DNA of 40,454 nucleotides from Steroidobacter sp. Its GTDB lineage: Bacteria; Pseudomonadota; Gammaproteobacteria; Steroidobacterales; Steroidobacteraceae. The notes under the pieces were generated by a model. That model did not search any database and was not told where the DNA came from. It saw only the letters and a list, made by a program, of their open reading frames with translations. Below are positions 1-40,454 of this stretch, piece after piece. The stretch covers positions 1 to 40,454 of the forward strand of contig JAICPY010000031.1 of the NCBI GenBank assembly GCA_025929585.1, given 5' to 3'. Within the stretch, counting starts at the first letter, position 1. Every line of letters starts with the position of its first letter. A program made the translations under genes and the position numbers.

Positions 1-2384
1 CCCTCGGTCAGCTGCACGTCGTTCCTGATCATGTAGGTCGTGATGAGCTGCGAGCGCAACCTTCCGATGCCTGTGTCCCAGCTGCCCTGCACGTTCAAGT
101 CGACGCCGCTGTAATACTCCTTGCCGGTATTTACGTTCGACTGGTTGTACGCGAGATACGTCGTCCCCGTACCGATGTCGTTAAAGGTCGTCCATCCATC
201 GGGATAGTTGCCGGGATTCGCGAACGCTTCGCCTTCATCGATCTGCCCGAAGGCATCTTCGATTGCGACCCACCAGAAGTCGGCGCCCACAGTCAATGCT
301 GTAATCGGTTCGAACACGACGCCCACCGTCGCCTGGCGCGATTCTTCCGGTGTGAGATCCGGATTGCCTCCCGCGAATACGTCGTACTGCGTCTGCGGCG
401 GCCGGCAGATTGCGCCCAACGAAGTCGCGATCGCTTGTAACTCAGGCGTGCAATTGTACGGACTGGCTGTCACGCCGAAGTTTTGGAAGGACGCATTCAG
501 TTGTGGCACGGTAGGCGCGTGGAAGCCTGTACCGTACGAACCGCGGAACAAAAAGCGGTCCGTCGCCGTGAATTTGAAGCTCCCTTTGTAGTTCGTGGTG
601 GATCCAACATCATCATAGTCATCGAAGCGAACGGATCCAGTGAGCTCGAGTCGGTCGATCGGCTCTAGCACGACTTCAGTGAAGAGACCGAACACTTCGC
701 GATCCGCGCCGTACGGAATCGTCGCCGCCGCATCGCCAAATCGCTGATCACCGGTGCCGGGGCCTCCAGCCGCTGGCGTACCCGCCACAGGATCGTCCAA
801 ATTCGCTTGCGCAAAGTCGCTCGGCTTCGACTGGAATTTCTCTCGATAGAAGCTGCCGCCGAGCGCCAGTTGGACTGGATTGCCATTGGGCAGATCGAAG
901 AGCGAACGATAGCCACGTAACTCGGCCGTCTGCAAACGCGACACGCCGCCATCCCAATAGCCGCGATAATTGATCGATTCCAAGCCTGCAACGCCCTCCG
1001 GACTTTGCTGTCCCGGTGCGACGAACGGGTCGATGACGCCACTGCCGAGCAGGTTATTGAAGGCGATTGCCCCCGGATAGCCCGCGATGTTTCCCTTGAC
1101 GTCGCTCTCTGACTGCGTCAATGCGAAGTTATAGTCCCATCCGGCAATTAGACCTTCTACGCCTGCGGTGATGTGGTAAAAATCCGCGCGATCGTCGTTG
1201 ATGCGCTGTCCGAGATCCGCGGCGCGATACGGTGCCACGGTGTCGCCGACGAACATCGGATCGCCGTTCTCGTCGGTCAGCGGCGCCAGATAAGTATTGA
1301 AGATGGGTGAACCGGCTTCGATCAGCAATTCGCCCGGCACAGGCGCGGTTTTCGACAGCTGTTCGGTTCGCGACCAAAGCACGTCGACGAAAGCGTTGTG
1401 AGCGTCGCCCAGCCTTACGTCCATGCCTATGCTTGCTGATCTGCGTTCCCTCTCGGGATAAATCTGGATGAACGGCACGTAGTCGTAGTAGCAACCCAGA
1501 CCAATTGGCGCGGAGTTCTCGGGGCACGTACCGTTCTGCACGAAGTAAGGACTTACTGTCTCGCCGGCATGCACGCCGTTGTCCGCAGTCGCATTCGCCG
1601 GAATGTTGCGAGGCGACCCATTGAAGAACGTCCACCGCTGACCGGCGTGATTGAAGTTGATGATGGCCGAGTCCGCAAAGTCACGGTCCACGGCGTTCAG
1701 TTCATCACGCTTGTCGGCGGCGAGTGCGATGAAAACATTGTAGCCGTCTTCGACATAGTCGCCGAAACCGCCGGACAAGCTGATGCCTGTTTCCTCGGCG
1801 TCGTCTTGGGGTGCGTAGAAATCAACCGAGACATCCTTCTCGGTGGTTCTCGACTTGGTGATGAAGTTCACCACGCCTGCGATCGCATCCGAGCCGTACA
1901 ACGCCGATGCGCCGTCGCTCAGAATCTCGACACGCTCAATGGACGAGATCGGCAGGCTATTCAAATCCACCGCGGCCGCAAAGCCCGTGAGAGTCTGGCC
2001 GCCGAATTGCGCCATCCTTCGTCCGTTCAACAATACGAGCGTGCGATTCTCGCCAACGTTGTGCACCGACACGCCGGCAAATCCAAACGTCGCTGCGCCG
2101 ATCGAGGTGATCTCCGAAGTGCCGCCTTGGATCGTCGGCAATTTCTGTAGCAGATCGACGACCGAAGCTGCGCCCGTTCTCTCGATCGCTTGCGCATCCA
2201 ACACTTGCACAGGCAATGATGTCTCACCTTCGATTCGGCGAATCGCGGAACCTGTCACGTAGATAGTTTCGACCTCTCCGACATCTTGTTCCTGAGCATA
2301 GACCTGTGGCACACACACTCCGGCCGCGATGCTGGTGAGCAGCGCACGCCCAACAGCGCGCCGCAACAATGTATTAGACGACAT
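1..2384 (-). CDS. TonB-dependent outer-membrane receptor, C-terminus cut by window edge
   Basis: Open frame of about 794 codons that runs off the left edge, so the C-terminal barrel strands and stop are missing. The chosen ATG is preceded on the minus strand by a GGGGGG run four bases upstream. The N-terminus reads as a signal peptide (basic start, hydrophobic stretch, cut near VYA-QEQ). Next come an ETIYVTGS segment and a plug domain with ERTGAASVVDLLQKLP, LLNGRRMAQFGG and ERVEILSDGASALYGSDAIAG, all typical of the large TonB-dependent receptors of Xanthomonas, Caulobacter and Steroidobacter relatives. The rest is beta-barrel sequence, including LFRGSYGTGFHAPT and NPDLTPEESRQ. Proteins of this class import a bulky nutrient across the outer membrane using TonB energy. 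The substrate cannot be told from the sequence and no uptake partner lies downstream in the window. Confidence 0.93.
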   Translation of the reverse strand, partial: MSSNTLLRRAVGRALLTSIAAGVCVPQVYAQEQDVGEVETIYVTGSAIRRIEGETSLPVQVLDAQAIERTGAASVVDLLQKLPTIQGGTSEITSIGAATFGFAGVSVHNVGENRTLVLLNGRRMAQFGGQTLTGFAAAVDLNSLPISSIERVEILSDGASALYGSDAIAGVVNFITKSRTTEKDVSVDFYAPQDDAEETGISLSGGFGDYVEDGYNVFIALAADKRDELNAVDRDFADSAIINFNHAGQRWTFFNGSPRNIPANATADNGVHAGETVSPYFVQNGTCPENSAPIGLGCYYDYVPFIQIYPERERRSASIGMDVRLGDAHNAFVDVLWSRTEQLSKTAPVPGELLIEAGSPIFNTYLAPLTDENGDPMFVGDTVAPYRAADLGQRINDDRADFYHITAGVEGLIAGWDYNFALTQSESDVKGNIAGYPGAIAFNNLLGSGVIDPFVAPGQQSPEGVAGLESINYRGYWDGGVSRLQTAELRGYRSLFDLPNGNPVQLALGGSFYREKFQSKPSDFAQANLDDPVAGTPAAGGPGTGDQRFGDAAATIPYGADREVFGLFTEVVLEPIDRLELTGSVRFDDYDDVGSTTNYKGSFKFTATDRFLFRGSYGTGFHAPTVPQLNASFQNFGVTASPYNCTPELQAIATSLGAICRPPQTQYDVFAGGNPDLTPEESRQATVGVVFEPITALTVGADFWWVAIEDAFGQIDEGEAFANPGNYPDGWTTFNDIGTGTTYLAYNQSNVNTGKEYYSGVDLNVQGSWDTGIGRLRSQLITTYMIRNDVQLTE

Positions 2385-2690
2385 AGAGCCCCCCTGACCG
2401 ATGGCGATGAATTACCTGGCGGCAGCAACCCTCAAGCGTTGCGTGAAACCGACATGCCGCTCGCACGCAACGAGCATGCAAGGCGCCGAGTTCGCGCGTT
2501 ATTCTATTTTCGCCCTTATTGCAACTTGAGATGTCAACGGAATAGGCATCGTAAAAAATTGTGGCTCGCCAGCAACGAAGACAAGATCGGCATGCGCCTT
2601 TGTCGATGACAACGACCGACCTTGAGTAGGTTTTCGACGGAGAGATCGACCTGAATTTTGGGCGTGAACGGCAAACGCTCGCCTCTTCCT
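2385..2690. other. Intergenic gap between TonB receptor and waaA
   Basis: About 306 bases without a supported gene. It lies upstream of the minus-strand receptor and downstream of minus-strand waaA. AT-rich stretches near 2500-2560 would be the natural place for the receptor promoter, but no -35/-10 pair with good spacing stood out. No convincing hairpin terminator for waaA was seen. Confidence 0.5.
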
Positions 2691-3974
2691 TCAGCGCTTT
2701 GCGGATTCGTCGATCGCCAATTGCTCGATTTGATCGAGCACCCGTTCGAGCGCGCCTCGATTCTGTTCGAGGATTTCCTGTGCGCGCATACACATGCGAT
2801 GGCATCTGCCTGGGTCGCCGAGCAATGTCACCAAAGCCGGCCCTAGCTCAGCGGGCGTATTGATCTGCAGTGCCGCTCCGGCGCTCACGAACAAATGCGC
2901 GATCTCGGGAGCATTGAAATTGTGCGGCCCGATCAACATTGCGCACCCAAGCGCCGCGGGCTCCAGAAGACTATGCCCTCCGATCGGCGCCAGACTCCCT
3001 CCCACGAAAGCTGCGTCGGCGGATGCATAGAACATGAGCAATTCGCCCATCGTATCGACCAATAGAACACGCGTTTCATGGTCGACTCGATCTCCTGCAG
3101 ATCGGGCTGCGAACGGGATGGCCCGTGAGCTCAGCAAAGATCTAACGGCATCGAATCGCTGAGGATGACGCGGCACGATGATCAGCAATGCGTTGGATAG
3201 ATGGGCATGGGCGCGCACTTCCTCGTGCGCAAGCAAGGCGGCTTCTTCCTCGCCCTCGTGTGTGCTTGCCGCAATCCACACCATGCGCCCCGGATATTGA
3301 TCGGCACGAATTCGCTGACCATCGGCGCGCAGCTCGGAAGCGATTTGGATATCGAACTTCACGTTGCCTGTGACGCGTGTCTTGGATGCGGCCGCTCCGA
3401 TCGCAACGAATCGCTCGGCGTCCGTAGCACTTTGCGCTTCGATGATGACTTCGCTGAGCGCCTGTTTAGTGAGCGATTTTAAACGACTGTATCTGCGCAC
3501 CGATTTGGCGGACAGCCTTGCGCTCGCAAGCACGAGCGGAATGCCGCGACGCCTGCACTCGCGAAATAAATTCGGCCAGATTTCCGTCTCCATCACGATC
3601 CCTAACGCGGGCCGCACGCGATCCAAGAATCGACGTACTGCGTCAGGCATATCGTAAGGAAGGAATGCGTGATGAACGGCTTCGCCGAAGAGAGTCTTGA
3701 CTCGTTGCGCGCCGGTAGGTGTCCCCGTGGTCATCAGGATTGGACGACCTGGGTAGCGCTTCAACAATGCTCGCACGAGCACCGCGCTTGCCTGAACCTC
3801 ACCCACCGACACTGCGTGGATCCAGAAAGGCCGCTGAGTGAAGCGTGCTTGCGTGTAGCCCCACCGTTCGCTCAACCGTTCACCGTACGTAGGATCGGAT
3901 CGGGCCCGCCACCAGTTCGAGGCCAGTGCAACAGGTGCCGCAAGGTAAATCAGCGCCGTGTAGAGCCAAAGCAT
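2691..3974 (-). CDS. waaA: 3-deoxy-D-manno-octulosonic acid (Kdo) transferase
   Basis: 427 residues, the usual WaaA/KdtA length. It transfers Kdo from CMP-Kdo to lipid IVA at the inner face of the cytoplasmic membrane, the first step of LPS core assembly. Visible features are an N-terminal hydrophobic anchor (about residues 2-20), the GERLSERWGY segment, IHAVSVGEVQA with the following TTGTPTGAQR, and ETEIWPNL. The C-terminal GT-B half carries GGSLAPIGGHSLLEPAALG, the family's nucleotide-sugar binding region. It is transcribed away from two lpxL-type genes. A KdkA homologue lies 2.2 kb away. In Haemophilus influenzae that enzyme goes with a monofunctional WaaA adding a single phosphorylated Kdo, so mono-Kdo addition is likely here by inference. 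Confidence 0.95.
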   Translation of the reverse strand: MLWLYTALIYLAAPVALASNWWRARSDPTYGERLSERWGYTQARFTQRPFWIHAVSVGEVQASAVLVRALLKRYPGRPILMTTGTPTGAQRVKTLFGEAVHHAFLPYDMPDAVRRFLDRVRPALGIVMETEIWPNLFRECRRRGIPLVLASARLSAKSVRRYSRLKSLTKQALSEVIIEAQSATDAERFVAIGAAASKTRVTGNVKFDIQIASELRADGQRIRADQYPGRMVWIAASTHEGEEEAALLAHEEVRAHAHLSNALLIIVPRHPQRFDAVRSLLSSRAIPFAARSAGDRVDHETRVLLVDTMGELLMFYASADAAFVGGSLAPIGGHSLLEPAALGCAMLIGPHNFNAPEIAHLFVSAGAALQINTPAELGPALVTLLGDPGRCHRMCMRAQEILEQNRGALERVLDQIEQLAIDESAKR

Positions 3975-4103
3975 GAAGATCTAAAGATCGCGCAGGGGAG
4001 TCATACGGTAATATTCATCTTTCGCATCGATAGCAGCTGAATGGTACTCGAACATTGCACCCAATGACGGAGGGCTCGTGATGCTGACAACCCAAGCACC
4101 TGC

Positions 4104-5063
4104 ATGAGCTCATCTTCACCCCAACGCGAGTCATCGCGCGCGGGCGCGCCAGATCGGCAACCGTTAGCGCGCTTCGCTGGGCCCCGTTACTGGCCTGTCT
4201 GGCTCGCACTTGCGTTCGTCCGCTTCGTCAATCTATGGCCGTTGCGAGCGCAGATGCTCGCAGGCAGAGCACTAGGCTTGCTTGCCTATCTGTTCAGCCG
4301 CCGCGATCGGCGCGTCGCGCGCATCAATGTCGCGCTCTGCCTTCCGGAATTGCCGGAGAAGGAACGCCTCAGGCTCGTCCGCCGCCATTTCGGGGCTCTG
4401 GGCTGTGCCGTGTTCGAAACGGGAATGGTTTGGTGGGCAAGCGATCAGCGACTGCGCGGTTTGATCCGATTCGAAGGTGTTGAACATCTGCAAGCCGCGC
4501 TCGCGCATGGCAAGGGTGCGTTGATGCTGAGCGCACATTTCACGACGCTCGAGATGGGTGCGCGGGCTCTGACCCTCTTGGGCCCGACCAGCATCATGTA
4601 TCTGACACCCCGCAATCCGCTGATCGCCGAGTTCGCGCGTCGCGGCCGCGCACGACACACGGTGCAAGCAATCACGAGTGAGCAGATCCGCGATCTGTTG
4701 CAGAACCTGAAGAACAACCTTCCGGTCTGGTATGCACCCGACCAACGCTTCACCGACAAGAACAGCGCGATCGTTCCACTGTTTGGCCAGCCTGCGTCCT
4801 CGAATGTAGCGACTTCCCGGCTCGCCAAAATCTCCGGCGCTCCGGTACTGCCTTATTTTCCAGAACGACGAGCGGACAACCGCGGTTACATCGTGCATAT
4901 CCATCCGCCCTTCGAGAACTTCCCGTCCAATGATCCGATCGCCGACACCCGCCGCTTCCACGAGCTCATCGAAGCCCACGTGCACCCTCATCCCGAACAA
5001 TATCTATGGGCATATAAGCGATTCAAGGGTGCAGGAGGGGATCCGTACCGGAAGGACGTGTAG
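4104..5063 (+). CDS. LpxL/HtrB-family lipid A acyltransferase, copy 1
   Basis: 319 residues. LpxL-family enzymes transfer an acyl chain from acyl-ACP to the Kdo-lipid A precursor at the inner membrane. The catalytic HX4E motif is present as SAHFTTLEMGARA near residue 145. A hydrophobic N-terminal stretch (WPVWLALAFVRF) follows a 25-residue polar leader. Further family blocks are NVALCLPELPEKER, WYAPDQRF and the C-terminal PEQYLWAYKRFK. The ATG has only a weak ribosome site, but no in-frame downstream start keeps the membrane segment. A paralogue follows at 5209 after a palindromic spacer, and this gene's stop codon lies inside that palindrome's first word. Which acyl position (LpxL versus LpxM-like) each copy modifies cannot be decided here. 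Confidence 0.92.
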   Translation: MSSSSPQRESSRAGAPDRQPLARFAGPRYWPVWLALAFVRFVNLWPLRAQMLAGRALGLLAYLFSRRDRRVARINVALCLPELPEKERLRLVRRHFGALGCAVFETGMVWWASDQRLRGLIRFEGVEHLQAALAHGKGALMLSAHFTTLEMGARALTLLGPTSIMYLTPRNPLIAEFARRGRARHTVQAITSEQIRDLLQNLKNNLPVWYAPDQRFTDKNSAIVPLFGQPASSNVATSRLAKISGAPVLPYFPERRADNRGYIVHIHPPFENFPSNDPIADTRRFHELIEAHVHPHPEQYLWAYKRFKGAGGDPYRKDV

Positions 5064-5166
5064 AGGTAAAAAGATGTGTAGACGTGTAGAGGTTAAAGAC
5101 GTGTAGAGGTCAGAATAGGACTGCCTTTTCAATCCCACACACGTCTACACGCGACACCTCTACACG
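5055..5166. repeat. Tandem-arm palindrome A between the two lpxL copies
   Basis: The left arm (5055-5113) holds the word GACGTGTAGAGGT or a close variant at 5055-5067, 5073-5093 (doubled) and 5098-5113. The right arm (5135-5166) carries the reverse complements CCTCTACACG and ACGTCTACACGC. The stop codon TAG of the upstream acyltransferase (5061-5063) is part of the first word. The same word family recurs at 10878-11026. The transcript could fold into a long imperfect hairpin. Confidence 0.85.
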
Positions 5167-5208
5167 GTAAACAGACTCGCTGCTGCCGGCCCCGCTACCT
5201 GCCTCCAC

Positions 5209-6126
5209 ATGATCCACCGCCTCGCACTCATCCACCCTCGCTACTGGCCTACATGGCTCGCCTTGGGTCTGCTGCGCATTTTCGAGCCGCTGCCGTTTGC
5301 GGTTTTAGTTTGGCTTGGGTCGAGCCTCGGACGGCTGTTGCCACTATTGCCGCTTTCGTTTGTGCGGATTGCACGACGCAACTTGGAGTTGTGTCTACCC
5401 GAGCTCTCCCGCGCTGAGCGAGAGCGGATTCTCGTGAAGCACTTTCAAAGCGTCGGGATTGGAATTTTCGAGACCGCGATGAGCTGGTGGAGCTCGGATG
5501 CGCGCATCCGAAAATTGACTCGGCTCGAAGGCGAGGAGCACCTACAAGCAGCTCTTGCTCGCGGACGCGGCGCGATTCTCTTGAGCGCTCATTTCACGAC
5601 GCTGGAGATCGGAGCGCGAACACTGTGTGTACGGATGCCGACGAACATCATGTACAGACCGACGAAGAACGAAGTGCTCGAACGTTTCCTGATGCGCAAT
5701 CGGGGCCGACAAGCGAAACGAGCGATCCCCCGTGATGACGTGCGTACGCTGATCACATCTTTGAAGAACAACGAACCTGTGTGGTACGCACCGGATCAGA
5801 GTTATCGTAAGAAAGGTGCGGAGATGGTGCCCTTCTTCAACATCCCCGCCGCGACGAACACCGCAACGTCACGTCTTGCGCGCATGACGGGCGCAGCCGT
5901 TCTTCCCTACTTTCCAGAACGTTTGCCAGGCTCGCAAGGTTATCGAATGACGATCCAACCCGCGCTCGACAATTTTCCCACCGACAACCCTGCCGAAGAC
6001 GCCCGAACGTTCAACGCGCTGATCGAAGCGCACGTACGGAAGGTGCCCGCACAATATTTATGGATTCACAGGCGATTCAAGGGAATTACCGCGGGATACC
6101 CGGACTACTACAAAAGCGGTTCGTGA
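5209..6126 (+). CDS. LpxL/HtrB-family lipid A acyltransferase, copy 2
   Basis: 305 residues, clearly paralogous to the preceding gene along its whole length. Shared blocks include RYWPTWLALGLLR, NLELCLPELSRAERER, SAHFTTLEIGARTL with the HX4E catalytic pair near residue 127, NNEPVWYAPDQ, PYFPERLPGSQGY and the C-terminal PAQYLWIHRRFKG. It lacks the polar N-terminal leader of copy 1. The likely role is addition of the second acyloxyacyl chain to lipid A, or of an alternative chain. It is convergent with kdkA and ends two bases before a perfect 15-bp inverted repeat. No good Shine-Dalgarno sequence is visible, so translation may depend on copy 1's transcript. Confidence 0.92.
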   Translation: MIHRLALIHPRYWPTWLALGLLRIFEPLPFAVLVWLGSSLGRLLPLLPLSFVRIARRNLELCLPELSRAERERILVKHFQSVGIGIFETAMSWWSSDARIRKLTRLEGEEHLQAALARGRGAILLSAHFTTLEIGARTLCVRMPTNIMYRPTKNEVLERFLMRNRGRQAKRAIPRDDVRTLITSLKNNEPVWYAPDQSYRKKGAEMVPFFNIPAATNTATSRLARMTGAAVLPYFPERLPGSQGYRMTIQPALDNFPTDNPAEDARTFNALIEAHVRKVPAQYLWIHRRFKGITAGYPDYYKSGS

Positions 6127-6127
6127 T

Positions 6128-6217
6128 TAGCGGGTCGCGGGTAGGAAGAACAAAACAGCGAATCGCGACGGGTGGCATGGTGTTCTGTATCGCTGTCTGA
6201 CGACCCGCGACCCGCTA
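6128..6217. repeat. Tandem-arm palindrome B between convergent lpxL copy 2 and kdkA
   Basis: A perfect 15-bp inverted repeat: TAGCGGGTCGCGGGT at 6128-6142 and its reverse complement at 6203-6217. Each arm is an imperfect tandem of GCGGGTC. Inside, ACAGCGA (about 6155) and TCGCTGT (about 6190) form a second stem. A further GACCCGCG copy follows at 6223-6230, inside kdkA. The right arm includes the kdkA stop codon (6215-6217). It could act as a two-way terminator, though no T-run follows either arm. Confidence 0.88.
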
Positions 6218-7006
6218 GTCACGACCCGCGAACCCGTATCCCTCCATCACCCATATCCACTGCCGCTCATCGAAAGCGTGGCCCGCTTGCCGACTGATCT
6301 TCTCCAGGGAGCGGCGAAAGCGGGCGATCACTTCATTCTCCCACGGGCCGCGTTCACGGATTCGACCTCGATCGAAATCCAACAGATAGATGTGCACAGA
6401 TGCTGCTTCAAGCTTCACCTGCTGCGCATGAAAATCCGAAGAGGCCTGTGCGGAGCGGATCGCTGAATGCGAGCGCAGCAACACGTTGTGTGCATTCAAA
6501 TCCGCGTGATACACGCCATGTCGATGAAAGTCCGCGATCGTCTTTCCGACGCTCTTCCATACATTTTCTTCGACACCTGATCCGACCATCGCTCTAGCCA
6601 ATGTCGTCGCGTCAGGAACCAACTCGGTGATCAGATCGGCGGTGTAGGTCAGAGCGCCGCGAACGTAGCGCGCGGCGATCGGTGCTGGTACCGGCAATCC
6701 CAAATCGCTCAGGTGCGCGAGGAGCCGCCATTCCGCGAACGATCTGACTTGCGGCTCACCAGCCCACAGGTATCGATCCTTCGACAGATTGGCGATGAAG
6801 CCGCCGCGTTTGTAGCGACGTAAAACCCAACGCTGATCTTCGTACTCGAGCAGTGCAACCGACCCTCGGCCACCGGTTACCTCCGCGATGCCGCCGTTTG
6901 ACGACCACCAGGCAGGATCGAAGATCTCATCGACAGCCTTACGCACACGTGATGCGTCGTATAGGATGCAGCCGCGAGTAGTCGGGCTACGACTCTCGAC
7001 AATCAT
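6215..7006 (-). CDS. kdkA: 3-deoxy-D-manno-octulosonic acid kinase
   Basis: 263 residues. KdkA phosphorylates O-4 of the lipid A-linked Kdo with ATP at the cytoplasmic membrane and belongs to the protein-kinase-like fold. Diagnostic blocks are RRYKRGGF (residues near the phosphate-binding lysine/arginine), the catalytic loop HGVYHADLNAHNVLL near residue 170, and YLLDFDRGRIR, which matches the DFG-like metal site. The family is found where WaaA adds one Kdo only. The gene is convergent with lpxL copy 2 and divergent from the heptosyltransferase at 7277. An in-frame GTG or other later start is possible, but the N-terminal region before GGRGSVALLEYED is normal in length for KdkA. Confidence 0.92.
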   Translation of the reverse strand: MIVESRSPTTRGCILYDASRVRKAVDEIFDPAWWSSNGGIAEVTGGRGSVALLEYEDQRWVLRRYKRGGFIANLSKDRYLWAGEPQVRSFAEWRLLAHLSDLGLPVPAPIAARYVRGALTYTADLITELVPDATTLARAMVGSGVEENVWKSVGKTIADFHRHGVYHADLNAHNVLLRSHSAIRSAQASSDFHAQQVKLEAASVHIYLLDFDRGRIRERGPWENEVIARFRRSLEKISRQAGHAFDERQWIWVMEGYGFAGRD

Positions 7007-7276
7007 TTGAAAGGAACTCGCAGCCTGGGGTTGGTGAGGGCCTGCGTGGCCGGGCAGATCCGCATCTGGCTCGATGCGGATGGCTGTACGACGTAGGACT
7101 GCAAAGCTGTGGCTTCAATAGATTGGGAGTGAAGCAAAGGTTCCCCTGGGCGTTAGATCAAAATGCAGAATAACAGCATCATGCTTGCCTGGCCCGCTCG
7201 CCACATCGAGGCGGATTATCCACGAAACGGTACGGAATTCGACGCTCTGCTTTGCATGGGCAGCGCTGGTTGATCC

Positions 7277-8344
7277 ATGTCTGCTAATTTCGACAAGGCA
7301 CCCAGCAGTGTTTGCATCCTTCGCCTATCCGCAATCGGCGATACCTGCCACGTTTTGCCTATCGTCCGGACTCTGCAGCGCGCCTGGCCCAACACGAGCT
7401 TCACTTGGATCATCGGCAGGGTAGAAGCGAAGCTGCTCGGGCACATTCCAGACATCGAATTCATCGTCGTCGATAAATCCAAAGCACTTCAGACCTATCG
7501 CACCCTGCGGCATGCACTTCATGATCGCCACTTCGACGTGCTCATGCACATGCAGGTTGCGCTGCGCGCAAGTTTGATATCGATGCTGGTACCCGCCACG
7601 ATCAAACTGGGTTTCGATCGGCGCCGTGCTCGCGAGCTGCAGTGGCTCTTCACGACGAATCGCTTGCGCCCCGCCGAGCGACAACATGTCATGGATGCAT
7701 TGTTCGGCTTTGCTGAAAAATTTCACGTCTATGACAAGCTCTTGCGCTGGGATATTCCGATCCCTGATGCAGCGCGCGTGTACGCGCGGAAGGTGATTGC
7801 AGATGGCGAGAAGACGCTCATCATCAGCCCATGCTCGAGCCATCCGCTGCGCAACTGGCGCGCGGAGTACTACGCGCAAATCGCGGACTACGCGATTGGC
7901 GGGCTGGGATTGAAAGTGATCTTGTGTGGCGGACGCAGCGATCTGGAGTACAACATGGGCCGAGAGATCCAGCGGCGCATGAAACATCGCTGCCTCAACA
8001 CGATCGGCCAGGACACGCTACTCGAGTTTCTCGCGACACTGGAACGTGCGACCCTTCTTTTATCTCCGGACTCCGGACCGGCGCATATGGCGACCGCCGT
8101 TGGCACGCCAGTGATCGGTCTGTATGCCGCCACGAATCCTGCTCGCAGCGGCCCCTATCTGAGCCGCCAATGGTGTATCGATAAATACGATGCCGCCGCC
8201 CGCCGCCTGCTCGGCAAACCCGCCTCCGAATTGCCGTGGACCACGAAGATCGAGCAACCTGGCGTCATGGACCTGATTACTCCGGATGAGGTGATCAAGA
8301 AACTGCACGCCGTGTTGCTGGCGCTCACGCGCAAGCGGAACTAG
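7277..8344 (+). CDS. GT9 heptosyltransferase for LPS inner core
   Basis: 355 residues of glycosyltransferase family 9 (WaaC/WaaF/WaaQ type), which moves heptose from ADP-heptose to the Kdo or heptose of the LPS core on the inner membrane. Seen in order: ILRLSAIGDTCHVLPIVRTL (the GT9 N-terminal signature with Asp), ISPCSSHPLRNW as the ADP-heptose contact region, and LLSPDSGPAHMATAVGTPVIGLY, the C-terminal nucleotide-binding signature. It starts a plus-strand run with a WaaE-like glycosyltransferase, a glycerophosphotransferase-like protein and DUF6165. Position specificity (HepI versus HepII) cannot be assigned from motifs alone. Palindrome C begins eight bases past its stop. Confidence 0.92.
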   Translation: MSANFDKAPSSVCILRLSAIGDTCHVLPIVRTLQRAWPNTSFTWIIGRVEAKLLGHIPDIEFIVVDKSKALQTYRTLRHALHDRHFDVLMHMQVALRASLISMLVPATIKLGFDRRRARELQWLFTTNRLRPAERQHVMDALFGFAEKFHVYDKLLRWDIPIPDAARVYARKVIADGEKTLIISPCSSHPLRNWRAEYYAQIADYAIGGLGLKVILCGGRSDLEYNMGREIQRRMKHRCLNTIGQDTLLEFLATLERATLLLSPDSGPAHMATAVGTPVIGLYAATNPARSGPYLSRQWCIDKYDAAARRLLGKPASELPWTTKIEQPGVMDLITPDEVIKKLHAVLLALTRKRN

Positions 8345-8352
8345 AAGTCAGC

Positions 8353-8445
8353 AGTCCGCAGTCTTTGGTGCGTAGCCAAATCGGATCCCGCAAGCCGGGC
8401 AACTCTTGTTTCTGGCCACGAACTGCGGGCCGAAGACTGCGGACT
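8353..8445. repeat. Tandem-arm palindrome C between the GT9 and GT2 genes
   Basis: AGTCCGCAGTCTT at 8353-8365 is matched by its perfect 13-bp reverse complement at 8433-8445. Both arms carry a tandem of a 7-base word (CAGTCCG / ACTGCGG), with a degenerate extra copy (AACTGCGGG) at 8421-8429. It fills most of the spacer upstream of the WaaE-like gene. Confidence 0.8.
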
Positions 8446-8493
8446 CATGATCCCGCTGCCTTTGGATTCCCTCCTCCGGTATGTGAAACTCTG

Positions 8494-9321
8494 ATGATGG
8501 CTTCCGCACCTTCCCTTCCCATTACGTTGATCGTCATCGCGCGCGATGAGGCGGCGGCGATTGGTCGCTGCTTGGACAGTGTGCCATTCGCGACGGAGAA
8601 GCTGGTCGTCGACGCAGGCAGCGTTGATGGCACCCCTGAAATCGCTCAAAAACACGGCGCACGAGTCGTGCATCAAGATTGGTTGGGGTTCGGCGCGCAG
8701 CGCAATTTCGCGACGACCCAATCCCAACATGATTGGATACTGGTGCTCGATGCAGATGAAGCCGTCTCGCCGGAGCTCGCAGCAGAACTGACGCAAAAGT
8801 TGCCAGACTTGATGCAGTCTACGCACGCCGGAGCGATTCTTCGTCGCGAAACGTGGTACATGGGCGCGCGCATGAAATGGTACAGGCCGATGGTCGGCGA
8901 GCGGCTTGGACGCATTTACCACCGCGGACGCGCGCGCTGGACAGATGTGCGCGTACATGAATCGCTGCGCTACGAAGGATCGACAATTACGTTCCGTCAC
9001 CCCTTCATTCATCTAAATAACCCGACGCTCGTGCACAAGCAGCTGAAAACGCTGCGCTATGCTGAGTTGAAGGCACGCGACTGGCACGATCGGAATAGAC
9101 CGACGCAGATGTGGATGACGCCCTGGGTTTTCTTGAGTGCATTCTTGAAGGATTACTTCCTGCGGCTGGCATTCCTCGACGGCTGGCGCGGCTACATCGT
9201 TTCGCAGACGGCTGCGGCATATGCCGTCTATAAACGCATGCGTTATTACGAGATGAAACGCAATCCGCAGTCCCGCGAAATGGCGGCCGAGCTGCTCCAC
9301 CGATACGGACTCGATCCTTGA
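8494..9321 (+). CDS. WaaE/KdtX-like GT2 glycosyltransferase
   Basis: About 275 residues. The frame is open further upstream to 8365, but that part lies inside palindrome C and has no family similarity, so I start at the ATG-ATG pair just before ASAPSLPITLIVIARDE. Family 2 signatures of the LPS core beta-1,4-glucosyltransferase WaaE group are IARDEAAAIGRCLDSV, VVDAGSVDGT, WLGFGAQRNFA and the metal-binding LDADEAVSPEL. It adds a sugar to the heptose I region of the core on the cytoplasmic side. The TGA stop overlaps the TTG start of the next gene (TTGA), which suggests translational coupling. Confidence 0.9.
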   Translation: MMASAPSLPITLIVIARDEAAAIGRCLDSVPFATEKLVVDAGSVDGTPEIAQKHGARVVHQDWLGFGAQRNFATTQSQHDWILVLDADEAVSPELAAELTQKLPDLMQSTHAGAILRRETWYMGARMKWYRPMVGERLGRIYHRGRARWTDVRVHESLRYEGSTITFRHPFIHLNNPTLVHKQLKTLRYAELKARDWHDRNRPTQMWMTPWVFLSAFLKDYFLRLAFLDGWRGYIVSQTAAAYAVYKRMRYYEMKRNPQSREMAAELLHRYGLDP

Positions 9322-10355
9322 ACGAAGCCAAGCGTTATCTGCTTTATGGATCCGAGCGCTACGCACTCGCGATTCTGCGTCCGCTGCAAACGGCGATCCG
9401 CGCGCGCGGCGGCGAAGCAGCATGGTTCTTCGATGGTCCCGGCGCCGAGGAGCTGCAATCGAACGAGCCCTGGTTGCGCACGACCAAGGACGTCAGACGC
9501 TTCAATCCCATCGCAGTGCTCACATCGAGCAATGCAGTGCCGCATTTCTTTCCCGGCGTTAAAACGGAGGTCTTCCACGGCTTCGATGCCGGCAAGCCTC
9601 GACATATCTATATCCGCGGTTTCTTCGATTTGTATTGCACGACCGGGCCGCGAGACACCGAAGCTTTTCAAGAGCGTGCACGCGCAATGGGCCACTTCGC
9701 CGTGAGGCAAACCGGTTGGCCGAAGTTGGATCCGTTCATGCAGTTACATGGACACGATCAACCGCCCCCGGTTCGCGCGCAGCCTGTCATTTTGTATCAC
9801 TCCACGTTTTCGCCCTCGTGGAGCGCCGCACCCATTCTTTACGAGACGATTCGCACTTTGTCTGCAAGTGGACGCTGGAAGTGGATCGTAACGCTGCACC
9901 CAAAGACTGATGCGGAAACGGTGGCACGGTATCGCGGCCTAGAGGGTCAACATCTGCGCTTTGCCACGGAAGACAACATTCTGGATTTATTTCCGCAGGT
10001 CGACATGATGATCTCGGACACCTCTTCTGCTCTCAATGAATTTTTGCTGACGTACAAACCCGTTGTCACGTTCAAGAATCGGCGGCCCGGTCCGCAACTC
10101 ATCGATATCGATCAACCTGAGCAGTTACTACCATCCATCGAGCGCGCACTGAGCCGCCCGGTGGAGCTGATGCGAGAGATCCGCAACTACGCAGATGCAA
10201 TTCACCCATATCGAGATGGGCGGTCGAGCGAACGGGTACTCGATGCGGTAGACGAATTTATCGCCGCGGGCGCCCGCAATTCCAAGCCGAAGCCTCGCAA
10301 CTGGTGGCGTAAATTGAAGATCCGGAAGCGGATAGGATATTGGGGGCGCGCGTAG
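9318..10355 (+). CDS. CDP-glycerol glycerophosphotransferase-like protein
   Basis: 345 residues. The start is TTG inside the previous gene's TTGA stop overlap; no later start keeps the RYLLYGSERYAL Rossmann-like beginning. The C-terminal half carries the hallmark of the CDP-glycerol glycerophosphotransferase family: VTLHPKTDAETV followed by DMMISDTSSALNEF and YKPVVTFKN. Relatives occur in LPS core loci of xanthomonads and similar bacteria. They are thought to add a glycerol- or polyol-phosphate-like group, but the donor is not established from sequence. Its place directly behind a core glycosyltransferase supports a cytoplasmic LPS-decorating role. The basic C-terminus (KPKPRNWWRKLKIRKR) could bind the membrane surface. 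Confidence 0.8.
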   Translation: MNEAKRYLLYGSERYALAILRPLQTAIRARGGEAAWFFDGPGAEELQSNEPWLRTTKDVRRFNPIAVLTSSNAVPHFFPGVKTEVFHGFDAGKPRHIYIRGFFDLYCTTGPRDTEAFQERARAMGHFAVRQTGWPKLDPFMQLHGHDQPPPVRAQPVILYHSTFSPSWSAAPILYETIRTLSASGRWKWIVTLHPKTDAETVARYRGLEGQHLRFATEDNILDLFPQVDMMISDTSSALNEFLLTYKPVVTFKNRRPGPQLIDIDQPEQLLPSIERALSRPVELMREIRNYADAIHPYRDGRSSERVLDAVDEFIAAGARNSKPKPRNWWRKLKIRKRIGYWGRA

Positions 10356-10361
10356 CGCGCA

Positions 10362-10457
10362 GTTGACAGTTGGCGGTTGACGGTTGGATAAAGACGCCAC
10401 GGACGCCTCACTGGCAACGTTCCGAATTCTCCTGACCGTCAACTGCCAACCGTCAAC
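10362..10457. repeat. Tandem-arm palindrome D upstream of the DUF6165 gene
   Basis: The left arm (10362-10384) is built from GTTGACA, GTTGGCG and GTTGACG words. The right arm (10435-10457) is its reverse complement with only 2 mismatches in 23. It starts six bases after the glycerophosphotransferase stop and ends 14 bases before the DUF6165 start. It shares its word with the palindrome at 34127-34202. Confidence 0.88.
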
Positions 10458-10471
10458 CGACAACCCCAAAT

Positions 10472-10861
10472 ATGACCGACATCCACGTCCCTATCTCTCC
10501 AGGCGAATTGATCGACAAGATCACGATTCTGGAGATCAAGTCCGTGCGTATCACCGACCCGGCGAAGGTCACGAACGTGCGCCACGAGCTTGCGCTGTTG
10601 CAGGAAACCTGGCGAGCGTCCCCCTATTCCACGGCTGACATCGACGTGCAGTGGGCTTCGCTGCGCCGAATCAACGAGAAGCTGTGGGACGTCGAAGATC
10701 AGTTACGCGACAAAGAACGCGCACGCACATTCGACCAGGAGTTCATCGACCTGGCTCGAGCCGTGTACTTCACCAACGACGAACGTGCAGCAGTCAAGCG
10801 CGAGATCAATACGAAGCTTGGATCCAAGATGGTGGAAGAGAAGAGTTATGCGGCGTACTAG
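10472..10861 (+). CDS. DUF6165 family protein
   Basis: 129 residues, soluble, with no signal peptide. The opening IHVPISPGELIDKITILEIK and the later RINEKLWDVEDQLRDKE match a small conserved family (DUF6165, recognised from memory) that tends to sit at the end of LPS or polysaccharide gene clusters. The sequence is predicted to be mostly helical. Function is unknown. Position at the end of the LPS run suggests a link with core biosynthesis. The spacer before it is almost entirely palindrome D, so its translation could be affected by that hairpin. Confidence 0.75.
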   Translation: MTDIHVPISPGELIDKITILEIKSVRITDPAKVTNVRHELALLQETWRASPYSTADIDVQWASLRRINEKLWDVEDQLRDKERARTFDQEFIDLARAVYFTNDERAAVKREINTKLGSKMVEEKSYAAY

Positions 10862-10877
10862 CTGACGCCGTGTTTCG

Positions 10878-11026
10878 GTGTAAAGGTGTACACGTGTAAG
10901 GTCAGAAGCTGCTGAAGCAGCCTTGCGAAACGACTTTCAAGATCGACAATGCTTCCGAGGCCGTCACAAGCCGGAATACAGAGCGGAACGGCCTTCACTG
11001 ACCTCTACACGCCTACACCTCTGCAC
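10878..11026. repeat. Tandem-arm palindrome E between convergent DUF6165 gene and mbnH
   Basis: The left arm (10878-10905) has GTGTAAAGGTGTACACGTGT followed by AAGGTCAG. The right arm (10998-11026) is the imperfect reverse complement, with CTGACCTCTACACG and CCTACACCTC. The words match palindrome A (GTGTAGAGGTCAG). About 90 bases of unrelated sequence lie between the arms. The right arm ends 6 bases from the mbnH stop. Confidence 0.8.
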
Positions 11027-11031
11027 GTCCT

Positions 11032-12180
11032 TCACTCCCTTCGTGCCCGATCGGGCGCGAACGGGTTCCCAAACCGCGGATCCGTCACAAACCTCTCATC
11101 GCTCAAGCTATGTAGGAAGCTGATCACGTCCTGTTTTTCTTGTTCGGTTAGCACGAAGCCTCGAACGAAGGCACTTTTCGCTGGATGCTTTCTTCCATCG
11201 CCACGCCAAACTCCTTGCGTGATTTCGCGACCTCCGGCTGCGTAAAAGTCGAGTACCTCTTCTAGGGTCGCGAGACTGCCGTCGTGCATGTACGGCGCGC
11301 TGTACTCGATATTGCGCAGCGTTGGAGCCTTGAACCTGTCCTTGTCAGCCGGGTTCGACGTCACCTCGAACAGGCCGAAATCGAAGCCGTCTGCGCTTTG
11401 TGCCTCGATGTGGTACAGACCCGTGACGTGAAAGGGACTTTCAGCCGGCGCGTTCGACTCATGAGTGACGAACTGACTGAAGTTGAAGCCGCTATGGCAA
11501 TGCGAACACTCCAAGCGCTCGGACATGAACAGATTCATGCCACGAATCTCGGACTCGGTTAGAGCGCTGTCATCTCCGCCATAGGCATAGCGATCGAAGG
11601 GCGAGTCGAACGACACGAACGTACGCACGAAGCTTGCAATCGCCTTTGAGACATTGTCGAAATTGATGCGGTTACGTTGAAAGGGAAATGCCTCGGCAAA
11701 CAGTCTTTGATAGTCGGCCTCCACTTTCAAGCGCTGCAAGATTTCCTTCTCGTGACCGCCGGCCCCCATTTCGATGGGCGCATCTCCAAACAATGGAATC
11801 AGCATGTGACGCTCGAGCGTCGTAATGCCTGGATGAGCCCAGGTGAACGTTGCCGAATAAGCAACGTTCACGAGTGCCATCGAATTGCGCCGATGCTTCT
11901 GGCCAGTCGATCCAATGGCAATTGCAGATGGCTCACTGAAGGCGTGCTCTTGCCGATGACAGCTGGCGCAGGCTTGCCGAGCGTTCGCGGACAGTCGAGT
12001 GTCGTAGAAAAGCCTGCGGCCGAGCTCGATCTTTTCAACCGTTAGCGGGTTATCTTCGGGCACCAGCGGCGTTGGAAAACCATCCGGGAGTTGCCAGCGA
12101 TACTCGGTCCCGTTGAAGCCGCAACCGCCGATGGTAAGTCCAAGCAACATACTGCCGATCGATAGCGCGAAGCCTCGCAT
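11032..12180 (-). CDS. mbnH: MbnH-like di-haem peroxidase of the MauG family, lipoprotein
   Basis: 382 residues from the chosen ATG. The frame stays open to ATGs at 12228 and 12264, but starting at 12180 gives a clean lipoprotein signal (MRGFALSIG.. to TIGGC, Cys20). Two CXXCH haem sites are present: CASCH at 71-75 and CSHCH at 225-229, plus APYMHDGSLATLEEV near the C-terminus, as in bacterial di-haem peroxidases. The neighbour directly upstream is an MbnP-like protein. In Methylosinus trichosporium, MbnH oxidises a tryptophan of MbnP to kynurenine, so this is most likely the same enzyme-substrate pair acting in the periplasm. None of the three starts has a strong ribosome site; the 12264 start would overlap the mbnP stop by 26 bases. 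A plain cytochrome c peroxidase role is the alternative. Confidence 0.88.
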   Translation of the reverse strand: MRGFALSIGSMLLGLTIGGCGFNGTEYRWQLPDGFPTPLVPEDNPLTVEKIELGRRLFYDTRLSANARQACASCHRQEHAFSEPSAIAIGSTGQKHRRNSMALVNVAYSATFTWAHPGITTLERHMLIPLFGDAPIEMGAGGHEKEILQRLKVEADYQRLFAEAFPFQRNRINFDNVSKAIASFVRTFVSFDSPFDRYAYGGDDSALTESEIRGMNLFMSERLECSHCHSGFNFSQFVTHESNAPAESPFHVTGLYHIEAQSADGFDFGLFEVTSNPADKDRFKAPTLRNIEYSAPYMHDGSLATLEEVLDFYAAGGREITQGVWRGDGRKHPAKSAFVRGFVLTEQEKQDVISFLHSLSDERFVTDPRFGNPFAPDRARRE

Positions 12181-12238
12181 CCGGCGTGCTGCATCAGGGT
12201 GGCGGCCTGCAATGAGAGTGCTCCACATGGCGGACGCA

Positions 12239-13051
12239 TCACTGGTGCGTAGCGCTGGAAACATGGACCGTGAATAAGCGCTGGCCGCGGCAGTCGTTCA
12301 TGCATTCACCATTGCTGGCCTGAAGTCCCGTCTTGCTGATGACATCCGCACAGCCGCGATCATACTCATAGTCGCCGGTGCACACACTGGATTGGAGAGT
12401 GCTCATCGATTTGAACAACTCATCGATTCGCACACGAATCGGTTCCTTTGTCGGATCGAAACCGCGCAACTCGACTCTGATCAAATTCGGTCGCGAGCAG
12501 GGTTGATCAGGTGCACGCACTGCGGAGGCGGACACACAGCCTGTGCTGCCCAAATGAAACGACCATTCACGATTCGCGTCGGTGAGATCCGCCCGCAGAA
12601 ATTTGTATCCAGTTTGCCAACTCCAGAATAGATCGCCGCGATCGAGCGGCGGTGCAGCGGTCACTAGATTTACGTGATTGAGAGTGAAAGGGACACCGAC
12701 TTTGAAACGGATGCCTGAGAATTGCTCGCCTTGGGCGCGACCACGTAGAGCGGTATTCAGATTCGTCTGCTGCTGACCGACTAGGTCGATCAATGCCAGA
12801 TCAGCACTCTGCCACGGTGCCAAGGCCGTCAACGCCAAGGGGTATGCCTGTCCACTTGCGTCTAGCAACTCGACATCGTGCACATAGAACCGCAGATCGC
12901 GCACCTCCCCTATCGCATTCCCTGCATCTCCCCTATCCATTTCAAACTGAACCACGACTGAATTCGATCGGTCTCCCACGCATGCAACGAGGCCGATGAT
13001 TGTGAGCCAGGACAAGAATATGATGCGGAATGTGCGAGGTAGGGGAACCAT
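12239..13051 (-). CDS. mbnP: MbnP-like periplasmic metal-binding lipoprotein
   Basis: 270 residues. The signal peptide ends in the lipobox GLVAC (Cys24). The family, once called the metallo-mystery pair four-Cys motif protein, binds copper in characterised members and is modified by MbnH. Seen here: VVVQFEMDRG at the mature N-terminus, FYVHDVELLD, FKVGVPFTLNHVN, and the Trp-rich block DLFWSWQTGYKFLRADL, which is the expected site of tryptophan-to-kynurenine conversion. Paired cysteines lie in STGCVSAS..QPC, SVCTGDYEYDRGC and GECMNDC. It directly precedes mbnH on the same strand. It is divergent from a secreted choice-of-anchor B protein, possibly sharing a regulatory region at 13052-13164. 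Confidence 0.88.
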   Translation of the reverse strand: MVPLPRTFRIIFLSWLTIIGLVACVGDRSNSVVVQFEMDRGDAGNAIGEVRDLRFYVHDVELLDASGQAYPLALTALAPWQSADLALIDLVGQQQTNLNTALRGRAQGEQFSGIRFKVGVPFTLNHVNLVTAAPPLDRGDLFWSWQTGYKFLRADLTDANREWSFHLGSTGCVSASAVRAPDQPCSRPNLIRVELRGFDPTKEPIRVRIDELFKSMSTLQSSVCTGDYEYDRGCADVISKTGLQASNGECMNDCRGQRLFTVHVSSATHQ

Positions 13052-13164
13052 ATGCGCAATGCGAATAGACTCAAGTCATGAGAAGGACTGGGATGTCTGA
13101 GGTCTACGATGGCAGTGACGGCCGAAAGAACGAGCGTTGGAAATAAGCTTCAGGAAATGAAAGC

Positions 13165-15675
13165 ATGAAATCGTGGGAAATGCATAGCTCATCCAGCACC
13201 CAGCGTCTCCATTTCGTAATCTTGCTAGCGGCCTTGCTTGCTCTTCCGGTACTGGCTGACGATGGCAAGCTTCGCTATGTTTCGGGAACTGGGAGCGACA
13301 AAGGCGATTGCCTCAACAAATTCAGGCCGTGCCGCACACTCGACTATGCGATCTCCCGTGCGGGGAAGGCGGACACGATCCGAGTCGCGGAAGGATCGTA
13401 CGCCATCGACGACGCGGGAAAACTGTTGAACCTGGTGGGCGCCGCTGGCCGGGTCCAAGGTGGTTACAGCAAATACAGTGCGTACTCCGAACAGACTGCA
13501 GCGGCGAAAACGATGCTGATCGGTGTGCCGCCCGAATTTCGCGAGCGCTTCGAGCGTGCAGGATTCAGTGTGATCGCGGATCGCAAGGGAATCGCGCAGG
13601 ATGAAGCCCAGAGAATACGCCGACTGACGAAGCAAGTACTCGAGACCGAGAAGAGCCACAAGGCGGCGCCTTGCGTATCGAACCGTTCCGAAGGATTCGC
13701 TTGTCAGTCCGTCAGCTTACTCGCGCACTTACCGCTTGCAGACCTGATGCCGACATCCTCGCGCGGCAATGACGTTTGGGGATTCACCGACCTGAATACG
13801 GGGCGCGAGTATGCATTCATGGGCCTGGAGCGAGGTGTGATCATCCTGGACGTCACGAATCCTGAAGCGCCGGAAAAGATCGCCACGATATCAGGCAGTC
13901 CGACGACGTGGCGCGATATCAAGATCTACCAGCACTACGATGTTACCGACAAGCGCTGGCGCGCATACGCTTATGTGACCGCCGACAATGTGACCGACTT
14001 CCTGATGGTCCTGGACTTGAGCGACCTGCCGAACGGCATCGAGAAGGTCAACTTCCGATCTGACTTCACGGCAGCTCACAACACTTATCTCGTCAACACC
14101 GACTACACATTTGGTCTTGCACAGACACCCAGCGGACCTCAGCTCGGCATTGCCGGCGGACGCGAGAACGGCGGTGACCATCGTCTGTATTCATTGTCGA
14201 ACCCGAGTGCTCCAAGTCTCTTGACCGAGTCCGTTTCAGGATATGCGCACGATCTAGCTTCGTTTCCTATTGCAGATGCTCGCAAGAGCTCTCAGTGCAC
14301 GATCGGACAATCGAGCGCCGTGTGCCAAGTGATGTCGGACTTCAACGAGAACTCGATCGATGTGTGGGACGTGACCGATCCATCCTCGCCACAGTTACTG
14401 TCCAGCATCGGTTATGCGAACGCCGCGTACGTACATTCAGGGTGGTGGACCGAAGATGGTCGACATCTGCTCGTGCACGACGAGCTCGACGAAAGCACTT
14501 TCGGGTTGAACACAACCGTACGCGTCTTCGACATGGCTGATATTGGAGAGCCAACGATGGTTGGATCGTGGGTCGGCCCGACCAGAGCCATCGATCACAA
14601 TGGCTTCGTCAAAGGCAATCGCTACTACATTGCAAACTATTCGGAAGGTTTGACGGTACTGGACATCACGGATCCGAGCACACCGCAACGTATTGGCTAT
14701 TTCGATACCTATCCGTCCTCGAGTGAAACCTCGTTCGTCGGCGCTTGGGGCGCCTATCCATTCTTTGCTAGCGGCACGATTGCTGTCGGCGACATCAACA
14801 CTGGCTTATATCTGTTACGAAACGAAACGCTCACTTCATCGTCGGGCTCGTTCCTGATACTCAACGCCGTGCAATCCGCAGTCGAAGGCGATACGGTTAC
14901 GATTACGGTCGCACGGACCGGCGGCGCAAGCGGCGCCGCATCTGTCGATCTGGAGTTACTGCACGCCTCCACCGATTCGCAGGACATCAGCTTCACATCG
15001 CAGCGCCTAACTTGGGCTGACGGCGATACGGCAAACAAGACCAACACGCTCACATTGAATGCCGACAGCGCGAGCGAAGATCGAGAGCTCGCCCTGATGC
15101 GCCTGAAAGCTCCGCAAGGCGGCGCGACCGTGTCGTATCCCGATACAGCGCACGTGCATGTCTTCGACGCCGGCAGCGCCGCTCGCCTGCGTCCATTGAA
15201 CACCTCGATCAGCGTCCAGGACACTCGCGGTAAGGCCTTAGTGACCATCACGCGACTCGGCTCCGCCTCGGGCGAGGCCAGACTCAGCTATCGAACCTTG
15301 CCGAGCACTTTCGGCGGGTTCACCGCGACGGAAGGTGAACTGATCTGGGCAGATGGCGATGCGGCCTCGAAGATGATTTCAATTGCGTTGGATCCTGCGA
15401 GTCTTCCCGCGGGTCAATCGGCAACGCTCTCTGTCGAGCTCGCGAGCTCCGTCGGCGCCAGCTTAGAGACGCCGACCGGTGCCAATGTCGCAAGCGTGGT
15501 CGCCGAGATTACGGTTCGAGATTCTTCGAGCGCGACTCCACCGCCTTCGAATCCGCCCCCAAGCTCGGGCGGTGGGAATGGCGGCGGTGGTGGAGGCGGC
15601 GGCACGCAGCTCGTCTGGCTCGCTTTGCTCGGTCTGCTCATCGCTTCGCGTTGGTACCCGAAGGCGAGTTGCTAA
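13165..15675 (+). CDS. Secreted choice-of-anchor B protein with GlyGly-CTERM tail
   Basis: 836 residues. The start has AGGA about ten bases upstream. The signal peptide is near residues 1-31 (FVILLAALLALPVLA). Residues about 35-110 resemble the start of right-handed beta-helix proteins (YVSGTGSDKGDC..FRPCRTLDYAIS). Residues about 190-560 form a beta-propeller of LVIVD-like repeats (GVIILDVTNPEAPEKIA, GLTVLDITDPSTPQRIG), the choice-of-anchor B region. Two Calx-beta-like domains follow (AVEGDTVTITVARTGGASG; GKALVTITRLGSASG). The end is a Pro/Gly-rich linker, a hydrophobic segment LVWLALLGLLIA and a basic end, which is the GlyGly-CTERM plan cut by rhombosortase and usually exported by type II secretion. 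No rhombosortase gene is in the window. The last 38 bases overlap the convergent acyltransferase gene. Confidence 0.88.
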   Translation: MKSWEMHSSSSTQRLHFVILLAALLALPVLADDGKLRYVSGTGSDKGDCLNKFRPCRTLDYAISRAGKADTIRVAEGSYAIDDAGKLLNLVGAAGRVQGGYSKYSAYSEQTAAAKTMLIGVPPEFRERFERAGFSVIADRKGIAQDEAQRIRRLTKQVLETEKSHKAAPCVSNRSEGFACQSVSLLAHLPLADLMPTSSRGNDVWGFTDLNTGREYAFMGLERGVIILDVTNPEAPEKIATISGSPTTWRDIKIYQHYDVTDKRWRAYAYVTADNVTDFLMVLDLSDLPNGIEKVNFRSDFTAAHNTYLVNTDYTFGLAQTPSGPQLGIAGGRENGGDHRLYSLSNPSAPSLLTESVSGYAHDLASFPIADARKSSQCTIGQSSAVCQVMSDFNENSIDVWDVTDPSSPQLLSSIGYANAAYVHSGWWTEDGRHLLVHDELDESTFGLNTTVRVFDMADIGEPTMVGSWVGPTRAIDHNGFVKGNRYYIANYSEGLTVLDITDPSTPQRIGYFDTYPSSSETSFVGAWGAYPFFASGTIAVGDINTGLYLLRNETLTSSSGSFLILNAVQSAVEGDTVTITVARTGGASGAASVDLELLHASTDSQDISFTSQRLTWADGDTANKTNTLTLNADSASEDRELALMRLKAPQGGATVSYPDTAHVHVFDAGSAARLRPLNTSISVQDTRGKALVTITRLGSASGEARLSYRTLPSTFGGFTATEGELIWADGDAASKMISIALDPASLPAGQSATLSVELASSVGASLETPTGANVASVVAEITVRDSSSATPPPSNPPPSSGGGNGGGGGGGGTQLVWLALLGLLIASRWYPKASC

Positions 15676-16840
15676 TCCCCTGCTCCATCTCGACGCGCGC
15701 GCCGCTTCCTGAGTTATTCGTCGGCGCGCCTGCCCGCACAGCATTCGACTTCATGCCGAAAACCAGACGCATGATGCCGAACCGACGAACGATTGTTTCG
15801 TACAGAACTAGACATCCTGCGATCGTTGCGAACAGGACGATCCAGAACTTCGCCCAAGGGGCCCACGGCTGCGCGATGACCCAATAGGCCACGATCAGGA
15901 TGACGGTCTGATGCAGGATGTAGAACGGATAGCTCGCCTCCCTCGCCCACGCCAGAAACGCATTGCCGAACGATAAGTAGTGCCGGCCGAAGGCAAGAAA
16001 TGCCAACAGACACGACCACGTGAAAATATTGGCAAGAAAGGCATCTCCCGCCGTGTCTCGCTGAACAGTGCCGGTCTCTAACAGGCCGAAGACGGCCACG
16101 ATCACCGCGATCAATGTCGCGAGCACGCGCAACCGACGCCGCGCAAGCCAGTCCCAAGTATCCGGCATCCAGGCGAGCAGCAATCCGTATCCGGTCAACA
16201 ATAGATAGTGATTGAAGAGGTACCAATCGTTGATCAGATCATGGCTCTCCGGATACAGCGGTTTGAGCAAGGCCTCGTTGAGGCCAAGCGGCAACGCGAG
16301 CGCGTACAACCATGGTCCCGGCCTCAGCTTCCAGGCAGCGCTGCGCAACAACATAATCAGCGGTAAGAGCAGCGGCACGTAAACGTAGAGGTAGATGATG
16401 AACCAAAGGTGATGCCAGCTAAAATCGCCTTCTGGATAGGGCCTAAACTGCAGCACTCGGTCAAAGAAGAACTGCAGATAACCCGCTTCCCATTGATCGC
16501 GAAACAAGCGTTCCACGAAAACCTGCGGTGGCACGATGACCAGCATGCCGAAGATGAGCGGAAGCAAGAGCCTCACGGTTCGCTCTTTCATCACCCCGGA
16601 TGCGGTGCGCTTCCTGGAAGCGAACCACAGTCCCGCACCCGCAATTACAAAGAGCAGCGGCATGCGCAGCCGGTGCGAGATATCCATGGGAAACTGCAAA
16701 CCCTGGATCACTTCGTCGTTCTGAATATGAAAGTCCCAACCGACGAAGAGCATGCCTGTGTGGAAGAACAGCAGAATGAAGATGGCAATGACTCGAAGCC
16801 AATCCAGGAAATCGTATCGAACCGATGATGCGTCGCTCAC
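15638..16840 (-). CDS. Acyltransferase 3 family integral membrane protein
   Basis: 400 residues with about ten hydrophobic segments. The N-terminus RYDFLDWLRVIAIFILLFFH carries the conserved Arg and the TM1 His of the acyltransferase-3 family, followed by MPLLFVIAGAGLWFASRKR, HHLWFIIYLYVYVP and REASYPFYILHQTVILIVAY, all typical. These enzymes move acetyl, succinyl or other acyl groups onto extracytoplasmic glycans or lipids, as in OpgC. The exact target is unknown; no glucan synthesis genes are adjacent. The C-terminal 38 or so residues (NAVRAGAPTNNSGSG...) are hydrophilic and partly encoded opposite the end of the choice-of-anchor B gene. Confidence 0.9.
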   Translation of the reverse strand: MSDASSVRYDFLDWLRVIAIFILLFFHTGMLFVGWDFHIQNDEVIQGLQFPMDISHRLRMPLLFVIAGAGLWFASRKRTASGVMKERTVRLLLPLIFGMLVIVPPQVFVERLFRDQWEAGYLQFFFDRVLQFRPYPEGDFSWHHLWFIIYLYVYVPLLLPLIMLLRSAAWKLRPGPWLYALALPLGLNEALLKPLYPESHDLINDWYLFNHYLLLTGYGLLLAWMPDTWDWLARRRLRVLATLIAVIVAVFGLLETGTVQRDTAGDAFLANIFTWSCLLAFLAFGRHYLSFGNAFLAWAREASYPFYILHQTVILIVAYWVIAQPWAPWAKFWIVLFATIAGCLVLYETIVRRFGIMRLVFGMKSNAVRAGAPTNNSGSGARVEMEQGISNSPSGTNAKR

Positions 16841-17127
16841 GGAGTTCCCCTTTGAAATCTACGCGTAGCGTGAGCGCAATGAAGCTTTCACGCATGTGAC
16901 TTGGGGCAAGCGGTGAATCTGGATGGGCCAGCGGGATCGCGCGGGCTGGCAAATGCTGCACCGAATCGAGGAGATGAGTGGATTGCTTGACGATCGATCG
17001 AGCGCTCAATGTCTCTTTGGATTCACGAACGTATGAAACTCGATCCTAACCACGTGTCTTCCTGCCGCGGTATAGTCTTATCTAGTCGAGTCGCAATCCT
17101 CGCCAACGACTACGGAGCTACTTAACC

Positions 17128-18483
17128 ATGGACCGACGCACCTTCACCGTATCGTCTCTTGCAGCAGCCACAGCCGTCACGATGGGCGTCTCTCGATCCC
17201 ATGCTGCTGAAGCCCAATCGCGACCCCGAGTCGGGCTCATTGGTTGCGGCTGGTTCGGGGGCGTCGTTCTGTCGAGCCTGGCCGAACACGCGAATGTAGA
17301 GTTCGTTTCATTGTGCGATCCGAATGCGAACGCACTGAAGGCGACACTTACGGCATTGGCGAAACATCAAAAACCTGTACCTCGAACCTTTGCCGACTAT
17401 CGCCAGATGCTCGAGAGCACCAAGCACGACATCGTGGTTGTTTCCACGCCTGATCATTGGCATGCGCTTGCCGCGATCGCGGCGATGAAAGCCGGTGCGG
17501 ACGTCATTCTCGAGAAGCCGATCAGCGTCGATGTGATCGAGGGCGAAGCGCTGGTCGCCGCCGCGCGAAAATATAAGCGCATCGTGCAAGTCAATACGCA
17601 ACGCCGAAGCACGCCCTGCCTGGCCGAGGCCAAAGAGAAGTATTTGCGCGCCGGGAGACTCGGCGCGATTGGGCGCGTTGAAAGCTATTCCTTCCTACCG
17701 GCCCGTTCGAAAGATGTGCTACCCGACACGAAGCCCCCGGCACACCTCGACTATGAGCTTTGGACAGGTCCCGCCCCAATGCGGCCCTTCAAAGCAGCGA
17801 TCGAGTCTCGCACCTGGCGCTTATTCATGGAGTATGGCAATGGAGTGATTGGCGATGTCGGGATTCACATGTTCGACTGTGTGCGATGGATGCTGGATCT
17901 CGGTTGGCCGACATCGATCAGCTCGCACGGCGGGATCTATGTAGACAAGGAGGCCACGGCGAACATCTCCGATACACAACACAGTCAATTCAACTATCCA
18001 GACTTGGATGTGAGTTGGGAACATCGCACCTGGGGCGCACCTCCAACGCCGCCGCGCCATTGGACCGATCTTTGGGGCGCGCGCTTCATTGGCGAGCGAG
18101 GAACGCTCACGGTGACGTTGCTCGGCTATCAGTTCACACCAACGGGTGGCGGCCCGAGCGAGGGCTATCACATGCTCTCGAAAACGGGCGACTGGGACAA
18201 TTTGGATGAGAGTAAATTTCCCGCTGCATCCGCGTCTGTGCAACGTCAGCACGTCATGGATTTCATGCAGGCCCGCACGACACGCACTCTCCCGATCGCG
18301 GATGTCGAAGAAGGTCACATCTCCACGGCATGTTGCATCCTCGCAAACCTAGCACAAGAGCTCGGTCGCCCACTTCGCTATGACCCAGCCACTCGGTCTG
18401 TTCCTGGCGACGCGGAGGCGACTCGCCGCCTCATTCGAAATTATCGCGAGCCGTGGATCCATCCAGATCCGGCGACAATTTGA
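17128..18483 (+). CDS. Tat-exported Gfo/Idh/MocA family oxidoreductase
   Basis: 451 residues. The N-terminus MDRRTFTVSSLAAATAV followed by a hydrophobic stretch and SHAAEAQ is a twin-arginine signal, so the folded enzyme with its NAD(P) is likely exported. The Rossmann site is VGLIGCGWFGG, the catalytic lysine lies in DVILEKPISVDV, and GDVGIHMFDCVRWMLDLGWP is the usual alpha/beta C-terminal domain motif of the secreted Gfo/Idh/MocA group. Such enzymes oxidise or rearrange sugars and polyols; the substrate is not deducible. The ATG follows GGAGCTACTTAACC, a usable ribosome site. A YjbR/MmcQ gene follows 19 bases downstream and may be cotranscribed, with no evident functional link. Confidence 0.92.
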   Translation: MDRRTFTVSSLAAATAVTMGVSRSHAAEAQSRPRVGLIGCGWFGGVVLSSLAEHANVEFVSLCDPNANALKATLTALAKHQKPVPRTFADYRQMLESTKHDIVVVSTPDHWHALAAIAAMKAGADVILEKPISVDVIEGEALVAAARKYKRIVQVNTQRRSTPCLAEAKEKYLRAGRLGAIGRVESYSFLPARSKDVLPDTKPPAHLDYELWTGPAPMRPFKAAIESRTWRLFMEYGNGVIGDVGIHMFDCVRWMLDLGWPTSISSHGGIYVDKEATANISDTQHSQFNYPDLDVSWEHRTWGAPPTPPRHWTDLWGARFIGERGTLTVTLLGYQFTPTGGGPSEGYHMLSKTGDWDNLDESKFPAASASVQRQHVMDFMQARTTRTLPIADVEEGHISTACCILANLAQELGRPLRYDPATRSVPGDAEATRRLIRNYREPWIHPDPATI

Positions 18484-18502
18484 TCGTCCGTCCAAGACTC
18501 CG

Positions 18503-19303
18503 ATGACAAAAGCAAAGGACATCAGCCAAGCTGTCCGAGAAGTGTGTCTTTGGTTTCCGGAAGCCGAAGAAATACTCTCTCATGGCTCGCCTGACTTTCG
18601 CGTGAGAGGGAAAACGTTCGCGACGTATGTGATCAATCATCACGGCGACGGTCGCATCGCATTGTGGCTGAATGCTCCGCAAGGCGCTCAGGATCACTGC
18701 GTGCAACAGGAACCGAAGCACTACTTCGTGCCGCCCTATGTTGGCCCGCGCGGCTGGCTCGGCGTGAATCTGGACAAGGGCATCTCGTGGAGGACCGTCG
18801 CGAGGCTCGTGCGCGAAGCGTATGAAAAGGTCGCGCCACCTGCATTGAGCAGATCCCTAGGCAAGATCATCGAGATCGAGCCGCCCACGATCACGCTCAA
18901 ACCTGAAGACTTCGACCCGATGCAATCAAAGCGCGCGCAGGCCGTGCTGAAGGAGCTGCGCGCGATTTGCCTGTCATTTCCCGAAGCGGCCGAGGCCATG
19001 CAGTTCGGTTATCCGGTGTGGCGTGCAGGCAAGAAAGTCTTCGCACAAGCGTACTGCTATCGCGGCGATCGCAAACTGCAACTTGCCTTTTGGGTCGGTG
19101 TCGAGCAACAAGCGCTATTGATCCGCGACGAGCAATTCAGCATTCCGCCGTACATGGGCCCCAATGGCTGGATAGCGCTTGACGTTTCCAAAGACGCGAA
19201 CTGGAAAGAGATTCGCTCTCTCGCAATGTTTAGCTATCGCCATTTTGCGCTGAGCAGGATGCTGAAGCTGTTAGATGAACACGAACGCTCAGTTAAAAGC
19301 TAA
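18503..19303 (+). CDS. Two-domain MmcQ/YjbR family protein
   Basis: 266 residues made of two homologous halves, each resembling a single MmcQ/YjbR (DUF419) protein. First half: VREVCLWFPEAEEILSHGSP, FRVRGKTFATYV, PYVGPRGWLGVNLD, SWRTVARLVREAYEKV. Second half: LRAICLSFPEAAEAMQFGYP, WRAGKKVFAQAY, PYMGPNGWIALDV, NWKEIRSLAMFSYRHF. The frame is open upstream into the end of the oxidoreductase, but the ATG at 18503 starts just before the conserved fold. The family adopts a CyaY-like fold and may bind nucleic acid; its function is unsettled. The two-domain form is less usual than single-domain proteins of about 120 residues. Confidence 0.88.
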   Translation: MTKAKDISQAVREVCLWFPEAEEILSHGSPDFRVRGKTFATYVINHHGDGRIALWLNAPQGAQDHCVQQEPKHYFVPPYVGPRGWLGVNLDKGISWRTVARLVREAYEKVAPPALSRSLGKIIEIEPPTITLKPEDFDPMQSKRAQAVLKELRAICLSFPEAAEAMQFGYPVWRAGKKVFAQAYCYRGDRKLQLAFWVGVEQQALLIRDEQFSIPPYMGPNGWIALDVSKDANWKEIRSLAMFSYRHFALSRMLKLLDEHERSVKS

Positions 19304-19393
19304 AAAATGCAGAAGCCATTTTCCGTGAAGCAGCCCTCGGTGCACTCACCCGTGCGTTATTGCTGAGTTGCTGGATTGCACCCACTGAAAACA

Positions 19394-20041
19394 TCAGCAG
19401 AGCATCTGGAAACACATGATGGCGACGACTCGCTTTCGATTCATGGTGAGCGGCGCAATACGATGCGGGACCACTCCGCCATGAAACAGTAGGCTCTCGC
19501 CAGGCAAGAGCCCGATGCACTGTGTCGGTTTGGGTGTTGCACCTCGTAGCTCACCGAGCGGGGTCGTAAGGTGCTCGGGCCACGTTTCCAACACGCCACT
19601 GTCGGCGCTTCGATCGCTGTCGTAGAGACAGGTAATCAACGCGAGATCGCAGCCGCGAACGTCCCGATGCAGATCGAGGTGCGCCTGCGGCCCGTAGACC
19701 GAGTAGGTGGCGCGCGTGCCGCAGGGTCGCACGCGTGCATGCACTTCGTTCGCAAGGAACGAACTGAGAGCCGGCGCAAGAAATAAGCCGTCCTCGATCG
19801 AACCCCCTTCCACGGAAATGAGATGTCGCGCCGGTTCTCCACCGCGGACCTGCTCATCGTCTGCGCCCGGAGGGCAGTGCTCGATCCTGCGGTGTTGCGT
19901 TACTGCCTCGTGCAGCAACGCCTTTATCGTTTGAGCGTCTAACAACCCGTCGTAGACGCGCGCACCACCGTCTCGAAGCACTGGGCTATTGCCGACGCGT
20001 TCGATTTCTCGTTCGAGCTCGCAACGCGGGCAACATGTCAT
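19394..20041 (-). CDS. Probable 2-oxoglutarate/Fe(II) oxygenase
   Basis: 215 residues, last gene of a four-gene operon. Its ATG overlaps the upstream stop (ATGA). A candidate iron-binding triad is visible: HLDLHRDVRGCDLALITCLYD offers HxD as His121/Asp123 or His125/Asp127, and LLFHGGVVPHRIAPLTMNRKRV gives a distal His (187 or 193) with Arg202/204 placed to hold 2-oxoglutarate. The double-stranded beta-helix order fits prolyl-hydroxylase-like enzymes. The N-terminus has a cysteine cluster (Cys3, Cys4, Cys7) that could bind a metal. In this operon the obvious proline-rich candidate substrate is the tail of the subtilase. The assignment is by motif reading only, so another cupin-like role is possible. 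Substrate modification is inference. Confidence 0.62.
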   Translation of the reverse strand: MTCCPRCELEREIERVGNSPVLRDGGARVYDGLLDAQTIKALLHEAVTQHRRIEHCPPGADDEQVRGGEPARHLISVEGGSIEDGLFLAPALSSFLANEVHARVRPCGTRATYSVYGPQAHLDLHRDVRGCDLALITCLYDSDRSADSGVLETWPEHLTTPLGELRGATPKPTQCIGLLPGESLLFHGGVVPHRIAPLTMNRKRVVAIMCFQMLC

Positions 20042-20445
20042 GGTCCGAACCCAGACGGGCCGAATGCAAGCGGCTCGGAAAACGTTACGGTGCGCACGAG
20101 ACCGCGAACATCATCAGGAAGCGCGGCGACAGGAAGCTCTAACGATGATTTTCCTTCTGCGCCGCGCACCCGAATCGCACCATCACGACCTGCGTGCAGC
20201 TCGACGCGGAACACTTCGTTGAAATGCGACATCGTCGCTTCGATCGCGAAGCTATTGCCGACGAGATCAGCCACACGAAAGCCAAGGTTGGCGAAGGCTT
20301 GCCGCGCCGATTCGACCATCTGGTGCGGAGGTCGCAGCGCGTCGATATTGGAAGCGACAGCGCTTTGCACCGAGGTCGGTCCGTGCTCCAAGACAACGAG
20401 AGCGGCGACCACATTCGATGTCGCTACCGATTTAGGCGGAGGCAT
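20038..20445 (-). CDS. Stand-alone subtilase-prodomain-like small protein
   Basis: 135 residues. The frame also offers TTG two codons earlier, but GGGAGA lies only two bases from that TTG and nine from this ATG, so ATG is preferred. No signal peptide. Residues about 50-85 (ARQAFANLGFRVADLV, then FAIEATMSHFNEVF, RVEL) align by eye with the N-terminal prodomain of the subtilase in the same operon ([28 protein letters not shown]). It is therefore likely a free prodomain-like fold that might act as chaperone, inhibitor or substrate carrier in trans. The C-terminus ends in a Gly/Pro-rich EPLAFGPSGFGP. It overlaps the radical SAM gene by 14 bases and the oxygenase gene by 4, so all are translationally coupled. 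A precursor-peptide role is an alternative. Confidence 0.72.
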   Translation of the reverse strand: MPPPKSVATSNVVAALVVLEHGPTSVQSAVASNIDALRPPHQMVESARQAFANLGFRVADLVGNSFAIEATMSHFNEVFRVELHAGRDGAIRVRGAEGKSSLELPVAALPDDVRGLVRTVTFSEPLAFGPSGFGP

Positions 20446-22381
20446 GGGCAAGTTCTCCCGCCAGGTGGTTGGCCGTTACGGGTGCCACGGGTCGTTCGCG
20501 TCGGCTCGCGGCCTCGAGCCTCGGCCTGAGCGATGCGGGCATCAAGACGAGACTAAGGTATTGCTGCCGATCGCATAGAGCCAGCGAATGCCGAACGAGT
20601 CCATCGAGAAATCCCTGTACGTGACCCGCATCGAACGTGTGATCAGGATATTCGAGCGCCAATTTTTCCATGACGCTTTTCAGCGACCGAGTTTCGTCGA
20701 TGCATTCCAGAATCGTACGCTCATAGGCGGACAACCGCAGCAAGGGTGCTTCGGTTCCTTGTCTCGAATCGCGCACGTATAGCTCATCTCGGTGTTCGAC
20801 TCCTTGAAGCGTGCCGGGCACGCGATCTCTCAGTGCTTCGAGCCGCTCAGCGGCCACATGCGCAAGCGGACTCGGCTCAAATTCAGGCTGATAGGCAAAG
20901 TCGAAATAGTAGGCGACGCGGTCCAGACATAAGCCTTCCACTGGATAGAGGAATCGATACGGCGCGATGGGCTTCAGCTCGTGCAACCCGAACGCGTTCG
21001 CTTGCTCGAAATAAGGACTAAAGCGATCTAGTCGGATCGGTCCGCAGGCGCTCGCAAGCTGCAAATGGCGAATCTTGGGTAGCAGCGCGATGATTTCTTC
21101 GTAGTCTTCGTCAGCCTCGCCAGGAAATCCATACAGTAGGTTCCAATCGACCGCAATCGAATACTCGCGGCACCACTTGAGCAACTGTACGTTGCGAAGC
21201 GCCGTCGTCCCTTTACGCATCAAACCGAGCACGTGCGTGCTGAGAGACTCGACGCCAGGTTGGATGCGTGTGATGTGAGCGCGAGCGAGCGCTGCTACGT
21301 GATGACGTTTCAGGTTCGCCTTCACTTCATAGAAGATCTCACCAGGCAGGTCGAGCCTTTCGAGACTCGGCAGCACCGAGTCGAAGTATCTCATGTCGAG
21401 AATATTATCGACCGCCTCGAGCACTGGACATGGCCAGCGCTGCGTGAGCTCGGTGAGCTCGCTCAAGAAGCGGGCCGGCGACTTGCTGCGAAAACCCATC
21501 GTGTGGCCATTGAGCCCGCAGAAAGTGCAGTGGGATTTCGCGCCCCACCAGCAACCCCGCGAACTTTCAAAGACCAGTACGGGCGGTGCTTGCTGGGCGG
21601 CGGAACTGCAACTGCGAGCAGCGAAATAGTTGGAGAAGTCCGGCGTCGGCAGCGCATCCATGCGAGTGATCGGAGCGGCGGGGCCGGTGCTGATGGTTTC
21701 GCCTCTCTCGCGAAATACGATTCCGGGAATCCTTCGCAACTGGGTGGAGCGAGCAGTACTCGGCGCACGATGGGCTCGGATCAGAGCTGGAAAGGATTCA
21801 TCGGCTTCGCCCGAGCAAACATAGTCGACGAAGGGGAACGCGCGATGCAGTTCCAGGCCCATCGGCCCTTCCCAGTTCGCGCCGCCGAAAACGATCGCAG
21901 GTTTGCGCCGAAGCGCAGCCAGGCGTCTCGCCAAGGCGAGCGAAGCAATGTTCTGCTCGAATGTCGATGTGAAGCCCACCAGGTCGAAGTCGCTCCACGG
22001 CAGTGAGTTGAGCGAATGCATCAGGAACGGCTCCACATAGCGACGCAGAGAGAAGGTCTCCGCGATGCGTTGCTCGGGTAGATGCCATTGCTTGCGCAGA
22101 ATTTCCTCGACGTAAGCAGCATCCCGCGCCGCATCTGCGCCATAGAGCGCCTCGGTGAAAACCCATTCGCCGACGAACGCGACATGTGGAAGCTCGTGCG
22201 CGATCCAACGGTAGCGTTCTGCGCCGAGATATTCGGCGAAGCGCATGTTGAGGTAGTACACCTCGCTTGCGATTCCTTCGCGATCGAGCGTCGCCTTCAA
22301 CAAACTGAGGCCGAGCGTGGGACGCTCTAGCGCGCCCCACGGCATGTGAATCAGTGCGACACGTTTCGTTGTACGAGGCAC
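20432..22381 (-). CDS. B12-binding radical SAM enzyme, RiPP maturation radical SAM protein 1 type
   Basis: 649 residues. The start is GTG with a strong AAGGAAGGA site. Order: N-terminal cobalamin-binding-like domain (VALIHMPWGALERPTLGLSL; DFDLVGFTSTFEQN; IVFGGANWEGPMG; DYVCSGEADESFPAL), then the radical SAM core with SSRGCWWGAKSHCTFCGLNG. There the cluster cysteines are 277, 285 and 288, a CX7CX2C spacing instead of CX3CX2C. That spacing and the surrounding residues are the mark of the family called RiPP maturation radical SAM protein 1, whose members are often C-methyltransferases. Later core motifs are FYEVKANL, IQPGVESLSTHVL and WNLLYGFPGE. A C-terminal extension (about 530-649) may recognise the substrate. 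It starts 25 bases after the subtilase stop, so it is probably cotranscribed. Confidence 0.9.
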   Translation of the reverse strand: MPRTTKRVALIHMPWGALERPTLGLSLLKATLDREGIASEVYYLNMRFAEYLGAERYRWIAHELPHVAFVGEWVFTEALYGADAARDAAYVEEILRKQWHLPEQRIAETFSLRRYVEPFLMHSLNSLPWSDFDLVGFTSTFEQNIASLALARRLAALRRKPAIVFGGANWEGPMGLELHRAFPFVDYVCSGEADESFPALIRAHRAPSTARSTQLRRIPGIVFRERGETISTGPAAPITRMDALPTPDFSNYFAARSCSSAAQQAPPVLVFESSRGCWWGAKSHCTFCGLNGHTMGFRSKSPARFLSELTELTQRWPCPVLEAVDNILDMRYFDSVLPSLERLDLPGEIFYEVKANLKRHHVAALARAHITRIQPGVESLSTHVLGLMRKGTTALRNVQLLKWCREYSIAVDWNLLYGFPGEADEDYEEIIALLPKIRHLQLASACGPIRLDRFSPYFEQANAFGLHELKPIAPYRFLYPVEGLCLDRVAYYFDFAYQPEFEPSPLAHVAAERLEALRDRVPGTLQGVEHRDELYVRDSRQGTEAPLLRLSAYERTILECIDETRSLKSVMEKLALEYPDHTFDAGHVQGFLDGLVRHSLALCDRQQYLSLVLMPASLRPRLEAASRRERPVAPVTANHLAGELAHASA

Positions 22382-22406
22382 GATCCTTCCTTCGACATCA
22401 TTGTCG

Positions 22407-24281
22407 CTAAAGGTTGGACGGCTCGATCTTGCCTTGCACGATCATATCCTCGAGTGCGCGAACGTCCTCCGCCGTTATAGGCTGGCCTTCCAGTTGACTT
22501 TGCTGTGTTTCCCGCATCGCGGATGTCGGTCCCACTGGTCCGACCGGTCGGATCGGCTGTACCGGCACGACAGGTTGTATGGGTCGAATCGGTTCGACCG
22601 GTTGGACCGGCCGGATTGGCTCAACCGGTTGAATAGGTTGAATGGGTCGTATCGGCTCGACCGGTCGAACGGGACGGACTGGTTCCACGGGTTGAATGGG
22701 TCTGATCGGTTCGACGGGCTCGATCGGCCTAATGGGCCTGATCGGCTCGATCGGTCCAATCGGGCGAATCGGACCCAGACAGCGGATCTTTGCAACCAGC
22801 GCCGCCGCGGTTGCGTTGACGAGACCGGCACCGGTTGCGAGGTCCGTACCGGCTGCCGCGGATGCGCCACTGGAAGCGGGATTGCAATTGCCGGTCGTCA
22901 CATCGATCGCGGTGCGCACAAGGATGTCGCGCACCTCGGCTGGTGTAAGACGCGGGCATGCTTGCTTGACCAATGCGGCCGCGCCGGCAAGCTGGGGCGC
23001 CGCGGCGGAAGTACCGCTAATCGCAGCCCACCCGTCATCGGTCGCCGTCTCATCGCCATTTGGGTGCGTGCCGCCCGCGGATCCGGTATCGATGGCGCAG
23101 CCGGGCTGCAGCGGCAACATAATGTAGGCGGCACGCGGCAGCATGCCCACCAAACCACATAGATCGGGAGCGTTGCGTCCCGAATAGATCGGGCTTGCAA
23201 AGCCGCTCGCGTAATCGGACGCACGCAATGTACCGTCAGGTTGGATGAAGACGCCGCCTGCGGAGATCACATCCGGATGTTGGCCAGGAAAGCCGAAATG
23301 TCCGTTGCCCGCGGCGAAGATCACGACGATGCCGCGCGCAACGGCGTCGGCGATTGCGATCGCTAATGTTTGATTGGCCGGCGAGAGAGGTCCGCTGCGA
23401 ACATCGCTTCCCCAACTGCAGGTGATGATGTCCGGGCTCAAGCCGACTGCGGCGTTGAACGCGGCCGTGCTGTTGGCGAAATTCATTTTCACCGGCAGCA
23501 GTTCGGCATCTGGTGCCACCGCGAAGATGTTGGCGGATTCCGCTGTGCCGTGCCCGTTGTCATCCACTGCCGGATCCGATGTGGCGGGCGCGAGGGTCAC
23601 TGGCGCGACGCGATAACCGCGAGCGGCAAAGAACGGATGCGCAAAGTGGCCACTGTCGACCATCGCGACTCGAACTCCTCGACCCGTCGTGCCGGAGCGA
23701 TGCGCCTGATCGGCATTACAACCGAGCGACACATCGTGAGGCACTTCGAGATGCCAGTACGCGACCTTCGGAGCATACGGCAACGCAGCGAAGGGATATC
23801 GAGGCTCCTCGATAGCGACGCCTTCGATCAAACTTTCGAAGGCAGTTCCCTGCGTCGATATGAGCCCGAAGCGCGGCGCGCTCTCGGCAGTGAAGAAGGT
23901 CGCTGTGTCCACTACGCCACCCGACTTGCGCGTCGACAGCTCCTCAGCGATCACCTTCGTCTTGAACGCCACCTCGTAAACCTTGATCGGTGCCGCGATA
24001 TTGATCGTGTAGGGCGAGATCTGAAGGATCTGGAATCCTGCTTCCTCCAGACGAGCAGCAGCGCGCGCGATTGTCTGCTCATCGGACATGTAGTTCGAGA
24101 CGATGTTTGGGTCGATGCGTGCAGACATATCGAACATCGACATGCCGCCGACAGATCTCGGCGAGACCTCTGCAAACAGCAGTGGTGGGATGGTCGGTCT
24201 GCCCGCTGCCTTCCTGGTTCGACGCGATTGCGCCTTGCTCTGTTTGGTTCGTGCGGCCTTGCGAGGTGCTCGGGTAGCCAT
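22407..24281 (-). CDS. S8 subtilase with X-Pro-Ile/Val repeat tail
   Basis: 624 residues. ATG at 24281 is chosen because GGGAGGA sits seven bases upstream; the frame runs on to 24347. Layout: basic N-terminus ([17 protein letters not shown]), prodomain about 35-150, then the S8 catalytic domain with Asp209 (VAMVDSGHF), His244 (DDNGHGTAE), oxyanion Asn326 (FAAGNGHFG) and Ser425 ([13 protein letters not shown]). Residues 503-586 are 27 consecutive X-Pro-(Ile/Val) tripeptides with X mostly Arg, Gln or Glu, plus one Gly-Pro-Thr. Residues 587-624 are a hydrophilic helical end ([18 protein letters not shown]). No classical signal peptide is seen. The tail may be a rigid spacer, a binding surface or the modification target of the operon's radical SAM and oxygenase enzymes. 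It is clearly not a normal extracellular subtilisin. Confidence 0.9.
22524..22775 (-). repeat. Coding repeat for 28 proline tripeptides in the subtilase tail
   Basis: A 252-base stretch encoding X-Pro-Ile or X-Pro-Val 27 times and Gly-Pro-Thr once. A nine-residue supra-unit, PVEPIRPIQ, recurs with small changes. At DNA level the units are degenerate (mixed codons for Pro, Ile, Val and Arg), so the peptide pattern appears kept by selection and not only by recent slippage. It should form an extended polyproline-II-like rod with alternating charged faces. Confidence 0.93.
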
Positions 24282-24352
24282 CTCGAATCCTCCCTTACGC
24301 TTGCAGCAAATCGACTGGACTTTGGAGCGGCGCGTTTCGCCCCGCACGATGA

Positions 24353-24381
24353 ACGCTAGACTTTCATAAGATGATTCTCAA
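24353..24381 (-). promoter_or_regulatory. Possible promoter of the subtilase / radical SAM operon
   Basis: On the minus strand TTGAGA (24376-24381) is followed after 17 bases by TAGCGT (24353-24358). The -35 matches 5 of 6 consensus bases and the -10 only 3 of 6. It would give a leader of roughly 65 bases before the ATG at 24281. The rest of the gap to 24607 shows no gene or clear terminator for the upstream response-regulator gene. Confidence 0.3.
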
Positions 24382-24607
24382 TCGTCCGTTCGGGCAAGGT
24401 TGACTTGTCATCTGCACAGAGAAATAGAACGCCTCCGAACATGCTGCGTGGCAGACATCGAGGAATAGATGTTGCAGTACGGTAGATCGCGGAAGTTGCG
24501 AGCTCGCCGCAGTGACAACGCTGGGCTGGCCGCCAAACTTATTGTCGCCGCCGTGTCACTAGGCGTTTAGAACATCGCTGTTCAGGAATCGTGCAATAGC
24601 CACGACT

Positions 24608-25348
24608 TCATCGACCGAGACGAGCAAATAGCGCATCTTTGAATCTTCGACTCATCCGCAGCTCGCGGCCACTCGCGAGCTTGACGTCATAGTCTCCTTT
24701 GAAGAGAGGCGTGAAGGACTGAATGAAAGTGAGATTAACGGCAGCTGACTTGTGAATTCGAACGAAACGCTGCTCTCCGAGCTGTGCAAGTAGGTCTTGT
24801 AATGTTCGCCGCAGTAGATAGTGGTTGGAGCCCGAGTAGACGTGAACGTAGTTATCGTCTGCTTCGAGAGATTCGATACTCGATGTATCAATGAGCCTTA
24901 GTATCTCGCCCTGAGGCACAAGCAAGCGCTCGGAGGCGCCGGACTGAGATCGAGCCACCGAAACAGCCGCTTGCTGCGGAGCTCTATCGCGGATGCGTTC
25001 GCGCACGCGCGTCAACGATCGTAGTAACCGGTCTTTGTCGTAGGGTTTCAGAAGATAGTCGATCGCATTCAATTCGAATGCGCTGATCGCGTGCTCGTCG
25101 AATGCCGTTACGAAAACGATCAATGGCGCAGTATCGGCTTCCAACTGTGCAGCAACTTCCAAGCCGCTCATGCCGGGCATTTGGATATCCAGCAAAGCAA
25201 CCTCGGGTCGAAAGCTCTCGATTTGCGCGGCGGCTTCAGTGCCAGTGACGCACTGAGCAACCAACTCGACATCTGCCTGTTCGGCGAGCCAGCGAGCAAG
25301 CTTGTCGCGCGCCGGTTTCTCATCATCCGCGATCAGTACACGCATCAT
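24608..25348 (-). CDS. LytTR-family response regulator
   Basis: 246 residues from the ATG that overlaps the kinase stop (ATGA); the frame is open seven codons further but those lie within the kinase gene. The receiver domain has acidic residues DDE at 8-10, phospho-acceptor Asp54 (LLDIQMPGMSG), VTAFDEHAISAF and Lys in YLLKPYDKDR. The C-terminal LytTR DNA-binding domain reads LEADDNYVHVYSG, RTLQDLLAQL, FVRIHKSAAVNL and the closing RELRMSRRFKDAL. It is the AlgR/LytR class that binds direct repeats upstream of its targets. Its partner is the histidine kinase immediately upstream. Targets are unknown; the adjacent modification operon is a candidate only by position. Confidence 0.93.
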   Translation of the reverse strand: MMRVLIADDEKPARDKLARWLAEQADVELVAQCVTGTEAAAQIESFRPEVALLDIQMPGMSGLEVAAQLEADTAPLIVFVTAFDEHAISAFELNAIDYLLKPYDKDRLLRSLTRVRERIRDRAPQQAAVSVARSQSGASERLLVPQGEILRLIDTSSIESLEADDNYVHVYSGSNHYLLRRTLQDLLAQLGEQRFVRIHKSAAVNLTFIQSFTPLFKGDYDVKLASGRELRMSRRFKDALFARLGR

Positions 25349-26442
25349 GAAGGCTGCTCCGCCCACGGAATCAGCACGCGCACATCACCGCTGGTGCGGT
25401 CTGATGTGAACTCCAAGACACCGGCCGCGCCGTAATGAAGTTGCATTCGCGATCGACAGTTTCGCAAACCCACCCCCTCGCCCGCGACGGGTGTCACCTC
25501 GCCGATGTTGATGATTCGCAGCTCTAGGTAATCGCCAATGCGTTTCGCGCTTACCGTGATGCGAGCAGGCGTGCTCGCGTTTTCGACACCGTGCTTGAAG
25601 GCGTTCTCGAGTAGAGGCTGCAGCATCATCGTCGGCAGCATTGCTGCCTCGGTTTCTGGTTCGATTTCCCATTCTAAAGTGACTCGATCCTCGAATCGTT
25701 GCTCCATGATGCGTCCATAGAGCCGCAGCAGATCCAATTCGGACTTCAGCGTCGTGAGCTCCTCCTGATCGGCTCGCAGGCTCGCTCGCAATAGATCCGC
25801 AAGTTGGTTCAGAAGACGATCGGCGCGAACGATGTCGATCTGCATGACGGAAGAGATCGTATTGAGCGCGTTGAAGAGGAAGTGCGGTCGAAGTTGGGTT
25901 TTGAGTTGCACCAGCTGAGCCTGCGCGAGAGATCGTTGCAGCTCGGCAAGCCGGCGTTGCTGTGTCTGCCAATGCGAGAAAGATTCGAGTGCGAACAGAA
26001 TGCCAAGCCATAAACCCAGGAAGAGCCAGAGCTTGAGCGACTCGTACAGGAACACCCACGGCCAAGGTTCATGCTGGTAAGCGCGGCCCGCGAGGCTGTA
26101 GATGCCATGCCTCAAGGCATAGGTTACGCATACAAACACGATCGCGACGATCGGAAACCATCGGCATTGCCGCCAGAACCAGCGGAGCGGATGATCCAAG
26201 TATTGCTCCGCGTGCCTGCGGTCACGCCAGAACATCCACAACCACAAACTCGCAACCGCTGCGGACGTGCCCATCCACACAAACGGCTCCCACCATCGAA
26301 TGCCGGGATGCTCCCAGTGTTCCTGAATCTCGATGACGAGCATGAGACCGAAGAACAGCACCCAAAGGGACACCAGCACGCGCAGCTTCTGTCTTTCGGA
26401 GAATTCGTAAGTAGACGGCGCGGTGGTGAAAGTCTCGAGCAT
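25345..26442 (-). CDS. LytS/AlgZ-type sensor histidine kinase
   Basis: 365 residues. Four hydrophobic segments (about 21-40, 53-72, 95-118 and 130-152) form the membrane sensor. The kinase core is of the His_kinase (LytS/YpdA) class: the phospho-acceptor is His187 in QLRPHFLFNALNTISS, the N box is QPLLENAFKHGVEN and the G box is GEGVGLRNCRSRM. It shares an ATGA overlap with the response regulator, so the pair is translationally coupled. The signal sensed is unknown and there is no large periplasmic domain. In Pseudomonas the equivalent AlgZ/AlgR pair controls surface polysaccharide and pili, but that is not evidence for the same targets here. Confidence 0.93.
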   Translation of the reverse strand: MLETFTTAPSTYEFSERQKLRVLVSLWVLFFGLMLVIEIQEHWEHPGIRWWEPFVWMGTSAAVASLWLWMFWRDRRHAEQYLDHPLRWFWRQCRWFPIVAIVFVCVTYALRHGIYSLAGRAYQHEPWPWVFLYESLKLWLFLGLWLGILFALESFSHWQTQQRRLAELQRSLAQAQLVQLKTQLRPHFLFNALNTISSVMQIDIVRADRLLNQLADLLRASLRADQEELTTLKSELDLLRLYGRIMEQRFEDRVTLEWEIEPETEAAMLPTMMLQPLLENAFKHGVENASTPARITVSAKRIGDYLELRIINIGEVTPVAGEGVGLRNCRSRMQLHYGAAGVLEFTSDRTSGDVRVLIPWAEQPS

Positions 26443-26510
26443 GCCCCGATTTTAGTCAGTAGCGCGTACTGGACGCACGAAAGTTGGGGTGAGCGGGACA
26501 GCGCGGCCCA

Positions 26511-26652
26511 GCGGGTCGTAACTCGTGGCTTACGGGCTGCAAGAAAACGCGCTCGGCCTTGAGCTGACTGAAGACCCTGCACGACCATGAATGACAATCT
26601 AGAGGCGCGAATCGCTTGTATCTGACAACCCACTAATCACGAATCACGGGTC
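26511..26652. repeat. Tandem-arm palindrome I between kinase gene and lipoprotein gene
   Basis: The right arm (26626-26652) contains AATCACG twice in tandem (26635-26648). The left arm (26511-26539) is a diverged inverted copy, pairing at about two thirds of positions, with most mismatches being transitions that would still allow G-U pairs. It is the most decayed of the set, so confidence in the pairing is lower. No other feature is seen in the 26443-26690 gap. Confidence 0.5.
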
Positions 26653-26690
26653 ACATCTACCGCGCCTTCGTCTCATACCCACCTACCCTC

Positions 26691-27239
26691 CTACGGCAGC
26701 ACCGCAGTCAGCTCCGAAAGCTCATCGCGTCCGTCGCGCCAGAGAACATACGAGAACTGATCTTGTTGCGCGATGAGTTTCGCTTCCAGGTTTCGTGAGT
26801 TTGCCAGCTGAGACAGCGTCTGCTTGTCCACAGGGAAGTACCACCATGCAGCGTTCGGGGTGTAAGCCTCGGCAATAGGCTGGGCAATGCCAAGCTCACG
26901 TGGATCCTCGTTGGTGGAATCGAGCTTGATCACTTGCAAGCCATTCTTAAGCTCCAGGATCGGAGAGGTGCTCGCCGAACCGGCAGGCGCCGACTGCAAG
27001 GCCGCGAAGTACTGACGATGATCTCCCATTCGATTCACGTCGATCGCATACAGATGAAGATAATCACGCTGTGAGCCGTCCTCACTAGCGCCTGGCACGC
27101 GAGTGAAGATCCAGGGTTCTTTAACGACCGTAATCGTCGCCGCGGTCTGCTCGTCCAAATACTCTCGTGGGGCGGTGACCGGTGTGGATGTGCAGGCGAT
27201 CAGCGACACGCAGAGTGGAATGGCAACGACGATTCGCAT
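26691..27239 (-). CDS. Predicted lipoprotein of unknown function
   Basis: 182 residues from an ATG with GAGG about ten bases upstream; the frame is open 11 codons further but that part would spoil the signal peptide. Signal MRIVVAIPLCVSLIAC with lipobox SLIAC, then a Thr/Pro-rich linker. The mature part is about 165 residues with no motif I recognise (TVVKEPWIFTRVPG, RDYLHLYAIDVNRMG, AAWWYFPVDKQTLSQL). It probably sits on the inner leaflet of the outer membrane or the outer leaflet of the inner membrane. The DUF167 gene lies upstream on the same strand 60 bases away, so they may be cotranscribed. Confidence 0.75.
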   Translation of the reverse strand: MRIVVAIPLCVSLIACTSTPVTAPREYLDEQTAATITVVKEPWIFTRVPGASEDGSQRDYLHLYAIDVNRMGDHRQYFAALQSAPAGSASTSPILELKNGLQVIKLDSTNEDPRELGIAQPIAEAYTPNAAWWYFPVDKQTLSQLANSRNLEAKLIAQQDQFSYVLWRDGRDELSELTAVLP

Positions 27240-27299
27240 CGGCAGACCTCGAGTGGCGGGGTTCGTCGACACAATGTCTACAGCGGCGCCGCTGTTCCC

Positions 27300-27566
27300 T
27301 CATTTCAGAGCTGCGGCGATCTGCTCCTCGGTCAGTCCCTCGATCTCGAGCACTTTGCGCCGAGAGCTCTCCCCGGAAACGAGTCGGATACGCGACTTCG
27401 CGATGCCTAATCGCTCGGCCATAAAGTCGATCAGCGCCTTGTTTGCTGCGCCGTCAACGGGCGGTGCAGCCAGACGCACTTTGATACATCCATCGTGAAC
27501 TCCCGCGGCTTCGGTCTTAGACGCGCGGGGCTGAACATAGATGCGGATGCGACCAGGTGGAGGCAT
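27300..27566 (-). CDS. DUF167 / YggU family protein
   Basis: 88 residues, the normal size for this family. IRIYVQPRASKTEAAGVHDG, the core VRLAAPPVDGAANKALIDFMAERLG (read as two blocks) and RIRLVSGESSRRK KVLEI are the family signature. The function is unknown; E. coli YggU is usually next to yggT and nucleotide hygiene genes, which are not seen here. Cytoplasmic, no membrane segment. The start ATG is followed by a Pro-rich MPPPGR. About 514 bases upstream to the porin hold no supported gene. Confidence 0.9.
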   Translation of the reverse strand: MPPPGRIRIYVQPRASKTEAAGVHDGCIKVRLAAPPVDGAANKALIDFMAERLGIAKSRIRLVSGESSRRKVLEIEGLTEEQIAAALK

Positions 27567-28080
27567 GTCAGGAACGTTCGCTCAGGAATCCTCTGTCGTC
27601 GTACATAGGGTTTCGCGATTCTACGCTGCGCCTGTTACCGCGTAAGGCATTGGTACGCCGCCTTAGTCTCATCTCTCAATCGGCAAGTCGTGACGAAACT
27701 GAGGAATGTCTCCCAGGCCCGAAGAAGTTCACTCGCTGAACCGGGCTTACGCCATTGAATAAAGCGCACTCGATCACGTCATCGCCATCTTTCGTGTAGG
27801 ACATCGAGAAAGCTGCATCGATCGCTGATGCTGCCGTTGCGAGTCGGCCTGCCTCCCACTCTAGGTGGTTCGCTGTACACATCGGGCACCCTCACGAAAG
27901 CGGTCTCAACCTTCACGCATCGACGCCGCTAAGAAGCGCGACGGTCAACGCCGGTGAGCTTAACTTCCGGCAGGAATCGTCACGGATCGACACGAGGATC
28001 TCTGCCGAGATTTGGGGTTAGGCAAGTGAGCCGCGGATCGATCCGAACATACGAGATTTCGCTTCTTATTGAGGATCATC
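27567..28080. other. Gene-free region upstream of the porin
   Basis: About 514 bases between two divergent genes. Short open frames here (for example 27676-27882, minus) have no ribosome site or recognisable family. I looked for tRNA arms and Pho-box-like repeats and saw none convincing. It must hold the porin promoter and the yggU-side promoter, but no -35/-10 pair was clear enough to place. The porin ribosome site is GAGG at about 28071. Confidence 0.5.
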
Positions 28081-29244
28081 ATGCTTCGGAAATTGACTGC
28101 TCTCGGCGTGGTCGGACTCGCCGCGCACACCACTAACGTTCAGGCCCTCGACTTCGACTCTTCCGTTTTCACGGTCAATGGATTCGGCACCCTCGGCGCC
28201 GTGTACTCGAGCGAAGATAACGCAACGTACTCGGGTCCTGGCTTCAATTTGCGCGGAGCTGGGGCCAACGACCGTCTCAGCACTGACGTGGATTCGCGCC
28301 TGGGACTTCAGGTGCTGGGCAAGTTCACGGATAAGCTGACCGCCACGGTGCAGGTCATCTCCGAGCAGAACTATGACGGGAAATACGCGCCACACGTCGA
28401 ATGGGCCAACCTCAAGTACGAGATTACCCCGGAGTTCTCAGTGCGAGTCGGCCGTACCGCCATGCCGAGCTTCATGTTCTCCGATTCTCGCAAGGTCGGA
28501 TACGCGATTCCCTGGGTACGCGCGCCGCATGAGGTCTATGACCTGCTGCCGATCACGAACAGCGATGGCGTGGACCTGACCTACAAGTTCCAAACTGGAT
28601 CGGTCGAGCACACCCTCCAGGCCATTTACGGCGAGAACGTCGCGGATATCGCCCCAGGCATGCAAGGCAAGGCGAAGCACGTGTGGGGCATCTTCGACAC
28701 GATTGCCATCGGCGATTTCTCCGCCAAGTTAACGTACCAAGAACAGAAACTTTATTTCGGCTCATACAAGTTGCCGAATCTGTTTGGTCAAACCGAAGCT
28801 GCGGACACATCGTTCATGGTGATCGGCGCTCACTATGACCCAGGCCAGTTCTTCATCGGTGCCGAATGGGCACACGTGAAGATCGAGGATCCGATTTTCT
28901 TCCGCGACACTAGCGCCTGGTACGTCTCCGGCGGCTACCGCTTCGGCAACCTCACTCCGTATGTGACCGTCGCCGAGCAAAAGCCCAAGGATCCGCCTAT
29001 GTTCGGCTACAGCTTGGAGCAGCGTTCATATGCGATCGGCGCACGCTGGGACTTCATGAGCAAATTCAATTTGAAGGCCGAATATCAGTACGCGGATCTA
29101 CCAGCAAACTCGCAGGGCCAGTTGGATGTGGCGCAGATCATCGTGGACGTTCCGCCGTTCGGTCCGGTTCCGCTCCCTTCCCCCGACTATAAGCCGGGCG
29201 AGAACTACAACCTGATCAGCATCCAAATCAACTTTGTGTTTTAA
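28081..29244 (+). CDS. Outer-membrane porin
   Basis: 387 residues. The ATG at 28081 has GAGG seven bases upstream; an in-frame TTG at 28069 is less likely. The signal peptide is about 1-22 (LTALGVVGLAAHTTNVQA). The mature protein alternates hydrophobic and polar residues in beta-strand fashion, contains the strand-like FTVNGFGTLGAVY, RLGLQVLGKFTDKLTATVQV, VRVGRTAMP and YVSGGYRFGNLTPYVTV, and ends in Phe (ISIQINFVF), the usual signal for outer-membrane insertion. Its likely job is uptake of small, probably anionic solutes, as a PstS-like protein and a chemoreceptor follow on the same strand with short gaps. The substrate is not established. Confidence 0.85.
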   Translation: MLRKLTALGVVGLAAHTTNVQALDFDSSVFTVNGFGTLGAVYSSEDNATYSGPGFNLRGAGANDRLSTDVDSRLGLQVLGKFTDKLTATVQVISEQNYDGKYAPHVEWANLKYEITPEFSVRVGRTAMPSFMFSDSRKVGYAIPWVRAPHEVYDLLPITNSDGVDLTYKFQTGSVEHTLQAIYGENVADIAPGMQGKAKHVWGIFDTIAIGDFSAKLTYQEQKLYFGSYKLPNLFGQTEAADTSFMVIGAHYDPGQFFIGAEWAHVKIEDPIFFRDTSAWYVSGGYRFGNLTPYVTVAEQKPKDPPMFGYSLEQRSYAIGARWDFMSKFNLKAEYQYADLPANSQGQLDVAQIIVDVPPFGPVPLPSPDYKPGENYNLISIQINFVF

Positions 29245-29271
29245 CCGAGCGTGTTCAACAGGTACTCGAAT

Positions 29272-29685
29272 ATGCGTATCAATCTCGTAGTGAAGGCCGC
29301 GTTGCTGGTAGCAGCAGCGATGGGCGTAGCGGCAGCACATGCCGAAGTGGTCGTGGTCGTGCATCCGCAGAACGCGGCAGCTTCGATGACTGCCGATCAA
29401 GTCGCCGATGTGTTCCTAGGCAAGTCGACGGCGTCGTCGCCAGTCGACCTTCCGGAGAGCTCGGCAGTGCGCGGCGAGTTCTATCAGAAAGTGACCGGCA
29501 AGGACGGCGCTCAGGTGAAGGCGGTTTGGACGCGCCTAATTTTCACCGGCAAAGCTACCCCGCCTAAAGAGGTGGGTTCCAGTGCCGATGTGAAGAAAGC
29601 GGTGGCGGGCGATCCGAAGGCAATCGGCTATATCGAGAAGAGTGCCGTGGATAGCTCGGTGAAAGTCGTCTTTACCGCACCGTAA
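29272..29685 (+). CDS. Small PstS-like periplasmic binding protein
   Basis: 137 residues from ATG 29272 (AGG eleven bases upstream); the frame is open seven codons further via GTG. The signal peptide ends at [11 protein letters not shown]. The sequence [41 protein letters not shown] and [19 protein letters not shown] matches the short phosphate ABC transporter substrate-binding-like proteins, about half the length of PstS. These occur beside porins and chemoreceptors in several gammaproteobacteria and have no dedicated ABC partner. It lies 27 bases after the porin stop and 70 before the chemoreceptor, so a single transcript is likely. Phosphate as ligand is only an inference from family name. 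Confidence 0.85.
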
Positions 29686-29705
29686 AGACAGTACAGATGG
29701 AATTG

Positions 29706-29735
29706 GGCGGCTGCGGCACCCGCTGCGGCCGCCTT
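29706..29735. terminator. Possible stem-loop between binding-protein gene and chemoreceptor gene
   Basis: GCGGCTGCGG (from 29707) pairs with TGCGGCCGC (to about 29732), including two G-U pairs, and is followed by only CTTATT. It may weaken read-through or protect the upstream mRNA; without a T-run it is a poor intrinsic terminator. Confidence 0.35.
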
Positions 29736-29755
29736 ATCCGTCGGAGTCAAAATCG

Positions 29756-31363
29756 ATGAATTTCAGGACCCGTATTTGGCTATTGCCGATCGCAACCGTC
29801 GTGATCGTATCGGCGGGTATCGCGATCAACTCGCAGGTCGCCTCGAAGACATCCGATGCGCTACGGCGCGTCGAACAGGTGCAATATCCGACGGTTGAAG
29901 GCTTGCGCACACTGCGCGCCGAATTCACCGCCATTCAAGAGATCCTGCAGCAAGCTGTGGCCGAGGGCGATGATGCGGCGCTGGCGGCCGCCGAACAACG
30001 TGCCTCGAACTATCGAGCATCGGTGCGTGATCTGAAATCACTCCACGAGCAAGATGCCTTCAGCGAGCTAGAAAAGAATTTCTCCGAATACTATTCAACC
30101 GCTCTGAGCGCCGCTCGCGTCATGCTAGGCAAGGAAAGCGGAGACCCGGCTAAGATCGTAAGTCAGCTTCAAACGCGCACCCAGAAACTCGAGCAGCTCC
30201 TCTTGACCTCTCAAGAAGAGGAGATCACGAGGTTTCGTTCGCTCCTCACGAGCAGCGCAGAGGGTGTGCAGCGCACTGTGGTCGTATCCATCGTCAGCGC
30301 CATCATCATGGTACTGGCCCTGGCAGTAGGATCCTGGATCCTGATTGGCAGCGTGTTTCGAACGCTCGGCGGAGAGCCCGAGTCAGCCGCTGAGATCGTA
30401 CGCCGAATTGCCGCGGGCGACTTTGCGACCGATGTATCCGTTCGACCAGGCGACACCAGTAGCCTGCTGCATGACATCGCAATGCTTCGTGACAAGTTGG
30501 GTGGCTTGATTCGAAACGTGCATCACAGCTCTCGTGAAGTCGATCAAGCCGCTCAAGAGCTCAACCAAGGTATCGAGGAGCTCAGCGATCGCACCAGCGG
30601 GCAAGCGGCAAGCCTGGAGGAAACGGCCAGCAGCATGGAGGAGATGACTTCCACAGTGCGTCAAAATGCGGACAATGCACGGCATGCGAATGACTTGGCA
30701 GTCTCGGCACGAACGCAGGCCGAAGCCGGCGGACAGGTAGTCAATCGGGCAGTCGCCGCGATGACGGAGATCAATGCGGCAAGCAAGCGCATCGCCGACA
30801 TCATCGGCGTGATCGATGAGATCGCATTCCAAACAAACTTACTAGCGCTCAATGCCGCGGTGGAAGCCGCTCGCGCCGGTGAGCAAGGCCGCGGGTTCGC
30901 CGTCGTCGCCAGCGAAGTGCGAAGCCTCGCCCAGCGAAGCGCGACAGCGGCTCGCGAAATCAAACAACTGATCAACGACAGCGTCGTCAAAGTTCAGGAT
31001 GGCGCTTCGCTCGTCAACGCATCGGGCAAGCATTTGGATGAGATCGTCGGTGCGGTGAAGAAGGTTGCCAAGATCATCGGTGAGATCTCAGCTGCGAGCC
31101 AGGAGCAGACACGAGGCCTGGAACAAGTCAGTGTGGCCGTGTCGAAGATGGACGAAGTCACGCAGCAGAACTCCGGTATGGCAGCCGCTACCTCTTCGGT
31201 CGCGCGTACGATGTCCAACCAAGCGAAGCGACTCACTGACCTCGTGGCGCATTTCCGCACCAACGAGCGCGAGCATGCGAACACATCGATGACGACACCC
31301 TCACCTGCGGACCACCTTCCGCCTGCGGAAGAAACCGAGTCGGAACTGCGAGCGGTGGCTTGA
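29756..31363 (+). CDS. Methyl-accepting chemotaxis protein
   Basis: 535 residues. TM1 is about 7-24, the periplasmic four-helix-type ligand domain 25-174 and TM2 175-200. The HAMP-like linker is about 200-255 ([19 protein letters not shown]). The signalling domain 260-500 has the conserved hairpin tip [35 protein letters not shown] (353-392), which binds CheA/CheW. The C-terminus ([10 protein letters not shown]) has no NWETF-like CheR tether. The short helical sensor domain could read the liganded state of the small binding protein encoded just upstream. Glutamate/glutamine methylation sites are expected in [13 protein letters not shown]. No chemotaxis kinase genes are nearby. Confidence 0.95.
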
Positions 31364-31614
31364 GGGGTACCAGCACGCCGGATTCTTTTACGCGGGCGCG
31401 CTACATAATCAGACACTCGAGGAGTTTTAGCGCTTGTATTCGATGCTCAAACGCGCATCGCGCTTCAAGTACGTATCGCTCGAGCACTGAGACGACATAA
31501 CGCGAGCGATCTCGTCGCATCAGCTTACACGCGAGCCGCAAATTCACGCGATTTCGCGCGTGGACCAAGCCTTGCATAGGTACACCTCGATACTGATCAA
31601 TCGAGGAAGGACCG
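31364..31614. other. Intergenic region before the PEP-CTERM gene
   Basis: About 250 bases without a supported gene. Near the right end, GAGGAAGGA (about 31602-31610) is a strong ribosome site for the gene at 31615. No terminator with a T-run was seen for the chemoreceptor gene. Confidence 0.45.
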
Positions 31615-32376
31615 ATGCGAAAGCGTGCAATGATCGTGGGCTTGGTTTTAGTGCCGCTCGTTACCGGAGGCGCTGTTATCGCAAATCTCGCGAGCAAGTC
31701 GAGTACTGCGGGCGCGCCTGTCGAAAGCACCACGCCGAATACAACTGAACAAGAAAAGCATAGCTTCAGCGAGGAGTCGAACGAGCAACAGCATCCTGCT
31801 CTCGCACCACACTCTTCCGAAGAATCAGAAGTCGAGGATTCGAAAGAAACCTCATCACCGTCGACGCCAGCAATGATCGAATCGGATGAAGCCAACAGCC
31901 AGCCGATGTTGGCGGATGCGGCGGAAATCTCCGAGGAGCCTGAGCACCGCCTACGGCTGCTGGCAGCCAATGCGGGCGCTCGCAATGTTACTAGCCGGTC
32001 CGGTTTGGCAAGCGGGCCATTCTCGAATCTAGGTGGCGGGCGCGATACATCGGGTCGCCCAGATACCTCTGGCGGTAAGGAACAGACGCCTGAGAACAGC
32101 ACCGAGGAAACCGGGGACCCCAGCATCCCGTCGAACTCTCGTGACGACAGCGATACAGGACATTCTTCTAGCGATGACTCGCTGAGTGAGAACCCTGTCG
32201 AGCAATCCAGTCCCACGCTCGCTGAAGAAATCAGCGACGACGATTATTTCTTCGAGGATCCTTCGACGCAGCCAGGCAAACAGGCACCTGTGCGAGTACC
32301 GGAGCCAAGCACTCTCATACTGCTGGGGCTCGGCTTGCTGGGCTGTGCGATGGTGTCGCGAAAGACTCGCGCTTGA
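31615..32376 (+). CDS. PEP-CTERM sorted Ser/Glu-rich exported protein
   Basis: 253 residues. The ribosome site AGGAAGGA lies five bases before ATG. The signal is basic MRKRAM followed by IVGLVLVPLVTGGAVIANL. The mature body (about 30-220) is low complexity, rich in Ser, Glu, Asp, Thr and Pro, with no fold I recognise; repeated SSEESE and DDS patches make it strongly acidic. The C-terminus VPEPSTLILLGLGLLGCAMV followed by SRKTRA is a textbook PEP-CTERM tail: the PEP motif, one transmembrane helix and a basic end, recognised by exosortase. No exosortase gene is in this window. Such proteins are usually surface or exopolysaccharide-matrix components. The large antisense frame here is a shadow of its skewed codon use. 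Confidence 0.85.
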   Translation: MRKRAMIVGLVLVPLVTGGAVIANLASKSSTAGAPVESTTPNTTEQEKHSFSEESNEQQHPALAPHSSEESEVEDSKETSSPSTPAMIESDEANSQPMLADAAEISEEPEHRLRLLAANAGARNVTSRSGLASGPFSNLGGGRDTSGRPDTSGGKEQTPENSTEETGDPSIPSNSRDDSDTGHSSSDDSLSENPVEQSSPTLAEEISDDDYFFEDPSTQPGKQAPVRVPEPSTLILLGLGLLGCAMVSRKTRA

Positions 32377-32396
32377 CGAGGTCGAGACGCGAATCG

Positions 32397-32681
32397 CTAC
32401 CGCAAAAACTCACATAGGTACGCAGCAGCGCCACCTACGGCACGGACCTCGAAGCTGCTATCGGCGGGCACCTCGAAACTCGTACCTGCCGGGAAACTCA
32501 ACCACTCTGCGTCGAGCAGCCTCACGCTGAGCATTCCGCTCACGACGCTCATACGTTCGGGCGCACCCGTGCTGAAGCGGTATTCGCCAGGAGCGATGAC
32601 GCCAACGGTCGCGCGCAAACCATTGCGCTCGAACCCGACACTCTGCACTTGGCCATCGAAATAACTGTTGTGATTGAGCAT
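32397..32681 (-). CDS. ppnP: Pyrimidine/purine nucleoside phosphorylase
   Basis: 94 residues, exactly the size of PpnP (formerly YaiE, DUF1255), a small cupin that phosphorolyses several nucleosides into base and ribose-1-phosphate. NHNSYFDGQVQSVGFER, TVGVIAPGEYRFSTGAPERM and VVSGMLSVRL plus FPAGTSFEVPADSSFEVR are the family blocks. Cytoplasmic. It is convergent with the PEP-CTERM gene. Its start codon sits only 13 bases from palindrome G, and no clear ribosome site lies between, so the hairpin may influence translation. Confidence 0.95.
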   Translation of the reverse strand: MLNHNSYFDGQVQSVGFERNGLRATVGVIAPGEYRFSTGAPERMSVVSGMLSVRLLDAEWLSFPAGTSFEVPADSSFEVRAVGGAAAYLCEFLR

Positions 32682-32693
32682 GCTGCGTAACGC

Positions 32694-32785
32694 GGTGAAA
32701 GGTGATGAAGCGATAAGGTGATGACTACAGAAGGGAGAGCACTTTCCCGCTCTGTCTTCATCACTCTATCACCTCATCACTTGAC
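32694..32785. repeat. Tandem-arm palindrome G between ppnP and DUF4124 gene
   Basis: The left arm (32694-32724) is GGTGAAA, GGTGATGAA, GCGATAA, GGTGATGA. The right arm (32756-32785) is the imperfect reverse complement built from TCATCAC, TCTATCACC and TCATCAC. A GAGAGC/GCTCT inner stem caps it. It fills the whole spacer, stopping five bases short of the DUF4124 stop codon. Confidence 0.85.
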
Positions 32786-32789
32786 GGTA

Positions 32790-33431
32790 TCACTCTGCAC
32801 AATAACTCGATGCCGCTTGATCGAGCCGCGAAAACCCTTGCTGCGGAGCTAAGACGAAACAGCGCTTCGGGCCGGGCGGGCCGGCACAGGTGACAGTGGC
32901 ATCTCGAATTTCCCGCTCACCTGGCGCCGCGCAGCGAATCTGATAGGCGGTACCGCCGTCTTGCAACGTGCGTTGATCGCGCAGATACCATGTGTCGCCC
33001 GAGACGTTCGCGGACTGCATCACGCGCGTTCGACACTCGTCCGTCATTCCATCCGGGCAATACCGTCGCTCGCAATCCATGAGCGAGCCGCCTTCACATG
33101 CGAGTGCCGCCTTACCTTCCTGTTCACGCAGATGGTTAGGACCTCCTCCGTGAGTCCACTCCGTGCAGGCTTTCATGTCACCGGCGTTGCATTGAGCAAT
33201 TAACGTCTCGAGCTCTTCTGGCGATTTCACACTGCGTTCGCGCTTCGGCGACCCAGCCGAGCCGCGCTTCTTGGATGTGATGCCGGGAACGATCTTGGCG
33301 TCTGGCCCACAGCGTTCATCGGAAAACACACGCGTACCATCCGGAGCGGTGCAGCTATAAATCTGCGCATCGGCTTGCACCGCAAGCGATAGGCAGCCGA
33401 GTACGAGAAGGCATTTTAGTTCCAGAGGCAT
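32790..33431 (-). CDS. Secreted Cys-rich DUF4124-type protein
   Basis: 213 residues. Signal peptide LKCLLVLGCLSLAVQADA, then QIYSCTAPDGTRVFSDERCG, the short DUF4124 pattern (an aromatic-Cys beta-hairpin with 'G..VFSD..C'). The rest carries many further cysteines (NAGDMKACTEW, ACEGGSLMDCERRYC, CRTRV, IRCAAPG, VTCAGPPGPKRCF, YCAE), probably disulphide-bonded in the periplasm. Biochemical role unknown; DUF4124 proteins are widespread in gammaproteobacteria. Palindrome G lies just downstream. The NUDIX gene lies upstream on the same strand with an 81-base gap. Confidence 0.8.
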   Translation of the reverse strand: MPLELKCLLVLGCLSLAVQADAQIYSCTAPDGTRVFSDERCGPDAKIVPGITSKKRGSAGSPKRERSVKSPEELETLIAQCNAGDMKACTEWTHGGGPNHLREQEGKAALACEGGSLMDCERRYCPDGMTDECRTRVMQSANVSGDTWYLRDQRTLQDGGTAYQIRCAAPGEREIRDATVTCAGPPGPKRCFVLAPQQGFSRLDQAASSYCAE

Positions 33432-33512
33432 GCTTTCCCCGCTGAACGCTCGTGATTCGAGCGCGACGCGGCGATGATAAAGCCTTGGAGCACGCCGAGC
33501 GAGAACTAAGCT

Positions 33513-34115
33513 TCACTGCCTTTCGCGCAGCCCCGAATGGTGCTCTGCCAGCCAATAACCGGCGACGAGCGTTTTTAGATCGGTCACTTCGCCCGCACGT
33601 ACCCGCCGAATAAACTCCTCAGCGGGAAGCACGATGGTCAGGATGTCTTCGCTCTCGTTGGGATTGCCGTGAACTCCGCCGGCCTTGCCGGCATCGATCA
33701 ATCCAAGAACGATGACGATCTTCTCCGAGGTGCCTCCCGAGCTCACATAGGCACCGGGATGAATGATCTTCGGATCGCGCAGCGTAAGTCCCGTCTCCTC
33801 TTGCATCTCGCGGACCGCCGCGTCCAAAGGGTTCTCTCCTTCACCAATGCCTCCAGCGACGAGATTGTCCGTGAAAGGATAGTCACCCGCTGCGAGAAGC
33901 CCGGGACGCAGCTCGTTTACCAGCACGACCTCATCGCGCACGGGATCAAAGCCAAGGACAGCCACGGCATTGCCGCGCTCCATCACTTCCCAATTCACGA
34001 TCCTCGAACCACCACCGTGCAATTCGACTTCGATCGCATAACGATTGACGCGCAGGAAACCCGAATGCAGGGCGGTAGTGCTTAGAATGGATGTCTTCAG
34101 GCTGCGTGGCTTCAT
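33513..34115 (-). CDS. NUDIX hydrolase, ADP-ribose pyrophosphatase type
   Basis: 200 residues. ATG at 34115 is chosen since the open frame upstream runs through palindrome F. The Nudix box is complete (G-x5-E-x7-REMQEETGL, near residues 97-119), with metal-binding glutamates in REMQEE. VLVNELRPGL before the box and HPGAYVSSGGTSEKIVIVLG after it (E at the 'TSE' position) are typical of the ADP-ribose pyrophosphatase (NudF) branch, which hydrolyses ADP-ribose to AMP and ribose-5-phosphate in the cytoplasm. Divergent from the LOG-family gene. Exact substrate is inferred. Confidence 0.9.
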   Translation of the reverse strand: MKPRSLKTSILSTTALHSGFLRVNRYAIEVELHGGGSRIVNWEVMERGNAVAVLGFDPVRDEVVLVNELRPGLLAAGDYPFTDNLVAGGIGEGENPLDAAVREMQEETGLTLRDPKIIHPGAYVSSGGTSEKIVIVLGLIDAGKAGGVHGNPNESEDILTIVLPAEEFIRRVRAGEVTDLKTLVAGYWLAEHHSGLRERQ

Positions 34116-34126
34116 CGGTAGCTCGG

Positions 34127-34202
34127 CGGTTGACAGTTGAGGGTCAGAAAGACATCTATTCGCATTTCTGAGCCGTCCACCGTCAGCTGTCAACCCTCAA
34201 CT
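34127..34202. repeat. Tandem-arm palindrome F between divergent NUDIX and LOG-family genes
   Basis: The left arm has GCGGTTGACAGTTGAGGGTC. The right arm has the reverse complement words GTCAGCTGTCAACCCTCAAC. The inner stem is a perfect 7-bp TCAGAAA (34144-34150) / TTTCTGA (34165-34171) with a 14-base loop. Words match palindrome D (GTTGACA, GTTGACG). It lies 11 bases upstream of the NUDIX start, so it is in that gene's 5' region. Confidence 0.82.
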
Positions 34203-34250
34203 AGCACTAGCCAAGAGCGCCTGCTGCCCTTACTCATCCATGAGCTCAAC

Positions 34251-35084
34251 ATGACCCCAACGCCTCCATCAGACAGTTCTGCACAACTTGCATCCACCAG
34301 CTATTTGCTCGCTGTTGAGGACACGAGCTTCTTGCTGCGGGATGAAATGCGCGCGCTTCGCTTTGCGCTCGAGTACGCGAAGGCGGAACTCAGCTTGCGA
34401 GATTGGGGTGTGCGATCGACCATTATCGTATTCGGAAGCGCACGCGTGCCCTCTCCTGAGCTCATCGAGGCGATGGCGCAAGCCGAAAGTGTCGAGGCGC
34501 AAGAAGAGCTCGAACGGATGCGGCGCAAGCTGCGTTGGTATGAGGCCGCTCGCGAGTTTGGCCGCATGGTCTCCGAGCTAGGCGGAGCGCGCGCCCCGCA
34601 AGACCGCTGGCGCGACAACGTGATTGCGACGGGCGGCGGCCCGGGCATCATGGAAGCAGCGAATCGAGGCGCATGGGAAGCTGGAGCGCCTAGCATCGGC
34701 TTCAATATAACCCTGCCTCTAGAGCAGCAGCCGAATCGATTCTCGACCCCAGAGCTCACGTTTCGATTTCACTACTTCGCAATGCGCAAGATGCACCTCG
34801 CGATGCGTGCGAATGCCTTGGTGGTTTTTCCCGGCGGCTTCGGCACGATGGACGAGCTGTTCGAACTTCTCACTCTACGCCAGACGGGCAAAGCACCGCG
34901 CGTGCCTGTCGTGTTGTTCGACCGCGGCTACTGGAAGCGCATCATCAACTTCGCTGCTTTGCACGAGGAAGGCATGATCTCGGCAGCCGATCTAGAGCTG
35001 TTCGACTACGCGGACACTGCGGAAGAGGCGTGGGAAACCCTCAAGCGACATGGATTGCGTGCTCATGGCGGCGCGATCGAGTGA
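34251..35084 (+). CDS. LOG family protein (TIGR00730, lysine-decarboxylase-like Rossmann)
   Basis: 277 residues from ATG 34251; the frame is open upstream through palindrome F but without family similarity. Signature blocks: STIIVFGSARVPSP, VIATGGGPGIMEAANRGAWEAG (split around the GGGPGIMEAANRG core), MRKMHLAMRANALVVFPGGF and the catalytic PGGFGTMDELFELLTL with the acidic residue used in phosphoribohydrolase activity. LOG proteins split cytokinin nucleotides or other AMP-like substrates into base and ribose-5-phosphate; many bacterial members are mis-annotated as lysine decarboxylases. Its neighbour is an ADP-ribose pyrophosphatase, so a common theme of nucleotide salvage is possible but unproven. 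Confidence 0.9.
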   Translation: MTPTPPSDSSAQLASTSYLLAVEDTSFLLRDEMRALRFALEYAKAELSLRDWGVRSTIIVFGSARVPSPELIEAMAQAESVEAQEELERMRRKLRWYEAAREFGRMVSELGGARAPQDRWRDNVIATGGGPGIMEAANRGAWEAGAPSIGFNITLPLEQQPNRFSTPELTFRFHYFAMRKMHLAMRANALVVFPGGFGTMDELFELLTLRQTGKAPRVPVVLFDRGYWKRIINFAALHEEGMISAADLELFDYADTAEEAWETLKRHGLRAHGGAIE

Positions 35085-35412
35085 GCTGCTGCGCATGGAT
35101 GTAGCGACTCGCAACTAATAAGACATTCCGTGCGCACTAGTTGTCCAGTCATTGGAAAACGGACGTCCGCGGACACTTCCGATGCCATGAAGCGACGATC
35201 GCAATCGTGCAATGAATCGCGCATAACGCGTTAAGGGAGCATAGAACGCGATTATCTCCGCGCTTTGTAACCCGCGGCGCGTTTCCCGTGTCTGACTAAA
35301 TACGTTGGCTCGCCAGTTGCAATTCAAGGTTGCAAGCGGATCGCACGGGGCGATTCGATCGATAGCAACTGAGTCGATAACGACAGCGCGCCCATGTCAC
35401 AGGAGACACCCT
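35085..35412. other. Intergenic region upstream of the UrcA gene
   Basis: About 328 bases without a gene. It holds two overlapping palindromes, GGACGTCC (35161-35168) and GTCCGCGGAC (35165-35174), and a direct repeat GTTGCAA at 35316-35322 and 35329-35335 (13 bases apart). These could be regulator sites for the UrcA gene, but no regulator is known to me for them. The ribosome site AGGAGA is at about 35400-35405. Confidence 0.4.
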
Positions 35413-35793
35413 ATGTTTAGTCACGCTTCATTTACTGCCCGCCACGCCATGATGTGTGCAGCACTCGCCGTGGGTATTTGTAGCTCGCCTGGTATTGCGT
35501 CGTCGCAAGAGCAGGTCGAGAAAGAGGTGATTCGCTACAGTCAGAACGACCTTGCAGGAGAATCTCAGGTCGCAGCGCTTTATCAACGGCTGCAATCGGC
35601 ATCGCGGGATGTCTGCAGCGCACACCGCGGCCGTGATTTGCAGAGCGTGAGAGCGTACCGTGCATGCTATTCAAGCGCATTGTCCGAAGCGGTAAATGCA
35701 GTGAACCAGCAATCGCTGACGGCTCTGCATAATGACTCGGTGCCGAGGGCCGCGAAAACCCTCGTGCGCTCTAGCCAGAAGACTCAGTCATGA
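35413..35793 (+). CDS. UrcA family exported protein
   Basis: 126 residues from ATG 35413 with AGGAGA eight bases upstream; the longer frame from 35305 is not used. The signal peptide spans about residues 10-31 (MMCAALAVGICSSPGIASS). The mature part fits the UrcA pattern: VIRYSQNDLAGESQVAALYQ, RLQSASRDVCSAHRGRDL with Cys, then YRACYSSALSEAVNAVNQQ with the second Cys and a final SLTALH. UrcA proteins are small periplasmic proteins of unknown role, common in Caulobacter, sphingomonads and Steroidobacter relatives. The YSQNDL in place of the usual Y-x-DLDL is a small departure. Confidence 0.82.
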   Translation: MFSHASFTARHAMMCAALAVGICSSPGIASSQEQVEKEVIRYSQNDLAGESQVAALYQRLQSASRDVCSAHRGRDLQSVRAYRACYSSALSEAVNAVNQQSLTALHNDSVPRAAKTLVRSSQKTQS

Positions 35794-35802
35794 GAGGCAG
35801 TT

Positions 35803-35829
35803 GAGAGCGGCCAGTATCTGGCCGCTCTC
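35803..35829. terminator. Strong stem-loop between convergent UrcA and phospholipase D genes
   Basis: A perfect 12-bp stem, GAGAGCGGCCAG / CTGGCCGCTCTC, with a TAT loop, 10 bases after the UrcA stop and 19 before the phospholipase stop. Neither side has a T-run, so it is a candidate two-way or Rho-assisted terminator, or an mRNA-protecting hairpin. Confidence 0.6.
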
Positions 35830-35847
35830 GCCAAGTCGCCCGAGTGT

Positions 35848-37305
35848 CTATAGCTGCGATTCAATGGGCAGCTTCTCTAGGACTTTTACGATCACGCGAC
35901 GGATCCAGCCTGCGTTCGGCTCGCGGTCGAATACGACGCACGAGCCGTTCTCGCAGGACTTCCATTCGAGGCTGCCTTGCGCTTTGAGCACAAGCTCGTA
36001 CGAACGTCGGGGATCACAGCCTTGTTGAAAACTCCTGCTCAACTCAGCCGCCAACCGCGCACTGCGGATCCACACACCCATTTCGCAATTCAGTTGTGCT
36101 GAACGCGGATCGATATTGAAGGATCCGACGAATACATGTTCCGAATCGATGATTGCAGCTTTGGTATGTAAACTCGCGCGCGAAGATCCCAGACGCATTC
36201 GGCGATGAAGATCCTCGACGACCAACGAGGATTTCAGCTCGTATACGCGAACGCCGGCCTCGAGTAAGGGCACGCGATACTTCGCATAGCCGCTGTGCAC
36301 GATAGCGACATCCGTTGCCGCCAATGAGTTCGTGAGCACGCTGACGTGCGCCCCTTGAAGCGCAAGGCTGCGAAGTGCCGCAGTACCGCCGATTCCTGGG
36401 ACGAAATACGGAGAGATCAACCAAACCTCACGAGATGCAGCACGGATGTGCGCCGCCATACTCGCCAGTACCTTTGAGGAATCCGCGTCGCGACCTAAGG
36501 CCTTGCGTGGATCGTCCGCGACGACGCGAACGTCGGAGCACCAGATGATCGATCGTCGCAGCATCTTTTGCATTTGCCCATCGTCGAGCTGTCTCACATG
36601 CTCCGACTTCGCGGCGCCTTGAGCGCTCTTCGCCAACCGCGCACGCAGCTGTTCGGGTGCGAGCTTGCGACTGAAATACTTGCGCAATCGCGAGATCGGG
36701 ACACTCAGCTCACAACTCCAATATCGCTCGAATTCCAGCACACATTGATCGGCGGCGGGTCCGAGCAGCATGACGTCCAGATCGATGAAATTAACGTCCG
36801 CCGAAGAGGAGAAATACTCATCGCCCAAATTTCGACCGCCCGATACCGCGAGCCTACCGTCCACGATCCAGCTCTTGTTGTGCATGCGATGATTGAGGCG
36901 CCAACCGCGTCGTAATACTTCGGCGAGCGTTCGCAACCAGCCGGATCGCGTACGAAAAGGATTAAACATGCGCACGGTGATCTTCGGATGCGCATCCAAG
37001 GCCTCGAGCGATAGATCTCGCGGGCGTGCGTCCATATCATCGAGCAAGACGCGGACCTGAATTCCGCGATCCGCCGCGAGCAGCAACTCATGTGCGATGT
37101 AGCGGCCGGTCGAATCATCCCGCCAAATGTAAGTCTGAACATCGATGCTCCGCGTGGCGGCTCGCGCACTCTGCACCCGCAGAGAAAATGCCTCCAAACC
37201 ATCCGGCAACAATCGAACGCCGGACCGTCCTGGATGCGCTTTGACCAACCGTTCGACCGCTGAGTCGAGCGTGGTTTTGGAATTGAGCGCATCGCGAGCT
37301 ACCAT
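35848..37305 (-). CDS. Phospholipase D family protein, ClsC-like cardiolipin synthase
   Basis: 485 residues with two HKD motifs: HNKSWIVDGRLAVSGGRN (about residue 142) and HTKAAIIDSEHVFVGSFN (about 382). Each is followed by the expected Glu/Asp-rich segment (LGDEYF; DPRSAQLNCEMGVWI). SIDVQTYIWRDDSTGRYIAH and VRVLLDDMDAR at the N-terminus are as in E. coli YmdC/ClsC, which makes cardiolipin from phosphatidylglycerol plus phosphatidylethanolamine. No transmembrane segment at the N-terminus, also as in ClsC. Probably membrane-associated. Other phospholipase D activities cannot be excluded from motifs. It has no partner such as YmdB nearby. Confidence 0.9.
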   Translation of the reverse strand: MVARDALNSKTTLDSAVERLVKAHPGRSGVRLLPDGLEAFSLRVQSARAATRSIDVQTYIWRDDSTGRYIAHELLLAADRGIQVRVLLDDMDARPRDLSLEALDAHPKITVRMFNPFRTRSGWLRTLAEVLRRGWRLNHRMHNKSWIVDGRLAVSGGRNLGDEYFSSSADVNFIDLDVMLLGPAADQCVLEFERYWSCELSVPISRLRKYFSRKLAPEQLRARLAKSAQGAAKSEHVRQLDDGQMQKMLRRSIIWCSDVRVVADDPRKALGRDADSSKVLASMAAHIRAASREVWLISPYFVPGIGGTAALRSLALQGAHVSVLTNSLAATDVAIVHSGYAKYRVPLLEAGVRVYELKSSLVVEDLHRRMRLGSSRASLHTKAAIIDSEHVFVGSFNIDPRSAQLNCEMGVWIRSARLAAELSRSFQQGCDPRRSYELVLKAQGSLEWKSCENGSCVVFDREPNAGWIRRVIVKVLEKLPIESQL

Positions 37306-37370
37306 TGGTTGAGTCTAACTAATTTGGCGCTGATAACTATCTCACTACATGAGCCGCTGCTCACCATAAA

Positions 37371-37540
37371 CGAGAGTGACTCTCGCCAAGACCGCAAAGT
37401 GCGCAAAGGAGAGGAGGCTCTAAATCTTCAGAGGGACTACTTGCTGCGCATGGCGCCACGCTCGAATGCACTGGCCGAATGGTGAAGAGACTCTTTCAAT
37501 GCGCGCTTTGCGGGCTTGGCGATCTTTGCGAGAGTCATCT
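37371..37540. repeat. Tandem-arm palindrome H upstream of the phospholipase D gene
   Basis: The left arm (37378-37411) has GACTCTCG followed by CCAAGAC, CGCAAAGTG and CGCAAAGG words. The right arm (37499-37536) is the reverse complement with words GCGCGCTTTG, CGGGCTTGGCG and ATCTTTGCGAGAGTC. It has one extra unit compared with the left arm, so the two arms differ by a whole 9-base word. About 88 bases lie between the arms. The rest of the 37306-37675 gap holds the terminator described separately. Confidence 0.83.
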
Positions 37541-37585
37541 TCTCCAACATCGGTACCTGTGAGAAGCCCTCACCTATTCGGCATG

Positions 37586-37623
37586 GAAAAGAAAAAGGCA
37601 GGCATCTGGGAGATGCCTGCCTT
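37586..37623 (-). terminator. Rho-independent terminator of eda-kdgK
   Basis: A perfect 13-bp stem, AAGGCAGGCATCT (37595-37607) with GGG loop and AGATGCCTGCCTT (37611-37623). Read on the minus strand it is followed by TTTTCTTTTCC, the T-run of an intrinsic terminator. It lies 53 bases past the kdgK stop. This is the clearest terminator in the window. Confidence 0.92.
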
Positions 37624-37675
37624 CGAGTCGTTCACGCGTCTACAGCTTACACGTGAAGCGGTTTGCGAATTTAGA

Positions 37676-38782
37676 TCAGCGAATAACGCGAGCGCCCTTG
37701 CCTTTCATTACAGCTTCGACTTCTTTGACGTTGACCATCGAGGTGTCGCCGGGCGTCGTCATCGCTAGCGCTCCATGCGCGGCGCCGTACTCGACTGCCG
37801 CCTGCGGACCTTTTCCTTCCAGGAATCCATAGGCTAGACCGGAAGCGAAGCCATCTCCGCCGCCGACGCGATCGAAGATTTCGAGATTCTCGCGCATCAT
37901 TGATTGATAGAACTGACCGCCTGCATAGACGATTGCGGACCAGTCGTTGAACGTTGCCGTCTTCGCGTTACGCAAGGTTGTCGCGGCCACCTTGAAATTC
38001 GGAAACTGTTTGACGGCAGTCTGAATCATCTTCTTGAAATTTGCCGGATCGATTGCCGAGATGTGCTCATCCATACCCTCGACCTCGAACCCCAGGCAGG
38101 CGGTGAAATCCTCTTCGTTGCCGATCATTACATCGACGTACTGCGCGATATTGCGGTTGATGCGTTGTGCACCTTCTTTCCCGCCCTGGCTCTTCCACAA
38201 CGAGGGCCGATAGTTGAGGTCATAAGAGACGATCGTGCCGTGCTTACGCGCAGCCTCGACCGCTTCGATGACTGTCTCTGAGGTATTGGAAGCGAGCGCT
38301 GCGAAAATTCCGCCGGTGTGAAACCAGCGCACGCCCTCTTCGCCGAAGAGCTTTTCCCAATTGATCTCACCCGGCTTCAACTGCGAGGCAGCGGAATGGC
38401 CGCGGTCCGAGCAGCCGAGCGCGGCGCGAATACCAAAGCCTTTCTCCGTGAAGTTCAGACCCACGCGTGTATTGCGGCCGAGCCCGTCGAAGTCCCGCCA
38501 AATGATGTGCGAGGTATCGACGCCGCCCTGCATGATGAAATCTTCGACAAGCCAACCCAGATCGTTAACTGGCAGCGCGGTAATGACGGTCGCGCGCTTG
38601 CCCCAGCATTTACGCATCGCTCGGGCGACGTTGTATTCCCCGCCACCCTCCCAAACCTGGAAGCTTCGTGCATTACGCACACGCCCGAAGCCCGGATCGA
38701 ATCGCAACATCACCTCACCCAGCGACGCGCAGTCCCAGCGGCATTCAGCCGCAGGTCGAATCTTCAATACATTGTCGGTCAT
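37676..38782 (-). CDS. kdgK: 2-dehydro-3-deoxygluconate kinase (PfkB family)
   Basis: 368 residues, somewhat longer than the usual 310-330 of KdgK. It phosphorylates 2-keto-3-deoxygluconate to KDPG in the cytoplasm, the step before Eda. PfkB signatures: the N-terminal sugar-binding region with SLGEVMLRFDPG and GGGEYNVARAMRK, and the C-terminal ATP site DRVGGGDGFASGLAYGFLEG with catalytic Asp in GGGDGF. VSYDLNYRPSLWKSQ and GNEEDF are also typical of KDG kinases. Its ATG overlaps the eda stop by four bases (ATGA), so the two are coupled. A terminator follows. Another sugar kinase role is possible but the eda neighbour makes KDG the best guess. Confidence 0.92.
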   Translation of the reverse strand: MTDNVLKIRPAAECRWDCASLGEVMLRFDPGFGRVRNARSFQVWEGGGEYNVARAMRKCWGKRATVITALPVNDLGWLVEDFIMQGGVDTSHIIWRDFDGLGRNTRVGLNFTEKGFGIRAALGCSDRGHSAASQLKPGEINWEKLFGEEGVRWFHTGGIFAALASNTSETVIEAVEAARKHGTIVSYDLNYRPSLWKSQGGKEGAQRINRNIAQYVDVMIGNEEDFTACLGFEVEGMDEHISAIDPANFKKMIQTAVKQFPNFKVAATTLRNAKTATFNDWSAIVYAGGQFYQSMMRENLEIFDRVGGGDGFASGLAYGFLEGKGPQAAVEYGAAHGALAMTTPGDTSMVNVKEVEAVMKGKGARVIR

Positions 38783-39456
38783 GACTTCTTCCCGCGAATG
38801 GCCTTGATCAATGCAACAGTGTCACGCACCTTGGACTCGATGCCGGCATAGTCTTGTTTCTCGAGCATCTGCTTGGTAATCAGATTGCTGCCCATACCGA
38901 CTGCGACGACTCCGGCGCCAAACCAGGCTCGCAGCGATTCTTCGGAAGGATCGACGCTGCCTGTGGGCATGATTCGCGTCCAAGGACACGGTCCCAACAT
39001 GGACTTGACGAAATCGGGCCCGCCGACCGAGCCGCCGGGAAATACTTTTACGATTTCGCAACCAAGCTCTTCGGCGTTGCCAATCTCGGTGGCGCTGCCG
39101 CAGCCAGGGCTGTAAGGAATCTTGCGCCGATTGCACACCTTAGCGACGTCCGGGTTCAACAACGGACCGACGACGAACTTGGCACCGTTGGCGATATAAA
39201 TTCCCGCCGTCGGTGCATCGACGATGGACCCGACCCCCATGATGATGGTGGGATCGGCTTTGTCGAAGTAACGCGTCACTTCATAGAATGCGTGCGAGGC
39301 AAAGTCTCCGCGGTTAGTGAATTCGATGCACTTCGCACCGCCGTTACCGCACGCTTGAATGACCTTCTTACAGACCTCGACATCCGGGTGATAGAACACA
39401 GGGATGACCCCCTGCTCCATCATCGCGGCGAGGACTGTCATGCGGTCCTTGATCAT
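38779..39456 (-). CDS. eda: KDPG / 4-hydroxy-2-oxoglutarate aldolase
   Basis: 225 residues from ATG 39456, which has GGGAGA nine bases upstream; the frame is open to 39540 but without a ribosome site. Splits KDPG into pyruvate and glyceraldehyde-3-phosphate by a Schiff-base mechanism. Family blocks: VIPVFYHPDVEVCKKVIQAC, CIEFTNRGDFA with the catalytic Glu and Arg, GVGSIVDAPTAGIYIANGAK, KFVVGPLLNPDVAKVCN, and IVKVFPGGSVGGPDFVKSM, where the Lys of VKVFPG is the Schiff-base residue. With kdgK it forms the lower hexuronate / Entner-Doudoroff arm; edd and zwf are not in the window. Likely fed by pectin- or alginate-derived KDG, by inference. Confidence 0.93.
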   Translation of the reverse strand: MIKDRMTVLAAMMEQGVIPVFYHPDVEVCKKVIQACGNGGAKCIEFTNRGDFASHAFYEVTRYFDKADPTIIMGVGSIVDAPTAGIYIANGAKFVVGPLLNPDVAKVCNRRKIPYSPGCGSATEIGNAEELGCEIVKVFPGGSVGGPDFVKSMLGPCPWTRIMPTGSVDPSEESLRAWFGAGVVAVGMGSNLITKQMLEKQDYAGIESKVRDTVALIKAIRGKKS

Positions 39457-39644
39457 CGTATGTCTCCCAGGAATGACTCGCGCCGGCGGGACGCCTGAGC
39501 GCGGGGCCGACATTCTCAAGGAAACCGGTGGCACTGGCAACGGACAAGCGGCCTGACCAGAACCATCGTAGCGGACCGATTGCGAAGGGTTGTTCCAACG
39601 CGCTCTGGTAACCTCGAAGAAGTGACCAAAACGGGGAAACTAGC

Positions 39645-40112
39645 GTGAATCCAGAGCTCATGCGCGAAGCGATTCGGCTGTCGCGTGCGAAGATGCGGAG
39701 GAATCAAGGCGGCCCTTTTGGCGCCATTGTGGTGCGCAACGGGAGGATCATCGCACGCGGCTGGAATCAGGTGACCTCCACCAACGATCCTACCGCTCAT
39801 GCGGAGATCGTCGCGGTACGAAATGCCTGCAAGCGACTGAAGCGTTTTCACCTGGTTGATTGCGAGGTTTACACGAGCTGCGAACCTTGCCCGATGTGCC
39901 TGGCGGCCCTCTATTGGGCGAAGATCAGGTGCGTGTACTACGCGAACACGCGCAAGGATGCGGCCAAGATTGCATTCGATGATGCGTTCATCTACCGGGA
40001 GATCAAGCTGCCGCTCGCGCGCCGGCGCATTCCCATGAAACAACTATTGCGAGGCGAAGCGCTACGCGTGTTCGAAGATTGGCAAGCGAAATCCGACAAA
40101 GTCGAATACTAG
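39645..40112 (+). CDS. Nucleoside/guanine deaminase of the CDA fold
   Basis: 155 residues. The start is GTG with GGGG upstream; ATG at 39660 is the alternative. The zinc site is complete: HAE in NDPTAHAEIVAVRNACK and PCPMC in TSCEPCPMCLAALYW. GGPFGAIVVRNGRIIARGWN opens the fold. The length and the C-terminal extension (AKIAFDDAFIYREI) match the guanine deaminase GuaD type rather than TadA, which would show tRNA-binding residues. It converts guanine or a related base to the deaminated product. It is divergent from eda with no functional link visible. A 13-base tandem repeat follows directly after the stop. Confidence 0.88.
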   Translation: MNPELMREAIRLSRAKMRRNQGGPFGAIVVRNGRIIARGWNQVTSTNDPTAHAEIVAVRNACKRLKRFHLVDCEVYTSCEPCPMCLAALYWAKIRCVYYANTRKDAAKIAFDDAFIYREIKLPLARRRIPMKQLLRGEALRVFEDWQAKSDKVEY

Positions 40113-40151
40113 GTGTGAATGCCTGGGTGTGAATGCTTGGGCGTGAATGCC
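40112..40151. repeat. Three-copy 13-base tandem repeat after the deaminase stop
   Basis: GGTGTGAATGCCT, GGGTGTGAATGCTT and GGGCGTGAATGC follow directly after the stop codon (TAG at 40110-40112). The style resembles one arm of the palindromes elsewhere in the window, but no inverted copy was found before the next gene, so it may be a decayed or half element. Confidence 0.85.
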
Positions 40152-40245
40152 GCTTAGTTCGGTGGCCGGTAAACTATTGACGGTGACAGCCTAGTTGACT
40201 GAATGCTCTTCGGTACTATCGCAAGGGCCGAAGATCTCGAGTGCG

Positions 40246-40454
40246 TCAGGCGATACTTCTCCACGCGTTTTCGAATTCGCTTCGCAGCTGCTCTGCCTGC
40301 TCCATGTATCGCGTAGAGAAATGAAACGGAATCGCGGTTTTTACGCCGGCATCCTTTGCAATTTTGCCGGCTTGGGCCGCAGTCAAATGCGCTTTACGAA
40401 TCGCATGCTCGATGTCTTGCTCCAAGAACACGCTTTCGATGAAAAGCACTTCGA
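40246..40454 (-). CDS. RNase Z-like MBL-fold hydrolase, C-terminal piece
   Basis: About 68 residues visible and open to the right edge, so the N-terminal and metal-binding core are outside the window. LFIESVFLEQDIEHA, RKAHLTAAQAGKIAKDAGVK and IPFHFSTRYMEQAEQL match the C-terminal end of MBL-fold RNase Z-like proteins (Asp of a metal site in FLEQD, His in HLTA and the FHFSTRY segment). The family processes tRNA 3' ends or hydrolyses other phosphodiesters; the full gene is needed to distinguish these. Confidence 0.8.
   Translation of the reverse strand, partial: EVLFIESVFLEQDIEHAIRKAHLTAAQAGKIAKDAGVKTAIPFHFSTRYMEQAEQLRSEFENAWRSIA

Follow-up and report, generated by a model that had tools for sequence, protein, structure and literature searches.

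Several described systems contain parts of the gene set analysed here. In clusters of the TIGR03975 family (rSAM_ocin_1), to which the radical SAM enzyme of our locus also belongs, short precursors of the Nif11 type or the pheganomycin family are found beside the enzyme in three annotated plasmid records (four examined of 71 matched). B12-dependent radical SAM methyltransferases also act in the polytheonamide and bottromycin pathways, where residues of a peptide (valine and proline among those of bottromycin) are C-methylated, although the substrates, as these pathways are treated in PMC11285071, are peptide precursors instead of a protease tail. The TVG pathway (TvgABCDE, PMC9062424) resembles our locus in the clustering of a repeating aliphatic core with genes for a radical SAM enzyme, an Fe/2OG oxidase and peptidase/transporter functions. 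However, its precursor is a TVGG-repeat peptide, its radical SAM enzyme makes cyclopropylglycine and the word "cobalamin" is absent from the main text on the pathway.

Other systems share the protease side. The operon for QhpD, QhpE and QhpG, which mature quinohemoprotein amine dehydrogenase, encodes a radical SAM enzyme and a (flavin) monooxygenase together with a subtilisin-like protease; the three are described as a cytoplasmic system with a protein substrate and a single turnover (PMC7876137). There, according to the same description, the protease processes QhpC and does not carry the modified sequence. A free prodomain-like protein encoded beside subtilase genes is known in SUB1-ProM which, like the I9 proteins, is a stand-alone propeptide-like inhibitor of subtilases, as presented in PMC6993865. 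The free prodomain of our locus differs in that its predicted model is nearest to sedolisin prodomains (pro-kumamolisin, TPP1), and an inhibitory role for it is putative. In contrast to the plasmid relatives, our locus has as its candidate substrate a tail on a protease of 624 residues, accompanied by a free prodomain and an oxygenase. No paper on this set of four genes was found among the matches listed in the open-licence PMC literature, to which most subscription journals do not belong.

A conserved four-gene cassette

The locus is a conserved cassette. In the window (the whole stretch of 40,454 nucleotides that was analysed) the genes for the subtilase (22407-24281, 624 aa), the B12 radical SAM enzyme (rSAM; 20432-22381, 649 aa), a prodomain-like protein (20038-20445, 135 aa) and a 2OG/Fe(II) oxygenase (19394-20041, 215 aa) all run on the minus strand. 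The ORF coordinates confirm the 25-base gap and the overlaps of 14 and 4 bases (intergenic distances of 25, -14 and -4 within 19394-24281) described in an earlier sequence-only reading of this DNA. Of 45 loci recovered by the search for rSAM homologues that this reading had proposed, 12 have subtilase, rSAM and prodomain arranged as in the window, with order and strand unchanged, and in nine of these 12 the oxygenase is the last gene. The MAGs that carry the cassette are labelled Pseudomonadota, Acidobacteriota, Chloroflexota, Deinococcota, Thermodesulfobacteriota and Aminicenantes.

In a tree of 35 rows (31 chosen loci, the window and three plasmid records; the partial rSAMs of L028, L030, L058 and L069 and the window copy L023 were left out of the trees, and L041 and L074 were trimmed where their 5' ends were over-long) the 13 cassette rSAMs form one side of a branch with support of 100/99. 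A subtilase adjoins every one of them. The distances among rSAMs and among subtilases are correlated (r 0.87, reached in none of 2000 permutations), and the join of the two rSAM clades associated with Pro-Ile repeats had moderate support (85/78). A comparison of shared ORFs over 19 loci gave no fifth conserved gene common to more than three of the 13 cassette loci. The largest shared set beyond the four genes, glycosyltransferase/SPASM, belongs to five loci of the sister clade, and the next sets to four and then three loci. An ORF named by eye as an ABC-type ATPase is common to three cassette loci (L032, L034 and L040).

The rSAM is a clear member of TIGR03975, "RiPP maturation radical SAM C-methyltransferase" (642.2 bits over the full length, cut-off 281.85), and is predicted by this membership to be a C-methyltransferase. 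Its CX7CX2C signature, already noted in the sequence-only reading, is real, C277, C285 and C288 being invariant in 13 rows. At a loose limit all 13 rows match the B12-binding domain, the window's match (25.8 bits) lying below the gathering score of 32.1, and the predicted model resembles TsrM, TokK, OxsB, CysS and MgmA (TMq 0.42-0.48). In this model the C-terminal region (residues 525-610; 20552..20809, minus strand) has a three-strand/three-helix topology and could possibly be a RiPP recognition element; the PqqD-type matches of the enzyme are weak (TIGR03859, E 0.049; PF05402 in one of 13 rows, E 0.012).

The oxygenase of the window matches 2OG-FeII_Oxy_3 below the cut-off (16.9 vs 27), and this model is found in seven of 12 oxygenase rows (best E 9.7e-5). 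None of the 12 aligned rows departs from the HxD...H...R motif, which consists of the metal triad (H125, D127 and H193) and the Arg that binds 2OG (R204). No oxygenase was detected in three cassettes, from MAGs of the Anaerolineae, Desulfobulbaceae and Aminicenantes, lineages that are mostly anaerobic.

A subtilase and two prodomains

The subtilase matches Peptidase_S8 (PF00082) with 88.7 bits (cut-off 21.8), its catalytic domain extending over residues 200-467 (22881..23684, minus strand). D209, H244, N326 and S425 are invariant across the 13 aligned rows, and we take the first two and S425 to be the Asp/His/Ser triad and N326 the oxyanion Asn. The protein falls below the cut-offs of the models for QhpE (NF049966, 40.5 vs 165 bits) and for the PatA/PatG cyanobactin protease (TIGR03895, 14.2 vs 421 bits). 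A cis prodomain, recognized by its profile match to the free prodomain protein, occupies about residues 35-170 (23772..24179, minus strand).

The 135-aa protein has no Pfam or NCBIfam match of its own, and pairwise BLASTP with the subtilase gave nothing, the likeness between them being seen by profile comparison alone. With hhalign the free prodomain and the cis prodomain of the subtilase were matched at 97.2% (E 3e-11), against 0.6-1% in three control comparisons. The predicted model of the free prodomain (pLDDT 85.6) had as its best three Foldseek matches 1t1e (E 6.6e-4, TMq 0.59), 3edy (1.7e-3) and 3ee6 (3.2e-3), which are pro-kumamolisin and TPP1 precursors, the first alone being under 0.001. 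Pro-kuma_activ was matched in three of 13 rows of the free prodomain (best E 2e-4) and weakly in two of 13 of the cis prodomain (best E 0.014), in neither case by the window's own protein. A search of PDB sequences returned nothing with the prodomain profile and a chance-level match only with the window's protein alone. Profile comparison and predicted structure identify the 135-aa protein as a prodomain of the sedolisin type and as a paralogue of the one that the subtilase carries in cis.

The C-terminus of the free prodomain contains four residues invariant in 13 rows (P125, F128, G129 and P130; the start positions of some ORFs in this alignment were chosen by hand, and the row of L031 begins without a start codon). 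Its relatives are also found beside three of five subtilases that lack an rSAM, clearly at L087 (E 4.4e-16) and weakly at L088 (E 1.1e-4) and L084 (E 0.005), and phmmer with the window's free prodomain found no match in the sister-clade loci, where Pro-Ile repeats do occur. The suggestion that the Gly/Pro-rich end of this protein could be the modified peptide is not supported, and a role as precursor was rejected in view of the conserved end, the prodomain identity and the relatives beside rSAM-less subtilases.

The Pro-Ile/Val tail

The candidate substrate is the tail of the subtilase, a Pro-Ile/Val repeat with a strict three-residue period at about residues 501-585 (22527..22781, minus strand). 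Within residues 501-601 of the window's protein, Ile or Val follows 27 of 29 Pro, with peaks of Pro autocorrelation at 3 and 6, and Pro precedes 27 of 28 Ile/Val, a proportion that is uneven among tails (5 of 17 in L036, 5 of 13 in L062). Over the 13 tails, which have a pairwise identity of 43%, the residue after Pro is Ile 137 times, Val 56 times, Leu twice and never Met, i.e. 193 Ile and Val vs two Leu and Met.

A Pro-Ile/Val repeat score of at least 10 was reached by 16 of 5619 ORFs (55 loci, including the window's own copy L023), namely 12 cassette subtilases, three carriers near sister-clade rSAMs (L042, L043 and L046) and one opposite-strand frame (L061); the tail of the thirteenth cassette, L062, scores under 10. 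Among 1705 ORFs of loci fetched otherwise, several of them because they resembled the window tail, five (L004, L005, L007, L008 and L015) also reached this score, and some of these look like antisense readings of Gly-X-Y repeats. Since ORFs elsewhere score as high, the repeat alone proves little; what weighs more is that in 13 rows it is fused in frame to a conserved subtilase.

Past the tail, the C-terminal end (residues 602-624; 22410..22478, minus strand) shows an L/I-S/T-x-x-D-I/V-like pattern (consensus LSxEDVxALExMI; all 13 rows match when the pattern is made permissive) that might act as a follower for the rSAM. This idea is thin because the overall pairwise identity of the end is only 0.38 (38%), below that of the tail itself, and because the PqqD evidence is weak.

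Five genomes carry relatives of the subtilase in which no Pro-Ile tail was seen. None of the five has a TIGR03975 match over the cut-off (other radical SAM matches are present below it, the best with 124 bits), and a profile search for rSAM and oxygenase in the five fetched stretches gave no match; one of the five, L086, may still have a tail because a run of N follows its catalytic domain. The association of tail and rSAM is partly ascertained, because it was the rSAM that led to 12 of the 13 tailed subtilases. Searches with the subtilase gave four tailed matches (G000, G467, G474 and G460), all in genomes already known as cassette carriers.

Near sister-clade rSAMs the Pro-Ile repeat is carried by an 80-aa peptide (L042), a 97-aa peptide (L043) and a different subtilase (L046). 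The genomes that contain L045 and L047 also encode the 97-aa peptide (at L100 and L099), and the genome of L044 (G470) has a candidate carrier with a weak match (E 0.0018, 24% identity). In three pairs of the 97-aa peptide dN was 0.07-0.09 and dS 0.25-1.6; all 20 Pro columns are invariant, while eight of 35 Ile/Val and ten of 42 other columns vary, and the peptide looks to be under purifying selection. Among 890 ORFs flanking the 13 cassettes (up to 2.5 kb; less than this upstream for L033 and L034, and downstream for L038), no small ORF recurred in at least three loci, and a hidden small precursor near the operon was rejected on this ground. The short leader/core precursor that serves as a RiPP criterion was not found within these flanks at the 13 loci. 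The earlier remark that no small precursor is present is right for the window locus, while the sister clade does have a small Pro-Ile peptide.

Three comparative lines point to the tail as the substrate of the neighbouring enzymes: the lack of a TIGR03975 match over the cut-off in the five genomes whose subtilase relatives show no such tail (one of them uncertain), the Pro-Ile carriers of the sister clade and the bias for Ile and Val after Pro. The sequence-only reading had proposed the same substrate, and comparison supports it: the tail accompanies the rSAM, and no rSAM was found with the subtilase relatives in which such a tail was not seen.

Proposed mechanism and alternatives

Gene order, families, co-occurrence, prodomain identity and tail pattern were all computed, and they form the basis of our interpretation. 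We consider it likely that the tail is C-methylated and hydroxylated by the neighbouring enzymes and that the protease is restrained by cis and trans prodomains. The cassette would consist of a protease module, in which a separately encoded prodomain joins the S8 subtilase and the like prodomain at its N-terminus, and a modification module, the C-terminal Pro-Ile/Val tail with the B12-dependent radical SAM C-methyltransferase and the 2OG/Fe oxygenase. The prodomains would hold the protease inactive during modification. The rSAM would bind the subtilase, perhaps through its PqqD-like C-terminal region grasping the LSxEDVxALExMI end, and C-methylate the tail on the beta-branched residues that follow Pro, or on the Pro residues; the oxygenase would next hydroxylate the tail where oxygen is available. 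Once freed of the prodomains, the protease might act with a hardened, rod-like tail or cut the tail loose. We infer here that the tail is modified, and likewise at which atoms, how it is recognized, in what sequence and where in the cell the steps take place, and whether the tail is released. With confidence slightly better than even, we would go further and regard the protease itself as a RiPP-type precursor, its tail C-methylated at successive beta-branched residues and hydroxylated under the gating of cis and trans prodomains, and the Pro-Ile core as having passed from one carrier to another (a free peptide or either of two unlike subtilases), always in company with related rSAMs. A modified protease tail, if true, would extend peptide-type radical SAM chemistry to a protease tail, in a compact cassette found in several phyla, and give the B12 radical SAM methyltransferases a further substrate, an aliphatic repeat. 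It would also raise the testable questions of how a protease avoids destroying the modifiable peptide that it carries and of what role repeated Pro-(methyl-Ile) sequences have.

In the three annotated plasmid records, other TIGR03975 enzymes have a Nif11-type or pheganomycin-family precursor as neighbour, and the rSAM could act on a conventional small precursor encoded at another genomic site, the operon being coincidental; with a subtilase adjoining each of the 13 rSAMs of the branch and no shared small ORF in the flanks of up to 2.5 kb, this is very improbable. Pro-rich linkers are common in secreted enzymes, and the tail could be a structural linker of this kind. The rSAM and the oxygenase would then act on another substrate, e.g., the free prodomain, whose C-terminus is conserved and whose gene sits between those of the two modifying enzymes. 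We find this unlikely, given the free-prodomain relatives beside three of five subtilases without rSAM (one clear, two weak) and the failure of phmmer to find a free prodomain in the sister-clade loci that have Pro-Ile repeats.

Self-release of the tail is one of the two endings left within the preferred explanation, that of a modified tail on a restrained protease. The subtilase would in that case be a giant self-processing RiPP-type precursor, with the body as leader and the tail as core, from which the enzyme frees its own peptide. We hold this as a tentative option, since no conserved cleavage site was seen by eye in the 13-row subtilase alignment and the comparison of loci gave no fifth gene common to more than three of 13 cassettes; yet it has a precedent in QhpE, described as a single-turnover subtilisin-like protease working with a radical SAM enzyme (PMC7876137), and Pro-Ile tails are found on two different subtilases. 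Moreover, the Pro-Ile repeat can be a product alone, because stand-alone peptides of 80-97 residues exist near the sister-clade rSAMs.

Organisation and distribution of the cassette

The four genes run on the minus strand from 24281 down to 19394, and their spacing (25, -14 and -4 bases) confirms the arrangement described in the sequence-only reading. An S8 subtilase (624 aa) comes first and a 649-aa radical SAM enzyme second; then come the free prodomain, a protein of 135 residues, and, last, a 2OG/Fe oxygenase of 215 residues. In the alignments, the Asp/His/Ser residues and the oxyanion Asn of the subtilase are kept in 13 rows (the window and 12 further cassette loci), and the HxD...H...R of the oxygenase in 12 rows. 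The radical SAM enzyme is a member of TIGR03975 (642 bits vs. a cut-off of 282), a family named RiPP C-methyltransferases. The N-terminus of the subtilase is a basic stretch and, since no signal peptide is apparent by eye, the protein would be located in the cytoplasm. Just upstream, on the same strand (window:24608-26442), are the genes for a LytTR response regulator and for a histidine kinase of the His_kinase family, without counterparts among the genes common to at least three of the loci compared.

Searching genome contigs for the radical SAM enzyme gave 45 loci, and the association seen in the window recurs around some of these homologues: subtilase, radical SAM and prodomain genes lie on one strand in the window's order in 12 of them (L031-L041 and L062), with the oxygenase last in nine. 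The hosts, as their records are labelled, are a member of the Burkholderiales, Reyranella, Pyrinomonadaceae, two Bryobacterales, another Acidobacteria, Chloroflexi, Anaerolineae, Deinococcales, Desulfobulbaceae, Aminicenantes and one unclassified genome, the only one of the 12 not labelled as a MAG. The oxygenase was undetected in the Anaerolineae, Desulfobulbaceae and Aminicenantes cassettes; these are mostly anaerobic lineages, which would fit an optional oxygen-dependent step. In a 35-row tree the 13 cassette radical SAM enzymes fall on one side of a branch (support 100/99), and their distances correlate with those of the subtilases (r 0.87); given such scattered hosts, the cassette probably moves between them as one unit. 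It is also rare. The subtilase profile matched one of 398 genomes in the window's own phylum (the window's own), six of 396 in that of genome G467 (G467 and G474, both already known, and four others) and one of 350 in that of genome G460 (G460 itself).

No description of the four-gene set was found in the open-licence literature searched. Nearest in logic among the published systems found are TVG, with a repeating motif, a radical SAM enzyme, an Fe/2OG oxidase and a peptidase/transporter (PMC9062424), and the Qhp operon, with a radical SAM enzyme, a flavin monooxygenase and a single-turnover subtilisin-like protease (PMC7876137). In neither system is the protease the carrier, whereas here it is the proposed carrier of the modified sequence. 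We consider the whole cassette a new variation on RiPP-type modification.

The Pro-Ile/Val tail as candidate substrate

The tail in the window has a strict three-residue Pro period: Pro precedes 27 of 28 Ile/Val, and Ile/Val comes after 27 of 29 Pro. The remaining tails are less regular (Pro-preceded Ile/Val down to 5/17 in cassette locus L036 and 5/13 in L062). Beyond the tail and a spacer, an LSxEDVxALExMI-like C-terminal end is found in all 13 rows with a permissive pattern. Taken whole, this end shows only 38% pairwise identity, below the tail (43%), the prodomain (53%) and the catalytic domain (72%).

Three observations make the tail the likely substrate of the modifying enzymes, as judged from sequence comparison. 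One is that five genomes hold subtilase relatives with no visible Pro-Ile tail (L084-L088), and none of the five has, genome-wide, a TIGR03975 match over the cut-off (sub-cut-off radical SAM matches are present); the fetched stretches gave no match to the radical SAM or oxygenase profiles. In L086 a run of N behind the catalytic domain may hide a tail; in the L084 subtilase the C-terminal region is of another kind and matches H_lectin below the cut-off. Another is the absence of any small ORF common to at least three of the 13 loci near the cassette (flanks of up to 2.5 kb), which bears out the earlier statement that no small precursor is seen there. The last is that the sister radical SAM clade (six members, support 100/99, joined to the cassette clade at 85/78) also goes with Pro-Ile carriers: a peptide of 80 residues (L042), one of 97 residues (L043, and loci L100 and L099 from the genomes of L045 and L047), and a different subtilase bearing a long Pro-Ile tail of its own (L046). 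The search of the L044 genome established no such carrier. Where measured (L042, L043 and L046), the carrier precedes the radical SAM gene by some 4-5.5 kb, not adjoining it. Two points count against this argument, namely that 12 of the 13 tailed subtilases were recovered via the radical SAM enzyme, and that Pro-Val repeats occur in other places too, some of them apparently Gly-X-Y repeats read in the antisense direction.

The 97-residue peptide seems to be subject to purifying selection, and all 20 of its Pro columns are invariant. The L046 subtilase (L046:1715-3736; Peptidase_S8, 147 bits) has a Thr-rich Pro-Ile tail of 133 residues. Glycosyltransferase and SPASM radical SAM genes lie between carrier and B12 radical SAM gene in L043 (2806-7989), L042 and L046, so that the sister-clade peptide may also be glycosylated; Pfam, applied to L043 only, gave a protein of the GT9 family, a frame in which glycosyltransferase and radical-SAM-SPASM parts are fused, and another SPASM radical SAM. 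At L061:7415-7948 (minus strand) a high Pro-Ile/Val score occurs just before a TIGR03975 gene on the opposite strand; it may come from a Gly-rich gene read in antisense.

Possible course of the modification and the free prodomain

Among the 328 residues following Pro in the pooled 13 tails there are 137 Ile, 67 Pro, 56 Val, two Leu and no Met. The near absence of Leu suggests that beta-branched residues would be the target. In bottromycin, Val and Pro are C-methylated by radical SAM methyltransferases (PMC11285071). The predicted model of the radical SAM enzyme (pLDDT 85.1, below 50 at residues 278-295, inside the cluster motif region) is similar to TsrM, TokK, OxsB, CysS and MgmA. The C-terminal part of the model folds into three strands and three helices, a topology that, together with weak PqqD matches, makes a recognition element possible there. 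Once modified, the tail would be either retained on the protease or cut free.

The 135-residue protein matched the N-terminal region of the subtilase in a profile comparison (97.2% probability, E 3e-11, 121 columns; three controls gave 0.6-1%). The top structural matches of its predicted model (pLDDT 85.6) were pro-kumamolisin (E 6.6e-4) and then TPP1 precursors (1.7e-3 and 3.2e-3). Its relatives adjoin three of the five subtilases lacking the radical SAM enzyme, clearly and directly before the gene in L087 and weakly in L084 and L088; no relative turned up next to the other two. On these grounds the free prodomain is most likely a partner of the protease, a putative trans-acting inhibitor or chaperone, a role for which SUB1-ProM and the I9 inhibitors are known propeptide-like examples (PMC6993865). 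In the related subtilase at L084:8301-10733 the N-terminal region includes a helix-hairpin-helix motif.
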